Assembly: GCA_028278425.1 (NCBI GenBank)
Contig: JANQEJ010000093.1
Coordinates: 1 to 57,055, forward strand
Source: Planctomycetota bacterium
GTDB lineage: Bacteria > Planctomycetota > UBA1135 > GCA-002686595
Length of the DNA stretch: 57,055 nucleotides
Direction of reading: 5' to 3'
Shown: in pieces, positions 1-57,055 of the stretch
Layout: each line of letters begins with the position of its first letter
How positions within the stretch are numbered: the first letter of the stretch is position 1
Program-made: the position numbers and the translations under genes
Notes under the pieces: generated by a model
Databases searched by the model: none
The model's input: only the letters and a program-made list of their open reading frames with translations
What the model was told of the DNA's origin: nothing

Positions 1-40
1 ACGCCTGGTCGATCTCCCATTCTCGGAACCGCTTTCCCAT
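1..40 (-). CDS. Transposase, N-terminal fragment cut by window edge (probable IS1182-like)
   Basis: Only the first 13 codons are inside the window (MGKRFREWEIDQA). The start is well supported: a consensus ribosome binding site, AAGGAGG on the minus strand (46-52), sits five bases before the ATG. The opening resembles DDE transposases of the IS1182 type, which often begin with a K-x-F-R-x-W-x-x-D-Q pattern before a conserved LLPPS stretch. That match comes from memory of the family and covers only 13 residues, so another gene class is possible. No terminal inverted repeat can be judged because the rest lies outside the window. Confidence 0.45.
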   Translation of the reverse strand, partial: MGKRFREWEIDQA

Positions 41-94
41 GGCAGCCTCCTTGCTCTCTACATCGGCAAGGATCGCCACTACTCGGACAGGCTC

Positions 95-1273
95 CTAGAG
101 AATCGAGAGCTGGGTGGGTGCCGCGAGCACCGCGGCTCCGACGGCCGAGATCGCAGCGCCCTGCGCGTAGACGGTGAACGCCTCGAAGCCCGGCGGCAGC
201 GGCGGGATGGGAGCGGAGACGGACAACGTGCCGTCCAGGTCGGCGGGTCCGTGGGCGATCAGGATGGGCGGCGCGGCGACGACGAGCGTGCCCGCGTGCT
301 GCAAGAGGAAGAGCGGCGACTGCGCGAGCGCCACGAGGCTCAGGACGACGTCGCCGGGCTCGCCGGCGTAGTCGATCGTTGCGGTCGTGCCGCCGGTCGC
401 GGTCGCGGAGATCGCGTAGTCGCGCGCGAACCCGGCGACGGCGGTGAAGCCGCCGACCGAGGGCGAGCCCATCGCGCCCTGGAAGCCGCAGTCGCCGCCG
501 TCGCCCCCGAGGCCGCCGGCGAGCTCGGTCTCGAGCAGGAAGACCTGCGAGTTGAAGATGCGAAGCCCCGCTCCGCCGGCGCCCCCGGAGCCGGCGCAAA
601 GACCCGCGTCTCCGCCGCAGGCGCCCTCGAAGGCGCCCCCGGAAGCGAAAAGGAAAGAGTTGAAGACGGCGACGCCGTCGCCGCCCTTCGCGCTGTCCGT
701 GCCGGAGGGATGGCTGCCGCGGGCCGAGGTCTCGTACATGTGGACCGTGGAACCGGTGATCCGGACGCCCTCGAAGCCCGCGGTGACGCCGCCCTTGGCT
801 TCGAAGATGCACCGCGAGAAGACCACCGCGTCGCTTCCGTGCACCTCGACCTTGCCGGCGTTGGAGCCGCCGAAGATGCAGAATCCGATGAGGGCGCCCT
901 GGCCGACGTCCTCGACGAGGACGGGGCCTTCGGCGAGCTCGATGCGGAGCGTCGACGTGTCCATCCCGCGCAAGGTCACGCTCTGGCTCGCCGCGACGTT
1001 GCGGACGAGCACGTCGCCCGTGCGGATGCTCTCGCCCGCGTCCTCCGTCACGACGAGCGACTTGCCGTCGATCGTGAACGCCGGATAGGCGGGCGACCCC
1101 GTGCGGAGCAGGATCGTGTCGCCGTCGCTCGCCGCGTCGACGGCGGGCTGGATGTCGGTGAAGTCGGTGCCCGGTCCGCCGGCCTGGTCGACGATCCAGA
1201 GCTTGCCCTGCGCGGACGCAAGCGTCGCGGCGAAGACGAACGGGAGGAAGGCGGTGGTAAGCCGTTGGATCAT
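95..1273 (-). CDS. Secreted parallel beta-helix-like protein with C-terminal beta module
   Basis: A 392-residue predicted secreted protein. Residues 1-21 form a signal peptide (MIQRLTT, hydrophobic core, then ASA before Gln). The body starts VDQAGGPGTDF and a D-IQPAVDAASDGDTI pattern follows, the usual opening of pectate-lyase-like right-handed helix proteins that begin with a 'fine time course of events' motif. Gly/Asn-rich beta strands continue to about residue 290. The last 100 residues form a separate hydrophobic beta module (GDVVLSLVALAQSPLF to PTQLSIL), shared with the neighbour at 1285-2455 and recalling C-terminal modules common in planctomycete exported proteins. The ATG lies 11 bases after the neighbour's stop codon, so the two are probably co-transcribed. 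The ligand and function are unknown. Confidence 0.75.
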   Translation of the reverse strand: MIQRLTTAFLPFVFAATLASAQGKLWIVDQAGGPGTDFTDIQPAVDAASDGDTILLRTGSPAYPAFTIDGKSLVVTEDAGESIRTGDVLVRNVAASQSVTLRGMDTSTLRIELAEGPVLVEDVGQGALIGFCIFGGSNAGKVEVHGSDAVVFSRCIFEAKGGVTAGFEGVRITGSTVHMYETSARGSHPSGTDSAKGGDGVAVFNSFLFASGGAFEGACGGDAGLCAGSGGAGGAGLRIFNSQVFLLETELAGGLGGDGGDCGFQGAMGSPSVGGFTAVAGFARDYAISATATGGTTATIDYAGEPGDVVLSLVALAQSPLFLLQHAGTLVVAAPPILIAHGPADLDGTLSVSAPIPPLPPGFEAFTVYAQGAAISAVGAAVLAAPTQLSIL

Positions 1274-1284
1274 GCTCGCTGCAA

Positions 1285-2455
1285 TTAGAGGATGGTGAGC
1301 AGGGTGGGCGCCGCGAGGACCGCGGCTCCCAGGGCTGAGATCGCCGCGCCCTGCGCGTAGACCGTGAAGGCCTCGAAGCCCGGCGGCAGCGCCGGGACGG
1401 GAACGGAGACCGACAGGGCGCCGGCGGGATCGGTCGGTCCGTGGGTGATCAGAATGGGCGGCGCTGCGACGACGAGCGTGCCCGCGTGCTGCAGGAGAAA
1501 CAGCGGCGACTGCGCGAGCGCGACCAGGCTCAGGACCACGTCGCCGATCTCGCCGGCGTAGTCGATCGTCGCGGTCGATCCTCCGCCGGCGAGCGCCGAG
1601 ATCGCGTAATCGCGGGCGTGACCGGCGACGAGGTTGAAGGAACCGACCGACGGCGGGCCGGGCTGGCCCATGAAGGGGCAAATGCCCGGATCGTTGGTGT
1701 CGCCTCCCTCGAGCGACACCTCGAGCAGGTGAACCTGCGATAATCCGACGATGTGGATCCCCGCGCCCCCGTCGCCCGGAATGCCGGGACAGGGGACGGT
1801 GCCCGAGTCCTGCGCGCAGCCGCCGATGAACCTCCCGCCGGACGCGAACAGGAACGAGCTAACGACGAATACGCCGGTCGCGCCGTCGGCCGTGCCGATG
1901 CCGAACACCGTGGTGCCCTGGGTCTCGACCTCGTACATGTGGACGGTCGAAGACGTCAGCCGGATGCCGGGGGTCCCGCCGAAACCGCCCCCGATGGTGC
2001 AGCGCGACAGGACGACCGCGTCGCACGAGGTGACGTCGAGGGCGCGAACGGAGGAGCCGGTCGTGAAGGCGGTGATACCGCAGAAGAACGTGGACAAGAA
2101 GCCGTCGATCTCGCCGATGTCCTCGAGTAGGACCGGACCCTGGTTGAACTCAAGGGTGAGAGTGTCCGGGTCGATCCCGCGGACGGTGACGGACCGGCCG
2201 GGGGAGAGGTTTCGCACCACGGCGGCGCCCGTGAGAATGGTCTCGCCGACGTCCTCCGTCACGACCAGCGCCTTCCCGTCGATGGTGAAGCCCGGATAGA
2301 TCGGATGGAGCGGGGCGCCCGATCGCACGAGGATCGTGTCGCCGTCGCTCGCCGCGTCGACCGCCGACTGGATGTCGGCGAAGTCCGTTCCGGGACCGCC
2401 GGCCTGATCGACCGGACGTCGCCAAAGCGAGGAGCGCGCAGAGCCGTCCCATCAT
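1285..2455 (-). CDS. Beta-helix secreted protein paralogue, frameshifted near its N-terminus
   Basis: This paralogue of the gene at 95-1273 shares the FTIDGK-LVVTED core and a nearly identical C-terminal module. The body is open from about 2415 down to the TAA at 1285-1287. No ATG, GTG or TTG lies in that frame upstream of the conserved VDQAGGPGTDFADIQ segment until a TGA; the first usable codon is GTG 2328, inside the conserved region. A good ribosome binding site (AGGAGG) precedes ATG 2455/2452 in another frame, where a short hydrophobic MMGRLCALLALATS begins. From ATG to the VDQ codon is 40-43 bases here and 81 in the paralogue, so about 40 bases of signal peptide are missing and the frame is shifted. 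It is either a recent pseudogene or an assembly error. Confidence 0.6.
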
Positions 2456-2477
2456 CGCCACCTCCTGGGGGTCCGGG

Positions 2478-2487
2478 ATCGTACCAT
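2478..2487. promoter_or_regulatory. Symmetric bidirectional -10 candidate, ATCGTACCAT
   Basis: This sequence reads TACCAT on the plus strand and TACGAT on the minus strand, sharing the central TA. On the plus strand the box ends 7 bases before GTG 2495, which would give a leaderless mRNA. On the minus strand, initiation near 2471 would leave a short leader holding the AGGAGG of the gene starting at 2455. No clear -35 match is visible on either side. The call rests on spacing and on similar sites at 15011 and 20400. Confidence 0.45.
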
Positions 2488-2494
2488 TCCCTCC

Positions 2495-3715
2495 GTGAAG
2501 CGGCCCTCCAGGCGAACGGTCCTCGGCCTGCTCGGCGCCGGCGGCGCGACGCTCGTCGGCGGGCGCCTCGCGCTCCCCTTCTTCCTGCGCCCCGGCCCGG
2601 TGCGCGGCGTCGGCGAGCTGTCGCCCGAAGCGCAGGCGCTCGTTGCGCGCGCCTTCGCCGACGTGAATCCAACCCTGCTGTGGGACTCGCACGCGCACCT
2701 CGTCGGCCTCGGCGTCGGCGGCACCGGCGCGGCGATCCACCCGGACATGCGGAGCCACCTGCACCCGTGGCGACGGTTTCAGTTCGACATGTACCTCGCC
2801 GCCTCGGGCGTGAGCGACCTCGAGCGCGCGGACGAGGCGTTTCTCGAACGCCTGCTGGCCCTGCACCGCGCGGCCAACCCGCGGGGGAAGCTGCTCCTGC
2901 TCGCCTTCGACTGGTACGTCGACGAAGCCGGCGAGGAGGTGCCCGAGGCCTCGACCTTCCACATGCCGAACGAGCGCGTGCTGGCCATCGCGGCGCGCCA
3001 CGCGGACGTCGAGGCCTGCGCGTCGGTCCATCCGTACCGCACGGACGCGCTCGCCCGCTTGGACGCCGCCGCCGCCGCGGGCGCGAAGGCGGTGAAGTGG
3101 CTGCCGAACGCGATGGGCATCGATCCGGCGGCGCAGCGCTGCGACGCTTTCTACAAGAAGCTCGTGGAGCTCGGCCTCGTCCTGATCACGCACGCCGGGC
3201 TGGAGAAGGCCGTCCACGCCGAGGAGGACCAGGAGCTGGGCAACCCGCTGCGCCTGCGCCGCGCGCTGGACCACGGCGTGCGCGTCGTCGTCGCCCATTG
3301 CGCGAGCACCGGCACCGGGGTCGACCTCGACGCGGGCTCGGGCGAGGCGGACTGCTTCGACCTCTTCCTGCGGCTGATGGGGGAGAAGCAGTACGAGCGG
3401 AACCTCTTCGGCGACGTTTCGGCCATGACGCAGGTCAACCGCAGCGGCCGCCCGCTGCGGGAGGTGATCCGCGCCACCGAGCTGCACGCGCGGCTGATCA
3501 ACGGCTCCGACTACCCGCTGCCGGCGATCGACCCGCTGGTGAGCACGCGCTGGCTGAAGCACAAGGGCTACCTCACCGCGGAGGAACGCGGCCTGTGCAA
3601 CGAGATCTTCGAGGCGAACGCGCTCCTCTTCGACTACGTGGTCAAGCGCTGCCTCCGCGTCGACGGCAAGGGGTTTGCCCCGGTGGTGTTTGAGAGTGGT
3701 CGGCTCTTCGGGTAG
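2495..3715 (+). CDS. Amidohydrolase (Amidohydro-rel/TIM-barrel metal hydrolase), Tat-type leader
   Basis: A 406-residue protein of the metal-dependent amidohydrolase superfamily. The N-terminus RRTVLGLLGAGG is a twin-arginine-like export leader, and a tatC gene is present at 52591. The metal site can be followed: H-x-H in DSHAH (H66, H68), a candidate carboxylated or ligand Lys in AVKWLP (K201), His in ITHAG (H233), His in VAHCA (H268) and Asp in GSDYP (D339). The order and spacing fit the Amidohydro_2 group, whose members hydrolyse or decarboxylate varied substrates; the substrate cannot be read from sequence. GTG 2495 is chosen because it follows a TACCAT box by 7 bases and gives a complete leader. 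It opens an operon-like run with the sulfatase-like gene and two glycosyltransferases. Confidence 0.8.
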   Translation: MKRPSRRTVLGLLGAGGATLVGGRLALPFFLRPGPVRGVGELSPEAQALVARAFADVNPTLLWDSHAHLVGLGVGGTGAAIHPDMRSHLHPWRRFQFDMYLAASGVSDLERADEAFLERLLALHRAANPRGKLLLLAFDWYVDEAGEEVPEASTFHMPNERVLAIAARHADVEACASVHPYRTDALARLDAAAAAGAKAVKWLPNAMGIDPAAQRCDAFYKKLVELGLVLITHAGLEKAVHAEEDQELGNPLRLRRALDHGVRVVVAHCASTGTGVDLDAGSGEADCFDLFLRLMGEKQYERNLFGDVSAMTQVNRSGRPLREVIRATELHARLINGSDYPLPAIDPLVSTRWLKHKGYLTAEERGLCNEIFEANALLFDYVVKRCLRVDGKGFAPVVFESGRLFG

Positions 3716-3728
3716 ATCCTTGAGCTCC

Positions 3729-5237
3729 GTGCGCCGTCTCCTCCCGTTCCTCCTTCCGGCCGTCCTCCTGACCGGCTGCTCCCCGTCCGACCAGCCGGCC
3801 GACCGCACCGGCCGCGGGATCCTCGTCCTGGCGATCGACGGGTTGCGGGCGGACCACGTCTCCGCGCTCGGATACGAGCTCGACACGACGCCGGCCCTCG
3901 ACGCCCTCGCCGCCGAGGGCGTGATCTTTTCGCAGGCCTTCTCCACCTCCCCGCAGCTCCTGCCGGCGCACGTCCCGCTCGTCACCGGCTGCGATCCCAA
4001 CGTCGCGCGGCGGCGCTACCTCAAGGACGAGTTCGCAGCCTCCGTCGAGGAGCGCTGGCGCATCCCCGACAAGGTCCCGCACCTCGCGGTCGAGCTGCTC
4101 GTCGGCGGGTTCGCCACCGGGGCCTTCGTCGACCACACCAACCTCGCGCCGGCCTTCGGCTTCGACCCGGGCTTCCAGCGCTACGTCGTCTCGGACACGC
4201 GCGAGTTCGTCCTCATGGAGGAGGCCGGCGTCACGGCGGTCAGCGACCGCTTCCTCCAGTGGGTGCGCTCGCTCGACCGCCGCACGCCCTGGTTCGCGTA
4301 CGTGCACCTGCACGACCTCGAGCGCATGTGGCGCTACCCCGACCCGCGTTGGGAGTCCGGCTACTTCCAGCCCGATCCCGAAAAGGACGACATCCCGCCG
4401 GTCGGCGCCGGCGACTCGGTCTTCTTCGCCGTGCCGCGCTCGCGCTGGCGCGGCGGGCCGCGCACGGTGGGGGAGTACGTGGCGCGCTACGACGGACACC
4501 TGCGCGGGCTGGACGCAGAGCTCGCGCGCGTCTTCCAGAGCCTGCGCGTGCTCGGGCGCTACGACAACACGACCATCGTCGTCGTCGGCACGCACGGCGT
4601 GCAGTTCGGCGAGGCGGGGCTCTACCTGACGAGCGGACGGCACTCGCTGGCCGACGTTCACGTGCCGTGGATCCTGCGCTCGCCGGCGGTGCCGCCGGAG
4701 CGGCGCGGGGGGCGGATCGACCACGTGGCGAGCCTGCTCGACGTGGCGCCGACGCTGCTCGAGATCTCGCGCGTGCCGGTTCCGCGCGGCATGCACGGCG
4801 TCTCGCAGCTCTCCGTCATCCGCGACGCGGACGCGGCGCCGGTCCGGGACTACGCCTTCTCGACCTGCGGCCTTCAGGTCGGGGGCGCTGCCTTCGGCCC
4901 GCGCTGGGTGTACGAGGTCACGCTGCCGGGCATCGTGCGCGGCATGGAGGGGGACCGCGCGCTCCGCAGGTCGTGGTTCGGCGACGACCTCGACCACTCC
5001 GGCGTGACGCGCGAGATCTTCTACGACCGCTTTGCGACCCCTTTCCCGCCGTTGAGCTCCTCCGGCGGAGCGCGCCCGCCCGAGGCGGACGCGATGCGCA
5101 ACGCCGCCGCCTCGTGGGAGGACAACCTCGACCGCACGCGCAAGGTCCTCCAGGGCGGCACGCTGATGCACGACCCCACGAGCCCCGAGATGGTCGCCGA
5201 ACTCCAGGCGCTCGGGTTCCTCGGAGACGACGTGTGA
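3729..5237 (+). CDS. Sulfatase-like lipoprotein with a degenerate active site
   Basis: The GTG 3729 start gives 502 residues beginning with a lipoprotein signal (VRRLLPF..., lipobox LLTGC, Cys17); TTG 3720 is an alternative. The fold is that of the alkaline phosphatase/sulfatase superfamily: ILVLAIDGLRADHVSALGY holds the first metal-ligand Asp (D37), and the usual nucleophile region follows. There the canonical C/S-x-P-x-R reads L-L-P-A-H (77-81), so the formylglycine Cys/Ser is replaced by Leu. The later D-H-G motif is T-H-G (T288). Both changes hit catalytic positions, so it is probably not a classical sulfatase. It may be inactive, a binding protein or a divergent transferase. It lies 13 bases after the amidohydrolase, in front of two glycosyltransferases, which points to cell-surface glycan work. 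Confidence 0.75.
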   Translation: MRRLLPFLLPAVLLTGCSPSDQPADRTGRGILVLAIDGLRADHVSALGYELDTTPALDALAAEGVIFSQAFSTSPQLLPAHVPLVTGCDPNVARRRYLKDEFAASVEERWRIPDKVPHLAVELLVGGFATGAFVDHTNLAPAFGFDPGFQRYVVSDTREFVLMEEAGVTAVSDRFLQWVRSLDRRTPWFAYVHLHDLERMWRYPDPRWESGYFQPDPEKDDIPPVGAGDSVFFAVPRSRWRGGPRTVGEYVARYDGHLRGLDAELARVFQSLRVLGRYDNTTIVVVGTHGVQFGEAGLYLTSGRHSLADVHVPWILRSPAVPPERRGGRIDHVASLLDVAPTLLEISRVPVPRGMHGVSQLSVIRDADAAPVRDYAFSTCGLQVGGAAFGPRWVYEVTLPGIVRGMEGDRALRRSWFGDDLDHSGVTREIFYDRFATPFPPLSSSGGARPPEADAMRNAAASWEDNLDRTRKVLQGGTLMHDPTSPEMVAELQALGFLGDDV

Positions 5238-5328
5238 GCCGCGCGTTGGAAGGCGCGGTGAACGTTGCGGGCCTTGTCGATAGGGAAGGTGTGTACGACC
5301 TCCTTCACGGGATGCCGGTGCGAAGCGC

Positions 5329-6645
5329 GTGAAGGTCCTCGTCGTCTCCAACGGCTTTCCGCCGCGCGGCAAGTGGGGGACCGAGTTCTACACGAAGGAG
5401 CTCGTCACCGGCCTCGTCGCGCGCGGGCACGAGGTCTCGGTCCTGCACCCGGACCGCACCGGCGGCGAGTCGCGCTACACACTGCAGGCGACGCAGGAAA
5501 ACGGCGTGCCGGTCTACCTGCTGCACAATCCGGGCGACCCGCGCAAGAGCTTCGAGGACAGCTACTCCAATCCTGAGGTCGAGCGCGTCTTCGAGAACCT
5601 GCTCAAGCGCATCCAGCCGGACCTCGTGCACTTCACCTACCTCCTGTGGGGGCTCTCCGCGCGGCTGCCGGTGGTGGCGCGCGAGGTCGGCGTCCCGGCG
5701 GTCGTCACGCTGACCGACTACGGGCTCCTGTGCCACCGCGGGCAGATGTTCGACTGGCGGCTGCGGCGCTGCTTCGGGCCGCACCCGCCGGAGGTTTGCG
5801 CCCGCTGCATTCGCGAGCCCTCGCGCTTCGACGACACGCCGGCACGCCTCGTCGCGCGGCGGGCCGCCGTGCGCACGCTCGCCGCGGTCGGCGGACTGGG
5901 CGTCGTCGTGGCGACCGAGCAGCTCGCCCGCCGCGAGGGCGTGGTCCGCGAGGCGTTGGAAGCGGCCGACCACATGATCGCGCCCACGGAGGTGCTCGCG
6001 GAGACCTTCCTCCAGTGGGGCGTCCGCGGCGAGAAGCTGTCGCGCTTGGTCTATTCGCTCGACGACACGCCGCTTCACTCCGCGCGCCGCCCGCCGGAGG
6101 GCGCGCAGGTCAACTTCGGCTTTCTCGGTCAGTTCACGCCGCACAAGGGTCTCGGAACGCTGCTCGCCGCGGTCGAGCGGATGGAGCACCGCCTGCCGGA
6201 GTCGGTCGAGCCGTGGGAGTTGCGCCTCTTCGGCGCGCCGGCCGGCAACCGCCATCGCCGCTTCGCCGACACGCTCTTCGCGCGCGACCGCGGGCCGCGC
6301 GTGCGCGTGCTGGGATCCTTCGAGCCGGAGGAGGCGCCCGGCGTGCTCGCCGAGCTCAGCGCGATCGTGATTCCCTCGGAGTGGGACGAGAACGCGCCGC
6401 TGACCGCGCTGCAGGCCCGCGCCGCCGGCATCCCGGTCGTGGCGAGCAACGTCCGCGGCATCGCCGAGGTCATCGAGCACGGCGTCCACGGGCTTCTGTT
6501 CGAGCCCGGCGACGACGAAGGGCTCGCCGACGCGATGCGCGCGATCATCCTGCACCGCATGGTGCGCATCGAAGACCCCGGGTTGCCGCTCGAGCTCGGG
6601 GAGCACCTCGACCGCGTCGAGGAGATCTACCGATCGGTTCTGTAG
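5329..6645 (+). CDS. GT4-family glycosyltransferase
   Basis: A 438-residue GT-B glycosyltransferase. The N-terminal Rossmann half opens KVLVVSNGFPPRGKWGTEFYTKEL, typical of GT4 enzymes with a glycine-rich acceptor loop. The C-terminal half has the donor-site pattern NFGFLGQFTPHKGLGTLL and, further on, IPSEWDENAPLTALQARAAGIPVV, the GT4 E-x7-E region with the first position changed. A cysteine cluster (CHRGQMF...CF...CARC, about residues 130-165) may bind zinc or form disulfides; the same pattern recurs in the glycosyltransferases at 6657 and 44453. The GTG start leaves about 90 untranslated bases after the sulfatase-like gene. It probably transfers a sugar from a nucleotide donor in exopolysaccharide, LPS or glycoprotein synthesis; donor and acceptor are unknown. 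Confidence 0.85.
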   Translation: MKVLVVSNGFPPRGKWGTEFYTKELVTGLVARGHEVSVLHPDRTGGESRYTLQATQENGVPVYLLHNPGDPRKSFEDSYSNPEVERVFENLLKRIQPDLVHFTYLLWGLSARLPVVAREVGVPAVVTLTDYGLLCHRGQMFDWRLRRCFGPHPPEVCARCIREPSRFDDTPARLVARRAAVRTLAAVGGLGVVVATEQLARREGVVREALEAADHMIAPTEVLAETFLQWGVRGEKLSRLVYSLDDTPLHSARRPPEGAQVNFGFLGQFTPHKGLGTLLAAVERMEHRLPESVEPWELRLFGAPAGNRHRRFADTLFARDRGPRVRVLGSFEPEEAPGVLAELSAIVIPSEWDENAPLTALQARAAGIPVVASNVRGIAEVIEHGVHGLLFEPGDDEGLADAMRAIILHRMVRIEDPGLPLELGEHLDRVEEIYRSVL

Positions 6646-6656
6646 GATCGCGCGAC

Positions 6657-8081
6657 ATGGTCCGTGGCGCGGAGGTGCAGGGGGCGGGGCTCGACGTCGG
6701 CTTCGTCTGCCAGGGCTGGGAACCCGACGTCGGCGGCGTCGAGAGCCACGCCGCCGATCTGGCGTGCGCGCTGATGACGCGCGGGCACCGCGTACACGTG
6801 CTCTGCCTGGATTACGCGGAGGGGCGCGAGCCGTACTCGACGCACGACGCGGAGGTCGGCGGCGTCGCGGTGCGGCGGATGGCGTACCGCTATCACGATC
6901 ACGCCGCGCTGGCGGACGTCGTCAGCAACGACCGCGCGAACGACGTCGTGCTCGCGTGGCTGGCCGAGACGCCGTGCGACGTGGTTCACGTGCAGCACGC
7001 CACCGGCTTCGGCCTCGGCGCGCTGCGCTCGATCGACGAGGTGGGGCAGCCGCTCGTGATGACTTTGCACGACTACTGGCCGCTCTGTCCGCGCGGGCAG
7101 ATGCTGCGGGCCGACGGGACGGTGTGCGCCGCGCCCGAGCCGGAGGCGTGCGCGGAGTGCCTGCGCGGGACGTGGCCGCACCTCATGCCCTCGACCGGCG
7201 GCCGCGGCGAAGGGCCGTCCGGCGAGCCGATCGCGGACGACCGCGCCGCCGCCGCGGCGCGGACCGAATACGCGCTGGAGTGCCTGCGCCGCCCGGAGCG
7301 TCTGTTCACGCCGTCGGCGCGCGCGCGGGAGGTGTACGCGCGGGCGGGGCTCGACGCGGGCTCGATCGAGGTCGTCGAGAACGGCATCGAGGTGGCCGAG
7401 CTCGCCGCGGAGGCGCGCCGGCTGCGCGGGGAGCCGGGAGACGGCGTGCGCCTCGGAGTGCTGGGCAGCGTGCTGCCGAGCAAGGGCGTCTTGGAGCTCG
7501 CGCGCGCGTTCCGCGCCGCGGACGCCCCGGGGCTCACGCTCGAGATCCACGGCAACCTGCCGCCGTACCACGGGGATTCGAGCTACGTCGACGCGTTGCG
7601 CGCGCTCGCCGCCGAGGACGAGCGGATCCGCGTGCATGGGCCGTACCGGCGTGAGGAGCTCGCGGGGATCCTCGCCGGGCTCGACGGGGTTGCGGCGCCG
7701 TCGCGGTGGGAGGAGGTGTACGGGTTAACGGTGCGCGAGGCGCGCGCGGCGGGGTTGCCGGTCTTGGTGAGCGACACGGGCGATCTGGCCGCGGTCGCGG
7801 CGGGTGGAGAAGCGGGGATCGTCGTGCCGCGCGACGACGAGGCGGCGTGGGTCGATGCGTTGCGGCGGTTTGCAGGCGACGCGGAGGCGCGGGAGGCTTG
7901 GGCGGCGGCGGAGACGACGGTCAGGACGTCGCACGAGATGATGCTCCAGATCGAGAGGGCGTACGTGGAGGTCATTCGGGACGCCACGGGGGTGATGCCG
8001 GCGCTGGTGCACCCGGTGGAGGGGATGGAGGTCGAAGCGCCGAAGAAGAAGGGGTTCTTCGGGAAGTTGTTCGGGGGATAG
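6657..8081 (+). CDS. GT4-family glycosyltransferase
   Basis: A 474-residue GT-B enzyme, 11 bases after the preceding glycosyltransferase. GFVCQGWEPDVGGVESHAADLACAL is the N-terminal acceptor-side motif. The cysteine cluster (CPRGQM...C...CAECLRG) matches its neighbour. The donor domain holds RLGVLGSVLPSKGVLELARAF and PSRWEEVYGLTVREARAAGLPVLVSD, with the E-x7-E pair intact. The C-terminus ends in a Lys-rich amphipathic tail, APKKKGFFGKLFGG, which may attach the enzyme to the inner membrane. The stop codon of the previous gene is embedded in TAGGAT, which lies 8 bases before this ATG, so an extra leaderless transcript could start here. It probably acts with the gene at 5329 on the same glycan. 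Confidence 0.85.
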   Translation: MVRGAEVQGAGLDVGFVCQGWEPDVGGVESHAADLACALMTRGHRVHVLCLDYAEGREPYSTHDAEVGGVAVRRMAYRYHDHAALADVVSNDRANDVVLAWLAETPCDVVHVQHATGFGLGALRSIDEVGQPLVMTLHDYWPLCPRGQMLRADGTVCAAPEPEACAECLRGTWPHLMPSTGGRGEGPSGEPIADDRAAAAARTEYALECLRRPERLFTPSARAREVYARAGLDAGSIEVVENGIEVAELAAEARRLRGEPGDGVRLGVLGSVLPSKGVLELARAFRAADAPGLTLEIHGNLPPYHGDSSYVDALRALAAEDERIRVHGPYRREELAGILAGLDGVAAPSRWEEVYGLTVREARAAGLPVLVSDTGDLAAVAAGGEAGIVVPRDDEAAWVDALRRFAGDAEAREAWAAAETTVRTSHEMMLQIERAYVEVIRDATGVMPALVHPVEGMEVEAPKKKGFFGKLFGG

Positions 8082-8110
8082 CGTCCGGCTTGCCGGGTCC
8101 TCGGCTTCCC

Positions 8111-8126
8111 TTCTAGAACTCTAGAA
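8111..8126. terminator. Perfect inverted repeat between convergent genes, candidate terminator
   Basis: TTCTAGA-AC-TCTAGAA is a 7-base perfect inverted repeat. It lies between the stop of the glycosyltransferase (8081) and the stop codon of the convergent gene (8121-8123), which it overlaps. An outer CTCGGC/GCCGAG pair flanks it. There is no T-tract, so intrinsic termination is doubtful; a Rho-type or double-strand-protecting 3' end is as likely. Confidence 0.25.
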
Positions 8127-8852
8127 CGCCGAGACCCCGAGACGGACCCGTAGCGTCGCATCACTGAGATCGAGGCTGGCCCGGGGCTCGCCGTCGGGAA
8201 GCACGATGAGCACGGAGGTTCCTACCACGCTCGTCCTAAGACCGGCGTTCTCAAACTCCTGCTGAATCTGTCCGCGCAGCCCGTCGAGGTCCATGCCGGG
8301 TGTGAGGGTGAAAGTTCTGGTGGTACTGCCAGCTCCGATTTCCAGGAACGAGGGCTGGCTTTCCTCGTCGACTCCCGCCGCCGAACCGCCGAGAGCGAAG
8401 GAGCCCAGTGACATCTCGTTGGGATCGGCACCCACGGTGATGACGTTCTTTTCCCTCGTGTTGTTGGTGATCACGAGCTTCTTGAGCTTGCCGCCGGCAC
8501 AGGCAACGGTGACACTGTCGACGGTCGCCCTCGCCTTGATCGGCTTGCCTTGCGCCTGTGCTGCCGCGTTGATCGCGTTCGCGATGATCGTGGCCTTTTC
8601 CTCTTCGGTCGTCTGAGGATCGTCGTCGTCGTCCTTTGGCTTGCCGTTGATCTTAGGAGTAGTCAAAGACAGCCTATCGTTCACGCCGTCCTTCTTGAAG
8701 TTGATCGTGATCTCCTCGGTCCCGTCCTTCTTAGGTGTATTGGTGTTGAGGAACGCAGTCTGTTCGACCTTGGCCGCGGCGGGCAAGGTGGCTGCGGATA
8801 CGCAGACGAGCGCTATGACGGTGACGCCAATCGCGAGCTTGAGGGCAGTCAT
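8121..8852 (-). CDS. Secreted protein of unknown function, lower GC
   Basis: A 243-residue protein. Residues 1-28 are a clear signal peptide (MTALKLAIGVTVIALVCVSAATLPAAA, cut before Lys). The mature part has an acidic run of five Asp near residue 80, two cysteine-poor beta-rich halves, and repeated short strands such as KLKKLVITNNT and SVLIVLPDGEP. No family was recognised. The ATG is preceded by GAGAG and, further out, AGGAG. Base composition is visibly less GC-rich than the surrounding genes, and the upstream region is unusually long and full of inverted repeats, so the gene may be a newcomer with its own regulation. It could be an extracellular or surface beta-sandwich protein; nothing in the sequence says more. 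Confidence 0.7.
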   Translation of the reverse strand: MTALKLAIGVTVIALVCVSAATLPAAAKVEQTAFLNTNTPKKDGTEEITINFKKDGVNDRLSLTTPKINGKPKDDDDDPQTTEEEKATIIANAINAAAQAQGKPIKARATVDSVTVACAGGKLKKLVITNNTREKNVITVGADPNEMSLGSFALGGSAAGVDEESQPSFLEIGAGSTTRTFTLTPGMDLDGLRGQIQQEFENAGLRTSVVGTSVLIVLPDGEPRASLDLSDATLRVRLGVSAF

Positions 8853-8892
8853 GACTCTCTCTTTGAATGTGTGGTCTCCTAACTTGTTTAGC

Positions 8893-8965
8893 GCTTTCGC
8901 CGAAACCGGCGAAAGCCAGAAAACACATCGATTCGAAATGTAGCGCTCTCGCCAGGCGAAAGCGC
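8893..8965 (-). repeat. Pair of related hairpins with GCTTTCGCC arms
   Basis: Two palindromes share the same arm. At 8893-8916 GCTTTCGCCG-AAAC-CGGCGAAAGC is a perfect 10-base stem. At 8943-8965 GCGCTCTCGCC-A-GGCGAAAGCGC has an 11-base stem with one mismatch, so the short loop would open further. They lie 26 bases apart, between the larger structured leader and the ribosome binding site of the gene starting at 8852. They could be RNA hairpins in the leader or binding sites for a dimeric protein. Confidence 0.5.
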
Positions 8966-8977
8966 CAGCATTTCGGC

Positions 8978-9090
8978 GAGGGCTATCGGTTCCCGTGGGC
9001 GGGAATGGTTCAAAAGCCAACCTGGCTCGTCTGAACCGGCGCATGCCGTCTGCACGGTGTAGCTCCTGAGCTCCACAAGAACGGGCCCTC
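8978..9090 (-). ncRNA. Candidate structured RNA leader (unrecognised), upstream of the 8852 gene
   Basis: A closing stem GAGGGC/GCCCTC joins 8978-8983 to 9085-9090. Inside it lie hairpins TTCCCG-TGGG-CGGGAA (8990-9005), a two-part stem GGTTCA...AGCCA-ACC-TGGCT...TGAACC (9007-9037), CCGT-CTGC-ACGG (9046-9057), and GTG-x-AGCT-CCTG-AGCT-x-CAC (9057-9076). On the minus strand a TATAGA box (9096-9101) places a likely transcription start at about 9089, exactly at the first arm of the closing stem. A multi-helix domain that begins at the start site and precedes a single gene looks like a riboswitch or other cis-acting RNA, but I do not recognise a known class. Folding was done by eye. Confidence 0.4.
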
Positions 9091-9095
9091 AGCGC

Positions 9096-9101
9096 TCTAT
9101 A
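9096..9101 (-). promoter_or_regulatory. Candidate -10 box TATAGA for the structured leader
   Basis: Read on the minus strand, CAATATAGAGCGCT contains TATAGA. Initiation 6-8 bases downstream falls at 9088-9090, leaving a leader of about 237 bases before ATG 8852. No convincing -35 box is seen. The rest of 9102-9226 holds a small palindrome, CGAATT-CCCC-AATTCG (about 9130-9145), and no gene. Confidence 0.35.
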
Positions 9102-9226
9102 TTGCAGCGCCCCATTCTTGCGCGAAGGTGCGAATTCCCCAATTCGTCTTCCGGTGCAGAGCCCGAGAGCTGCCTGGGCGGCCTGCCGACTTGTTGCACA
9201 AGCAGGGAGCCCCGCAAAGGCCGCGG

Positions 9227-10705
9227 CTACCGCGTCGCTTCCAACAGCACGCGACAGAGCTCCTTCATCAAGACCGGCCGCGCCGCCTCGTGGAAATGGC
9301 ACTCATCCTGCATGAGCTCATATCCGACGATCCCGTTCGGCGCCGATTGCCTGACGAGCGTCTCCAGGTCCCATAGCACGACTTCTGGAAACTCTTCCAC
9401 AAGCTCGCGCACGAGATCGTTCGACAACCCGCTCGCCTTTCGCGGTGCTCGGTCGTACCGGGCCGCAAGGCGCAGGTGCTCCGCCGTGCGCTGCCCATCC
9501 CCCTCGAGCAGCCAAATCGTGAGCGCCAACCGATGGTGCGCCATCGGGTGGTCGGGACAGAGCTCCAGAATCCGCTCGACGACGCCCCGGAGCTCCTCGA
9601 GCGCGACCCTCTCCTCCGCGCTCACCTCCCGCCGGTGAAACGCCGAGAGCTTCCGCAGGTACGGCTCGACCTTCGCGCTCCACCGCGTCGGCGCGGGCCA
9701 CCATCCCATCCGTCCGTCGAACGGCGGACCATACTTGCGCAGGCGCGGCATCTGGAAGTCGGGCGGGACCTCCGCCGGATTCACCGGACGCCAGTCCTTG
9801 ACGTGCAGCCGGTGCGACGGATGCTCGGGCACGATCCCCGTCAGGGACGGCGGAACGAGCTCGTCGGCGCGCGCCACGAGCTCGTCGAGCTCTTCGGCGT
9901 CCTCCGGGGGAAAGTCGGCCGGCGGGTTGCTCCGAAACGGCGCGGCGAGCGGGTTGCCGGCGACCGTCCCGAGCACCACCGTGACCTCCGCGTCCCGGGC
10001 GAGCTCGAGCATGCGGCGCAGGTTGTCCTGGTAGTGCGCCATGCGCTCCCGCGTCTGGTCGTAGGTGTTCTTGAGGAACTTGCCGTACTCCCAGTTCCAC
10101 TCCTCGGGCTTCTTCTCCTTCTCGACCGGGTCGGGCGAGAAGCCCTCGACCAAAGCGTTGAAGGTGCGCAGATGCGAGGCGGCCTCGGCGAGCGGTGCGC
10201 TCCAGCCGGAGTAGGCCGCCTCGAGGTCCATGCGGAAGCTCGCCTCGACGAACTCGTTGTGCCCGGAGTAGATGACGGCGACGTCGGGCTCGAGCGCGAG
10301 CGCCTGCTCGAAGATCGTGACGACGCGCGCGCTCCCGTAACCCGACCGGCCGAGGTTGACCACCTCGAAGCCCGGCGAGCCGGGCGGCGCGCCCTCGTTC
10401 AGGTACTGGCGGAGGTGCTTCCAGGCGAAGCCCTGGGTGTTCGAGCCGCCGAAGAGGAGAACCCGCGTCTTCTCCGACTTCGGCGGGATCACGAAGTCGC
10501 TGCTGCCGTGGCCGGCGAACATCTGCGTGCGCCAGGCGCCCTCGTGCTCGGGATGCGGTTTCAGGTACGCGGCGTCCGGGTCGAAGCCGCGCCACACGTT
10601 GCGGGTGCGCTCGCCGGCGCCGAGGAGCGCGAGCGAAACTTCGAGAGCGGCCAGGACCAGTACCGTCGGTGCGAGCGCGAAGAGGGTGTGCTTGAGCGCG
10701 CGCAC
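9227..10705 (-). CDS. SGNH/GDSL-family hydrolase, membrane-anchored
   Basis: The GTG 10705 start gives 492 residues: one N-terminal membrane segment (about 5-30, HTLFALAPTVLVLAALEVSLALLG) and an extracytoplasmic SGNH domain. Catalytic blocks are visible: block I LLFGGSNTQGF (Ser88), block II NLGRSGYGSARV, block III YSGHNEF (His in place of the usual Asn-Asp order, Asn kept), and block V D-E-C-H-F-H near the C-terminus with the catalytic Asp/His. The family removes or transfers acyl groups. A long helical insert holds a tetratricopeptide-like stretch (ELCPDHPMAHHRLALTIWLLEGDGQRTAEHL). The start is five bases after the DUF5989 stop codon, so the two are co-translated. The partnership suggests O-acylation or deacylation of a surface glycan. 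Confidence 0.8.
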   Translation of the reverse strand: MRALKHTLFALAPTVLVLAALEVSLALLGAGERTRNVWRGFDPDAAYLKPHPEHEGAWRTQMFAGHGSSDFVIPPKSEKTRVLLFGGSNTQGFAWKHLRQYLNEGAPPGSPGFEVVNLGRSGYGSARVVTIFEQALALEPDVAVIYSGHNEFVEASFRMDLEAAYSGWSAPLAEAASHLRTFNALVEGFSPDPVEKEKKPEEWNWEYGKFLKNTYDQTRERMAHYQDNLRRMLELARDAEVTVVLGTVAGNPLAAPFRSNPPADFPPEDAEELDELVARADELVPPSLTGIVPEHPSHRLHVKDWRPVNPAEVPPDFQMPRLRKYGPPFDGRMGWWPAPTRWSAKVEPYLRKLSAFHRREVSAEERVALEELRGVVERILELCPDHPMAHHRLALTIWLLEGDGQRTAEHLRLAARYDRAPRKASGLSNDLVRELVEEFPEVVLWDLETLVRQSAPNGIVGYELMQDECHFHEAARPVLMKELCRVLLEATR

Positions 10706-10710
10706 CAGAC

Positions 10711-10863
10711 TTAGAACACCTCGTACGTGAACGGCGAGGAGGGCACCGCGGCCTGTCGCCACGCGAGCCACGTCAGAAACCCGAACAGCAACACGAGCGG
10801 CAGGAGCCACAGGACGACGCGTTCGACGAGGAAGGTCCGGAACTCGCGCCAGAGGTCCCGCAT
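10711..10863 (-). CDS. DUF5989 family small membrane protein
   Basis: A 50-residue protein: MRDLWREFRTFLVERVVLWL, a single membrane span (about 17-36, VLWLLPLVLLFGFLTWLAW), then AVPSSPFTYEVF. The pattern 'xxFWLLPxxxxxxxxG...SxxxPFxYxxF' is that of DUF5989, a family of roughly 50 residues typically found beside carbamoyltransferase or SGNH genes in surface-polysaccharide loci. It sits two bases after the stop of the glycosyltransferase and five bases before the SGNH start, so translational coupling is likely. It may be a small anchor or accessory subunit of the SGNH protein; no catalytic residue is evident. Such genes are easily missed because of their size. Confidence 0.75.
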   Translation of the reverse strand: MRDLWREFRTFLVERVVLWLLPLVLLFGFLTWLAWRQAAVPSSPFTYEVF

Positions 10864-10865
10864 CG

Positions 10866-12044
10866 TCAGCGCGACGGGGAGAGCGAGCCCGAGAAGGCCA
10901 CGCGCTCCCAGTACTCGAAGAGGTCCTGCGCCAGCGCGTCCCAGCGATAGCGCTCGTAGACCGAGGCGCGGCCCGCGGCGCCGAGCCGCTGTCCGAGCCC
11001 GGGGTCGTCGAAGAGCTCGCCGATGCGCTCGACGAGCGACGGCACGTCGTCCGCGAGCAGGAGCTCGCGACCGTGCTCGAGGCCCAGACCCTCGGCGCCC
11101 GTGCTCGTGCTGACCACCGGCGTGTTGAGCGCGAGCGCCTCGACGATCTTGAGCCGCGTGCCGCCGCCGATGCGCAGCGGGACGACCATCGCCGCGCAGC
11201 GCTCGAGGTAAGGCCGGACGTCCTCCACGCGGCCGGTGACGTTCACGTCGTCCCCGGCGAGTGATTTCACCTCCGGCGTCGGGTCGCCGCCGACGACGTC
11301 GAGCACGACTCCGGGATGACGTTCGCGCAAGCTCGGCATGCAGTCGAGCACGAAGCGCAGCATCGCGTCGACGTTCGGACCGTAGTTCATGCTGCCGAGG
11401 AAGAGCAGCCGCTTCGGCGCGCGTTCGGGCGGCGGATCGCTCGGGTGGAAGAAGTCGGGATCGAAGCCGCTCGGCACCGCCGCGCAGTCGAGCGCGCCGT
11501 GGCGCTGGCGGAGGATCTCGGCGTCGCCCTCGCTGCACGTCAGGTGATGGCGGTAGCGGCGCGCCGACTCCGCCTCGAGCCGGTAGAGCTTCCACAGGTC
11601 GAAGTAGCGGTGCGGTCCGCGGCTCGCGTTCACCTTGTCGTAGAGCACCGTGTCGAGCTTGTGGTGGTGCTGGACGATCGGTATCCGGCGCGCGCTCGGC
11701 ACGATGCGCGCGAGCAGGAGCTCGTCGAGGTGGACGAGCTGGTAATCGCCTTCCTCGATCTCCCGCTGGACCGCCGCCTCGAGCGCCGGCGAGTGGAACC
11801 AGCGCTCCAGCTTGGGACGCGACCAGCGGATCCACGAGCCCGGTCGCTGGCGATCGAAGAACTTGAGCGAGGCGCAGTACGGCTCGAAGGCCTCCTCGGC
11901 CTCCGCGGTCAGCCCCGGCTCGCGGATCACGCGCAGGTGGATCTCGGCCAGCGACGAGACCGAGCGGATCAGGTGATAGGTGCGGATCTTCCCGCCGTTG
12001 ACCAGCGGCCACGGCACGAAGGGACAGATGAAGAGGACCTTCAC
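10866..12044 (-). CDS. GT4-family glycosyltransferase
   Basis: A 392-residue GT-B enzyme beginning VKVLFICPFVPWPLVNGGKIRTYHLI, the usual N-terminal motif of the family that includes sugar transferases of the TuaH/WcaI kind. The donor half has RLLFLGSMNYGPNVDAMLRFV and PLRIGGGTRLKIVEALALNTPVVSTSTGAEGL, with a GGGTR-K-E donor-binding signature. The GTG start overlaps the TGA of the upstream phosphatase gene (GTGA at 12041-12044), so translation is coupled. Its downstream neighbours DUF5989 and SGNH hydrolase complete a four-gene operon, consistent with making and then acyl-modifying a surface glycan. Confidence 0.88.
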   Translation of the reverse strand: MKVLFICPFVPWPLVNGGKIRTYHLIRSVSSLAEIHLRVIREPGLTAEAEEAFEPYCASLKFFDRQRPGSWIRWSRPKLERWFHSPALEAAVQREIEEGDYQLVHLDELLLARIVPSARRIPIVQHHHKLDTVLYDKVNASRGPHRYFDLWKLYRLEAESARRYRHHLTCSEGDAEILRQRHGALDCAAVPSGFDPDFFHPSDPPPERAPKRLLFLGSMNYGPNVDAMLRFVLDCMPSLRERHPGVVLDVVGGDPTPEVKSLAGDDVNVTGRVEDVRPYLERCAAMVVPLRIGGGTRLKIVEALALNTPVVSTSTGAEGLGLEHGRELLLADDVPSLVERIGELFDDPGLGQRLGAAGRASVYERYRWDALAQDLFEYWERVAFSGSLSPSR

Positions 12045-12715
12045 GCGCGGGCCTCTTCGGGCGTCGGGTCGGCGACGTTCGAGCGCAGGAGCACCCATCC
12101 CGCCGCGCCGGCGGTGTCGGGGGCGCGGTCGAGGAACTGCACGCAGCGCCCCGGATCGACGCGGAAGCCGAACGAACGCGCCGGCTCGATCCCGAGCAGG
12201 TGCGCCGCGACGACGCGGATCACGTTGTAGTGCGTCGCGAAGCAGACCGTGCCGCCGGAGTGCGCCTGAACCGCCGCTTCGAAGACCGGCCAGGCGCGCG
12301 CGAGGACGTCTTCGTCGCACTCGCCTCCGTGGCCGCGGTAGCCCCACGGGTCCGCGTAGAAGGCGGCCACCTGCTCGGGCGCTTCCTCGTAGAGGTCCTG
12401 CACTTTCCGGCCTTGCCAGTCGCCGCGGCGGATCTCCCGCAACCCGTCGGCGATCTCGAGCGGCGCTCCCTTCGTATCGGCGATGCCGCGCCCCAGCTCC
12501 AGTGCCCGTTCGAGCGGAGAGCTCAGGATTCCGTCGAGCGCGAGCTCCGCGAAGGCCGCCGCGAGCGCGCGCGTCGTCTCCCGCCCCTCGGCCGAAAGCT
12601 GGACGTCGAGGTCGCCGTAGGCGCGTCCCCGCCAGCGCTGGTCGACCTCCGCGTGCCGCAGGAGCCAGATCGTCGTGCCGCTGCCGTAGCCCAGGTGTCG
12701 CCGCGGGGGAGGCAT
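12041..12715 (-). CDS. Histidine phosphatase family protein (phosphoglycerate mutase-like)
   Basis: A 224-residue protein of the branch-1 histidine phosphatase superfamily. The phosphoacceptor motif is LLRHAE (R20, H21), followed by ILSSPLERALE, the acid residue in the LREIRRGDWQG region, and the second catalytic His in CFATHYNVIR. The layout with GDWQG after the first third resembles CobC-type alpha-ribazole phosphatases and general sugar-phosphate phosphatases; the substrate is not determined. The start follows a TAGGAT box by 9 bases, suggesting a leaderless or very short 5' end. It is the first gene of the four-gene minus-strand operon, where it could dephosphorylate a sugar or isoprenoid precursor. 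Confidence 0.85.
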   Translation of the reverse strand: MPPPRRHLGYGSGTTIWLLRHAEVDQRWRGRAYGDLDVQLSAEGRETTRALAAAFAELALDGILSSPLERALELGRGIADTKGAPLEIADGLREIRRGDWQGRKVQDLYEEAPEQVAAFYADPWGYRGHGGECDEDVLARAWPVFEAAVQAHSGGTVCFATHYNVIRVVAAHLLGIEPARSFGFRVDPGRCVQFLDRAPDTAGAAGWVLLRSNVADPTPEEARA

Positions 12716-12819
12716 GAATCCGGAATCCTAGCAGCTTGGGCCGGGGCCGCGCTCCTTGCGCCCCGTCCGCGGCGGCGTAGAGTGGCCCTGCTCGCTGAGT
12801 TCCCTGAAGGAGTTTCCAG

Positions 12820-13503
12820 ATGACGAAGGTGGGTGTCCTCCTCTCCGGCTGCGGCGTCTTCGACGGCGCCGAGATCCACGAATCCGTGATCACGCTCCTC
12901 GCCCTCGACCGGGGCGGGGCCGAGGCGGTCTGCATGGCTCCCGACGTGCCGCAGATGCACGTGGTGAACCACCGCACCGGGAAGCCGACGGAGGAGACGC
13001 GCAACGTGCTCGACGAGGCGGCGCGCATCGCGCGCGGCGACATCCGGGACCTGGCCGAGGTCAGCGCGGACCAGCTCGACGCCTTGATCCTGCCGGGCGG
13101 CTTCGGCGCCGCGAAGAACCTCTGCGACTTCGCCGTGGCGGGGGCGGAGGCGCGGGTGCACCCCGACGTGGCGCGGCTCCTGGGCGAGATGCTGACCGCC
13201 AAGAAGCCGGTCGGTGTCGTCTGCATCGCGCCGGCCGTGATGGCGGCGGTACTGCGCGACCTGGAGCTGGACGGCGACCTGACGATCGGCACCGACGCCG
13301 ACACCGCTGGGAACCTCGAGCGGATGGGCGTGAGGCACGTTCCCTGCGCCGTGGAGGAGACCTGCGTCGACGCCGAGCGCGGCGTGGTGAGCACGCCCGC
13401 CTACATGCTCGCCGGCCGGATCTCGGAGGCCGCGGCGGGGATCGAGAAGCTCGTCGACGAGGTCCTGACGCTCGCGCGAACGGGGGCTGAGGCACCCGCG
13501 TAG
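12820..13503 (+). CDS. elbB: ElbB, DJ-1/PfpI-family glyoxalase-like protein
   Basis: A 227-residue protein aligned end to end in memory with E. coli ElbB: VGVLLSGCGVFDGAEIHES at the N-terminus, NHRTGKPTEETRNVLDEAARI, LILPGGFGAAKNLCDF (92-101) and the nucleophile-elbow VVCIAPAV with Cys135. The family is class I glutamine amidotransferase-like; ElbB has weak glyoxalase activity and has been linked to isoprenoid metabolism. It has its own promoter candidate, TTGCGC-16-TAGAGT (12756-12783), and a good ribosome binding site GAAGGAG (12806-12812) seven bases before the ATG. It is divergent from the phosphatase operon. Confidence 0.93.
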   Translation: MTKVGVLLSGCGVFDGAEIHESVITLLALDRGGAEAVCMAPDVPQMHVVNHRTGKPTEETRNVLDEAARIARGDIRDLAEVSADQLDALILPGGFGAAKNLCDFAVAGAEARVHPDVARLLGEMLTAKKPVGVVCIAPAVMAAVLRDLELDGDLTIGTDADTAGNLERMGVRHVPCAVEETCVDAERGVVSTPAYMLAGRISEAAAGIEKLVDEVLTLARTGAEAPA

Positions 13504-13569
13504 GAACGCCGCTTCGAGGAACGCCAACTCCCTATAAAGACCGCGCGCGGCGCGGCCGAAACATCGGGA

Positions 13570-14433
13570 ATGGCCGACCCGAAACGCGCGCTGCCCGTCG
13601 CCTTCCCGGGCGCCCCCGGCGCCTACAGCCACGACGCCGCGCTGCGGTTCTTCGGCGATGCGACGCCCACGCTGACCTGCAAGACGGCCGCCGAGGCCGT
13701 CGCCGCCGTCGGCGCCGGCCGGGCCGGTCACGCCGTCATCCCGGTGGAGAACACGATCACCGGCTGCTTCGCCGGCGTCGCCGAGGCGCTCTTCGACACC
13801 GAAGTGGGCGTGATCGGCGAGGTCGTGCTCCCGATCCGCCACTGCCTCCTCGCCGCCCCCGGTGCCGCGCTCGAGGACCTGTCCGTCGTGACGTCGCACC
13901 CGATCGCCCTCGCCCAGTGCCGGGACTGGCTGGCCAACTGGGGCGTGGCCACCCGCCCGTCCGCCGACACCGCCGAGGCCGCGCGCGCCCTCGCGAAGAG
14001 CAAGGACGCGGCCCTGGGCGTGATCGGCAGCCTCTCGCTGGCCGACATGTACGGGTTGGACGTCCTCGCCGAGGGGCTCTCCGACCGCTCCGACAACCGC
14101 AATCGTTTCCTGGTGGTCGCCGACGCGCCCGCGGAGGCCGGCGAAGAGGCCCGTCTCCGCACCGCGGTGCTCGTCGGCCCGGTGACCACGCCGCGGGCGC
14201 TCAAGACGCTGCGCATCCAGCTCGAAAGCCTCGGCGCGCGCCGCGCCAGGGTGCCCTACCTGGGCTCCGAGGACGGGACGCGCTACCTGGTCGAGTTCGA
14301 CCACGCCGAAGGCGCGGGCGGGGAGATCGCCGCGCAGGCCTGCGCCGCGCTGCCGCACCGCTGTCTCGGAAGCTGGAAGCCGGCGGTGGTGAACGGAAAC
14401 GGGGCCCGGGCGGCCCGCCTTTCCCATCCCTAG
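13570..14433 (+). CDS. pheA: Prephenate dehydratase
   Basis: A 287-residue enzyme converting prephenate to phenylpyruvate in phenylalanine synthesis. Substrate-site motifs are present: AFPGAPGAYSHDAA, VIPVENTITGCF (the ENS-T-G element), VTSHPIALAQC and the SDNRNRFLVV element near residue 175-185 (T-R-F becomes N-R-F). The last 100 residues occupy the ACT-domain position (TTPRALKTLRIQLESLG...), but the ESRP phenylalanine-binding motif is absent, so allosteric control may differ. A TATAAA box at 13533-13538 gives a leader of about 25 bases. It stands alone between elbB and the convergent DoxX-like gene. Confidence 0.9.
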   Translation: MADPKRALPVAFPGAPGAYSHDAALRFFGDATPTLTCKTAAEAVAAVGAGRAGHAVIPVENTITGCFAGVAEALFDTEVGVIGEVVLPIRHCLLAAPGAALEDLSVVTSHPIALAQCRDWLANWGVATRPSADTAEAARALAKSKDAALGVIGSLSLADMYGLDVLAEGLSDRSDNRNRFLVVADAPAEAGEEARLRTAVLVGPVTTPRALKTLRIQLESLGARRARVPYLGSEDGTRYLVEFDHAEGAGGEIAAQACAALPHRCLGSWKPAVVNGNGARAARLSHP

Positions 14434-14508
14434 CCCGCCACCCACCCCGGGGAGCGTTTCGCTGCCCCTGTGGGGGACCGGGTGGCTCGGCGGACGGTTA
14501 CGGGCTTT

Positions 14509-15003
14509 CTAGGGAAAGACCGCGTTCGAGCGCCGCCGGGACCAGGTGACCCAGGGCGAGAAGTGCTGGTCGAAGACCGTGTCGAGCCCGAGGCGGCGGC
14601 CGGCGCGCGAGACGGCGCAGGCGGCGCAGGCGATCGCGATCAGGCCGAGCGCGAGGCGTGCTTCCCCCTCGGCGAAGAGGAAGGCCTGGAAGGCGAAGAG
14701 CGCGGCGACTGTCCCCGCGGGGCGGGTGAGGCCGCCGAGGAAGAGGCACGCGCCGCAGAGGAGCGCGGCCCAACGCCACAGGAACGCGATGCCGTCGGGA
14801 TTGGCGAGCAGGACGGACTCGCCCCACCAGGCGACGACGCCGGGCACGTCGCCGAGCGCGGCGCGCACGTGGTCGCGCACGTCGGCGCCGGCGACGCCGG
14901 CGGCGTGGATCGCCGCCCAGCCGTGGCGCACGAGGATCGCCCCGAGCGCGACGCGGATCATGACCAGGCCGAAGGTCGGTCGGTTCGTCGGAGGACCTGC
15001 CAT
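14509..15003 (-). CDS. DoxX-like family membrane protein
   Basis: A 164-residue protein with four hydrophobic segments: LVMIRVALGAILVRHGWAAI (about 14-33), IAFLWRWAALLCGACLFLGG, AGTVAALFAFQAFLFAEG and ALGLIAIACAACAVSRAGRRL. The first segment, with R-x-x-L-G-x-I-x-x-x-H-G, and the overall size fit the DoxX/SURF4-like family, whose members are associated with membrane redox complexes; the role here is unknown. The C-terminal F-D-Q-H-F-S-P is typical of related proteins. TAGGAT lies 7 bases before the ATG, part of a symmetric -10 shared with the divergent gene at 15038. Confidence 0.75.
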   Translation of the reverse strand: MAGPPTNRPTFGLVMIRVALGAILVRHGWAAIHAAGVAGADVRDHVRAALGDVPGVVAWWGESVLLANPDGIAFLWRWAALLCGACLFLGGLTRPAGTVAALFAFQAFLFAEGEARLALGLIAIACAACAVSRAGRRLGLDTVFDQHFSPWVTWSRRRSNAVFP

Positions 15004-15010
15004 GGGGTCG

Positions 15011-15020
15011 ATCCTAGAAT
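15011..15020. promoter_or_regulatory. Symmetric bidirectional -10 candidate, ATCCTAGAAT
   Basis: The plus strand reads TAGAAT (15015-15020), 17 bases before ATG 15038. The minus strand reads TAGGAT, 7 bases before ATG 15003. The two boxes share the central TA. One polymerase-binding site could therefore start both the DoxX-like and the phosphotransferase transcripts. No good -35 box is visible. Confidence 0.5.
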
Positions 15021-15037
15021 TCCCGCCAACCCGATCA

Positions 15038-15895
15038 ATGACCGACGAACGCGCGAAGATCGCGGCGCGGGTGGAGCGGCTCCTCGGGAGCGCGCCGGTC
15101 GCGTGGCACGAGGTGACGGGCGGCCACACGCCGGCCGGCCGCGCGCGGGCCGAGCTCGCGGACGGGCGGACGGTCTTCTGCAAGTGGGCCGTCCACGAGG
15201 AGAGCGCGAAGTGGCTCCGCGACGAGAAGCGGGTCTACGGCGAGCTGCAGGCCGGCTTCGTCGCGCAGCTCCTCGCCTTCGAGGACGACGGCGCCTTGCC
15301 GCTCCTCGTCCTCGAGGACCTGGGCCACGCCCGCTGGCCGCCGCCCTGGACGGCGGAGCTGGCGCGGCGGGGGCTGGACGCCCTGGCCGAGGTCGCGGCG
15401 ACCCCGCCGCCGCCGGGCCTGCCGCCGCTCGCCGCCTTGGAGGAGCTCTTCCACGGCTGGCGCGACCTGCGCGAGGCTCCGGAGCCCTTCCTCGCGCTGG
15501 GCGTGCTTCCGCCCGAGGACTTCGGGCGCGTCCTGCCTTCCCTGGTCGAGGCCGAGGAGGCGACTTCGCTCGAGGGCGACGAGCTGCTCCACCTCGACGC
15601 GCGCGGCGACAACATGGCGTTCCTCCCCGACCGCGTCGTCTTCGTCGACTGGAACTGGGCGAGCGTTGGACCGGCGGAGCTCGACCGCGACTACTTCGCG
15701 ATCCACGTGCACGCGACCGGCGGACCGCGGCCGGAGGAGCTCCCCGTGGAAGGCCGCTACGCGGCGGTCCTGGCCGGCTACCTCGCCTTCCAGGCGTCGC
15801 TCCCGCCGATCCCCACGGCGCCGACGGTGCGTCCGGCGCAGCTCGGGCATCTGCGCTTCGCGCTGCCGTGGGCGCTGCGCGTGCTCGGCCTGTAG
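15038..15895 (+). CDS. Aminoglycoside phosphotransferase-like (APH/choline kinase fold) protein
   Basis: A 285-residue protein with a protein-kinase-like small-molecule kinase fold. Visible elements are the nucleotide-lobe lysine region VFCKWAVHEESAKWLRDEKRVYGEL, the hinge LVLEDLGHARWPPPW, the Brenner-type catalytic loop LLHLDARGDNMAF (H-x-D-x-x-x-D-N) and the metal-binding VFVDWNWASVGPAELD (D of the DFG equivalent). The family phosphorylates aminoglycosides, choline, homoserine or other hydroxyl substrates; the target here is unknown, and resistance should not be assumed. The cupin gene follows 22 bases later. The start was placed after the shared -10. Confidence 0.75.
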   Translation: MTDERAKIAARVERLLGSAPVAWHEVTGGHTPAGRARAELADGRTVFCKWAVHEESAKWLRDEKRVYGELQAGFVAQLLAFEDDGALPLLVLEDLGHARWPPPWTAELARRGLDALAEVAATPPPPGLPPLAALEELFHGWRDLREAPEPFLALGVLPPEDFGRVLPSLVEAEEATSLEGDELLHLDARGDNMAFLPDRVVFVDWNWASVGPAELDRDYFAIHVHATGGPRPEELPVEGRYAAVLAGYLAFQASLPPIPTAPTVRPAQLGHLRFALPWALRVLGL

Positions 15896-15917
15896 AGTGG
15901 TCCCCGGAGGAAACCCG

Positions 15918-16286
15918 ATGACCGAGAAGATCAACCTGGCGGAGAAGTTCGCTTCCTTCGACGAGCTCTGGGTGCCCAAGGTCGTCGCCGAGCTCAACGG
16001 GCAGTACCTGAAGGCCGCCAAGTTCCAGGGCGAGTACGTATGGCACAGCCACGCGAACGAGGACGAGCTGTTCCTCGTCACCAAAGGCTCGATGCGCATC
16101 CGGCTTCGCGACGGCGTGGTCGAGCTCCAAGAGGGCGAGTTCTTTGTCGTGCCCCGGGGCGTGGAGCACAAGCCGGAGGCGGACGAGGTCGTCGAGTGTC
16201 TCCTCTTCGAGCCGGCGGAGACGCGCAACACCGGCGACGTCGATCACGCGTACACGATCGAAGCCCGGGACCTGGAGCGGATCTGA
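15918..16286 (+). CDS. Cupin domain protein
   Basis: A 122-residue single-domain cupin. Motif 1 G-(x)5-H-x-H-x(n)-E-x6-G is read as YVWHSHANEDELFLVTKGSMRIRL, with two His and a Glu as metal ligands. Motif 2 is EGEFFVVPRGVEHKPEADEV, with the last ligand His. The protein resembles small mannose-6-phosphate isomerase-like cupins; ligand or reaction is unknown. GGAGG at 15906-15910 precedes the ATG by 7 bases. A TAGAGT box (15893-15898) straddling the previous stop codon could provide an internal promoter. Confidence 0.85.
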   Translation: MTEKINLAEKFASFDELWVPKVVAELNGQYLKAAKFQGEYVWHSHANEDELFLVTKGSMRIRLRDGVVELQEGEFFVVPRGVEHKPEADEVVECLLFEPAETRNTGDVDHAYTIEARDLERI

Positions 16287-16439
16287 CCCCGCCGGCGCGG
16301 ACGGTCCGCTCCCCCGGACCCGGGGCCGGCTCCGGCCGCGCTTATCCGTGCCTTTGGCGGGCGTTTATCCGCCCCTGAACTCCGGCGGCCATCGTGGTGA
16401 GCGAGGGGGCTGGCAGGCCCCCCCGGCGAGACCATCACG

Positions 16440-16670
16440 GTGTTCAAGACGCGCGAAACCCTCCCTCTGCTCTTCGCCGTCCTGGCCTTCACCGGCGTGA
16501 TCACCGCGATGGACCTCGTCTCCCGGAGCGGGGCCCCGACGATGGAGTCGCCCGCGTCCCTTCCCTCCGAGCCGCCTCCCGGGTGCGAGGTCATCCGGAT
16601 GGGGATGGAGGCGGCGGCAGTGGACGCGACCTCCATCGCCGGGGTCCCCCGTCTCCATCGTTCTCGCTAG
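16440..16670 (+). CDS. Small orphan protein with an N-terminal membrane segment
   Basis: A possible 76-residue protein from GTG 16440. Residues 9-25 (LPLLFAVLAFTGVITAMDL) are hydrophobic and follow a basic MFKTRE start, so it would be an anchored or secreted small protein; the rest is Pro/Ala-rich and acidic. No family was recognised and no clear ribosome binding site precedes the start. The 150 bases upstream hold a GGTCCG/CGGACC hairpin (about 16300) and two copies of a TTATCCG-type sequence. In this GC-rich DNA, open frames of this size also occur by chance, so the call is tentative. Confidence 0.35.
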   Translation: MFKTRETLPLLFAVLAFTGVITAMDLVSRSGAPTMESPASLPSEPPPGCEVIRMGMEAAAVDATSIAGVPRLHRSR

Positions 16671-16714
16671 AAGCTCGACGTTTCCGCGCGCGGTCGATCC
16701 CGTACCATCCCGTG

Positions 16715-16750
16715 GTGAGCGACGACGCGTCGAGGGCCATGCCGTGCTGA
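16715..16750 (+). other. Possible leaderless upstream ORF coupled to ppx
   Basis: GTG 16715 lies 6 bases after a TACCAT box (16703-16708) and opens an 11-codon frame (VSDDASRAMPC) whose TGA at 16748-16750 overlaps the ppx GTG start in GTGCTGA. Polymerase starting near 16715 would make a leaderless mini-ORF, with ribosomes able to reinitiate on ppx. It may equally be a chance frame in a short leader. Confidence 0.3.
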
Positions 16751-18249
16751 AGCGGCGCAAGCCGGAATCCGAGTCCGGGCTCGCCGCGGTCGACCTGGGG
16801 TCCAACAGCTTCCACATGGTGATCGGCCGGGTCATCGGCGAACAGGTCTCGCTGATCGATCGGCTGCGCGAGCCGGTGCGGCTCGCCGCGGGGCTGCGCG
16901 ACGACGGCTCGCTCGAAGACGAGACGGTCGAGCGCGCGCTCGGCTGCCTCGAGCGCTTCGCCGAGCGGCTGCGCGGCGTCCCGCGCGAGCGCAAGCGGGT
17001 CGTCGGTACCAACACGCTGCGCCGCGCGCGGAGGGGCGGCGAATTCCTGGCGCGGGCCCGCGCGATCCTCGGCGTGCCGGTGGAGATCCTCCCTGGCCCG
17101 GAGGAGGCGCGGCTCGTCTACCTCGGCGTGTCGCACGACGTCGCCTTCGGCCAGGGGCAGCGCCTGGTGATCGACATCGGCGGCGGCAGCACCGAGGTGA
17201 TCGTCGGCGAGGGCTTCGAGCCGCGGATCATGGACAGCCTCCACATGGGCTGCGTGTCGTGGTCGAGCCGCTTCTTCAAGCGCGACAAGATCACGCGCGA
17301 CGCCTTCCGCGCGGCGGAGCTCGCCGCGCGCCAGGAGCTCGAGACGGTCGAGCGCAAGGTGCGCGAAGCGGGCTGGAAGGACTGCATCGGCTCGTCGGGG
17401 ACGATCAAGGCCGTGCGCGAGATCGTGCGCGAATCGGGTTGGAGCGAGGCGTGGATCGACCGGCCGGCCGCGAAGGCGCTGCGCAAGCGGATGATCGAGG
17501 CGGGCACGGTCGATGCGCTCGACCTGCCCGGACTCGAGAGGGAACGGGCGCCGGTCCTGGCGGGGGGCCTCGCGATCCTGCGGGCCGTGATCGACACCTT
17601 CGCCGTCGAGACGATGCGCACGTCGGACTACGCCCTGCGCGAGGGCATTCTCCACGACCTGATCGGCCGGATCGGTCAGCACGACGTGCGCGACCGGACG
17701 ATCGCCGGCCTGGCGAAGACGTACCACGTGGACGGGGAGCAGGCGAAGCGGGTCGAGGTGACGGCGCTCGCGCTCTTCGAACAGGTGGCCGAGAGCTGGA
17801 GCCTGAACGACCGCGCGCGGCGGTATCTGACCTGGGCGGCGCGCGTCGCCGAGATCGGTCTCGCGATCGCGTACAGCGGCTACCACAAGCACGGCGCGTA
17901 CATCCTCGCCAACGCGGCGCTGCCCGGCTTCTCGCACGAGGCCCGCGCGCTGCTCGCGGCGCTGATCCTCGAGCACCGCCGCAAGCTCGACCGCGAGGCC
18001 TTCGACGCGCTGCCGCCCTACAACCGCGAGATCGGCGTGAAGCTCAGCGTGCTCCTGCGGCTCGCGACCACCCTGAACCGGCGCCGCGGCGCGGCGTCGC
18101 TGCCGCCCGTCGAAGCTCTCGCGGGCGACGAGAAGCTAGAGCTGCGCTTCCCCGAGGGCTACCTCGCGGAAAACCCGCTGACCTCAGCCGACCTTGCGGC
18201 GGAGACGGCGGCGCTTCTTGCCGTCGGGTTCGAACTTTCGGCCGCCTAG
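16744..18249 (+). CDS. ppx: Exopolyphosphatase (Ppx/GppA family)
   Basis: A 501-residue enzyme that removes terminal phosphate from polyphosphate, or hydrolyses pppGpp. The actin-like ATPase domain carries AAVDLGSNSFHMVIGRV (phosphate-1), RVVGTNTLRRARRGG, VEILPGPEEARLVYLGV, LVIDIGGGSTEVIV (phosphate-2) and CIGSSGTIKAV. The C-terminal third is an HD-type helical domain (about residues 310-480), with SGYHKHGAYIL in the place of the HD metal cluster. No in-frame ATG/GTG/TTG lies closer upstream, so GTG 16744 is the start. Its 3' end overlaps the convergent ppk1 end by 66 bases (18184-18249), so degrading and synthesising genes face each other. Confidence 0.93.
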   Translation: MLKRRKPESESGLAAVDLGSNSFHMVIGRVIGEQVSLIDRLREPVRLAAGLRDDGSLEDETVERALGCLERFAERLRGVPRERKRVVGTNTLRRARRGGEFLARARAILGVPVEILPGPEEARLVYLGVSHDVAFGQGQRLVIDIGGGSTEVIVGEGFEPRIMDSLHMGCVSWSSRFFKRDKITRDAFRAAELAARQELETVERKVREAGWKDCIGSSGTIKAVREIVRESGWSEAWIDRPAAKALRKRMIEAGTVDALDLPGLERERAPVLAGGLAILRAVIDTFAVETMRTSDYALREGILHDLIGRIGQHDVRDRTIAGLAKTYHVDGEQAKRVEVTALALFEQVAESWSLNDRARRYLTWAARVAEIGLAIAYSGYHKHGAYILANAALPGFSHEARALLAALILEHRRKLDREAFDALPPYNREIGVKLSVLLRLATTLNRRRGAASLPPVEALAGDEKLELRFPEGYLAENPLTSADLAAETAALLAVGFELSAA

Positions 18250-20322
18250 CCCGCCGAGACGCTCGCGCAGGTCGGTCTGCGCGGCGTGCGGCGTGTTCTT
18301 GCCCGGCCGGGCGCGCGCGTACTTGCCGTCCGGGCCGAGGATCCAGGCCTGGCAGTTGTCCTCGAGGTAGGTCTCGAGGCCGTCGCGGAGCACCTCGGCC
18401 TTGAGCTTGGCCTCCTCGACGGGAAAGCACGTCTCGACGCGCCGCAGGAGGTTCCGGTCCATCCAGTCGGCGCTGGCCAGGTACGTCAGGTCCTCGCCGC
18501 CGGCGTGGAAGGAGAAGACGCGCGTGTGCTCGAGGAAGCGGCCGATGATCGAGCGCACGTGTACGTTGTCGGAAACCCCGGGAACGCCGGGCCGCAGGCA
18601 GCAGATGCCGCGGACGATCAGCTCGACGCGCACGCCCGCCTGCGAGGCCCGATAGAGCGCGCGGATGACGTCCGGCTCGGTGAGCCCGTTCATCTTCGCC
18701 ACGATGCGCGCCGGCTCGCCCCGCCGCGCCGCCTCGATCTCCGCTTCCATGCGCTCGAGCAGCACCTTGTGGAGCGTGAACGGCGACTGCAGGAGCTTCT
18801 TGAGCCGCGTCACCTTGCCGAGGCCGGTGAGCTGAAGGAACACGTTGTGCACGTCCTCGCCCACCGTCTTGTCGGCGGTCATCAGACCGAAGTCGGTGTA
18901 GGCGCGCGCCGTTCCGGGATGGTAGTTGCCGGTTCCGAGGTGCACGTACCGGCGGAGCGCGCGTCCCTCGCGGCGCACGATCAGGAGCATCTTCGCGTGC
19001 GTCTTGTAACCGACGATGCCGTAGACGACGTTGGCCCCGACGTCCTGGAGCCGCGTGGCGAGGTCGATGTTCGTCGCCTCGTCGAAGCGCGCGCGCAGCT
19101 CGACCACCGCGGTGACCTCCTTGCCGTTGCGCGCCGCCTCGATCAGGCCCTCGACCAGGGGCGAGTTCGCGTCCGTGCGGTAAAGCGTCTGCTTGATCGC
19201 GAGGACCTTGGGGTCCACCGCGGCCTGCTGGACCAGCTCGGCCACCGGCGCGAAGGACTCGAAGGGATGGTGCAGCAGGACGTCGCGCTTGCGCAGCACC
19301 GCGAAGACGTCGCTGCCGTGCCGCAGGTCCGCGTCGACGCCGGCGACGAAGGGCGGGAACTTGAGGTCCGGCCGGTCGACCAGGTCGTAGACCGCGGACA
19401 GCCGGTTCAGGTTGACCGGCCCGTCGACGCGGAAGAGGTCGTCGGCCTCGAGCCGGACGCGCCGCAGCAAAAACTGGACGATCTCCTCGTCGCAGTTCTG
19501 GTCGACCTCGAGGCGCACCGCCTCGCCGTAGTTGCGGCTTCGGAGCTCGCCCTTCAGCGCCTGGAGCAGGTCCTCGACCTCCTCCTCGTCGACCCACAGG
19601 TCGCCGTTGCGCGTCAGGCGGAACTGGTGGCAGCCGGTGACCTTCATCCCCGGGAACAGGCTCTCGACGTGCGCGTGCAGGACCGAGGACAGGAGCAGGA
19701 ACTCGTGCTTCGTGCCGGCGACGGTGGGCGGGAGCCGCAGCAGGCGCGGAAGCGCCCGCGGGACCTGGAGCACGGCGAGCTGCGTGCTGCGCCCGAAGGC
19801 GTCCTTGCCCTCGACCGACACGACGAAGGAGAGCCCCTTGTTGATCACCCGCGGGAACGGGTGGGAGGGGTCCAGCGCCATCGGGGTCAGGACGGGGAGC
19901 ACCTCGGCGTTGAAGAAGCGCTTGACCCAGCCGCGCTGCGACTCGTTCCAGTCCGCGCGCTTGAGGATGCGGATGCCCTCTTCCTCGAGGGCGGGGAGGA
20001 GCACCTCGTTCAACGCGCGGTACTGGTCCGCGACGAGCTCGTGGGCCGTCTCGCTGATGCGCGCGAGCGTCTCCCGCGGCGACAGGCCGTCCGGGCCGGT
20101 CTGGCGCAGATCGTAGGCCACCTGCTGCTGGAGGCTCGCGACCCGGATCTCGAAGAACTCGTCGAGGTTGCGGCTGCAGATCGTCAGGAAGCGCAGACGC
20201 TCGAGCAGCGGCAGCTCCGGGTCGAAGGCTTGCGCCAGAACGCGCCGGTTGAACTCGAGGAGCGAGAGCTCGCGGTTCAGGTAGAGACTCGGATCTTCTA
20301 GGTCGTGCTTTGGGCCGGCCAT
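18184..20322 (-). CDS. ppk1: Polyphosphate kinase 1
   Basis: A 712-residue enzyme making polyphosphate from ATP, of full family length. The N-domain starts LYLNRELSLLEFNRRVLAQA and NLDEFFEIRVASL. The middle holds PLTPMALDPSHPFP-type and LFRVDGPVNLNRL segments, and the catalytic C-domains hold IKQTLYRTD, GYKTHAKMLLI with the autophosphorylated His442, and YVHLGTGNY with the second conserved His461. FLEHTRVFSFHAGGED and ADWMDRNLLRRVE complete the phospholipase-D-like fold. ATG 20322 has AGGGAG three bases upstream. The promoter probably lies at the symmetric -10 20400-20409, giving a leader of about 70 bases. The C-terminus is Lys/Arg-rich (KKRRRLRRKVG), encoded in the overlap with ppx. Confidence 0.97.
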   Translation of the reverse strand: MAGPKHDLEDPSLYLNRELSLLEFNRRVLAQAFDPELPLLERLRFLTICSRNLDEFFEIRVASLQQQVAYDLRQTGPDGLSPRETLARISETAHELVADQYRALNEVLLPALEEEGIRILKRADWNESQRGWVKRFFNAEVLPVLTPMALDPSHPFPRVINKGLSFVVSVEGKDAFGRSTQLAVLQVPRALPRLLRLPPTVAGTKHEFLLLSSVLHAHVESLFPGMKVTGCHQFRLTRNGDLWVDEEEVEDLLQALKGELRSRNYGEAVRLEVDQNCDEEIVQFLLRRVRLEADDLFRVDGPVNLNRLSAVYDLVDRPDLKFPPFVAGVDADLRHGSDVFAVLRKRDVLLHHPFESFAPVAELVQQAAVDPKVLAIKQTLYRTDANSPLVEGLIEAARNGKEVTAVVELRARFDEATNIDLATRLQDVGANVVYGIVGYKTHAKMLLIVRREGRALRRYVHLGTGNYHPGTARAYTDFGLMTADKTVGEDVHNVFLQLTGLGKVTRLKKLLQSPFTLHKVLLERMEAEIEAARRGEPARIVAKMNGLTEPDVIRALYRASQAGVRVELIVRGICCLRPGVPGVSDNVHVRSIIGRFLEHTRVFSFHAGGEDLTYLASADWMDRNLLRRVETCFPVEEAKLKAEVLRDGLETYLEDNCQAWILGPDGKYARARPGKNTPHAAQTDLRERLGGLGGRKFEPDGKKRRRLRRKVG

Positions 20323-20399
20323 GGTCTCCCTGGGGGAGGGGGGATTCTCGGAGCTCGGCTCCGCGCGGTGTTTAAAGAAATCGTCAAGACCGTGGATCC

Positions 20400-20409
20400 A
20401 TTCTAAACT
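20400..20409. promoter_or_regulatory. Symmetric bidirectional -10 candidate, ATTCTAAACT
   Basis: The plus strand reads TAAACT (20404-20409), 7 bases before ATG 20417 of the sixA-like gene. The minus strand reads TAGAAT (20400-20405), facing ppk1. The two boxes overlap on TA. Shared initiation would tie synthesis of Ppk1 to that of the sixA/CHAD/ParA operon. No strong -35 box is apparent on either side. Confidence 0.5.
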
Positions 20410-20416
20410 GTGCGAG

Positions 20417-20914
20417 ATGGAGCTCTTCCTGGTCCGTCACGCCATTGCGGAGCCGCTCCGTTTTCCAACCGTATCCCGTGACGAGGACCGGGCGCTCACG
20501 CCGGAGGGTCGCACCCGCTTCCGGGGGGCGGTAGAGGCCCTTCTCCGTATGGGGATCCGCTTGGACGGCGTATGGACCAGCCCGCTCCGGCGCGCGGTCG
20601 AGACCGCCGACCTCCTCGCGCCGCTCCTGGAGGGGGAAGTCGCAAAGACCGAGCTCCTGGCCGCCCCGCCGTCGGAGAGGCTTCTCGCGCGCCTCGACGG
20701 CGAGTGTCCCGCGCTGGTGGGACACGAGCCGTGGATGTCCGAGCTCCTGGCGCTCCTGATCTCCGGCGATCCCTCGGAGGCCGGCGCCTTTCGCTTCGCG
20801 AAGGGCGCGGTAGCCTGGCTGGAGGGAAGCCCCTCCCCCGGGGGGATGCAGCTTCGGGCCCTGTGGCCGCCGAAGACCCTGGCGCAGCTTGCGGTTTCTT
20901 CGGACGGCGGCTGA
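20417..20914 (+). CDS. sixA: SixA-like phosphohistidine phosphatase
   Basis: A 165-residue minimal histidine phosphatase, the size of SixA. MELFLVRHAIAEP gives the phosphoacceptor R7-H8. DEDRALTPEGRTRF and VWTSPLRRAVETADLL follow, and the second His is in PALVGHEPWMSELLALL. SixA dephosphorylates phosphohistidine on HPt and PTS proteins in E. coli; the target here is unknown. sixA-type genes often sit next to ppk1 and CHAD genes, as here. The start is 7 bases after the TAAACT box, a leaderless arrangement. The next gene begins 29 bases downstream. Confidence 0.88.
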   Translation: MELFLVRHAIAEPLRFPTVSRDEDRALTPEGRTRFRGAVEALLRMGIRLDGVWTSPLRRAVETADLLAPLLEGEVAKTELLAAPPSERLLARLDGECPALVGHEPWMSELLALLISGDPSEAGAFRFAKGAVAWLEGSPSPGGMQLRALWPPKTLAQLAVSSDGG

Positions 20915-20943
20915 CGCCACTCCTCTTCAGCTCGCGTTGCACC

Positions 20944-22452
20944 ATGACTCCCGCCTCCGTCGCCTTTCTGCTCGAAAGCCCCGCCAGGGGCCGCGCCGCG
21001 CTCGATCAGCTCGGCGAGAGCCTGCGCCTGCACCGCGACGACCGCGAGCGGCGGAAGGTGACGTGGTTCGACACGTTCGACGGGCGGCTGCGGCGCGCCG
21101 ACCTGACGCTGGGCGGCGTTCCCAACGGGCGCGCCGTCGAGCTCGAGCTCGCGTCGCCGTCGGGCGAGTCGCTCTCCCGTTCGCGCGCGCGGGAAGTCGG
21201 CTTCGCGTGGGACCTGCCGGCGGGACGCGTGCGCGACGAGCTCGCGCCGGTCGCCAAGATGCGCCGGCTCCTGCCGCTCGTCACCGTGGACGAAGAGCTC
21301 ACGCGGGCGCGCGTTCTCGACGCGGAGGACAAGACGCTCGTGCGGCTCGCGCTGATCGAGGGTCGCGCCGGCGGCCGGTCGTGCGGGACCGTGCTGCGGG
21401 TCGACCCGCTGCGCGGTTACGACCGCGAGCACCTCGCCGTCGTCGCCGCGCTCGAGCGCATCACCGCGTGCAAGCCCGAACCCCTGGACCTCGCCGCGCT
21501 CGCCTGCGCCGGGGTCGGCATCGTGCCGGGACGCGATCCGTCGCGCTTCGACGTCGTCCTCGACCCGAGCGCGCGCGCGGACGCCGCGGCGCACACGGTG
21601 TTGAAGCACCTGCTCGGCACGATCCGCGCGAACGAGGAGGGGCTCCTCGCCGACACCGACACCGAGTTCCTGCACGACCTGCGCGTCGCGGTGCGGCGGA
21701 CGCGTTCGGTGCTGGGGGAGCTCAAGGACGTCTTTCCCGCGCGCGAGCACAGGCGCTTCGCCGAGGGTTTCGCGTGGCTCGGGCGCCAGACCGGTCCGAG
21801 CCGCGACCTCGACGTCTTTCAGCTCAAGCTTCGCGGCGGCGAATCGGCCGAACCCGGGCACGCGGAGATCCTGGCGCTCGTCGAACGCCGGCGGCGGCGC
21901 GAGCGCAGCGCGATGGTCCGCTCGCTCCGCTCCAAGCGTTACGCCAAGCTGCTCGCGGACTGGGAGGCCTTCCTCGATTCCGGCCGGACGGGCGACGGCG
22001 AGGCGGCCGGCCAGACGATCCGCGAGGTCGTGGAGGCGCGCGTCCGCGCCGCGCACCGGAAGCTGGTCAAGCGCGGCCGCGCGCTCGGTCCCGACGCACC
22101 CGCCGCGAAGCTGCACCGCGTGCGGATCCAGGGCAAGAAGCTGCGCTACCTGCTCGACCTCTTCGGCAGCGTGTTCCCGGCGGGGCCGCGCAAGGAGCTG
22201 GTCCGCGAGCTCAAGCGGCTGCAGGACGTGCTCGGCGACATGAACGACATGCAGGTGCAGGAGTCGATGCTCGCGAGCCTGGCGGTGGACGCGCCGGCCG
22301 AGCCCGCGGCGGTCTTCGCGCTCGGCCGCATGGCGGAGCGCACGCGCGAGCGCGCGGAGCGCGCGCGGCGCCGCTTCCCGAAGCGCTTCCTCCGCTTCGA
22401 CGGGAAGAAGAACCGCGCGCACTTCGCCGAGCTCTTCGGGGCGGAGCGATGA
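20944..22452 (+). CDS. CHAD domain protein with degenerate CYTH-like N-terminal half
   Basis: A 502-residue protein. Residues 1-185 look like a worn CYTH domain (WFDTFDGRLRRADLTL, then ELELASPSGES, then RLALIEGRAGG) lacking most of the acidic E-x-E-x-K catalytic set. From about 215 to 490 a CHAD domain follows, with the conserved basic helices EFLHDLRVAVRRTRSVLGELKDVF (H244) and KLHRVRIQGKKLRYLL. CHAD (conserved histidine alpha-helical domain) proteins bind polyphosphate through basic grooves and localise to polyphosphate granules. The gene follows sixA and overlaps the ParA-type gene by ATGA (22449-22452), which implies linked function. I infer a structural or regulatory protein of polyphosphate granules. 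Confidence 0.88.
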   Translation: MTPASVAFLLESPARGRAALDQLGESLRLHRDDRERRKVTWFDTFDGRLRRADLTLGGVPNGRAVELELASPSGESLSRSRAREVGFAWDLPAGRVRDELAPVAKMRRLLPLVTVDEELTRARVLDAEDKTLVRLALIEGRAGGRSCGTVLRVDPLRGYDREHLAVVAALERITACKPEPLDLAALACAGVGIVPGRDPSRFDVVLDPSARADAAAHTVLKHLLGTIRANEEGLLADTDTEFLHDLRVAVRRTRSVLGELKDVFPAREHRRFAEGFAWLGRQTGPSRDLDVFQLKLRGGESAEPGHAEILALVERRRRRERSAMVRSLRSKRYAKLLADWEAFLDSGRTGDGEAAGQTIREVVEARVRAAHRKLVKRGRALGPDAPAAKLHRVRIQGKKLRYLLDLFGSVFPAGPRKELVRELKRLQDVLGDMNDMQVQESMLASLAVDAPAEPAAVFALGRMAERTRERAERARRRFPKRFLRFDGKKNRAHFAELFGAER

Positions 22453-23258
22453 AGCTCCTCGCCACGTACAACTTCAAGGGCGGCGTGGGCAAGACCGCGA
22501 CGGCGGTCAACGTGGCGTACATGGCCGCGGCGGACGGCGCTCCGACCCTGGTGTGGGACCTCGACCCGCAGGGCGCCGCGACGTTCACCTTCCGGATCCG
22601 GCCGAAGGTCAAGGGCGGCAGCAAGCGCGTCCTCCGCGGCGAGCTGGACGGAGCGATCCGCGCCACGGACTTCGACGGGCTGGATCTCCTGCCCGCCGAC
22701 TTCTCCTATCGCACGCTCGACGTTCGGCTCAACGGCTCGCGCGACCCCGCCGAGCTCCTGGGGGAGTGCCTCCATCCGCTGCGCAAGAGTTATGAGCTGG
22801 TCGTTCTCGATTGCGCGCCGAGCATCTCCGCCACCGCCGAGGGCGTCTTCGGCGTGGTCGACGCGCTGCTCGCGCCGACGATCCCGACGCCGCTTTCCCT
22901 GCGCACGCTCGCCAAGCTCCTGCAGCACCTGAAGGGCCGCGAACGGCGCCCGCTCGTGCTCCCGTTCTTCTGCATGGTCGACAAGAGGAAGAAGCTCCAC
23001 CGCGAAGTCTGCGCGTACGCGCGCCGCGAGGAGCTGGGCTTCCTCGAGACCGAGATCCCGTACTCGTCCGCCGTCGAGCGCATGGGAATCGAGCGCCGCC
23101 CGCTCGGCACCTTCGCCGCGGGCGACAAGGCGGCCGTCGCCTACCGGAGTCTCTGGGAGGAGATCCGCGGCCGTCTGGACGAGGCCAAGCCCCGCGGCGC
23201 GCGCCGCAAGGGGGTGAAGACGCTGCTCGCCTCGCTGCCGCGGCCGCGCGGGCACTGA
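22449..23258 (+). CDS. ParA/Soj-type P-loop ATPase
   Basis: A 269-residue deviant-Walker ATPase. The P-loop is KGGVGKT (10-16) with the signature Lys10, switch I-like LDPQGAATFTF and Walker B VVLDCAPSIS. No parB gene and no parS-like array lie nearby, and no helix-turn-helix N-terminus is present, so it is unlikely to be the chromosome-partition ParA. ATGA overlap with the CHAD gene and its place at the end of the polyphosphate cluster suggest a cargo-positioning role (as McdA does for carboxysomes, or ParA-like proteins for other granules), here probably for polyphosphate granules. A basic C-terminal tail (ARRKGVKTLLASLPRPRG) could bind DNA. Confidence 0.88.
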   Translation: MKLLATYNFKGGVGKTATAVNVAYMAAADGAPTLVWDLDPQGAATFTFRIRPKVKGGSKRVLRGELDGAIRATDFDGLDLLPADFSYRTLDVRLNGSRDPAELLGECLHPLRKSYELVVLDCAPSISATAEGVFGVVDALLAPTIPTPLSLRTLAKLLQHLKGRERRPLVLPFFCMVDKRKKLHREVCAYARREELGFLETEIPYSSAVERMGIERRPLGTFAAGDKAAVAYRSLWEEIRGRLDEAKPRGARRKGVKTLLASLPRPRGH

Positions 23259-23361
23259 GCCTGGACCCGCCGTCGGAAAGCGACGTTGAAGCGGTGGGGC
23301 CGGGCGCGCTCTAGCCTCGGTCCATCGCGGTAAGCACCGCCTTCAGGAAAGGAGCTTGCGA

Positions 23362-24051
23362 ATGAAGTGGATCAGTACTCAGGCCCGCTCCGCGCTCTTC
23401 GGAGCGGCGCTTCTCGCCTGCGTGTTGCTGGGGACCGGAGCGGTGCAGAACCCGACTCTTGGACCGCCGACCCAGGAAGTCTTGAAGCCGCGCATCGTTG
23501 GCACGCCGATCAGCTCCCTGCCGATCACGATCGATGAGTGCGGTTACTACTTCCTGACGGATTGCCTGGACGGTGTGTCGGGCCAGAACGGGATCACGAT
23601 CGACGCCGATGACGTGACACTGGACCTCAATGGATTCACCCTGCGTGGTGTTCCAGGGTCCCTGCACGGCGTCGAGGTGCTCTCCACGAGAGTGAACGCT
23701 GCGATCCGCAACGGCGTGATTCGAGACTGGGGACAGGATGGCGTGAACGCCAATACCAACAACGGCTGCGAATACAGGAACCTCCGCATCTGCGGCAACC
23801 AGGGAAGAGGCATCTGGGCGGCCATTGACTGCGTCGTTGCAGAGTGCGTGGTACGCGAGAACTCGGGTGCCGGCATTCAAGTCGAGGGAAACAGCGTCGT
23901 CACGGGGTGCGTGTGCAACGGCAACGGGGGGAACGGCATCAGCGCCGTCAACTCCCTCATCATGGGGAACACCGCGCTGTTCAACGGGGGAGCCGGTATC
24001 GGTCCGGCCGGAGGTGCATTCCCTGCTACGATCGTTCACAACCATGAATGA
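23362..24051 (+). CDS. Secreted right-handed beta-helix protein
   Basis: A 229-residue predicted secreted protein. The signal peptide is residues 1-28 (MKWISTQARSALFGAALLACVLLG). The mature part repeats short turns of the parallel beta-helix type: ITIDADDVTLDLNGFTLRG, then N-x-A-I-R-N-G-V-I-R-D-W, CEYRNLRICGNQGRG, CVVAECVVRENSGAGI and VTGCVCNGNGGNGI, with cysteines at matching positions. Such helices bind or cleave polysaccharide. Catalytic residues are not evident. AAAGGAG seven bases before ATG 23362 fixes the start. Composition is less GC-rich than its neighbours, consistent with transfer. No partner is evident nearby. Confidence 0.8.
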   Translation: MKWISTQARSALFGAALLACVLLGTGAVQNPTLGPPTQEVLKPRIVGTPISSLPITIDECGYYFLTDCLDGVSGQNGITIDADDVTLDLNGFTLRGVPGSLHGVEVLSTRVNAAIRNGVIRDWGQDGVNANTNNGCEYRNLRICGNQGRGIWAAIDCVVAECVVRENSGAGIQVEGNSVVTGCVCNGNGGNGISAVNSLIMGNTALFNGGAGIGPAGGAFPATIVHNHE

Positions 24052-24069
24052 CCCGCCCCGGCACCCCTG

Positions 24070-25200
24070 ATGGGAAGCGACCGCACCCTCCTCGCCCTCC
24101 TCGCCGCCGCCGCGGCCGGCGCGTGCGCGACGACGCCGAAGCCGCCCGCGCCCTGGGCGGAGCCGGTGCTCGAAGCCGAGTGGGCGCCCGTGGAGTCCTC
24201 GCGGTACGGGCTCTTCGAGCGGGTCGACGCGCTGCGCGCGCTCGGCGAGGTCGGGCCGGCGGTGCCGAGCGCGCCGTTGGACGCGGCTTCGCTCGACGCG
24301 CTCCTGCCGCCCGAGGGCCTCGCGGAGGGGGCGACGTGGAGACCGGACCACCGGCCGCTGTTCGCGCTGCTCGAGCGCTTTCATCCCGGAGCGACGCCGC
24401 ATCTCCACCACGGTTCGGGCGCGGTCGGTGCGCGGGCGGTGCTGCTCGAGCGCTCGTCGCGCCGCACCGACGTCCTGGTGCGCGTGCACGCGGACTTCGT
24501 CATCGGCGAGCAGGTGTGGTACACGCCGGCGCAGTTCGAGGGGCGCGCGGTGTGGGAGGGCGGCCAGCTCGTCTGGTTCGAGCTCGGGCTGCCGCCGAGG
24601 GACACCAACGTCGACGCGAACGCCTACGACGAGGGCTTCGGCGCCGTGCTGGCCGACATCGGGTATTGCCCGCGCATGCGGCTCGCGCCGCGCGCGGCTG
24701 CGGGGCTTGCCGGCCCGCCATCCCGCGACGAGGAGGAGCTCGCCGCCGCGCGCCTCGCCTTGGCGCGGGCGTTCTACCGCTTCGCCGCGATCGACTGGCT
24801 GCCGCTGGATCGCGCCGTCGAGCTGGCGCGCGATACCGGCCGCCCCCTGCACGCGGTCCTCCTCTTCGGCACGCTGGACGACGAATCCTGTTGAGGCACC
24901 GGCAAGGCGCTGAGGGCGGGTCCGCTCTCCGACACCGCGGTCATCGAGATCCTCGACGCGAGCTTCGTCTCCACCTGGGTACTCGCCAAGGACCTGCCCG
25001 CGATGGCCGCCGACGCGTCGCTCGACGCGGACACGCGGCGCGTCGCCGCCGAGCTCCACGAGCGCTACGCGTATCCCGTCGACACGCAGGTTCTCGCGCC
25101 GGACGGCGAGCTGCTCGGCCGCCGCAAGGCGGGCGGCGCGTCCCGCGAGCCCTACGACGCGTTCCTCGCGGCGTGCTTGGAGGAGGCGAATCGACGGTAG
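24070..25200 (+). CDS. Selenoprotein N (SELENON)-like lipoprotein with in-frame UGA (Sec275)
   Basis: The frame runs from ATG 24070 through TGA 24892-24894 to TAG 25198-25200, giving 376 residues with selenocysteine at 275. Coding character and homology continue after the TGA. Residues match animal SELENON in order: VWYTPAQFEG, then ELGLPPRDTNVD (about 150-182), ADIGY, IDWLPLDRAVELARDTGRPLHAVLLFG, then LDDESC-U-GTGKALR, then ASFVSTWVLAKDL. The S-C-U-G redox motif is the SELENON active site. The EF-hand of the animal protein is absent. Residues 1-19 form a lipoprotein-type signal (lipobox ending AGAC), so the protein is probably periplasmic or membrane-anchored, where it could reduce disulfides or peroxides. 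A hairpin at 24912-24929 fits a bacterial SECIS. Standard gene callers would split or truncate it at the TGA. Confidence 0.85.
24912..24929 (+). promoter_or_regulatory. Candidate bacterial SECIS hairpin
   Basis: GAGGGC-GGGTCC-GCTCTC forms a 6-base stem (one G-U pair) with an optional extra G-C pair, leaving a GGUC apical loop. The G-U of the loop (24920-24921) lies 26-27 bases after the UGA, within the range typical for bacterial SECIS elements. E. coli fdhF carries a comparable GGU loop recognised by SelB. The structure was drawn by eye. Confidence 0.6.
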
Positions 25201-25259
25201 GGCACGGATTTGACGTTCGGCTCGGGCTCGACGTACGTTGACGACGGCGGAGGTCCGAC

Positions 25260-26066
25260 ATGAAGATGCTGCTCGCGGCGACCGTCCTCCTGGTCGGCTG
25301 CCACACGACGACGCGTACGGGTCCTGACTTCTCGGCGGTCAGGGAGACGTGGAACACGATCGCCATCCTGCCGCCGGACGTGACGGCGCTCGAGAAGGTG
25401 AACGGCGCCTACCGGGAGAATCCGGACCTGGCGCGCGAGATCGGCGAGGAGCTCGCCGCGTTGCTCCCGGAGCGGGTCGCGGACCTCGAGCTCGAGCTCC
25501 GCGAAGCGCAGTGGACGGCGCCGCAGGCCGATCGCATCCACGACGATTTCCGCGGCGCCGTCGATGAGCTCTACGCCGACGCCCTCGTCGTGCACGTCGT
25601 CGAGGCGAAGGGAGTGCGGGCCGAATTGAGCTCGGCCCGTCCCGCGGCGCTCGCTCCGGTCGAAGCGGACTGCTACCTGCACGTGTGGTTCGTGTCGGTG
25701 CTGAACGTGGCCGACGACTTCGTGCGGCTCCCCAAGGACGACCTGCCGCCGCACTTCGACATGGCGAGATCCGACCGGCGCTACGACGCGGTCGTCGCCG
25801 CCTTGATCGATGCCGAGAGCGGCGAGGTTCTCTGGTCGAACCGGGTGGACGAGAGCACGGACGAGCTCAAGCGTCCCGAGGTCGCGGAGCTTCTGGCCAC
25901 CGCTCTCGAGCCCTACCCGGGCATGAACTACATCTACCAGGACAGCGGCTACGGCTACGGCGGCTACTACTACGGCGCAACGTACTACGACGGGGGCGGC
26001 TACACGCCGCCCCCGGTTCGGGTGCCGAACGTCCGCACGGCGCCGGTGCGGGTCCGGTCGCGCTAG
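25260..26066 (+). CDS. Lipoprotein of unknown function with Tyr/Gly-rich tail
   Basis: A 268-residue protein beginning with a lipoprotein signal (MKMLLAATVLLVGC, Cys14). The body (about 25-220) has an alternating beta/helix pattern starting NTIAILPPDVTAL, the usual opening of GNA1162/curli-assembly-like outer-membrane lipoproteins, and a strand-rich VVAALIDAESGEVLWSN element seen in such domains; this resemblance is weak. The last 40 residues are low-complexity (YGYGGYYYGATYYDGGGYTPPP), perhaps a flexible surface tail. GGAGG six bases before ATG 25260 supports the start. It is 59 bases after the selenoprotein gene and may be co-transcribed with it. Confidence 0.6.
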   Translation: MKMLLAATVLLVGCHTTTRTGPDFSAVRETWNTIAILPPDVTALEKVNGAYRENPDLAREIGEELAALLPERVADLELELREAQWTAPQADRIHDDFRGAVDELYADALVVHVVEAKGVRAELSSARPAALAPVEADCYLHVWFVSVLNVADDFVRLPKDDLPPHFDMARSDRRYDAVVAALIDAESGEVLWSNRVDESTDELKRPEVAELLATALEPYPGMNYIYQDSGYGYGGYYYGATYYDGGGYTPPPVRVPNVRTAPVRVRSR

Positions 26067-26100
26067 CGCCGTTCGCCGCCCTCGCCGCCGGGACGCGACG

Positions 26101-27687
26101 TCATTGGAAAGCGACGGCGATCGGATTGCTGGCGAAGGTCACCGTCGGGCTCGGGACGAAGGAGACCACGCCGGAGGCGGCGTTCATGGTCATGCCGACG
26201 AATCCCACCGACAGAGGTGGGAGCAAGACCCGGTGGAACGGCGACCGACCGCTGTCGCTGAGAAGGCCGAGCGTGCCCGGCAGCAGCGGGCCACCGGCGG
26301 AAGCTGCGGAGACGCTGGTCAGTGCATCGAAGTTGAGAGGGAGGGTCACCCCGCCGCCGAGGGGGGTGCCCGGGCTGGTTCCCGACAGGCTCAACAGCGT
26401 GAGATAGGAGTTGCCGGCGTTGGCGCAGCCGGCGTCGAGGCGAAGCCCCACACCCCCTCCGAGCGTGGCGCGGATGGTCCCGGTCGCGGAGTTGGCTGCG
26501 GAGGGGGTGTCGCTCCCGAAGGCCGGGTCGAACGCGCCGCCCGCGTAGTGCACCAGGGAGCCGGCGCCGTCGGACTCGCGCAGGAAGTGGGCGTAGACCG
26601 AGTCGCCGTCCGGGCCGACCAGGTTCTCGCTGTAGAGCAGCGTGCCGTCGGCCGGGGCGACCAGGCCGACGGAGTCCTCGACGGTCGACCAGGGAGTCGC
26701 GTCGAGCACGCCGTCGTCGTCGAAGTCGAGATCATCGCCGACGGTGCCGGTGAAGTCGGACACCAGCATGTGGGTGACGTTGTCGCCGTTCTCGAAGTTG
26801 AGGGAGGTGGTCAAGTCGGCGGTGCCGAGCGCGAAAGTCGCTTCTGCCGCGACGAAGTAGCCCGACGCGGGAATCGCGTTTCCGGTCAGGTCGACGGCTT
26901 CTTCGATCACGCCGCTGAGCTGCGGACCGTCGCCGAGAACCAGGTAGGTCAGGCCGTCCAGAGGAGTGCCGGCGGCACCGCGCAGCTCGAAGTACTCGTC
27001 CAGATCAACGCTGGGTTGATCGATACGCAGCTCGTTGATCTTGACGCTGCTCGGAGCCGGAACGAACGTCAGGTCCGCCACCGTGACGGGGACCAGGACG
27101 GACTGGAGCACCGTGAGCGGATCGTTGGGATCGAGGTCCAGGACGGCCAGCAGCGCGTCCGTGGTGGCGGTCGCGAACACCGTGGAGCCCCCGCCCGCCG
27201 TCGGAAAGAGGTAGATCGAGTCGCCCATCGCGGCGCCCGACACGAAGAGCTGGCCCTGGGGCGGGCTGATGCCTCCGGGTATCTCCGCGACCTCCACGGT
27301 GCCGTCCACGACCCTGTAGGCGGCAAGGCTGAAGTCGTCGGGCCGCACGACGAAGGTCACGCAGTCGTGTTTGGCGAGGACCAGCGCTCCGTTGACGAGG
27401 GGGCTTAGACCGGACACCAGCACGTCCGGGTCCGGTGGAGCGACCTGAAGGTCGTAGCAGGAGACGCCGGGCTCCAAGTCGTAGTCTTCGCACTCGCCGC
27501 CCGCGAGGACCCACCTCTCGTCCCCGCCCGACGGCGTGTAGCAAAGCGCGACCTTGGCGTGCAGCGGACTGACCGTCGCAAAGATCCCGAGAAAGCACGC
27601 AAGAACTCTGTTCACGCCGGACTTCGTCGCCAGATCTAGGGCGCGGTCGAGTCGGCCGCGGAAGATGCCATCAGGCTGTTGGCACAT
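26101..27687 (-). CDS. Secreted protein with lamin-tail-like domain and C-terminal beta module
   Basis: A protein of 528 residues from ATG 27687 (AAAGGA nine bases upstream), or 504 from GTG 27615, which gives a more typical signal peptide (NRVLACFLGIFATVSPLHA). A middle segment SVKINELRIDQPSVDLDEYFELRG with GLTYLVLGDG is the hallmark of the lamin tail domain (LTD), found in secreted and nuclease-linked bacterial proteins. The last 110 residues (NAGNSYLTLLSLSGTSPGTPLGGG... to NPIAVAFQ) are a beta module resembling the tails of the beta-helix proteins at 95-2455. Function is unknown, probably cell surface. It is convergent with the lipoprotein gene, 34 bases apart. Confidence 0.75.
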   Translation of the reverse strand: MCQQPDGIFRGRLDRALDLATKSGVNRVLACFLGIFATVSPLHAKVALCYTPSGGDERWVLAGGECEDYDLEPGVSCYDLQVAPPDPDVLVSGLSPLVNGALVLAKHDCVTFVVRPDDFSLAAYRVVDGTVEVAEIPGGISPPQGQLFVSGAAMGDSIYLFPTAGGGSTVFATATTDALLAVLDLDPNDPLTVLQSVLVPVTVADLTFVPAPSSVKINELRIDQPSVDLDEYFELRGAAGTPLDGLTYLVLGDGPQLSGVIEEAVDLTGNAIPASGYFVAAEATFALGTADLTTSLNFENGDNVTHMLVSDFTGTVGDDLDFDDDGVLDATPWSTVEDSVGLVAPADGTLLYSENLVGPDGDSVYAHFLRESDGAGSLVHYAGGAFDPAFGSDTPSAANSATGTIRATLGGGVGLRLDAGCANAGNSYLTLLSLSGTSPGTPLGGGVTLPLNFDALTSVSAASAGGPLLPGTLGLLSDSGRSPFHRVLLPPLSVGFVGMTMNAASGVVSFVPSPTVTFASNPIAVAFQ

Positions 27688-27870
27688 ATATGGTTTTCCT
27701 TTGCAAGGGGCCCCGCGGGGCCGGGTTCGATGCGGAAAGACTCGGGCGGCAAGCCGGATCTCCGCTCGAAGCGCAGGAAAACTCGCGGAATAAGTTTTCG
27801 CGTTCGCCCACGCGGCTCCGGATGGGAACCGCGAGCGGCCTGGCCGCGCGCGCGGCGCGGCGCTTCGCGC

Positions 27871-28329
27871 TCAGACGTGCTCGGCGATCGCGCGACCGAC
27901 GTCGAGCAGGAGCGCCTGTTCCTCCGCGGTGAACTCGCGCTCGACCTGGTTGGCGACGCCCAGCGCGCCGACCGCGTCCGCGCCTTTCAACACGGGCACG
28001 CAGATCGCGCCCTCGAGTCCGGTCGCCTTCGCGCCCGGCCGCACGTCGCCCGACGTGTCCGTCTGGATGTTGCAGGCGGTCACCGGCTCGGCGCGCTCGA
28101 CGGCGAGGCCGGCCATGCCCTTGCCGACGGGGATGGTCCGGATGATCTGCATCACGGGTTCGGGGATCCCGCCGCCCGTGGCCTTCAGGTGGAGCGCGCC
28201 GTCCTCGCCGAGGAGGTGCAGCGTGCCGGTGTCGGTTCCGAAGTGTTCGATGGCGAGGCTGAGGACGGCGTCGAAGTTCCCTTCGGCGCACGCGCTCGCC
28301 ACGCGGTCGAGGAGGGCGGCTTGTTCCAT
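27871..28329 (-). CDS. Stand-alone GAF domain protein
   Basis: A 152-residue single-domain protein. The GAF fold can be read as FGTDTGTLHLLGEDGALHLKATGG, then IPVGKGMAGLAVERAEPVTACNIQ, then GAICVPVLKGADAVGALGVANQ and FTAEEQALLLDVGRAIAEHV. There is no attached kinase or cyclase, so it may be a ligand-binding regulator or a methionine-sulfoxide-reductase-like GAF; the three cysteines of free-Met sulfoxide reductase are not clearly matched. TAGAAT nine bases before the ATG suggests a leaderless transcript. The 183 bases between its stop and 27687 carry only a GGCCCC-GC-GGGGCC palindrome (27709-27722), and no gene. Confidence 0.8.
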   Translation of the reverse strand: MEQAALLDRVASACAEGNFDAVLSLAIEHFGTDTGTLHLLGEDGALHLKATGGGIPEPVMQIIRTIPVGKGMAGLAVERAEPVTACNIQTDTSGDVRPGAKATGLEGAICVPVLKGADAVGALGVANQVEREFTAEEQALLLDVGRAIAEHV

Positions 28330-28352
28330 GGCGGCCGCATTCTAAAGGATGC

Positions 28353-29525
28353 TCACCGCCGGTGCAGCCAGGCGTGGAGCTCGTCCGCGACGATCCGGTT
28401 GCCGTACCACGACAGGTGGCCGCCGACGTACACCAGGTGCTCGTGCTCGCCCGCGGAGTACGCGCGCTGCTCCCGGGCGAAGGCCTCGGTGAAGTCGATC
28501 CAGGGCACGCCGCGGCGGTCGAGCTCGGCGTGGAGCATGTCCCAGTGCATCTCGCCGGTGCGGAGGTACTCGAGGAATCCTTCGAGCGTGGGGAAGATGA
28601 GCACCGGCGCCAGCCGCGCTCCGTCGGCGAGGGCCTCGCGGTGGAACGCCTCCAGCAGCGCGACGGTCACGCGGAACGGCTCGCCGTCGGTGTCGCGCCA
28701 CAGGCGGCTCTCCTGCCGTGCGCGGTAGGCGAAGTAGCCGGCGGCGAGCCGGCCGAACGACGACAGCCGCCCGGTCGGCACGCTCGGACCGATCCAGTGC
28801 TCGCCGTCGGCGACGCGCTCGACGACGGAGTCGTCCTCGAGCGCGCGCCAGAGCTCGTCGCGCGTCGCGAAGGGCTGGGGGAGCAGGACCAGCTCGTTCC
28901 CCTCGAGCAGGAAGCGCGGCTTCGCGGCGCAGAAGCCGCTCGTCGGGTTCCAGAGCGGCCGGTAGCGATTCACGTTGCGCCCGACGTTCTCGGTCAGGAT
29001 GCCGATGCACACGACCTCCGCGCCGAGGTCGCGGCCCAGGCGCCGGTAGCGCAGGAGCGCCTGGTCGGTGCCGTATCCGCTCACGCCGAAGTTGAGCACC
29101 TCGAGCTCGCGGTGCCGTGTCTCGAGCGAAACCTGGAAGGTCTTCTTGTCGCTGACGTCGTCGCAGAAGGTGAAGGAGTCGCCGAAGCAGACGATGCGGG
29201 TCACGCCCTCGGGTGGGGACGGGGCGTACTCGCGCGTGCCGCGCGCCCCGATCGAGTTGACGTGGAACATCCCGTCGGGACTCGCGGTCGACGGCTCCCA
29301 GCTCCAGCCGAGCTCCGCGTCGAAGCGTCCGATGCCCTGGCCGCGCTCCTCCTCGTGGAGGGTCCGGGCCCACTCCACCTGGAGCGGGTGCGTGAACGAG
29401 CGGAAGGGCGGGAGCGGCAGGCGCCGGAAGATGCCGTCACCGGTCGCGAAGACCGTGACCAGAACGTCGGCGGCGACGAGCACCGCGACGGGCGCGACGA
29501 TCCGCAGGAGCGTCTTCCGGCTCAA
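28353..29525 (-). CDS. SGNH/GDSL-family hydrolase, membrane-anchored
   Basis: A 390-residue protein with an N-terminal membrane segment (about 6-27, LLRIVAPVAVLVAADVLVTVF) and an SGNH domain: block I CFGDSFTFCDD (Ser117), block II LNFGVSGYGTDQ, block III TENVGRNVNRY, and the catalytic His in GGHLSWYGNRI at the C-terminus. The start is TTG, three bases after the stop of the VOC gene; no better ATG or GTG lies near, so TTG is accepted. It differs from the SGNH gene at 9227 in length and block III. It probably modifies acyl groups on an envelope glycan; the substrate is unknown. Confidence 0.8.
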   Translation of the reverse strand: MSRKTLLRIVAPVAVLVAADVLVTVFATGDGIFRRLPLPPFRSFTHPLQVEWARTLHEEERGQGIGRFDAELGWSWEPSTASPDGMFHVNSIGARGTREYAPSPPEGVTRIVCFGDSFTFCDDVSDKKTFQVSLETRHRELEVLNFGVSGYGTDQALLRYRRLGRDLGAEVVCIGILTENVGRNVNRYRPLWNPTSGFCAAKPRFLLEGNELVLLPQPFATRDELWRALEDDSVVERVADGEHWIGPSVPTGRLSSFGRLAAGYFAYRARQESRLWRDTDGEPFRVTVALLEAFHREALADGARLAPVLIFPTLEGFLEYLRTGEMHWDMLHAELDRRGVPWIDFTEAFAREQRAYSAGEHEHLVYVGGHLSWYGNRIVADELHAWLHRR

Positions 29526-29528
29526 CGA

Positions 29529-30005
29529 CTAGGAACAGCCCTCGGGCATGTTCTTGAAGAACTCCTCGGCGGCCTTGGCCGTCTCCTCCATCGTCATGTC
29601 CCTCAAATGCGTCGCGATGGACCAGCGGTGCCCGAAGGGGTCGAGGACCGTCGCATAGCGGTCGCCCCAGAAGGCGTCCATCGGCGGCATCTCGGCGGTG
29701 CAGCCGGCGTCGACCGCGCGCTGGAAGAGCGCGTCGGTGTCCTCGACGTAGAGGTGCAGGGTCACCGTCGTCCCGCCGAGCGTGCCCGGCGAGGTCGTGC
29801 CGGGGAACTCGTCGGCGATCATGACGATCGAGTCGCCGATCTTGATCTCGGCGTGCATCACGCTCTGGCCGTCGGGCGATTCGAAGGACCCTTCCAGCTC
29901 GGCGCCCAAGGCCCGCTGGTAGAAGTCGAGCGCTTCCTTCGCGCCCTTGATGACGAGGTGTGGCGTGACGGTGTGGTTGCGGTCGGGGACGGGTTGGACG
30001 GCCAT
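29529..30005 (-). CDS. VOC-family (PhnB/glyoxalase-like) protein
   Basis: A 158-residue protein of the vicinal oxygen chelate fold, closest in layout to PhnB-like proteins: VTPHLVIKGAKEALDFYQRALGAE, MHAEIKIGDSIVMIADE, TVTLHLYVEDTDALFQRAVDAG and WGDRYATVLDPFGHRWSIATH. His and Glu metal positions are partly kept. The reaction is unknown. AAGGAG six bases before ATG 30005, and a TAGACT box further upstream (30042-30047), give a leader of about 35 bases. It is followed by the SGNH gene in the same direction. Confidence 0.85.
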   Translation of the reverse strand: MAVQPVPDRNHTVTPHLVIKGAKEALDFYQRALGAELEGSFESPDGQSVMHAEIKIGDSIVMIADEFPGTTSPGTLGGTTVTLHLYVEDTDALFQRAVDAGCTAEMPPMDAFWGDRYATVLDPFGHRWSIATHLRDMTMEETAKAAEEFFKNMPEGCS

Positions 30006-30085
30006 GGGGGGCTCCTTTCTCGGGCGGAGGACGGCGGCGCAACAGTCTACGCCGCGGCCGCGCGCCGGGTTATCGTCTTGCCCCG

Positions 30086-30850
30086 ATGTTGGCCGAGGAC
30101 GAAACGGTCGCGCTCCCGCTGCGCGTCGACGAGCTCTCCAAGCGCTACGACGGCACGCAGGCCCTCGACGCGCTCACGTTCGAGGTGCGGAGCGGCGAGA
30201 TCCTCGGCTTGGTCGGGCCGAACGGCGCCGGGAAGACGACCGCGCTGCGCTCGATCGCCGGCGTGCTGCCGATCCAGGACGGCTCCGTGGAGATCTGCGG
30301 GAACGACGTGGCGAAGCGGGAGGAGGCGGCCAAGCGCTGCCTCGCGTGGGTGCCGGACGACCCGCAGCCGTTCGACACGCTGACCGTCGACGAGCACCTC
30401 GAGTTCACCGCGGCGCTCTACCGCGTGCGCGAGTGGAGGCCGCGCGCCGAGGAGCTGCTCGAGCGCTTCGAGCTGGTCGAGAAGCGCGCCGCGCTCGGCG
30501 GCGAGCTCTCCCGCGGCATGCGGCAGAAGCTCGCCTTCTGCTGCGCTTGGCTTCCGCGGCCGCGGCTCGTGCTCCTGGACGAGCCGCTGTCTGGGCTCGA
30601 CCCGCGCGGGATCCGCTCCGCGCGCACCGCGATCCGCGAGCTCGCGGCCGAGGGGACCGCGGTCCTGCTCTCGTCGCACCTGCTCGAGCTGATCGAGGCG
30701 CTGGCGGACCGCATCCTGATCCTCGACCAGGGGCGGCGGGTGTTCGTCGGCACGCTGGACGAGGCCCGCGCGACGCTGGCGCCGGTCGAGGGCTCGTCGC
30801 TGGAAGAGATCTTCTTCGCCGCCACCCGGCGCGAAGGCGACGCGGGGTGA
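30086..30850 (+). CDS. ABC transporter ATP-binding protein
   Basis: A 254-residue ATPase subunit. Walker A is GPNGAGKT (44-51), the signature is LSRGMRQ, Walker B RLVLLDEPLSGLD, and the switch His is in LLSSHLLEL. The last residues (LEEIFFAATRR) resemble the C-termini of ABC-2 type exporters. The start lies 9 bases after a TATCGT box, suggesting a leaderless transcript. The stop overlaps the permease GTG (GTGA, 30847-30850), so the pair forms one exporter. Substrate is unknown. Confidence 0.92.
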   Translation: MLAEDETVALPLRVDELSKRYDGTQALDALTFEVRSGEILGLVGPNGAGKTTALRSIAGVLPIQDGSVEICGNDVAKREEAAKRCLAWVPDDPQPFDTLTVDEHLEFTAALYRVREWRPRAEELLERFELVEKRAALGGELSRGMRQKLAFCCAWLPRPRLVLLDEPLSGLDPRGIRSARTAIRELAAEGTAVLLSSHLLELIEALADRILILDQGRRVFVGTLDEARATLAPVEGSSLEEIFFAATRREGDAG

Positions 30851-32556
30851 ACCTCTTCCTCGGTCATCCGGCGCTCGGGAAGCTCCTGCGCCTGAAGTTG
30901 CGGGGAACGCTGCGCAAGCAGGGACGGCGGCTGCGCACGCCGTCCGGGCTCATCCTCACGCTGATCGGCGTCCTGATCTTCCTGTTCTGGTTCGGGAGCC
31001 TCTTCCTGCACTGGTTCATCGACCGCGGCGAGCCGCCGGTGGCGGAGGAGCTCCGCCCGCTGGTGCGCGTCGGCGCGCTGATGATCACGACGCTCGCGGT
31101 GTCGAGCGCACTGACGCACCGCGGGCTCTACCTGCCGCGCGAAGAGATCGAGCGCCTGTTCAGCGCGCCGGTGAAGCGCAGAGACCTCGTGCGCTACCGC
31201 CTGCTCGCCAGCCTCGGGCGCGGCGCCTTCGGCGGGATCGTGCTCGGCGTCGTGACGATGCGGCACATGCCGATGCCGGTCCCCGCTTTCCTGGCGGTGT
31301 TCGTCGCGCTCGAGACGTTGCCCGTGATCGGCCAGGCGTGCGCGATCCTCGCCGGGAGCCTCGAGAAGAGCCTCGTCACGCGCCTTCGCTGGGTGCGCAC
31401 GTTCGCCGTCGTCGCGGTTCTCGCCTTCGGGGCGGCGTTCTTCTACCAGTGGCTGGCCGGCGACGACGAGGTGCCGTGGGCGGGGTCGCTCCGGGGCGTT
31501 CCGACCGAGCTCGACCTCGACGCGGTCGCCGCCCATCCGGTCCTGGTCGTGGTCACCGCGCCGTTCGACGTCTGGGCGCGCGCGATCACCGCGCCGACGC
31601 TCGGCGCCTTCCTGCCCTGGTTCGGCGCGAGCCTCCTGATCTGGTTCCTGCTCTACCAGCTCACGGCGCGGCTGCCGTTCGACTACCGCGAGCTCTCGCT
31701 CGAGACGTCCGCCAACGTGGCCGAGCGCATCCGACGCATGCGCCGCGGCGGGGGAGGAGCCTCGGCCGGTCGCGTGTCGCGGCGCTCGGTCGGCTGGCGC
31801 ATCCCGTGGCTCTTCGGGCGCGGTCCCTTCGGCGCGCTGGCCTGGCGCAAGACCGGTGCGATCGTGCGCAAGGCGCGGGGGACGCTCTTCGTCTCGGCGC
31901 TCGTGCTCGCGTTCGTCACGCTGCTCTCCACGCTCTTCGGCGACACGCACGACGACGCCGCGCGCATCCTCGCGCCGGCGGCGGTCGGCGTGCTCGGCCT
32001 CTTCTATCTCGCGGCGGGCCTGCGCTTCGACTTCCGCGACGAGCTCGACCGGATGGAGAGCATCAAGGCCTGGCCGCTTTCCCCCGCGCGCATCTTCCTC
32101 GCGATGCTCCTGCCGGAGGTGGTGCTCGTCTCGCTTCTGCTCATGGGCGCCGTGCTCCTCCGCGGCGTCATCGCGGGCGGCATCGAACCGGCGGTCTACG
32201 CCATCGCCGCCATGCTGCCGCTCTTCGTCTTCGCGTGGGTCGCCGTCGACAACGCCGTCTTCCTCCTCATGCCGGTCCGGCACGTGCCGGGCCAGGAGGG
32301 CGCGCTCCAGAACGCCGGCCGCGGCATCGTGCTGCTCCTCGTGCGCCTGACGTTCCTGACGTCGATCGGCGGCGCGTCGGTGGGCGTCGGTCTGGCGCTC
32401 GGCTTCGGCCTGGTCGAGCTCGGCTACCCCGAATCGCTCGCCTGGGCGGCGGCGTTCGGCGCGACCTGGGTCCTCGTCCTGCTCTGCGACGCCGTCCTCG
32501 TCTGGTTCGGAGGGCGCATGTTCCGCCGCTTCGACGTGGCGCGGGACCGCGGATGA
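30847..32556 (+). CDS. ABC exporter permease (putative ABC exporter family)
   Basis: A 569-residue membrane subunit with about 10-12 hydrophobic segments in two blocks (about 35-190 and 245-560), separated by a basic cytoplasmic loop (RIRRMRRGGGGASAGRVSRR). The early element REEIERLFSAPVKRRDLVRYRLL is typical of the 'putative ABC exporter' family, in which cytoplasmic loops carry such 'ExxxLFSAPVxRR' motifs. It is translated by overlap with the ATPase gene at 30086. The cargo, perhaps a lipid or surface polymer, cannot be told from sequence. Confidence 0.85.
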   Translation: MNLFLGHPALGKLLRLKLRGTLRKQGRRLRTPSGLILTLIGVLIFLFWFGSLFLHWFIDRGEPPVAEELRPLVRVGALMITTLAVSSALTHRGLYLPREEIERLFSAPVKRRDLVRYRLLASLGRGAFGGIVLGVVTMRHMPMPVPAFLAVFVALETLPVIGQACAILAGSLEKSLVTRLRWVRTFAVVAVLAFGAAFFYQWLAGDDEVPWAGSLRGVPTELDLDAVAAHPVLVVVTAPFDVWARAITAPTLGAFLPWFGASLLIWFLLYQLTARLPFDYRELSLETSANVAERIRRMRRGGGGASAGRVSRRSVGWRIPWLFGRGPFGALAWRKTGAIVRKARGTLFVSALVLAFVTLLSTLFGDTHDDAARILAPAAVGVLGLFYLAAGLRFDFRDELDRMESIKAWPLSPARIFLAMLLPEVVLVSLLLMGAVLLRGVIAGGIEPAVYAIAAMLPLFVFAWVAVDNAVFLLMPVRHVPGQEGALQNAGRGIVLLLVRLTFLTSIGGASVGVGLALGFGLVELGYPESLAWAAAFGATWVLVLLCDAVLVWFGGRMFRRFDVARDRG

Positions 32557-32657
32557 GCACGGTCGGCCGCCGCGCGCGGTGTTGCCGAGTCGTTACCGCG
32601 CGGACCCCCGGCGCGAGCAACGGCTGACCTCAGATCCGCTATCGTGGGGGCGTCGCC

Positions 32658-35225
32658 ATGAGACGGCTCCTCGCCCTGCTCGCGGGAGTCGCGCTGATCG
32701 CCGGCGCGCTCTGGATGGTCCTCCGCGAGCCCCGAACGACCTCAGGCGTGGGTGCGCCGCCCGACGCGGGGAGCGCGGCCGCTCGCGACGTCGAGCTGAC
32801 GCCGGCGGTCGAGCTGGAAGCGCCGGGGAAGCTCGAGCAGGAAGCGTCCGAGCGCGCTCTTGTCGCTTCCGACGAGCCCGCGGCCGCGGAGGAACCGGAG
32901 TCGACCGAGGACGCGCTCGCGGCGACGATCCACGGCCGCTTCCTCCTGCCCGGCGGGGAGCCCGCGGCCGGCGTGCAGCTCGACGTCCACGGCTGGGGGG
33001 CGAACACGGAGCGCGAGCTGAAGTTCGGCGTGCCGGAGGACTGGGTCGATCCCGCCGGCGAGTCCGGACCCGACGGCAGCTTCGCGTTCCGCTTCGAGCC
33101 GCCGCGCGCGTTCCAGTTCACGCTCGACGCGAAGCTCGACGGTTACTGCGAGACGAGCTGGCGCTGGAGCGAGATCCTCCCGGGCCGATCGATCGACGTC
33201 GGCGACGTCGTGCTCGAGCGCGGCGGCGCGATCGAGGGGCGGATCGTGGACGGTGAGGGGAACCCGCTGCCGGGCGACGGCTGGAGGATCTACGCCGACA
33301 GCACCGAGGCGTCGGCGTCCGGACGCGACTCGACGCGCGTGCGCACCGCGGCGGATCCCGAAACCGGGCGCTTCCGCGTGGAGGGCATGCCGCCGGGGAG
33401 GGCGCGGCTGAAAGCGCACAACCGGATGGCCAATTGGGTCGACGGACCCTCGGTCGCCGTCGTGGGGGGCGAGACGGTCGAGGCGACCATCGTCTACGAC
33501 GGCCCGAGCTTCGCGAACCGCATCACCGTGACGACGTTCTCGCGGCCGTTCTACGTGATGAACGACCCGGACCCCGCGTCGATCAAGCTCTACAGCGGCG
33601 ACGGCGAGGCCCGGGTGGCGAAGAAGATCCCGCAGTCGTCGCAGAGCTACACCTTCGACGACCTGGAGCCCGGCGTCTACACGGTCGAGATCGACGATCC
33701 GAGCTACGAGCTCTGGCGCGAGAGCGGCGTCCGGACGGGCACGGAGGTCCGCGCCCACCTCGTGGGCAACGCCGCGCTTCACCTCGACGTCCGCGACGCG
33801 GAGACCGACGAGCCCGTCGAGCTCTACAAGCTGCGCGTGCGCTTCCGCAAGGTCAGCTTCAGCCCCGCCGAGTTCGAGGTGCACGACGGGTCCGAGCCCC
33901 TGCCCGGGCGCGTCTTCCGCGGGATGTTCCCGGGAAGCTACGCGCTGACGGTGACCGCCGAGGGCTATGGACCGTCCAGGGTCCTCGTCGACGACCTGCT
34001 CGCAGGAGAAACGCGACCGGTTTCCGTTCCGCTCGGAAGCCCGACGTTCGTCGCGGGCACCGTCACGAGCGCGGACCGACCGGCCGCGGGCGCCGAGGTG
34101 CTGCTGCTCCGTCCGGCGGACGTCGACGACTCCGCCGAGAGCCCCATCCTGCGCAGCAACACGATCACGAGCGACGCGAAGCGCCACCGCAGAGAGCTCC
34201 AGGCGGCGTCGGCCGACGCCGAAGGGCGCTTCGAGTTTCCGATCGCGGCCGCGGGCACCTACGTCGTCCACGCGAGCCGGGGGGTGGGGATCGAGGCGGT
34301 CTCCGATCCCTTCCACGTCTCGCTCGGCGGTCGGAAGGAGGTGAGCCTCTCGCTCGTCGCGCCCGGGAAGCTTGTCGGCCGCGTCGTCTCGCCCGCCGGC
34401 GCGTCTCCCAGGGGGCTGCGCGTCTGGGTGCGCCCGGAGAAGCCGGCGGGGTCGGCGCACCTGATGTTCCCGTCGTTCCGAAACGACACCACGGTGCTGG
34501 ACGAAGACGGCGCCTTCGCGACCGGGCCGCTCGCGCCGGGCGACGTCAGCGTCTACCTGTTCCTGCCGGAGCGGTTCTACTCCGGGCTCTCGACGACGGG
34601 TGCGGACCGGCGCCCGGGCGGCGCGATCGAACTCGGTCGCGTGACGATTCCCGAGGGCGAGGTCGTCGAGCGCGACTTTGTTCTTGCCGACGACTTTCCG
34701 GGGAGCGTGCAGGTCACCGCGTTCAGCCACGGCGTTCCGCTCGACGGCGTGCAGGTGGCGCTCGTCTCGGCGGACATGGCGCAGCTCACCGCGACGACCG
34801 GGCCGGACGGTCGCGCGGATCCTATCCCCGCGTTCCCCGGAACGTGGGCGCTGCACGTCAGCGGATCCAACGGCTGGAAGTACCGCCACCCCGAGAGGGT
34901 TGAGGTACGCAGTGGCGAGAGGGTCGAGCTCGACGTCGACGTGGAAGCGACGGAGGCGACCCTCGTGTTCCGAGACGCGATCACGGGGGACCCGCTGGCC
35001 AACAGGCGCATCGGATGTCACGCGTCGATCGAAGACAGGATCATGACGGGGATCCGGTACATCGCGCCGCTCTCGACGGACGGCGACGGGCGGCTGACGC
35101 TCACCCTTTCGCCCGGCGAATACCGCTTCGAGCTCGTCGGCGCCAAGAACGCGGCGAGTGGCAGGCGCGAGGCGACGCTCCGCTGGACGGCGGATGGGCC
35201 CGAGGTGACGGAGTTACACCTCTAG
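32658..35225 (+). CDS. Exported protein with repeated carboxypeptidase-regulatory-like domains
   Basis: An 855-residue protein with an N-terminal anchor or signal (RRLLALLAGVALIAGALWMVL) and a Glu/Ala-rich linker to about residue 90. After that at least seven beta-sandwich repeats follow, each with a V/I-x-G-R/T-V...G-P/A-x-G-x-x-V pattern such as ATIHGRFLLPGGEPAAGVQLDVHG, AIEGRIVDGEGNPLPG, FVAGTVTSADRPAAGAEVLLL and KLVGRVVSPAGASPRGLRV. This is the CarboxypepD_reg fold, used as a surface-exposed scaffold or adhesin. No peptidase domain is present. TATCGT 12 bases before the ATG may be the promoter. Its stop overlaps the convergent inositol-phosphatase-like gene by 12 bases. Confidence 0.8.
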   Translation: MRRLLALLAGVALIAGALWMVLREPRTTSGVGAPPDAGSAAARDVELTPAVELEAPGKLEQEASERALVASDEPAAAEEPESTEDALAATIHGRFLLPGGEPAAGVQLDVHGWGANTERELKFGVPEDWVDPAGESGPDGSFAFRFEPPRAFQFTLDAKLDGYCETSWRWSEILPGRSIDVGDVVLERGGAIEGRIVDGEGNPLPGDGWRIYADSTEASASGRDSTRVRTAADPETGRFRVEGMPPGRARLKAHNRMANWVDGPSVAVVGGETVEATIVYDGPSFANRITVTTFSRPFYVMNDPDPASIKLYSGDGEARVAKKIPQSSQSYTFDDLEPGVYTVEIDDPSYELWRESGVRTGTEVRAHLVGNAALHLDVRDAETDEPVELYKLRVRFRKVSFSPAEFEVHDGSEPLPGRVFRGMFPGSYALTVTAEGYGPSRVLVDDLLAGETRPVSVPLGSPTFVAGTVTSADRPAAGAEVLLLRPADVDDSAESPILRSNTITSDAKRHRRELQAASADAEGRFEFPIAAAGTYVVHASRGVGIEAVSDPFHVSLGGRKEVSLSLVAPGKLVGRVVSPAGASPRGLRVWVRPEKPAGSAHLMFPSFRNDTTVLDEDGAFATGPLAPGDVSVYLFLPERFYSGLSTTGADRRPGGAIELGRVTIPEGEVVERDFVLADDFPGSVQVTAFSHGVPLDGVQVALVSADMAQLTATTGPDGRADPIPAFPGTWALHVSGSNGWKYRHPERVEVRSGERVELDVDVEATEATLVFRDAITGDPLANRRIGCHASIEDRIMTGIRYIAPLSTDGDGRLTLTLSPGEYRFELVGAKNAASGRREATLRWTADGPEVTELHL

Positions 35226-36233
35226 GACCTCGAGCGCCGCGAGCCAGTGCGGTTCGAGCCGCGCGCGCGTCGCCGCGTTCGCGTAGCCGGCGAAGTGGAC
35301 CGGCGTCTCCGCGTCCATGGGGAAGTCGAGCTCCGCGCCGTCGGCCGCGGAGAGCGATGCCCCCGCCGCCGCGGCGCACACGAGCGCGCCGCCGACGTCG
35401 TACGGCTTCGAGGTGACGGTCGTCGTTCCCTGGCGCTCCGCCACCAGCGCGCGCGGGTCGACGATCATGCGATAGGTGCCGAGCGCGAGCAGCGCGAGCT
35501 GGCCGGCGTTGGAGATGTACTGGTCGTCGAAGCAGTGGCGCGCGTCGGCGCCCTCGCGCTCCTCCAGCCGCGCGAAGAACGCGGCTTCGACCGCCGCGAT
35601 CGCCGGCCGCTGGTCGGGCTTGTAGCGGAAGACCGGGAAGTAGCCGTGGTCCGCGCGGTCGTCGGCGTCGGCGACGAGGTCGCGCTCCGCGCGTGGCTCC
35701 CCCGTAGCGAGGTCGCGCTCGTCGTAGCGGCACGGCCCGCCGCGCGGCGCCGCGAGGACGCGGTACGCGGCGGCGAGCGGCGTCGGGATCTCGGCGACGA
35801 TGCCGCCGGTCAGCTCGCCGTATCGCGGAACGCCCGCGCCGGGCGGCGCGAAGGAGACGACGGTCCACGCGGAGCGCAGAGCGGCCATGAGGTTGCGCGT
35901 GCCGTCGACGGGGTCGATCGCGATGCGCGGGCCGCCGTGGTCGAAGCCGTCGAGCTCGGCCGCCGCGCCGTCCGGTCCGGGTCCGGCGTGGCGCCAGCCC
36001 GCGTCCTCGGTGAGGAGCGAGAGCGGGCCGGCGGCCGCGGTCTCGCGGAGCCAGGCGGTGAGGAGCTCCTCGCTCGGAAGGTCGAGCCCGTAGGTGACGT
36101 CGCCGGCGCCCTCGCCGGCCGGGCGCGCGAGCTCCTCGGGAGCGCGCTCCAACAGAGCGCCGCGCGTCGTTTCGCGGATGCGGTCGCAGAGCGCGCGCAG
36201 CTCCGGCTCCCAGGACTGCCAGTCCGGGCGCAC
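35214..36233 (-). CDS. Inositol monophosphatase-family protein
   Basis: A 339-residue Mg-dependent phosphatase-fold protein. The key motifs are RIAIDPVDGTRNL (D-P-x-D-G-T, 107-112) and, near the C-terminus, SKPYDVGGALVCAAAAGASLSAADG, in which the usual W-D-x-A-A-G reads Y-D-V-G-G. A first-motif acid is supplied by LLTEDAGW. Members hydrolyse inositol phosphate, fructose bisphosphate or 3'-phosphoadenosine phosphates; the substrate is not clear. The GTG start is one base after the DUF2203 stop, so it is translationally coupled to that gene. Confidence 0.82.
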   Translation of the reverse strand: MRPDWQSWEPELRALCDRIRETTRGALLERAPEELARPAGEGAGDVTYGLDLPSEELLTAWLRETAAAGPLSLLTEDAGWRHAGPGPDGAAAELDGFDHGGPRIAIDPVDGTRNLMAALRSAWTVVSFAPPGAGVPRYGELTGGIVAEIPTPLAAAYRVLAAPRGGPCRYDERDLATGEPRAERDLVADADDRADHGYFPVFRYKPDQRPAIAAVEAAFFARLEEREGADARHCFDDQYISNAGQLALLALGTYRMIVDPRALVAERQGTTTVTSKPYDVGGALVCAAAAGASLSAADGAELDFPMDAETPVHFAGYANAATRARLEPHWLAALEVLEV

Positions 36234-36234
36234 G

Positions 36235-36645
36235 TCAGACCGGCTCGCGGTCGGCGAAGCCCTCGTCGATGTGGTGCCAGTGGTCGACGCGCGTCTCGCC
36301 GCGCTGCCAGCACCAGAGGATCAGGTGTCCGTCGCGCACGCCGTAGAAGTCGACCAGCCCGGGATCGACGCCCTTGAGCTGCCCGCCGAGCTCGCCGATC
36401 TTGCGCGTGCAGCCTTCGAACTCGCCCTGGAGACGCTTCATCTCCTCGAGGTGGCTCACGAGCTCGAGGTGGTCGGGGTTGTCGGTCTCGCGGACCTTCT
36501 CGCCCCAGATCAGCTCGAGCGCGTTGATGCGGAGGTGCACCGTCTTGGTCGCCTCCTTGAGCTCGTCCATGCGCGCGAAGATGCGCTCGAGGTCGCCGAT
36601 CAGCTCGTTGACCTCCTCGAGCTCGTAGACGCGCGGCCCGACCAT
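36235..36645 (-). CDS. DUF2203 family protein
   Basis: A 136-residue protein: an N-terminal helical part (YELEEVNELIGDLERIFARMDELKEA, about 6-75) and the family's C-terminal signature LKGVDPGLVDFYG then DGHLILWCWQRGETRVDHWHHIDEGFADREP. DUF2203 proteins have no assigned function. The start is strongly placed: TACAAT lies 6 bases before the ATG. It is the first gene of a two-gene unit with the inositol-phosphatase-like gene and is divergent from trxB. Confidence 0.85.
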   Translation of the reverse strand: MVGPRVYELEEVNELIGDLERIFARMDELKEATKTVHLRINALELIWGEKVRETDNPDHLELVSHLEEMKRLQGEFEGCTRKIGELGGQLKGVDPGLVDFYGVRDGHLILWCWQRGETRVDHWHHIDEGFADREPV

Positions 36646-36651
36646 CGGCGC

Positions 36652-36697
36652 ATTGTAGGGGGTCGGCTTGTGATGCCCGACGCGAAAAAACTAGACT
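36652..36697. promoter_or_regulatory. Pair of divergent leaderless promoters (TACAAT minus, TAGACT plus)
   Basis: TACAAT on the minus strand (36652-36657) lies 6 bases before the DUF2203 ATG 36645. TAGACT on the plus strand (36692-36697) lies 6 bases before the trxB ATG 36704. A TTGTGA at 36668-36673 is 18 bases before TAGACT and may be its -35 box. Transcription would start at or next to each ATG. Confidence 0.55.
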
Positions 36698-36703
36698 GTC
36701 GCG

Positions 36704-37639
36704 ATGAGCGAGACACGCGACGTCGTCATCATCGGGTCCGGACCCGCGGGCTACACCGCCGCGCTCTACACCGCGCGCGCGAACCTGAATCCGCTGGTGA
36801 TCGAAGGCATGCAGCCCGGCGGGCAGCTCACCATCACGAGCGACGTCGAGAACTATCCGGGCTATCCCGAGGGCGTGCTCGGTCCGAAGATGATGGAGGA
36901 CTTCCGCGCGCAGGCCGAGCGCTTCGGCACCGAGGTCAAGTTCGGGATGGTGACCGAGGTCGACTTCTCGTCGCGCCCCTTCACCGTCAAGACGGAATTC
37001 GACACGTTCCAGGCCAAGACCGTCATCATCTCGACGGGCGCGAGCGCGCGGCTGCTCGGGCTGGAGAAGGAGTCGAAGCTCATGGCGTCGGGCGGCGGCG
37101 TGTCCGCCTGCGCGACCTGCGACGGGGCCTTCTTCCCCGACAAGGACGTCGTGGTCGTGGGCGGCGGCGACTCGGCGATGGAGGAGGCGAACTTCCTGAC
37201 GCGCTACGCGTCCAAGGTCACGCTCGTCCACCGCCGGCCGGTGTTCCGCGCGTCGAAGATCATGCTCGACCGCACCGAGAAGAACGAGAAGATCGAGTTC
37301 CTCATCCCGCGGACCGTCGAGGACATCCTGATCGGCGACGACGACAAGATCCGCGGCGTCGTGCTCAACGATCCGAGCAGCGGCGAAACGATGGAGTTTC
37401 CCTGTCAGGGGCTCTTCGTCGCGATCGGACACGTGCCCAACTCGAAGATCTTCGAAGGCAAGATCGACATGGACGACGCGGGCTACATCCAGGTCCGGAA
37501 CGGGACCTTCACCTCGGTCGAGGGCGTCTTCGCCGCCGGCGACATCTGCGACAAGAAGTACCGCCAGGCCGTGACGGCCGCGGGCATGGGCTGCATGGCC
37601 GCGATCGACGCCGAGCGCTGGCTCGAGGCGCAGGAGTAA
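36704..37639 (+). CDS. trxB: Thioredoxin reductase
   Basis: A 311-residue low-molecular-weight flavoprotein that passes electrons from NADPH to thioredoxin. The FAD-binding element is [21 protein letters not shown], the redox disulfide is C-A-T-C (136-139), the NADPH-binding element is [17 protein letters not shown], and the C-terminal FAD element is [24 protein letters not shown]. All catalytic residues are present. No thioredoxin gene is adjacent. The TAGACT box six bases before the ATG indicates a leaderless mRNA. The 27 bases after the stop carry GGGG-CTCTA-CCCC, a weak hairpin towards the convergent pilin-like gene. Confidence 0.97.
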
Positions 37640-37666
37640 CCGCGGGGCTCTACCCCGGCCCGTCGC

Positions 37667-40045
37667 TCACAGGATGTTGGCGGTCGGGTTCCAGAGCGTC
37701 CGCTTGAGCTGGACCTGGAACGGGTTCTTGACGTTGAGCATGTCCTTGACGCGCACGTCGTAGTTGAGCTGCAGGCCGATCGCGTAGTTCGATATCGGAC
37801 TGTGCGGCGCGATGTCCCAGTAATCGAGGAAGCCGGGCACGAGCATGCCGAGGTCGGCGCAGACGATCGAGCCGTTCAGGATCATGCGGCCCCACATCGG
37901 AGTGATGCGGCTCACCAGCGTGAAGATCGCGTTGTTCGTGTAGAGAAGACCGTCGATGCCCATCGGCTTGCCCCACGGGCGGTTGTCCTCGAAGTACTCG
38001 ATGGAGAGCTTGTACAGGTCGTCGCCGATCCAGCCGGAGTTCGGAACGACCTGGCTGATGACGGCCCTGGGCGTTCCGTCGACGTTGTAGAGCAGTGGAT
38101 CGCCCGGGTCGTCGGGATCGGCGAACGTCAAGAGGCTCGCATCCCAGAAGATCGCCACCTCGGCGTCGCCGCGCCAGGTACCCGTCGACGCGTCGTAGTA
38201 GATGTTGCCCTTGTTGTAGACGGGAACGGTGTCGCCCGGGCCGAAGTGGTAGTAACGCGGAACGTAGTCCGGGCCGGCGTAGTTCGGGTTGACGAGGGTC
38301 CAGGTCGAAGGATCCAGATCAGCCTGTCCCTGCGCGCCGGGAAGCGTCGGCTGCGTCTTCGCCCACTCCGCGCGGTTGAAGATCGCCATCTCGCCGAGCG
38401 AGAAGTTCCAGTCATCGTCGACGTCGCCGGAGACGTAGTCGTACTTTTCCGGGTTCTCCCAGGTCCAGTCCGGTTGCAGGCGGCCGGGCGTCAGGTAGTC
38501 GCCGATCAGCATGTTGCCGCCCGCCGCGATACCGAGCGCGTTCTTCGTGCCGTCCTGCGCGACGCCGAACGTGCGGGGTCCGGTCGGGTTGGACGGATCG
38601 TCGGTCTCGAGGACGACCTTGCCGTCCAGGTACTCGAGGTCGGTCGGGATGTAGACGTTCCCGCGCACGATCAGAGAACCCTCGCCCTTGACGTAGCCGT
38701 TGATGATCAGGTCGCCGTCGATCGCCACCGTGCCGTCGATCGTGATCGGATTGGCCTCGGTCCCTGACAGGATCAGGTTCCCGTCCAGGGTCTGCTGCAC
38801 GCTCGGCGTGTTTCCGACGAAGAGCGCGCTTGCGTACTCGGCCACGGTGTCCACGGAGTCCCCGTGGGGCACGTGGGTGATGATCCCCGCGGTAATCGCG
38901 CCCTCGGCGGCCAGCGAGGCGGCATGGAACTCGAAGTCGTCGACGACCTTGTTGCCGGCGCCCGTTGCATCGGGCAGCCCGGTGACCGGGTCGATGCCGC
39001 CGTCGTCAGGGATCGGGGCGGGGAAGCTCGTCGGCAGGTTGCCGTCGACCATCTCGGCGTACTCGGTCGGGTAGCCGAGATAGAGGTTCTCCAGCGCATC
39101 CGGCGGATCCCCGGCCGGCGAGAACGGGTCGATCATGAGGTCGCCCATGAAGTCCTCTTCGAGCTTTCCCGTGCTCGAGTCGAACTGATAGCCCTGGAAG
39201 CTCAGCTCGTTCCAGTCGGTGAGCGGAATGCCGTCTTGATCGGTGATGGTTCCACGGGCATAGAGAGTCCCGGCGATGAACGAGTCGGCGTCGAAGTCGT
39301 TGATCGCCGGGTTGATCTCCAAGTCATGACGGATCATCAACGTCTCTAGCGCGCCGACCTTGACGCGGTCGAAGCTGTCGTACAGCGACGAGTCGGTGTT
39401 GTAGTAGCGGTCGACCGAATCGACGTTCGTGTGGCAGAAGATGCAGTTGACGTTGTTGGCGAGCACCGCGAAGTCGAAACCCGCGAACTCCTCCGGCTCC
39501 ACCGTGTACACCTGCTGCACGGCGCGGTTCAGGACCGGGTTGACCAGGCCGGCACCGCGGTTGGTCGACGCCGAGACCGTGAGGTAGAGCTGCGTCGAGT
39601 CCAGCTCGTCGCGCCGCACGATCTGCATCGCGTCGACGTTGACGTCGTTGAAGACGATGCGCCCGTTCTTATTGGGCAGGTCGACGAGCGCGGTCAGGTC
39701 CGTTCCGTCGTCCGGCTCGGGCGGCCCCCCGACGCCGCTGTCGGGGATGCCGAGCGTGTCGAGGTAGGTGCGGAAGGAGCCGATCGTCCCGGCGGCGCCC
39801 CCCTGTTCGTCCAGATAGCCCGACCAGAGATCCTCGGTGGCCAGCATGGCGACGCTCTCGACGGCGCTGGAGAGCTTGTGGTCGTCCCCCTGGTGGTTGA
39901 CGGTGCGCTTGGTTGAGAGGCCCGACGTCAAGAGCGCGAGCGCGAAGATCGAAAGCCCGGCCACCACGAGCAGCGTGGGGATCATCGCGATGCCCCGCCG
40001 CTCCCAACGAGCCGCCGCGCGGCCCGTCCCGATTCGTTCCCACAT
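37667..40045 (-). CDS. PilX-like pseudopilin with CXXCH motif (copy 1)
   Basis: A 792-residue protein with a type IV pilin-like N-terminus: a basic leader ending RRG (Gly18), then IAMIPTLLVVAGLSIFALALLTSGLS as the membrane helix. This is followed by a large extracytoplasmic body like PilX/agglutinin-type minor pilins (GSLIVRGNVYIPTDLEYLDG, GLLYTNNAIFTLVSR, NGSIVCADLGMLVPG). Residues 201-205 read C-I-F-C-H, a c-type heme attachment motif, in LANNVNCIFCHTNVDSVDRY. It is the downstream copy of a tandem pair with 40153-42540. AAGGGGA precedes the ATG. It may be an assembly or tip protein of a pilus; heme binding is unproven. Confidence 0.75.
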   Translation of the reverse strand: MWERIGTGRAAARWERRGIAMIPTLLVVAGLSIFALALLTSGLSTKRTVNHQGDDHKLSSAVESVAMLATEDLWSGYLDEQGGAAGTIGSFRTYLDTLGIPDSGVGGPPEPDDGTDLTALVDLPNKNGRIVFNDVNVDAMQIVRRDELDSTQLYLTVSASTNRGAGLVNPVLNRAVQQVYTVEPEEFAGFDFAVLANNVNCIFCHTNVDSVDRYYNTDSSLYDSFDRVKVGALETLMIRHDLEINPAINDFDADSFIAGTLYARGTITDQDGIPLTDWNELSFQGYQFDSSTGKLEEDFMGDLMIDPFSPAGDPPDALENLYLGYPTEYAEMVDGNLPTSFPAPIPDDGGIDPVTGLPDATGAGNKVVDDFEFHAASLAAEGAITAGIITHVPHGDSVDTVAEYASALFVGNTPSVQQTLDGNLILSGTEANPITIDGTVAIDGDLIINGYVKGEGSLIVRGNVYIPTDLEYLDGKVVLETDDPSNPTGPRTFGVAQDGTKNALGIAAGGNMLIGDYLTPGRLQPDWTWENPEKYDYVSGDVDDDWNFSLGEMAIFNRAEWAKTQPTLPGAQGQADLDPSTWTLVNPNYAGPDYVPRYYHFGPGDTVPVYNKGNIYYDASTGTWRGDAEVAIFWDASLLTFADPDDPGDPLLYNVDGTPRAVISQVVPNSGWIGDDLYKLSIEYFEDNRPWGKPMGIDGLLYTNNAIFTLVSRITPMWGRMILNGSIVCADLGMLVPGFLDYWDIAPHSPISNYAIGLQLNYDVRVKDMLNVKNPFQVQLKRTLWNPTANIL

Positions 40046-40152
40046 GATCCGTCCCCTTGGATCCGGTTCGTTGCTTTTCTTCCTTTGGTGTCTCCTCCTT
40101 TGTTCGGGTCTCTCCCTCTCGTGTTCTTCTCTCGCTCAGCTCATCGTCGCAC

Positions 40153-42540
40153 CTAGAGAATGTTGGCCGTCGGGTTCCAGAGCGTGCGCTTGAGCTGCAC
40201 CTGGAACGGGTTCTTGACGTTGAGCATCTTCTTCACCCGCTGGTCGTAGTTGAGCTGCAGTCCGATCGCCCAGACCGACAGCGGGCTCGAGTTCCCCAGC
40301 AGCCCGGCCCAGTCGACGTGGCCCGGGACGAGCATGCCGAGGTCGGCCGAGACGATCGAGCCGTTGAGCACCATGCGCCCGAGCATCGGCGTCGACCTGG
40401 CGACGAGCGTGAAGATCGCGTTGTTGGTGTAGAGCAGCCCGTCGATCGCCATCGGTGCTCCGAAAGGACGGTTGTCCTCGAAGAACTCGATCGACGCCTT
40501 GTAGAGGCTGTCGTCGATCCACTGCGCTTCCGGAGCGATCTTCGAGAGCACCGCCCGCGGCGTGCCGTCCGGGTTGTACAGGATGGGATCGCCCAGGTTG
40601 TCGGGGTCCGAGAACGTGACCTTCGACGGATCCCAGAAGGTGGAGGTGTCCTTGCCACGCCAGGTCATCGCGACCGGGTCGTAGTAGATGTCGCCCTTGT
40701 TGTAGACCGGGACCATGTCGCCCGGGCCGTAGTGGTAGTACCGCGGCACGTAGTCGGGTCCGGCGTAGTTCGGATTCGGCATCAGCCACGTCGACGGATC
40801 CATGTCGGCCTGGCCCGGGAAGGCGGGCAGCGTCGGCTGCGTCTTGGCCCACTCCGCGCGGTTGAAGATCGCCATCTCCGCGAGCGAGAAGGTCCAGTCG
40901 TCGTCGATGTCTCCCGTCACGTAGTCGAACTTGCCCGGCACGACGGAGGATCCGTCCGGTTGGAGCGTGCTGGGGGTGAGGTAGTCGCCGATCAGCATGT
41001 TCCCGCCCGCGGCCAGCCCCAGGGCGTTCTTCGTTCCGTCCTGCGCGACGCCGAACGTGCGCGGGCCGGTGGGGTTGTCGGGGTCGTCCGTCGCGAGCAC
41101 GACCTTGCCGTCGAGGTATTCGAGGTCGGTCGGGACGTAGACGTTGCCGCGCACGATGAGCGAGCCCTCGCCCTTGACGTACCCGTTGATGATCAGATCG
41201 CCGTCGACCGCGACGGTGCCGTCGATGGTGATCGGATTGGTCGCGGTTCCGGTCAGGATCAGGTTTCCGTCCACCGTCTGCTGAACGCTGGGCGTGTTGC
41301 CGACCGTGAGCGCGGCTGCATACTCCGCGACGGTGTCGATGTCCTGTCCGTCCGGCACGAGCGTGATGATGCCCGCGGTGATCGCGCCCTCGGCCTTGAG
41401 CGAGGCGGCGTAGAACTCGTTGTCGTCGACGACCTTGTTGTCCGCTCCCGTGTTGTCGGGCAGGCCGGTCAGCGGATCGATGCCCCCGTCGTCCGGAATC
41501 GGCGCGGGGAAGCCGACCGGGAGGTTGCCGTCGACCATGTCGTTGTAGGCCTCCGGGTAGCCGAGATAGAGGTTTTCCAGGGCATCCGGCGGATCGCCGG
41601 CGGGAACGAACGGCGTCGTCTCGAGGTCGCCCCAGGCGTCCTCGATCAGAAGGCCCGTCGTGTCGTCGAAGCGGTACCCGAGGAAGCTCAGGTCGCTGAA
41701 GTCCGCGATCGGAAGGCCGTCGTGGTCGGTGAGCGTGCCGCGCGCGTACACCGTGCCCGCGACGAAGGAGTCCGCGTCGGCGTCGTTGACGAACCACCAG
41801 TTCCCGTCCAGGTTGTGGCGGATCATCAGCGTCTCCAGCGAGCCGACCTTGACGCGCTCGAACGTGTCCCACTTGGCGGGGTCGGTGTTGAAGTACCGAT
41901 CGACCGAGTCGACGTTCGTGTGGCAGAAGATGCAGTTGATGTTGTTGGCCAGCATCGCGAACTCGAAGCCGGCGAACTCCTCGGGCTCGACGGTGTAGAC
42001 GAGCTGCACCGCGCGGTTCAGGACCGGGTTGACCAGTCCGCCGCCGCGGTTCGTCTGCGCGGAGACTGTCAGGTAGAGCTGCGTCGAGTCCCCGACGTCT
42101 CGGCGGACCACCTGGACGGTGTCGACGACGACGTCGTTGAACTCGAACTTGCCGTCCTTCTTGGGGAGCTTCGACAGGTTCAGCAGGCTGACGCCGTCCT
42201 TGGGGTCCGGCGCTCCGCCGACGCCGCTGTCCTCGATGCCGAGCCCCGTCAGGTAGAAGCGGAACGAGTCGATGCTGCCGGCGGCGCCACCCTGGGTGTT
42301 GAGGTAGCCGGACCACAAGACCTCCGTGGCGAGCGCGGCCACGCTCTCGACCGAGCTGGAGAGCTTGTAGTCGTCGGCCTGATGGTTGACCGTGCGCTTC
42401 GCGGACAACCCCGCCGTGAGCAGGGCGAGCGCGAAGATCGACAGCCCGGCGACGACGAGCAGCGTCGGGATCATCGCGACCCCCCGCCGCCGGCGACGCG
42501 CGCCGAAATCCGTATCAAGGTCCCCATGGATGCGCCACAT
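40153..42540 (-). CDS. PilX-like pseudopilin with CXXCH motif (copy 2)
   Basis: A 795-residue protein from ATG 42540, placed by alignment with copy 1 (both begin M-W) and a GGAGGGG just upstream; ATG 42558 is an alternative. It runs parallel to the downstream gene: RRGVAMIPTLLVVAGLSIFALALLTAG, CIFCHTNVDSVDRYFNTD, the RGNVYVPTDLEYLDG and NPFQVQLKRTLWNPTANIL ends are nearly identical, while inner segments differ. The two are clear tandem duplicates, separated by 107 bases. The shared C-x-x-C-H is not broken by the divergence, which suggests selection. It belongs to the same minus-strand unit as the PilW- and PilV-like genes. Confidence 0.75.
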   Translation of the reverse strand: MWRIHGDLDTDFGARRRRRGVAMIPTLLVVAGLSIFALALLTAGLSAKRTVNHQADDYKLSSSVESVAALATEVLWSGYLNTQGGAAGSIDSFRFYLTGLGIEDSGVGGAPDPKDGVSLLNLSKLPKKDGKFEFNDVVVDTVQVVRRDVGDSTQLYLTVSAQTNRGGGLVNPVLNRAVQLVYTVEPEEFAGFEFAMLANNINCIFCHTNVDSVDRYFNTDPAKWDTFERVKVGSLETLMIRHNLDGNWWFVNDADADSFVAGTVYARGTLTDHDGLPIADFSDLSFLGYRFDDTTGLLIEDAWGDLETTPFVPAGDPPDALENLYLGYPEAYNDMVDGNLPVGFPAPIPDDGGIDPLTGLPDNTGADNKVVDDNEFYAASLKAEGAITAGIITLVPDGQDIDTVAEYAAALTVGNTPSVQQTVDGNLILTGTATNPITIDGTVAVDGDLIINGYVKGEGSLIVRGNVYVPTDLEYLDGKVVLATDDPDNPTGPRTFGVAQDGTKNALGLAAGGNMLIGDYLTPSTLQPDGSSVVPGKFDYVTGDIDDDWTFSLAEMAIFNRAEWAKTQPTLPAFPGQADMDPSTWLMPNPNYAGPDYVPRYYHYGPGDMVPVYNKGDIYYDPVAMTWRGKDTSTFWDPSKVTFSDPDNLGDPILYNPDGTPRAVLSKIAPEAQWIDDSLYKASIEFFEDNRPFGAPMAIDGLLYTNNAIFTLVARSTPMLGRMVLNGSIVSADLGMLVPGHVDWAGLLGNSSPLSVWAIGLQLNYDQRVKKMLNVKNPFQVQLKRTLWNPTANIL

Positions 42541-42654
42541 CTTCCCCTCCATCTCCATCTTCCTCTCCGTCTCCCCCGAGACAGTCGTGCCGAGATCAGG
42601 CTGTTCGTCGTCCTCCCGGGGTGTTCGTGTTCAGTTGCATGACGGTCGTCGCGC

Positions 42655-43695
42655 CTACAGCTCCGGCTCGTTGCGCAGGAACATCACGGACTCGACCATC
42701 CGCGTGACCGGTTGGTTGGATACCGACGTCCCGATCAGGAACAGCCGCACGTGCAGCTCGTTCGTCTCCTGGTTCCAGAGGAAGATGGGATCGTCGAAGC
42801 CGTCGTTGTCGAGGTCGCCGCCGTAGTTGCAGCGCTCCTGGAAGACGGCCGTCGGCCCGAGACCCAGGTCGTGCGACGGCACGTCCGGGTCGGTGACGTC
42901 CCAGACGACCTGCCGGATCTGGCCGATGTCGTAGACGTCGTCGGTGTCGCCGTCCAGGTTGATGTCGTCGCCGTGCAGGCTTTCGACGAACTCGTCCTTC
43001 GCCTGGAAGTAGAGGCAGCTCCAGCCGTCCAGCGTCGGTCCCACGCCGGGGATGTTCGCGCCCCAGTTGAGGTCGTCGCCGTTGATGTAGTCCTGGCCGC
43101 CGTCGGGATCGACCGGGATGCGGTAGGAGAACCCGATGCCGTCGCCGCGGAAGTACAGCGGGCCCCCGGACTCCAGGGCGATTCCGTCGAAGTCGCCCGC
43201 GCCCGGCGGCGGCGACTGCTGCTCGAGGGGCTCCGCGAGCCCGGCCCAGAGAACCTCGGCCTGGACGGGGTGGGTGACGTCGAAAGTGCACTGCAGTCCC
43301 CGCTCCAGGTTCTGGAAGAACACCTGGCCGTCTTCGAGACCCTCGTAAGCGATGCGCTCCTCGGTGGCCTCGCCGCGATCGATGACGAGCAAGCCCTCGG
43401 GCGGGAAGCCGAGGGTCGAATCGACCTGAAGCTGGTTGGTGGCCCCCCCGTTCAAACCGACGGGGGCGACGGCGATCGGCTCCTCACCGAAGGCGTTGGC
43501 GAGCTCGCCCTCGAGGCGGAAGAGCATCTGCTGGGCCATGTGCTCCACCTGTGACATGTGCACGGTGGAGCGCGACAACTTGCGGTCGTGCTCGATCAGG
43601 CCGATCGAGGCGAGCATGATCACCACGAAGAGGGAGACCGAGATCATCATCTCGAGCATCGACATGCCCGAGCGCTTGTTGCTGATCCTCTTCAA
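42655..43695 (-). CDS. PilW-like pseudopilin
   Basis: A 346-residue protein with a prepilin leader: TTG start, LKRISNKRSG then MSMLEMMISVSLFVVIMLASIGLIEHDR, with Gly10 and Glu15 (the +5 Glu). The extracytoplasmic region carries two Ca-binding-like loops, DINLDGDTDD and DLDNDGFDD, similar to dockerin/EF-hand loops. It belongs to the minor pilins of type IV pili or type II secretion (PilW position). The TTG is two bases after the stop of the PilV-like gene, so they are coupled. No pilus ATPase gene lies in the window. Confidence 0.75.
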   Translation of the reverse strand: MKRISNKRSGMSMLEMMISVSLFVVIMLASIGLIEHDRKLSRSTVHMSQVEHMAQQMLFRLEGELANAFGEEPIAVAPVGLNGGATNQLQVDSTLGFPPEGLLVIDRGEATEERIAYEGLEDGQVFFQNLERGLQCTFDVTHPVQAEVLWAGLAEPLEQQSPPPGAGDFDGIALESGGPLYFRGDGIGFSYRIPVDPDGGQDYINGDDLNWGANIPGVGPTLDGWSCLYFQAKDEFVESLHGDDINLDGDTDDVYDIGQIRQVVWDVTDPDVPSHDLGLGPTAVFQERCNYGGDLDNDGFDDPIFLWNQETNELHVRLFLIGTSVSNQPVTRMVESVMFLRNEPEL

Positions 43696-43697
43696 GC

Positions 43698-44273
43698 TCA
43701 GTACCCCATCACGTAGAACACGTGATCGATCCGGCTGATCCCGCTCTGGCTGCGCCAGGCGACCGAGACGACGACGGGCAGGATGCGAGCGTCCACCGAG
43801 ACGTCGACGTCGTTCGCGTCGCCGTCGCCGTTGAGGTCGCGCGGCATGCCCAGCTCGAAGCCGATGGCGTTGTCGGTGAAGGTCTCGTTCGTGAGGATCG
43901 CGATCGAGCCGGGATGGTCCTCCGTCGGATCCGTCGGGGTCAGAAGGTCCACCTCGAACGTGTTTCCGAACGTGCCTCCCGCGCCGAAGACCTGGAGCAG
44001 GTTGGTCGCCCAGGTGTCCGGGTCCTCCGAGAAGCGGTAGGACTGCGCGTGGATGCGCTCCGCGATGGAACGCACGGCGTTCTGGGCCACGATCCGCTCG
44101 CGGTTCTGCTTGCGCAGGTGGTGCATCCGCATCGTCGCCGCGGCCGCGGTGACGAGACCGATCATCAGGATCGACATCGCGATCGCGAGCTCGATGAGGG
44201 TGAATCCACGTTGCACGCGAGACCGCAGTCCCACGCGTCGGGCACCCCTCGTTTCCCTTCGGTTGCTTCCCAT
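43698..44273 (-). CDS. PilV-like pseudopilin
   Basis: A 191-residue minor pilin: leader MGSNRRETRGARRVGLRSRVQRG with peptidase site at Gly23, then FTLIELAIAMSILMIGLVTAAAAT (class III pilin helix with +5 Glu). The C-terminal part holds a Ca-binding-like stretch DLNGDGDANDVD. AAGGA six bases before ATG 44273 favours it over ATG 44303. It is the first gene of the pilin unit (V, W, X, X), in the order known for minor pilins. It is divergent from the glycosyltransferase at 44453. Confidence 0.8.
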   Translation of the reverse strand: MGSNRRETRGARRVGLRSRVQRGFTLIELAIAMSILMIGLVTAAAATMRMHHLRKQNRERIVAQNAVRSIAERIHAQSYRFSEDPDTWATNLLQVFGAGGTFGNTFEVDLLTPTDPTEDHPGSIAILTNETFTDNAIGFELGMPRDLNGDGDANDVDVSVDARILPVVVSVAWRSQSGISRIDHVFYVMGY

Positions 44274-44424
44274 TGCGGTTCCTTCCGGCGGATCCGTCTG
44301 CAACCCTCTCGGTATCGAGAAGCGGGCGTCTTGAAGGAAGGGACGGTTTTCCGGCGCCGGAAGAAAATGCGCGGTCGGAGGGATCGACCGCCGCCGGGAG
44401 CGCGCATAGGGGCGTCCCTGCTTC

Positions 44425-44430
44425 TATAAT
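44425..44430 (+). promoter_or_regulatory. Consensus -10 box TATAAT
   Basis: A perfect TATAAT, rare in this GC-rich DNA, lies 22 bases before ATG 44453, so transcription would start near 44437 with a 16-base leader. It is in the 179-base divergent region between the PilV-like gene and the glycosyltransferase. A -35 box is not obvious. Confidence 0.55.
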
Positions 44431-44452
44431 CCTCGGCTGCACCGACGCCCGC

Positions 44453-46657
44453 ATGAGGATCTGTCTCGTTTCGCACGGGTTCCCGCCGCTGGAGAGGACG
44501 GGCGTGGAGAACTACACCGCGGCGCTCGCGGCCGAGTTGGCGGCGCGCGGTCACACCGTCGAGGTCTTCGCGCCCCGGGTTCGCGCCGAGCTGCCGCAGC
44601 TCTCCCTGCGCCGCGAGGAGCGCGACGGGTACGGCGTCAATTGGATCACGACGAACGTCCCGCCGCGCGACCCCGAGGAGGCGCTGGAAGTGCCGGGCGT
44701 CGCCGGGCGCTTCGGCGACTTCCTCGACCGGGAGCGGCCGCAGGTGGTCCACTTCCAGCACCTCGTGAAGCTCGGGATCGGCCTCGTCGACCAGGCGCGC
44801 CGGAGGGACATCGCCACGGTCTACACCGCGCACGACTACTACGCGGTGTGCCACCGCTACACGCTGCTGCGCCCCGACCTGTCCCGCTGCGAGATTGTCG
44901 GCGACTCGATGCTCTGCGCCCGGTGCGACCTGGCGCTCGGGCACCTGAACGGCAAGGAGGGGCTCGGCGACTACCAGATGGGCGTCCTGCCCGAGCAGCT
45001 CGACGAGGGCGAGGGCGACGCTCTCCGCGAGCTTCTCGACGAGGGCGAGCCCGAGGCCCTCGGGCACTCCCTCGACGAGCTCGACGCCGTCTTCGACCGG
45101 CGTCAGGAGCTGGACGGCCGCCGCGCGCAGGCGTACGGCGCCCTGGACCGCATCCTCGCGCCGACGCGGTTCCTCGCGAGCCAGCTCGTCCGCGGGGGGA
45201 TCGATCCCGACAAGGTGCAGGTCCTGCCGTACGGCATCGACACGTCCCACGTCGCCGGCGTGCCGCCGGTCGCGCCGCGCGCGGACGCGCCGCTCCGCTT
45301 CGGGTTCCTCAGCGGCCTCTCGAAGCACAAGGGCGTTCACGTCCTGATCGAGGCCTTCCGCCGCCTCCGGGAGCCGGCCGAGCTCGCGATCTGGGGCTAC
45401 TCGTCCGACGAGCCGTACGTCGAGCGCATGCGCGCCGCCGCGGCCGAGGCGGGCGCCGTTTGGCGCGGCGGCTTCGACCGCGACGAGCTGGCCGGCTGCC
45501 TCGCCGAGACGGACGTCGTCGTCGTTCCCTCGATCTGGGTCGAGAACCAGCCGATCGTGATCCGCGAGGCGTTCGCCGCCGGCCGGCCGGTGATCGCGCC
45601 GCGGCTCGGGGCGCTGCCGGAGAGCGTGAACGACGGCGTGGACGGTCTGCTCTACGAGCCGGACGACGCCGACGCCCTCGCCGCCGCGCTCGCGCGCTGC
45701 GTTCGGGAGGAGGGCCTCGTCGCGAAGCTCGCGGCCGGAATCCAACCCGTGCACGAGGTCGCCGGACAGTGCGACGAGCTCGAGCCCGTCTACGCCGAGG
45801 TCGGAGCCGAACGGCGCCTCCCGCGCGACGACGGGCTTCCCGCCTCCGTCCGAGCCTTCGCCGAGCGCTACGACGAGCTGCGCACGCTTCCCACGCGAAC
45901 GCTGTACGAGCGCGCGCTGCAGGGGCTCGAGAAGCTACGCGCCGGCTTCGGCGGGGAACCGGGCGGCACCTCGGTCGAAGACCTCCTGCGGCGCGCGCTG
46001 AAGTCCGGCTCGCGCGTGCAGACCCGGCTGCGCGACCAGCGCCGCGAGGCGGACTGGATGAAGGAGACGCTCGACTTCGAGCAGCAGGAGGTCACCTGGA
46101 TGCGGACGGTCGTGGCCGACCACGAGGCGGCGATCCGCGCGCTGGAGGAGGAGCGCGACTGGCTGCGCAGCGTCGTCCAGGGGAAGGAGCAGGAGGTCGC
46201 CTGGCTGAGCTCGGAGCTCGACAAGGTGCGCGGCGAGGTGCTGCGCGCCGCCGGCGTCGGCGAGCAGGTCGGGATGCACCTCAAGAACACGGCCGAGCTC
46301 GGCCTCGCCGCCCTGCAGGCCCAGGAGCACGTCTTGGGTGAGGAGGTGCGTCCGCTGCTCGAGATCCTCGAGCGCGTCACGCGCGAGAACGGCGAGACTC
46401 CGCCGGACGCGCCGCGGAGGCGCGCGTCGGACGATCCCGCGCTGCTCGAAAGCCTGGTGCAGGACGTGCGCGAGGGCGCGCGCCGCCTGATGGAGCTGGA
46501 GAACGAGCTCGCCTGGCGCCGCAGCGAGATGCAGGGGGCCCTGGTCCAGTCGAACCGCCGCCTCGCGAAGATCTTCCTCGCGCGCACCGGCCTGGGGTCG
46601 CGGATCAACCGCTGGCGGATCGAAGACGCCCGCCGGGCGGGGGAGGCGAGCGAATGA
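44453..46657 (+). CDS. GT4-family glycosyltransferase with C-terminal coiled coil
   Basis: A 734-residue protein. Residues 1-430 are a GT-B fold: RICLVSHGFPPLERTGVENYTAAL at the N-terminus, TAHDYYAVCHRYTLLRPDLSRC with the CARC cysteine cluster, FGFLSGLSKHKGVHVLIEAF, and VPSIWVENQPIVIREAFAAGRPVIAPRLGALPE (E-x7-E). From about residue 520 to 650 a helical, Trp-spaced repeat follows (ADWMKETLDFEQQEVTWMRTVV, then RDWLRSVVQGKEQEVAWLSSEL), which would form a coiled coil, and then a charged helical tail. Such tails anchor or oligomerise transferases. The stop overlaps the next gene's ATG (ATGA, 46654-46657). It probably builds the same glycan as the GT2 downstream. Confidence 0.85.
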   Translation: MRICLVSHGFPPLERTGVENYTAALAAELAARGHTVEVFAPRVRAELPQLSLRREERDGYGVNWITTNVPPRDPEEALEVPGVAGRFGDFLDRERPQVVHFQHLVKLGIGLVDQARRRDIATVYTAHDYYAVCHRYTLLRPDLSRCEIVGDSMLCARCDLALGHLNGKEGLGDYQMGVLPEQLDEGEGDALRELLDEGEPEALGHSLDELDAVFDRRQELDGRRAQAYGALDRILAPTRFLASQLVRGGIDPDKVQVLPYGIDTSHVAGVPPVAPRADAPLRFGFLSGLSKHKGVHVLIEAFRRLREPAELAIWGYSSDEPYVERMRAAAAEAGAVWRGGFDRDELAGCLAETDVVVVPSIWVENQPIVIREAFAAGRPVIAPRLGALPESVNDGVDGLLYEPDDADALAAALARCVREEGLVAKLAAGIQPVHEVAGQCDELEPVYAEVGAERRLPRDDGLPASVRAFAERYDELRTLPTRTLYERALQGLEKLRAGFGGEPGGTSVEDLLRRALKSGSRVQTRLRDQRREADWMKETLDFEQQEVTWMRTVVADHEAAIRALEEERDWLRSVVQGKEQEVAWLSSELDKVRGEVLRAAGVGEQVGMHLKNTAELGLAALQAQEHVLGEEVRPLLEILERVTRENGETPPDAPRRRASDDPALLESLVQDVREGARRLMELENELAWRRSEMQGALVQSNRRLAKIFLARTGLGSRINRWRIEDARRAGEASE

Positions 46658-47610
46658 CGCGTCCCGTCTCCATCGTCCTGCCCGCCCTCGGCGACACCGA
46701 GCTCTTCGAGGCGAACCTGCCCTCGCTCCTGGAGGACCTGGAGCGCCGCGCGCTCGGCGACGAGGTCATCGTCGTCGACGACACCGGCGAGGACGTGCTC
46801 GCGGCCTGGCTGGCGGAGCGCTTTCCCGCGGTGCGGACGGTCGCGCACGAGGTGAACCGGGGCTTCGCGCTCGCGCTGCGATCGGGCGTCGAGGCGGCGC
46901 GTCATGACCTGGTGTTCTCGATGAACACCGACGTGCGCGTGCGCGCGGGCTTCCTCGACCCGTTGGTCGCCTGCCTGGACGACGGGGACGTCTTCGCGGT
47001 GGCGCCGCGCGTGCTCCTGAACGGCGATCCCGAGAAGATCGAGTCGGTGACGTCGCTGCGCGTGCGCGACGGCCTCGCCGAGCTCCACCAAGCCGCCCTC
47101 GGCAGCGAGCCCGGACGCTCGGCGCTCGAGCCGTCTCCGATCGCGTTCGCGGTGGGGGGGACGTGTCTCTTCCGCCGCGACGAGTTCCTCGCGTGCGGCG
47201 GCTTCGACCCGATGTACGCGCCCTTCTACTGGGAGGACATCGACCTCTGCTGGGCGGCGTGGCGGGCGGGCAAGCGCACGCTCTACCAACCGGCCTCCGT
47301 CGTCGAGCACCACCACCGCGGCACGATCGGGAAGCTCATCGGCGACGACGTCGTCCGCGCCGCCATCGAGAAGAACCGGCTCCTCTTCCAGTGGAAGCAC
47401 CTCGACGGCGACGAGCGGCTGGCCGAGCACGCGGCGGCGTTGTACCGGCTGACGCTGGACGCGTGGCTCGGAGATCAGCGCGACGAGCTCGTCTGGCTGA
47501 ACCTGGCGCTCGAGCAGGCGGACGAGGCGTTGAAGGCGCGCGCGTCGCTGCCGGAGGCGAAGGCCGGGTTCGACGAGATCCTCAGGCGGAGCTCGCCGGG
47601 GAAGCCGTGA
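46654..47610 (+). CDS. GT2-family glycosyltransferase
   Basis: A 318-residue GT-A enzyme. It starts SIVLPALGDTELFEANLPSLL, with EVIVVDDTGED (first Asp pair) and the metal-binding D-x-D in VFSMNTDVRVRAGFLDP. The acceptor-side element is GGTCLFRRDEFLACGGFDPMYAPFYWEDIDLCWAAWRAG, containing the E-D pair of rhamnosyltransferase-like GT2s. It overlaps the preceding glycosyltransferase by ATGA. Its 3' end overlaps the convergent GT4 gene by 29 bases (47582-47610). The donor is unknown. Confidence 0.88.
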   Translation: MTRPVSIVLPALGDTELFEANLPSLLEDLERRALGDEVIVVDDTGEDVLAAWLAERFPAVRTVAHEVNRGFALALRSGVEAARHDLVFSMNTDVRVRAGFLDPLVACLDDGDVFAVAPRVLLNGDPEKIESVTSLRVRDGLAELHQAALGSEPGRSALEPSPIAFAVGGTCLFRRDEFLACGGFDPMYAPFYWEDIDLCWAAWRAGKRTLYQPASVVEHHHRGTIGKLIGDDVVRAAIEKNRLLFQWKHLDGDERLAEHAAALYRLTLDAWLGDQRDELVWLNLALEQADEALKARASLPEAKAGFDEILRRSSPGKP

Positions 47611-48832
47611 CCGCGTAGAGCGCGGCCTCCAGGCCGTCCATGTGGCGGTCGCGTCCGAAGCGCTCGCCGACGACCTCGCGCCCGCGCGATCCGAGCCGCG
47701 CCGCGAGGCCTTCCTCGGTCAAGAGCCGTTGCACCGCCGCCGCCATCGCGTCGGTGTCCTTGCGCTCCACGAGGAAGCCGGTCTCGCCGTCGTCCAGCCA
47801 CTCGGGGATGCCGCCGACGCGGAAGGCGACGACGGGCTTCCCGTGCGCCATCGCCTCGATCCCGACCAGGCCGAAGGGCTCGTCCCACACCGACGGGCAG
47901 ACGACGGCGTGGGCGCGGGCGTAGAGCGTCTCCATGCCGCCCTTGTCCAGCCAGCCGGTGAAGTGCACGCGGTCGGCGATGCCGTCGTTCGCGGCCTTCC
48001 CGCGCAGCCATTCCTCCGCGGGACCCGATCCCGCGACGACGGCGCGGAACGGCGCTTTGAGCTTTGCGAGCACCGTCAAGAGGTAGTCGACGCCCTTGTC
48101 CGGCAGGGTGAGCCGCGCCGGCGTGAAGAGGAGCGGCGCGCCGGGCGCGTCGACGAAAGCGCGCGTCGCCTCGGGGAGCTCCCCCTGCGGCTGCTCCGCC
48201 GTGTTGGAGCCGGTGAAGTAGTAGAGCACCTCGGTCGCGTCGGGCGCGAAGCCGACCTTCAGGAGCTCGCGGCGCATGTAGGCCGAGTTGGTGAGGACGC
48301 GCGCGGAGCGCCGGTTGGAGGAGAGCTCGCGCATCTTCGAGCGCAGCTCGCGGATCGGATCGACGAGCGGGCGCCGGTGCATCGACTTCTTGTAGCTCGT
48401 ACAGCCGCCGCGGAGCCAGTAGCGCTGGAGGCAGATCGCGCCCATCGGCTGCGTGCACGTCTCGCCGGTCTCGAAGTACTTGTTGAGCCCGGGGCAGAAC
48501 GGCGTGTGGTCGTGGACGTAGCGCACGACCGGCGCGACCGCGAGCAGCGTTTCGAGCGCGTCCACGTTGCGGAGCGCGGAGAGGAAGATCACGTCGGGCG
48601 CTTCCGCGCGAACGCGCGCCGCGAGCGCGTCCCGCTCCGCTGCCGCGAGCCCCGCACCCTCCAGCGCGGGTTCTTCGAGGACGGGCACGTCCGCCATGCC
48701 GTCGCCGCGGGCCTCGCGGCAGAGGACGGTGACCCGGTGCCCGCGTTCCACCAGCGCCGGAACGGCGACGGCGGCGTGGCGTTCCGTGCCGCCGATCAGC
48801 GCCCAGGTGTCGATCGCGAAGAGGACGTGCAC
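47582..48832 (-). CDS. GT4-family glycosyltransferase
   Basis: A 416-residue GT-B enzyme from GTG 48832: HVLFAIDTWALIGGTERHAAVAVPAL at the N-terminus, FCPGLNKYFETGETC and ICLQRYWLRGGC (cysteine-rich loop), PLLFTPARLTLPDKGVDYLLTVLAKL, and CPSVWDEPFGLVGIEAMAHGKPVVAFRVGGIPEWLDDGETG (E-x7-E with donor-binding Gly). It follows rho on the same strand (15-base gap), which is probably incidental. It is one of five GT4 and one GT2 genes in the window, indicating heavy investment in surface polysaccharides. Confidence 0.88.
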   Translation of the reverse strand: MHVLFAIDTWALIGGTERHAAVAVPALVERGHRVTVLCREARGDGMADVPVLEEPALEGAGLAAAERDALAARVRAEAPDVIFLSALRNVDALETLLAVAPVVRYVHDHTPFCPGLNKYFETGETCTQPMGAICLQRYWLRGGCTSYKKSMHRRPLVDPIRELRSKMRELSSNRRSARVLTNSAYMRRELLKVGFAPDATEVLYYFTGSNTAEQPQGELPEATRAFVDAPGAPLLFTPARLTLPDKGVDYLLTVLAKLKAPFRAVVAGSGPAEEWLRGKAANDGIADRVHFTGWLDKGGMETLYARAHAVVCPSVWDEPFGLVGIEAMAHGKPVVAFRVGGIPEWLDDGETGFLVERKDTDAMAAAVQRLLTEEGLAARLGSRGREVVGERFGRDRHMDGLEAALYAVTASPASSA

Positions 48833-48847
48833 CGGGCGAGCGAGCGA

Positions 48848-50305
48848 TCAGCTCCCGATCGTCATCAGGAACTCGCCGTTCACCTTGGTGCGCTTCATCT
48901 TCTGGAGCAGCATCTCCATCGCCTCGACCGGGTCGAGCTCGTTCAGGACCTTGAGCAGCATCCAGACGCGGGAGATCTCCTCGGAGGTGAAGAGCAGCTC
49001 CTCCTTGCGCGTGCCCGAGCGGTTGATGTCGATCGCCGGGAAGATGCGGCGGTCGGAGAGGCGGCGGTCCAGGCAGAGCTCCATGTTGCCGGTGCCCTTG
49101 AACTCCTCGAAGATCACCTCGTCCATCTTCGAGCCGGTCTCGATCAGCGCGGTGCCGAGGATCGTCAGCGAGCCGCCGTGCTCGATGTTGCGCGCCGAGC
49201 CGAAGAAGCGCTTGGGGAACTGGAGCGCGGTCGCCTCGATGCCGCCGGAGAGGAGCTTCCCGTTCGACGGCGCCTCGTTGTTCGAGGCGCGCGCGAGGCG
49301 CGTGATCGAGTCGAGCAGGATCACGACGTCGCGCCCGGCCTCGACCATGCTGCGCGCCTTCTCGATCACCATGTGGGCGACCTTGAGGTGGCGCGCCGAC
49401 GACTCGTCGAAGGTCGAGCTGACGACCTCGCGCTTGCCCTCGGGGATCGAGCGCTCGAAGTCGGTGACCTCCTCCGGCCGCTCGTCGACCAGCAGGATGA
49501 TCAGGTGCGCGTCGGGCGCGTTCTGCACGACCGAGTTGGCGATCTGCTGGAGCAGGATCGTCTTGCCCGTGCGCGGCGGCGCGACGATCAGGCCGCGCTG
49601 GCCGAGGCCGATCGGCGTGATCAGGTCGGCGATGCGCATCTCCATCGGGTTGTCGCCGGCGCCCTCGAGGATGATGCGCTCGTCTGGATACAGCGGCACG
49701 AGCTCCTTGAAGGGCGTGCGCCCGATGGCGTCCTCGGGCGCCTTGCCGTCGATGGACTGGATCGTCGTGAGCGCGAAGTACTTCTCGCCGTCCCGCGGCG
49801 CGCGCAGCTCGCCCGCGACCGTCATGCCGGTGCGCATGCTGAAGCGCTCGATCACCGACGGCGGGACGTACACGTCCTCTTCGCTCGGGAGGTAGGAGTT
49901 CTTCGGCTGCCGGAGGAACGCCGGCCCCTGCGGCGGAACCTCGAGGCACCCTTCGACGACGACCGGCACGCGCTTCATCAAGCGCGCCGTCGTGATCGCC
50001 CAGACGATCTCGCGGCGCTTCTTGCTCGGGATCTCGACCTTCTCCTTGGTCGCGACCTCGTGCAGCTCGGACAGCGTCATCGCCTGGAGCTCGCTGTAGC
50101 TCGCCGCCTTCGGCTTCGTCTTGCGAGTGGACTTCGGGAGGCTGTCGAGGAGCTCGCGCAGCTCTTCCTCGTTGAGGTCGGCCGGCAGCGCCTCGACGTC
50201 CACGTGGATCTCTTCCACCGTCGCGAGCGCGCCGACGCCGTAGCCGCCGCGCGCCGCCTTGCGCTGCGGCTTGTTCCGCTGCCACTTCCGTTTCTTGTTC
50301 GCCAT
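48848..50305 (-). CDS. rho: Transcription termination factor Rho
   Basis: A 485-residue hexameric helicase that ends transcripts. The N-terminus is a short basic, Lys/Arg-rich stretch ([21 protein letters not shown]). The Rho-N helices follow (about 70-110, [28 protein letters not shown]), then the cold-shock RNA-binding domain ([22 protein letters not shown]). Walker A is APPRTGKT (242-249), Walker [15 protein letters not shown], then the Q- and R-loop region [20 protein letters not shown]. All are intact. GAAGGA precedes ATG 50305. The coaE gene ends 22 bases upstream, in the same direction. Confidence 0.97.
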
Positions 50306-50327
50306 GGTTCCTTCGGTCGGTCGTTTC

Positions 50328-50960
50328 TCAGGCCGCTCCCAGCTTGTCGAGCACCGCGCGCACGGCGCTCTCCAGCTCCCTCTCGCTGCCGTTGTTCTCG
50401 AGGACGAAGTCCGCGCGAGCCTTCTTCTCGGAGAGGGGAAGCTGGGCGGCCTGCCGGCGGGCGAGTTCGCCCTTCGGCCAGCCGCGCGAGCGCCGGGCCC
50501 GCCGCTCGCGCTCGGCCTCGTCGGCGTCGACGAAGACCAGCGCGTGGCAGAGGCCGCAAAGTCCGTGTTGCGCCTCGTTCTCGAGGAGGAGCGGGACGTC
50601 CAGCACGACGCGCGGGACGCCGCCGGCCCGAGCCTCGGACAGACGCTCCAAGATCCTCGCACGGACGCGCGGGTGGGTCCAGCTTTCCAGCTCCGATCGC
50701 GCCTCCGCGTCCCGGAACACGATCCGTCCTAGCGCCTCCCGGTCCGGGCGGCCGTCCGGGCCGAGGGCCTCGGCGCCGAAGCGCTCCCGGACCCGGCGGG
50801 CGACCTCGTCCGAGGCGAGGACCTCGTGGGCGATGGCGTCGGCGTCGAGCACGAGGCCGTCCGGTCCGGCGAGGAGCCGCGCGACGAGGGACTTGCCCGA
50901 GGCGATGCCTCCCAGGACGCCCAGAACGAGGGGAACGGGCTTCGGAGAGGGCGTTTCCAT
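50328..50960 (-). CDS. coaE: Dephospho-CoA kinase
   Basis: A 210-residue kinase for the last step of coenzyme A synthesis, phosphorylating the ribose 3'-OH of dephospho-CoA. The P-loop is [13 protein letters not shown], followed by [12 protein letters not shown] (the base Asp), [40 protein letters not shown] (the LLLE lid-supporting element) and [20 protein letters not shown] 50960 is chosen because the P-loop follows at the usual distance. No strong ribosome binding site is seen. TAGCCT about 45 bases upstream may be its -10 box. It begins a unit with rho. Confidence 0.93.
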
Positions 50961-51226
50961 GGGAAACCCGGCCCCGCTCCCGGGGTAGGGGAAGGCGGAT
51001 CCGGAACCGCAGGCTAAGCGCCCCGGAGGGCCGGTCAAGGCCTTCGAATTCCCTTGCGGGAGTCGACCCGCGTCGGGTATCAAGGCGCCCCCTTGCGGCC
51101 TGGATCGCACTCGAAATGCACCGTAAACGGGGCACGCCGGGCGAAACAAGGCACGCCGAGCCCCCAAGACCCCCCAGAATCCCCAGCCAGGGGCCGTCCG
51201 ACATCCCAATGATGAGGAGAGTCCGA

Positions 51227-52504
51227 ATGTTGCGCTCCAACCGCGGCGCCGCCCGCGTCAGCATCGTGTGGATCATCGTCGCCGGCGTGATGTTCCTCGT
51301 CGCCGTGGTCTTCGCCTTCGTCGCGAGCAGCGACCTGACCAAGGAGCGCGATGCCAAGGAGGTGGCGCTCGCCGACAAGGCCCAGGCCGAGACGCTCGCG
51401 AACGAGGCGTCGGACTACGCGCGGAAGCTCTCCGAGGCGGTGGGCTGGTACGACGCCGAGAGCGCCAACCCGCGGGCCAACATCGACCTCGTCACCGCGG
51501 CGGTTTCGGAGCTTCGGGACACCTTCACCGACCTCGGCGCCGACGACACCGACTTCGAGAAGGCCCTGCCCAAGCTCCGGGCGGCCTACACGGCGCGCGG
51601 CCGCCAGATCGGCGAGCTCGAGACGCGCGTCCAGGGGCTCCAGAGCGAGCTCACGGTCAAGGACAACACGATCGGCCAGATCACCTCCGAGAAGCAGGGC
51701 CAGATCGACGAGCTGCGCAGCCAGCTCGCCGACGAGACGCAGAGCGCCGCGTCGCGCAACGAGGAGCTCGAACGGCGCCTCGCGACCGCGAACCAGAACC
51801 TCTCGGAGAAGGACGTGGAGTTCCGGCGGGCGGAGAACACGATCGCCGACAACACGCGCGCCCACGAGAAGGAGAAGCTCGCCATGCAGACGCGCATGAA
51901 CGAGCTCGCGAACGACCTCAAGTTCTCCAAGGACCCCTTCAGCAACTACCCCGACGGCAAGGTCGTGAGCATGTCGGACAAGCTCGGCCTCGGGTGGATC
52001 GACATCGGCTCCGAGCAGCGCCTCGTGCGCGGCGTCCGCTTCCGCGTCGAGTCGGGGACCGCGGGCAGCCGCAAGCTCAAGGGCATGGTCGAGGTCGTCA
52101 AGGTCGAGGCGAAGATGGCCGAGGTGGCCGTCGTCAGCCTGGTCGACACGTTCAGCCCGATCGTCTCCGGCGACGTCATCATCAACCCGCTTTACGACCC
52201 CACCGGCGGTCGCAACGCGATCCTCGTCGGCCGCTTCTCCGGCGCGTTCAACGAGAAGGAGCTGACGCTCCTCCTGAACCGCATGGGCATCAACGTCCAG
52301 AAGAGCTACCAGAACACGACGCACTTCATGATCGTGGGCTCGGAGATCTACACCGACATGGAGACCGGCGAGCCGCTCGAGGATCCGATCCAGCCGTCGG
52401 ATCTGCCCGAGTACAAGGACGCGGTGGCGAACGCCGTGCAGGTGATCCCGCTGCAGGACATCCGCGAGTTCTTCAAGGTGGACACGCGGACGTCGGAGAA
52501 CTAG
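51227..52504 (+). CDS. Membrane-anchored coiled-coil protein with BRCT-like C-terminus
   Basis: A 425-residue protein. GAGGAGA (51213-51219) seven bases before ATG 51227 fixes the start. Residues 11-32 form a membrane span (VSIVWIIVAGVMFLVAVVFAFV), then a long heptad-like coiled coil (about 35-235, rich in Glu/Lys/Gln, including ELETRVQGLQSELTVKDNTIGQI). A beta-rich linker follows (FSNYPDGKVVSMSDKLGLGWIDIG). From about 325 to 375 there is a BRCT-like element, NAILVGRFSGAFNEKELTLLLNRMGINV then NTTHFMIVGSE. BRCT folds normally bind phosphopeptides or DNA; one in an envelope-anchored protein is unusual. Function unknown, perhaps envelope or cell-division scaffolding. Confidence 0.7.
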   Translation: MLRSNRGAARVSIVWIIVAGVMFLVAVVFAFVASSDLTKERDAKEVALADKAQAETLANEASDYARKLSEAVGWYDAESANPRANIDLVTAAVSELRDTFTDLGADDTDFEKALPKLRAAYTARGRQIGELETRVQGLQSELTVKDNTIGQITSEKQGQIDELRSQLADETQSAASRNEELERRLATANQNLSEKDVEFRRAENTIADNTRAHEKEKLAMQTRMNELANDLKFSKDPFSNYPDGKVVSMSDKLGLGWIDIGSEQRLVRGVRFRVESGTAGSRKLKGMVEVVKVEAKMAEVAVVSLVDTFSPIVSGDVIINPLYDPTGGRNAILVGRFSGAFNEKELTLLLNRMGINVQKSYQNTTHFMIVGSEIYTDMETGEPLEDPIQPSDLPEYKDAVANAVQVIPLQDIREFFKVDTRTSEN

Positions 52505-52545
52505 CGCACCTCCGCACGCCGAGAAAGCTCCGCAAGAAGCACCGG

Positions 52546-52577
52546 ACGGCCGCGACGCTCGTCGCGGCCGTTTTTTT
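52546..52577 (+). terminator. Rho-independent terminator
   Basis: ACGGCCGCGAC-GCTC-GTCGCGGCCGT is an 11-base perfect stem (52546-52571) followed by seven T (52571-52577). It is the clearest intrinsic terminator in the window, ends the coiled-coil gene, and lies just before tatC. Confidence 0.9.
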
Positions 52578-52582
52578 ATGAT
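52577..52582 (+). promoter_or_regulatory. -10 box TATGAT for tatC
   Basis: TATGAT begins at the last T of the terminator tract and lies 8 bases before ATG 52591, so the tatC mRNA would start at or near its first codon. Terminator and promoter are fused back to back. Confidence 0.5.
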
Positions 52583-52590
52583 GGCCCGCC

Positions 52591-53457
52591 ATGGCGGAGC
52601 CCGAAGATCCCTTCGAGAGCACGCGCATGACGCTGGGCGAGCACCTCGAGGAGCTCCGCCACCGCCTCTTCATCGGCGTCGGGACGATCTTCGTGCTCCT
52701 GATCGCCACGTGGTTCATCCGCGACTACGCGACGACCATCGTGCTCCGTCCCTACTTCGTGATGACGGAGATGCTGGTCGAGCACTACACCGCGGAGGCG
52801 GAGGAGAAGCTCGCCGAGGATCCGACGCTCGACCGTGGGGAGTTCTTCGTCGAGATCGCCCCGGGGGAAGAACGCCTTCGCTTCTTCCAGGACACGCGCA
52901 TGCAGGCGGTGGCGCCGGGCGAGCCGTTCTTCTTCATGCTGAAGATCTGCCTCTTCTTCTCGCTGTTCGTCGGAGCGCCGGTCCTCCTGTGGCAGGTGTG
53001 GAAGTTCGTCGCCGCCGGCCTCTACGAGCGGGAGCGCAAGAGCATCCTGCGGTACTTCCCGGCGAGCGTCGCGCTCTTCGTCGTCGGGGTCGTCTTCGGC
53101 TACTTCCTGCTCGTGCCCTACGGCATGTACTTCCTGAACCGCACGGCGCCGATCGAGCTGATCCGGCCGGACTTCCGCGTCCAGGAGTACTTCAGCTTCC
53201 TGAGCTCGCTCTGCCTGGCGCTCGGGCTCGTGTTCCAGCTCCCGATCCTGATGATGTTCCTGGCGCGTCTCGACATCGTCCCGCCGGCGGCCATGGCGAA
53301 GTACCGCGGGACCATGCTGGTCACGGCCGTCATCATCGCGGCCTTCCTGACGCCGCCCGATCCCTACACGCAGTTGATGATGGCGGGACCGATCGTCGCC
53401 CTGTACGAGATCGGGATCTGGTGCGCCAAGCTGGCGGCTCCGAAGCCGGTCCTATGA
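52591..53457 (+). CDS. tatC: Sec-independent protein translocase subunit TatC
   Basis: A 288-residue TatC, the six-span receptor of the twin-arginine translocase. MTLGEHLEELRHRLFIGVG (signal-binding N-terminal element with H-L-x-E-L-R-x-R) opens the first span. The periplasmic loop between spans 1 and 2 is longer than usual (about residues 55-115, AEAEEKLAEDPTLDRGEFFVEI and so on). The later elements FVGAPVLLWQVWKFVAAGLYERERK, FPASVALFVVGVVFGYFLLVP, and FLTPPDPYTQLMMAGPIVALYEIGIW complete the fold. No tatA or tatB is adjacent. It overlaps cinA by ATGA. Confidence 0.96.
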   Translation: MAEPEDPFESTRMTLGEHLEELRHRLFIGVGTIFVLLIATWFIRDYATTIVLRPYFVMTEMLVEHYTAEAEEKLAEDPTLDRGEFFVEIAPGEERLRFFQDTRMQAVAPGEPFFFMLKICLFFSLFVGAPVLLWQVWKFVAAGLYERERKSILRYFPASVALFVVGVVFGYFLLVPYGMYFLNRTAPIELIRPDFRVQEYFSFLSSLCLALGLVFQLPILMMFLARLDIVPPAAMAKYRGTMLVTAVIIAAFLTPPDPYTQLMMAGPIVALYEIGIWCAKLAAPKPVL

Positions 53458-54722
53458 CGGGGAGCGCGCACGTGGGACGGCGAGCCGTCGTCGTCGCGGT
53501 GGGGGACGAGCTTCTCGCGGGCGTCCATCCCGACCTGAACTCGCCGGAGATCGCGCACCGGCTGCTCTCGCTCGGCGTGGCGACCGCGGGCGTCACCGTC
53601 GCGGGCGACGACGAGGCGCCGCTCACCCGCGCGCTCGCCGCCGCGATGACCGAGGCGGAGCTCGTCCTCGTCACCGGGGGGCTCGGGCCGACGCTCGACG
53701 ACCTGACGCGCCACGCGCTCGCCGCCGCCGCGGGCCGGGAGCTCCTCCACTCCGAGGAAGCCTGGGACCAGGTGACGGCCTGGTACGCGAAGCGCGGCGC
53801 GCCGATCCCCGAAACGAACCGCCGCCAGGCGCTCGCACCCCGGGGCGCCGCCATCCTGCCGAACCGCGTCGGAACGGCGCCGGGGCTGCGGCTCGAGCTC
53901 GACGGGTGCGTCGTGTTCGCGCTGCCAGGACCGCCGGCGGAGATGCGCGACATGCTCGAGCGCGAGGTGCTGCCCTGGATCGAGCGCACGCGCGACGGCG
54001 GCCGGCTCGGCGAGCGGCGGTTCTACCTCTTCGGTCTGTCGGAGAGCGTCTTCGCCGAGGAGGTCGGCCCGTGGATGGAGCGCGACGCCAATCCGCTCAT
54101 GGGCTGCTCGGTGAAGGCGGGGATCCTCACGGTCGTGCTGCGCGCGCGCGGCGCGACCGAGGACGAGGTGCGCGGCCTCCTCGACGAGCGGGCGCGGGAG
54201 TTCCGCCGGCGGTTCGACGAGCATCTCTTCAGCGAGGAGGAAGCCGCGCTCGAGCAGGTGCTCGGCCGGCTCCTGATCGAACGCGGACTCTCGGTCAGCG
54301 CCGCCGAATCGTGTACCGCCGGCCTGGCCGTCTCGCTCCTCGGGCGCGTTCCGGGGATCAGCGAGGTCTTGAGCGAGACCTACGTCACCTACTCGAACGA
54401 GGCCAAGACACGCCTGCTCGGCGTCGCGCCCGAGCTCCTGGCCCGCCACGGCGCGGTCTCCGAGGAGACCGCCGGGGCGATGGCCCTCGGCGCGGCGCGT
54501 GCCGCGGGAGCGCGCGCCGCCTTTGCGATCACCGGCGTCGCGGGCCCCGACGGTGGGACGGAGGAGAAGCCCGTGGGCACCGTGTCCTTCGGGACCGCGC
54601 TCGACGGCGAGGTCGAGACCGCGACCCGCCGACTTCCGCCGACGAACCGCGACCACATCCGAGCGCTCGCCGCGCGCACCGCGCTTTTCCTGCTCTTCAA
54701 GCGGATCGCGGCGCACGATTGA
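53454..54722 (+). CDS. cinA: CinA family protein (competence/damage-inducible, NMN amidohydrolase-like)
   Basis: A 422-residue protein with two domains. The N-terminal MoaB/MogA-like domain has VVVAVGDELLAG, TGGLGPTLDDLTRHALAAA and FALPGPPAEMRDMLEREV. The C-terminal amidase domain (about 270-422) has SVSAAESCTAGLAVSLLGRVPGISEV, TYSNEAKTRLLGV, AFAITGVAGPDGGTEEKPVGTVSFG, the PncC fold that deamidates nicotinamide mononucleotide. Together this is full-length CinA, possibly with ADP-ribose pyrophosphatase and NMN deamidase activity. Its ATG overlaps the tatC stop. A linked function with tatC is not known; the overlap may only reflect packing. Confidence 0.93.
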   Translation: MTGSAHVGRRAVVVAVGDELLAGVHPDLNSPEIAHRLLSLGVATAGVTVAGDDEAPLTRALAAAMTEAELVLVTGGLGPTLDDLTRHALAAAAGRELLHSEEAWDQVTAWYAKRGAPIPETNRRQALAPRGAAILPNRVGTAPGLRLELDGCVVFALPGPPAEMRDMLEREVLPWIERTRDGGRLGERRFYLFGLSESVFAEEVGPWMERDANPLMGCSVKAGILTVVLRARGATEDEVRGLLDERAREFRRRFDEHLFSEEEAALEQVLGRLLIERGLSVSAAESCTAGLAVSLLGRVPGISEVLSETYVTYSNEAKTRLLGVAPELLARHGAVSEETAGAMALGAARAAGARAAFAITGVAGPDGGTEEKPVGTVSFGTALDGEVETATRRLPPTNRDHIRALAARTALFLLFKRIAAHD

Positions 54723-54783
54723 CCGCCGATTGACTCCGATTGACCGGCGGGAGGGCCGTTGGTATCGTCCCCGCCCGCTCGGT

Positions 54784-54858
54784 TACCCCGTGGTGTAATT
54801 GGCAACACAACTGGTTTTGGTCCAGTCATTCCAGGTTCGAGTCCTGGCGGGGTAACCA
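54784..54858 (+). tRNA. tRNA-Gln (UUG)
   Basis: A complete cloverleaf: acceptor stem TACCCCG/CGGGGTA (54784-54790 with 54848-54854), D stem GTGT/ACAC, anticodon stem ACTGG/CCAGT with loop TTTTGGT (anticodon TTG, glutamine), T stem CCAGG/CCTGG with TTCGAGT loop. Discriminator A (54855) is followed by an encoded CCA (54856-54858). It lies between cinA and the sulfatase gene. No integrase gene or duplicated 3' end was seen, so there is no sign that it serves as an attachment site. Confidence 0.97.
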
Positions 54859-54862
54859 CTCC

Positions 54863-56386
54863 TCAATACCCGAGCGATTCGAGGATCCGCACCACCTCCG
54901 GATCCTCGCGCTCCAGGCGTTCCCGCTCCCGCTGGAGGATCTGCGCGAGGTCGGCGAAATGCACGTCCGCCTCGGCGAAGCGAACGAGCTCCGCCTGCAG
55001 GCGGGCCAGCGGCGCGGTCGGGGGCGGCGCGCCGGCGAGGTTGACGGTCTCGCCGGGGTCCGCGGCGAGGTCGTAGAGCTCTTCGGAAAGGACGACCGGC
55101 TCCCGCTTCACCCCGCGGTCCGCCTCGCGGTGGGTGTAGCGCCGGATGAGCTTCCAGTCGCCGATCCGGACCGCCTTGATCTGAACGGTGAGGGAGAGGT
55201 CGTGCCGCTCGATCTTCTCGCTGAAGACGGGGTGTTCACCCTTGGCGGTCCGGCCGCGCACCAGGCGCGCGCGCGAGACCCCCCGCGGCGAGCCCGGTTC
55301 GAGGCCTTTCCGGCGCGGGAGCCGGTCGAGCCCGCAGAGCTCGAGCAGCGTGGGGGCGAGGTCGACGAGGGACACGTCCGCGTCGACGGTCGCCGGCACG
55401 ACGCCGGGGCCGGAGACGAGGAGCGGCACGCGGCACGTCGTCTCGTAGGCGAAGAATCCGTGCTCGAACCAGTACAGGTGCTCGCCGAGGCTCTCGCCGT
55501 GATCGGAGACGAACACGACGAGCGTGTTCTCGAGCATCCCCGCCGCGCGGAGGCCGTCGAGCAGCCGGCCGATCTCCGCGTCCGCGAAGTGAATCTCGCC
55601 GTCGTAGAGGTCGCGCGCCCGGTTGGCGTCGATGCGTCCGTCGGGAAGCACGGCGTCCGCCGGCACGTTGTGCTCCGCGAGGTTGAGCTTCTGGATGGGG
55701 TGCTCCGGCTCCTCCCCCGGCAAGGGGATCGGGTCCGGACCGTCGGCGGCGAAGAGCGCGTGCTCCGCCGGCGGATCGTAGGCGCCGTGCGGGTCCATGT
55801 AGTGGAGGTAGAGGAACCAGGGGCGCGCGTCGACGGCCGCGAGGTGCGGTCCCGGCCCGTCGCGCGAGCCCGGCTCGCGCAGCCCGAGCGCGACGAGCGC
55901 TCCGTCGGTCAGGGACCTCGCCCGCCGCTGCGGCGCGTGGTTCGGCGGCACGCCGACGAGGTCCGGCAGATCCTCCACCCAGACCTGAAACCCGCGAGCG
56001 AGCCCGGAGCGGCGGTCGGTCATCACGTAGTTGCCGATGATGCCGATCGTGCGGTAGCCCTGTTCGGAGAAGGCCTCCGCGAGGAGGGGAACGTCGTCGT
56101 CGACGCGTTTCGCGAGGTCGCGGACGCCGTGGTCGTGCGGGTAGAGCCCGCTGAAGAGGGACGCGATCGCCGGGGTGGTCTTGGCGCGCGGGGTCTGGGC
56201 GTGGGTAAAGCGCGCGGAGCGATCGGCGAGGGCCGCGAGGTTGGGGGAGGTGTCGCGGTGGTAGCCGTAGGCCGAGAGGTGGTCGGGACGGAGCGTGTCG
56301 ACGACGATGAGCAGAACGTTCGGACGGTCGGGAGCGCGCGCGCAGGACGCGAGGAGCGCGAGCAGGAGCCAGGGCGTCAGGCGCAT
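54863..56386 (-). CDS. Sulfatase/alkaline-phosphatase superfamily lipoprotein
   Basis: A 507-residue lipoprotein from ATG 56386 (MRLTPWLLLALLASC, Cys15). The sulfatase fold is clear: NVLLIVVDTLRPDHLSAYGY with first metal Asp30, and VVFVSDHGESLGEHLYWFEHG with the second metal D-H pair. The formylglycine position is Thr (T70 in K-T-T-P-A-I-A-S), not Cys or Ser, so it is more like phosphoethanolamine-transferase/phosphatase relatives that use Thr as nucleophile. Unlike the gene at 3729, its metal site is intact, so it is probably active. The C-terminal part has ELYDLAADPGETVNLAG, a common sulfatase element. It is convergent with the tRNA. The 250 bases upstream hold no gene I can support. Confidence 0.85.
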   Translation of the reverse strand: MRLTPWLLLALLASCARAPDRPNVLLIVVDTLRPDHLSAYGYHRDTSPNLAALADRSARFTHAQTPRAKTTPAIASLFSGLYPHDHGVRDLAKRVDDDVPLLAEAFSEQGYRTIGIIGNYVMTDRRSGLARGFQVWVEDLPDLVGVPPNHAPQRRARSLTDGALVALGLREPGSRDGPGPHLAAVDARPWFLYLHYMDPHGAYDPPAEHALFAADGPDPIPLPGEEPEHPIQKLNLAEHNVPADAVLPDGRIDANRARDLYDGEIHFADAEIGRLLDGLRAAGMLENTLVVFVSDHGESLGEHLYWFEHGFFAYETTCRVPLLVSGPGVVPATVDADVSLVDLAPTLLELCGLDRLPRRKGLEPGSPRGVSRARLVRGRTAKGEHPVFSEKIERHDLSLTVQIKAVRIGDWKLIRRYTHREADRGVKREPVVLSEELYDLAADPGETVNLAGAPPPTAPLARLQAELVRFAEADVHFADLAQILQRERERLEREDPEVVRILESLGY

Positions 56387-56638
56387 GGAGGGAGTATGGC
56401 GGTTGGGTCGGGACGAGACGAAACGGATTGCGTGGGGTGAGGGCGTTTTCCCTGCGCGAAGAGCAACGGCCTTTCTTGGACACGCGAGTGGGCTCGGAGG
56501 CGGTTGAGGAGGCCCCGGCCGCGTCGGGCGGTGCTGCAGCGCGTTACGCAACGGCCGGGCTTTAAATCGTCTGCCGGACTCGAGAGCGCGTTCCCTGTAC
56601 TGACTGAAGTGGGCCGCTTCGCTCGCGAGGTGAGAGGG

Positions 56639-57055
56639 TTAGGGACCTCCCGGCGTCTCGGCGAGGCGGAGCAGGCCGTGGCGTCTCCAGGCCTTGCCTA
56701 AGAGCCACGTCTTCGGCGAGACGATCGGTCCGAGCCAATCGTCGGGGGTGTAGTCCTTCCAGCCGTCGAACCAGTGGCCGGAGCTGAAGGTATCCGGTTG
56801 CCCTTTGGGGATACGGCGTTTGTGCTTGCGGCCGTTGTTGAGGACGTAGCTCAAGACGTTTCGCACCTCGCGGGCCGAGCGGAGGATGCGATCGTGATAG
56901 CGGTCGGCGAAAACGCTCCCCTTGCGACCCCAGAGGCGGTTCAAGCCCCTCGCAATGCGGATGGAGAGCCCCTGGATGCCTCGCGACAGCGCCAAGCGGT
57001 CCGTTGCCTCCACGATCAGATGCAGGTGGTCGTTCTGGACCGAGAAGTGGACGAG
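56639..57055 (-). CDS. REP-associated tyrosine (Y1/IS200-like) transposase, N-terminus beyond window
   Basis: This partial gene continues past the right edge; 138 codons lie in the window. Reading starts at LVHFSVQNDHLHLIVEA, containing the H-x-H metal motif of Y1 transposases, then RGIQGLSIRIARGLNRLWGRKGSVFADRYHDR and RNVLSYVLNNGRKHKRRIP with the catalytic Tyr of the relaxase-like fold. The size and C-terminus (WLLGKAWRRHGLLRLAETPGGP) are those of rayT/TnpA-REP type domestic transposases, which act on palindromic REP elements rather than moving themselves. No REP palindromes were recognised next to it. Not part of an active IS as far as seen. Confidence 0.8.
   Translation of the reverse strand, partial: LVHFSVQNDHLHLIVEATDRLALSRGIQGLSIRIARGLNRLWGRKGSVFADRYHDRILRSAREVRNVLSYVLNNGRKHKRRIPKGQPDTFSSGHWFDGWKDYTPDDWLGPIVSPKTWLLGKAWRRHGLLRLAETPGGP

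Follow-up and report, generated by a model that had tools for sequence, protein, structure and literature searches.

Animal SELENON, mutations in which cause human myopathies, is regarded as a thiol-disulfide oxidoreductase of client proteins in the ER lumen. The SCUG motif of SELENON is stated in a review (PMC12839072) and a thioredoxin-type C-terminal domain is stated for SEPN1 in a 2020 paper (PMC7474598), as of which no structure had been solved. In two surveys, SelN is described as apparently animal-specific (2007; PMC2375036) and as present in algae, nearly always in the Sec form, and among the least widely distributed families (2020; PMC7539508). SELENON is not named in the available text of five papers on bacterial selenoproteins (PMC13188914, PMC9312934, PMC12013277, PMC2398784 and PMC1088965), the only word matches, in PMC13188914 and PMC9312934, being selenonucleoside, selenoneine and 'selenoprotein neighborhoods'. 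A phrase search for bacterial selenoprotein N matched a single paper, which deals with a human disease gene. A SELENON-like sequence may have been mentioned for a sponge-associated bacterial candidate phylum; the sponge-associated bacterial literature searched did not contain 'selenoprotein N'. No bacterial SELENON was found among the open-access journal articles searched. What is described here is a SELENON core in bacteria, without an EF-hand and with a SECIS of the bacterial kind, for which priority is not claimed, the literature search being partial.

The window, by which we mean the whole stretch of 57,055 nucleotides analyzed from a Planctomycetota bacterium, contains a complete gene at 24070..25200 on the forward strand, composed of 376 codons and a TAG stop (25198-25200), with the UGA at codon 275 taken as a putative selenocysteine (Sec) codon. 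The original prediction was of a frame that stays open through TGA 24892-24894, and translation of 24070-25197 indeed gives 376 residues with that TGA (U275) as the sole interruption; table 11 translation yields exactly the 274-residue product, ending at the TGA, that conventional annotation had been expected to report. The four motifs on which the prediction drew (VWYTPAQFEG, LARDTGRPLHAVLLFG, ESCUGTGKALR and ASFVSTWVLAKDL) are all found as quoted. The predicted Sec codon (24892..24894, forward strand) is adjoined by the TGT codon of Cys274 (24889..24891, forward strand), and together with the flanking residues they form S273-C274-U275-G276, in which the UGA takes the place of Sec in the SCUG redox motif. 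We regard it as very probable that this gene encodes a bacterial homologue of SELENON, the UGA of which is likely decoded as Sec by the host SelA/SelB/SelD/tRNA-Sec set, most likely under the direction of a hairpin just downstream.

Relatives were sought in two overlapping genome sets, 154 genomes of the class and 392 drawn from the phylum. The class search found any match in 24 genomes, of which 10 hold full-length genes (11 genes) and 14 hold short matches only. The phylum search, run at a threshold of E <= 1e-15 that would hide weak relatives, found a match in 12 genomes and added six full-length genes and one N-terminal remnant, giving a total, with the window's gene counted, of 17 full-length genes in 16 genomes. 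Each of these genes has Cys at the first position of the pair, followed by TGA and never by a Cys codon, a count that leaves out the remnant (L070 in G267, N-terminal part only) and all short matches. The remnant loses its frame before the Sec site, either through decay of the copy or through an error in the assembly. The residue following U is G in nine genes, P in four, L in three and A in one, so that the final G in the S-C-U-G motif of the original prediction, present in the window protein, is shared by 9 of the 17 genes. Homologues with Cys in place of U, which that prediction had suggested looking for, did not appear in full-length form in either the class (154) or the phylum (392) search, and a scan of the genome contigs with one Cys-only pattern gave no relative. 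Of the 33 match rows in the class search, six lack a TGA, and since all six are short matches, Cys-form relatives of the thioredoxin domain may exist.

The expected similarity to animal SELENON on both sides of the TGA is borne out by sequence comparison, all comparisons being run with C substituted for U. BLASTP aligns the window protein with SELENON of the elephant shark Callorhinchus at 1e-32 (27% identity, residues 63-355) and of Petromyzon at 8e-27, and all 17 bacterial genes match both of these proteins (E 4e-41 to 4e-21, as single comparisons). An hhalign comparison of eight bacterial with five vertebrate sequences gives a probability of 100 and an E value of 1.6e-47 over residues 28-374, spanning both the N-terminal and the redox domains. 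The 101 residues past the TGA, taken alone, match six of six vertebrate SELENONs (E 9e-13 to 9e-5, as single comparisons) and 16 of 16 bacterial relatives (9e-26 to 1e-10). The vertebrate sequences, from records named Selenoprotein N, were obtained with a human SELENON query sequence. It matched 378 proteins overall, one of them from Homo sapiens and 100% identical across 72% of the queried region; among the best 120 of the 378, every organism given is a vertebrate. The window protein resembles animal SELENON in the homology that flanks Sec on both sides, in its S-C-U-G motif and in a predicted C-terminal domain of thioredoxin type, and differs from it in being shorter (376 residues versus 590 in the human query sequence), in lacking an EF-hand and in carrying its SECIS-like hairpin within the coding sequence, whereas the eukaryotic SECIS lies in the 3' UTR (PMC12013277).

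The protein begins with a hydrophobic leader (residues 1-19, 24070..24126, forward strand) that is modeled by AlphaFold2 (AF2) with a helix at residues 6-16 and is probably a signal peptide. A lipobox has the form L/V/I-x-x-C and closes the signal peptide; by eye, the corresponding residues are A16-G17-A18-C19, with the Cys in place and no L/V/I at -3. Of the lipoprotein leader in the original prediction, the sequence shows a hydrophobic N-terminus ending at Cys19 and a putative, weak lipobox (A-G-A-C). Animal SELENON is a type II membrane protein of the ER, an organelle that bacteria lack; no type II anchor was recognized by eye in the window protein. Next follows a β-rich domain of SELENON type (residues ~33-207, 24166..24690, forward strand), assigned by hhalign with vertebrate SELENON and marked by the motifs FHPGA, WYTPAQFEG and DIGY.P.M; modeled alone by AF2 it has a mean pLDDT of 92.5, and it found no strong match among PDB structures. 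Neither the bacterial protein nor the bacterial profile found a relative when PDB chains were searched by sequence. The absence of an EF-hand, as originally proposed, is seen in the alignment with the human query sequence, in which the window protein fills 9 of 37 EF-hand columns, within the range of 0-12 found in 13 of the 17 genes; the remaining four (L026, L029, L040 and L068) fill 31-34 of the 37. Pfam gave no match in the eight members scanned, a set that includes L026 and L029 (L040 and L068 lie outside it), and NCBIfam gave no family for any of the eight. Because the EF-hand is absent, we describe the window protein as a bacterial SELENON-core homologue and not as SELENON proper, and the calcium-sensor role of the animal protein is not carried over to it.

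The C-terminal domain (residues 239-376, 24784..25197, forward strand) is predicted to adopt a thioredoxin fold, in which the AF2 model places Cys274-Sec275 at the thioredoxin active-site position; the active-site loop (273-279) has pLDDT below 50, so the model does not fix the geometry of the Cys-Sec pair. The best structural neighbors of the model are 3f9u, AGR3/AGR2, 1sen and DsbH, all of which we take to be thioredoxin-like proteins and not peroxidases. The match to AGR2/AGR3, ERp18/19 (1sen) and DsbH covers the C-terminal domain only, and the window protein is unlike them in its neighboring Cys-Sec pair and its extra N-terminal domain. The protein would be exported by its N-terminal leader, Cys274 and Sec275 would form a selenenylsulfide, and, by analogy with SELENON, the enzyme would act on clients outside the cytoplasm as a thiol-disulfide oxidoreductase, without an EF-hand calcium switch. 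An alternative is that the pair reduces peroxides instead of exchanging disulfides with clients, since a thioredoxin fold with adjacent Cys and Sec could support either kind of reaction, and weak Foldseek matches of the model include peroxiredoxins (E 0.026). Peroxidase-like activity is nonetheless unlikely in view of the structural neighbors above and of the description of animal SELENON as an oxidoreductase in the review (PMC12839072), and we consider disulfide exchange to be the probable chemistry. Comparison of the gene neighborhood across copies gave no clear functional clue.

The relationship between the bacterial and vertebrate proteins was examined in an unrooted tree. The six vertebrate sequences form one shallow clade (100/100), L026, L029, L040 and L068 form a group of their own, and the other 13 bacterial genes fall together (97/95); the 17 bacterial genes make up nine families, as numbered by the tool, separated by long branches. 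One genome (G033) has two full-length copies, L021 and L029, one on each main bacterial branch, which points to old paralogues or transfers within the family. The bacterial genes could descend by transfer from an animal or algal SELENON and not be older in bacteria, as the tree holds no algal members, can be rooted either way, and includes several rows, the window's among them, of unusual letter composition. That direction of descent appears quite improbable against nine bacterial families on long branches versus a single shallow vertebrate clade, and against a bacterial-type SECIS that lies within the coding sequence. We tentatively suggest, at somewhat less than even likelihood, that SELENON arose as a bacterial invention, an exported oxidoreductase that is Sec-only in the sampled bacterial branch, and was later taken up by eukaryotes, which added the calcium-sensing EF-hand; on a bacterial origin, the lack of Cys relatives would explain why searches built on Cys/Sec pairs missed the family.

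The genes for Sec decoding on which the original prediction depended (selA, selB, selC and selD) are represented in the window genome by selA (4.4e-124), selB (2.6e-106), selD (2.7e-93) and a tRNA-Sec (74.8 bits, anticodon UCA), and this host set likely decodes the in-frame UGA as selenocysteine. The selD gene (L010, 467-1528, reverse strand) has an in-frame TGA of its own near the N-terminus, in the motif YAACAGU, and a hairpin with the loop GGUCU that starts 25 nt past the UGA; this loop echoes the GGUC loop of the SELENON-like gene. Among the 16 gene-bearing genomes, tRNA-Sec scores over the cut-off in 16, a count weaker than it appears because five of 14 control genomes are also positive and one gene-bearing genome (G296) reaches only 49.4 bits versus a cut-off of 47. 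A selB gene scores over its cut-off in 15 of the 16 (the exception is G081) and in two of the 14 controls, in which selA is likewise found twice. Counted over the class genomes, with the six phylum genomes outside the count, selA is present in eight of the 10 that hold the gene and missing from G020 (67% complete) and G081 (77%); as 144 of the 154 class genomes have selA, its co-occurrence with the gene has little power.

The predicted bacterial SECIS hairpin lies at 24912..24929 on the forward strand, where 24912-24918 pairs with 24923-24929 in a 7-bp stem around the loop GGUC (24919-24922), with 24 bases between the UGA and the loop. The position, the GGU-type loop and the start at 18 bases past the UGA are those originally proposed, and the end falls at 35 bases, not 37. 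PMC13188914 limits bacterial SECIS elements to a loop of 3-9 nt, a stem of 4-16 bp, a G in the first two loop positions and 16-37 nt from UGA to loop; all 17 genes fall within these limits, which were applied on loop, stem, G position and spacing, the paper having a further free-energy constraint. The 17 hairpins have loops of 4-5 nt with G first or second and stems of 5-9 bp, and the loop lies 24 nt past the UGA in 12 genes and 18 nt past it in five. The 12 genes, the window's included, share a Type I hairpin, [GC]AG[AG]GC[AG]-GGUC-[CU]GCUCUC, and the five, which carry a C-terminal extension, share a Type II hairpin, CCCUC-CGUGC-GAGGG. The Arg codon of the Type I stem is AGA/AGG in 12 of 12 genes, whereas 20 of the 342 Arg codons outside it in these 17 genes have this form; the Type I Gly codon is GGT in 12 of 12 versus 34 of 325 Gly codons elsewhere. 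The Type I counts were made by eye on the sequences, and we argue that this bias reflects selection on the RNA.

Statistical support for the hairpin differs between the single gene and the family. Type I positions are paired in 98.8% of cells, with G-C as the loop-closing pair in eight genes and A-U in four; only one of the seven pairs has changed on both sides, a level reached by 425 of 500 shuffles, and the number of additional pair types falls short of the shuffled mean. The window hairpin alone has a shuffle z of +0.63. A hairpin as good or better in energy follows 41 of 259 other codons in the window gene and, with all genes pooled, 374 of 4403, which shows the published SECIS criteria to be permissive. 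Under synonymous recoding, 69 of 2000 recoded sequences equal the window hairpin (0 to 751 of 2000 gene by gene), and the 17 genes combined give p 6.6e-11, a value that overstates independence because the genes are related. The hairpin is thus ordinary in the window alone; across the family it is conserved and its codon choice is unusual. This conserved element just past the UGA most likely steers decoding.

Readthrough of the TGA as an amino acid other than Sec, by general suppression or a reassigned code, would leave the same sequence record, since the inserted residue is not visible to sequence analysis. It is very improbable, given that the codon follows a Cys at the Sec position of SELENON, that the SECIS-like hairpin is conserved, and that the genome has selA, selB, selD and tRNA-Sec, with selD itself bearing an in-frame TGA. 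TGA is also the stop of seven of the 11 other window ORFs judged to be genes, which indicates that it is not reassigned in the host code.

Were the TGA a true stop, the gene would encode a 274-residue protein and the remainder would be a relic. Homologues ending at the same position had been set in advance as evidence against readthrough, and in a database search in which ~8000 candidates were scored, all 12 homologues examined, of 13 found besides the window's own, do end exactly at the Cys before the TGA. One of the database relatives (P0003) is 62% identical over 66% of the query, and another record (P0011) is the same gene as L026, one of the 17. The frame continues in 17 of 17 genomic cases, and the database endpoints follow from annotation, as gene callers end at the TGA. 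The remnant that loses its frame before the site (L070) could also be taken in favor of termination. Against it, the codon is TGA in all 17 genes, with no other stop and no Cys codon among them, the genome has full Sec machinery, the post-TGA part matches animal SELENON, and the predicted thioredoxin domain would be halved by termination. In the close pair L026/L040, dN/dS is 0.095 after the TGA versus 0.072 before, and differences after the TGA fall 9, 3 and 30 by codon position. Purifying selection after the TGA is thus similar to that before it in this one pair, and we regard a true stop as barely credible.

That the protein is an unrelated thioredoxin-fold selenoprotein with a merely SELENON-like active site is scarcely tenable: a pairwise identity of only 27%, the occurrence of other C-U thioredoxin-like proteins in these genomes, the lack of a Pfam or NCBIfam family for the eight members scanned and the poor retention of human W453 (W in one of 17 genes) and R466 (R in none; K in 12, T in four and Q in one) speak for it, and against it stand homology that spans the N-terminal domain too, identity with human H293, G315 and R469 in 17 of 17 genes and with N340 in 16 of 17 (residues aligned and numbered on the human query sequence), and a bacteria-only profile that scores this human sequence at 225 bits over two domains, with none of 2000 shuffles of that sequence, nor its reversal, reported at E 10.

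Other C-U proteins in these genomes are observations in their own right. The window genome encodes a second thioredoxin-like C-U protein (L031, 1324-2307; G000:C81, ~64.4-65.4 kb) with the motif LGRLDEEFCUTNARIARS. A hairpin lies 15 nt past its UGA, and as the one protein of this kind scanned, it resembles Thioredox_DsbH weakly, below the curated cut-off. Similar proteins in other genomes (L033, L045-L048 and L050) share with it the C-U at the site, a hairpin that starts 15-17 nt past the UGA and an LD-rich context (LDEEFCU, LDDELCU and similar), and differ from the SELENON-like proteins in that the SELENON-like profile matches them in the thioredoxin part alone; they may represent a further unannotated selenoprotein family. 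In G055 (L027, 1414-2694), a TGA-containing thioredoxin-like domain (LDDGNCUPGS) fronts a longer protein with another C-terminal part, and G022 holds another candidate selenoprotein (L032, 1423-2481) with the motif TGCWU.

The five loci with the Type II hairpin (L022, L023, L042, L064 and L066) have an additional domain at the C-terminus. In four of them a GntR/aminotransferase (MocR-like) regulator of similar kind is encoded upstream in divergent orientation, with Pfam domains checked in one (L072). Downstream of the window gene is a small lipoprotein-like gene (25260-26066, forward strand) with no Pfam family, a homologue of which was found beside none of the 15 other copies compared. An SGNH/GDSL-like gene (28353-29525, reverse strand; Pfam below cut-off) lies ~3 kb from the SELENON-like gene; G022 and G077 also have a homologue of it close to their SELENON-like genes, in the opposite relative orientation. 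A CHAD-domain gene is also among the window neighbors; with this gene nearby, relatives in 15 other genomes and a hairpin of the bacterial kind, contamination by animal DNA was considered and rejected.

The family marks a blind spot in annotation, in that its proteins are cut at the TGA (12 of 12 examined) and no Pfam or NCBIfam model covers the eight members scanned. Bacterial selenoprotein search methods that rely on Cys/Sec pairs, as described in PMC13188914, would miss it, since no full-length Cys form was found. Four automatic vertebrate SELENON records (P0066, P0131, P0059 and P0102) skip or alter residues near Sec (for example SC-SGRT and SCAGSG), so the blind spot extends beyond bacteria. 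Patient mutations named in PMC12839072 include c.943G>A, p.Sec462Arg and p.Arg466Gln, of which c.943G>A translates to codon 315 in the numbering of the human query sequence, a position identical in 17 of 17 bacterial genes. Being short and free of the calcium switch, the bacterial homologue would allow the structure, redox chemistry and client of SELENON to be studied apart from calcium.
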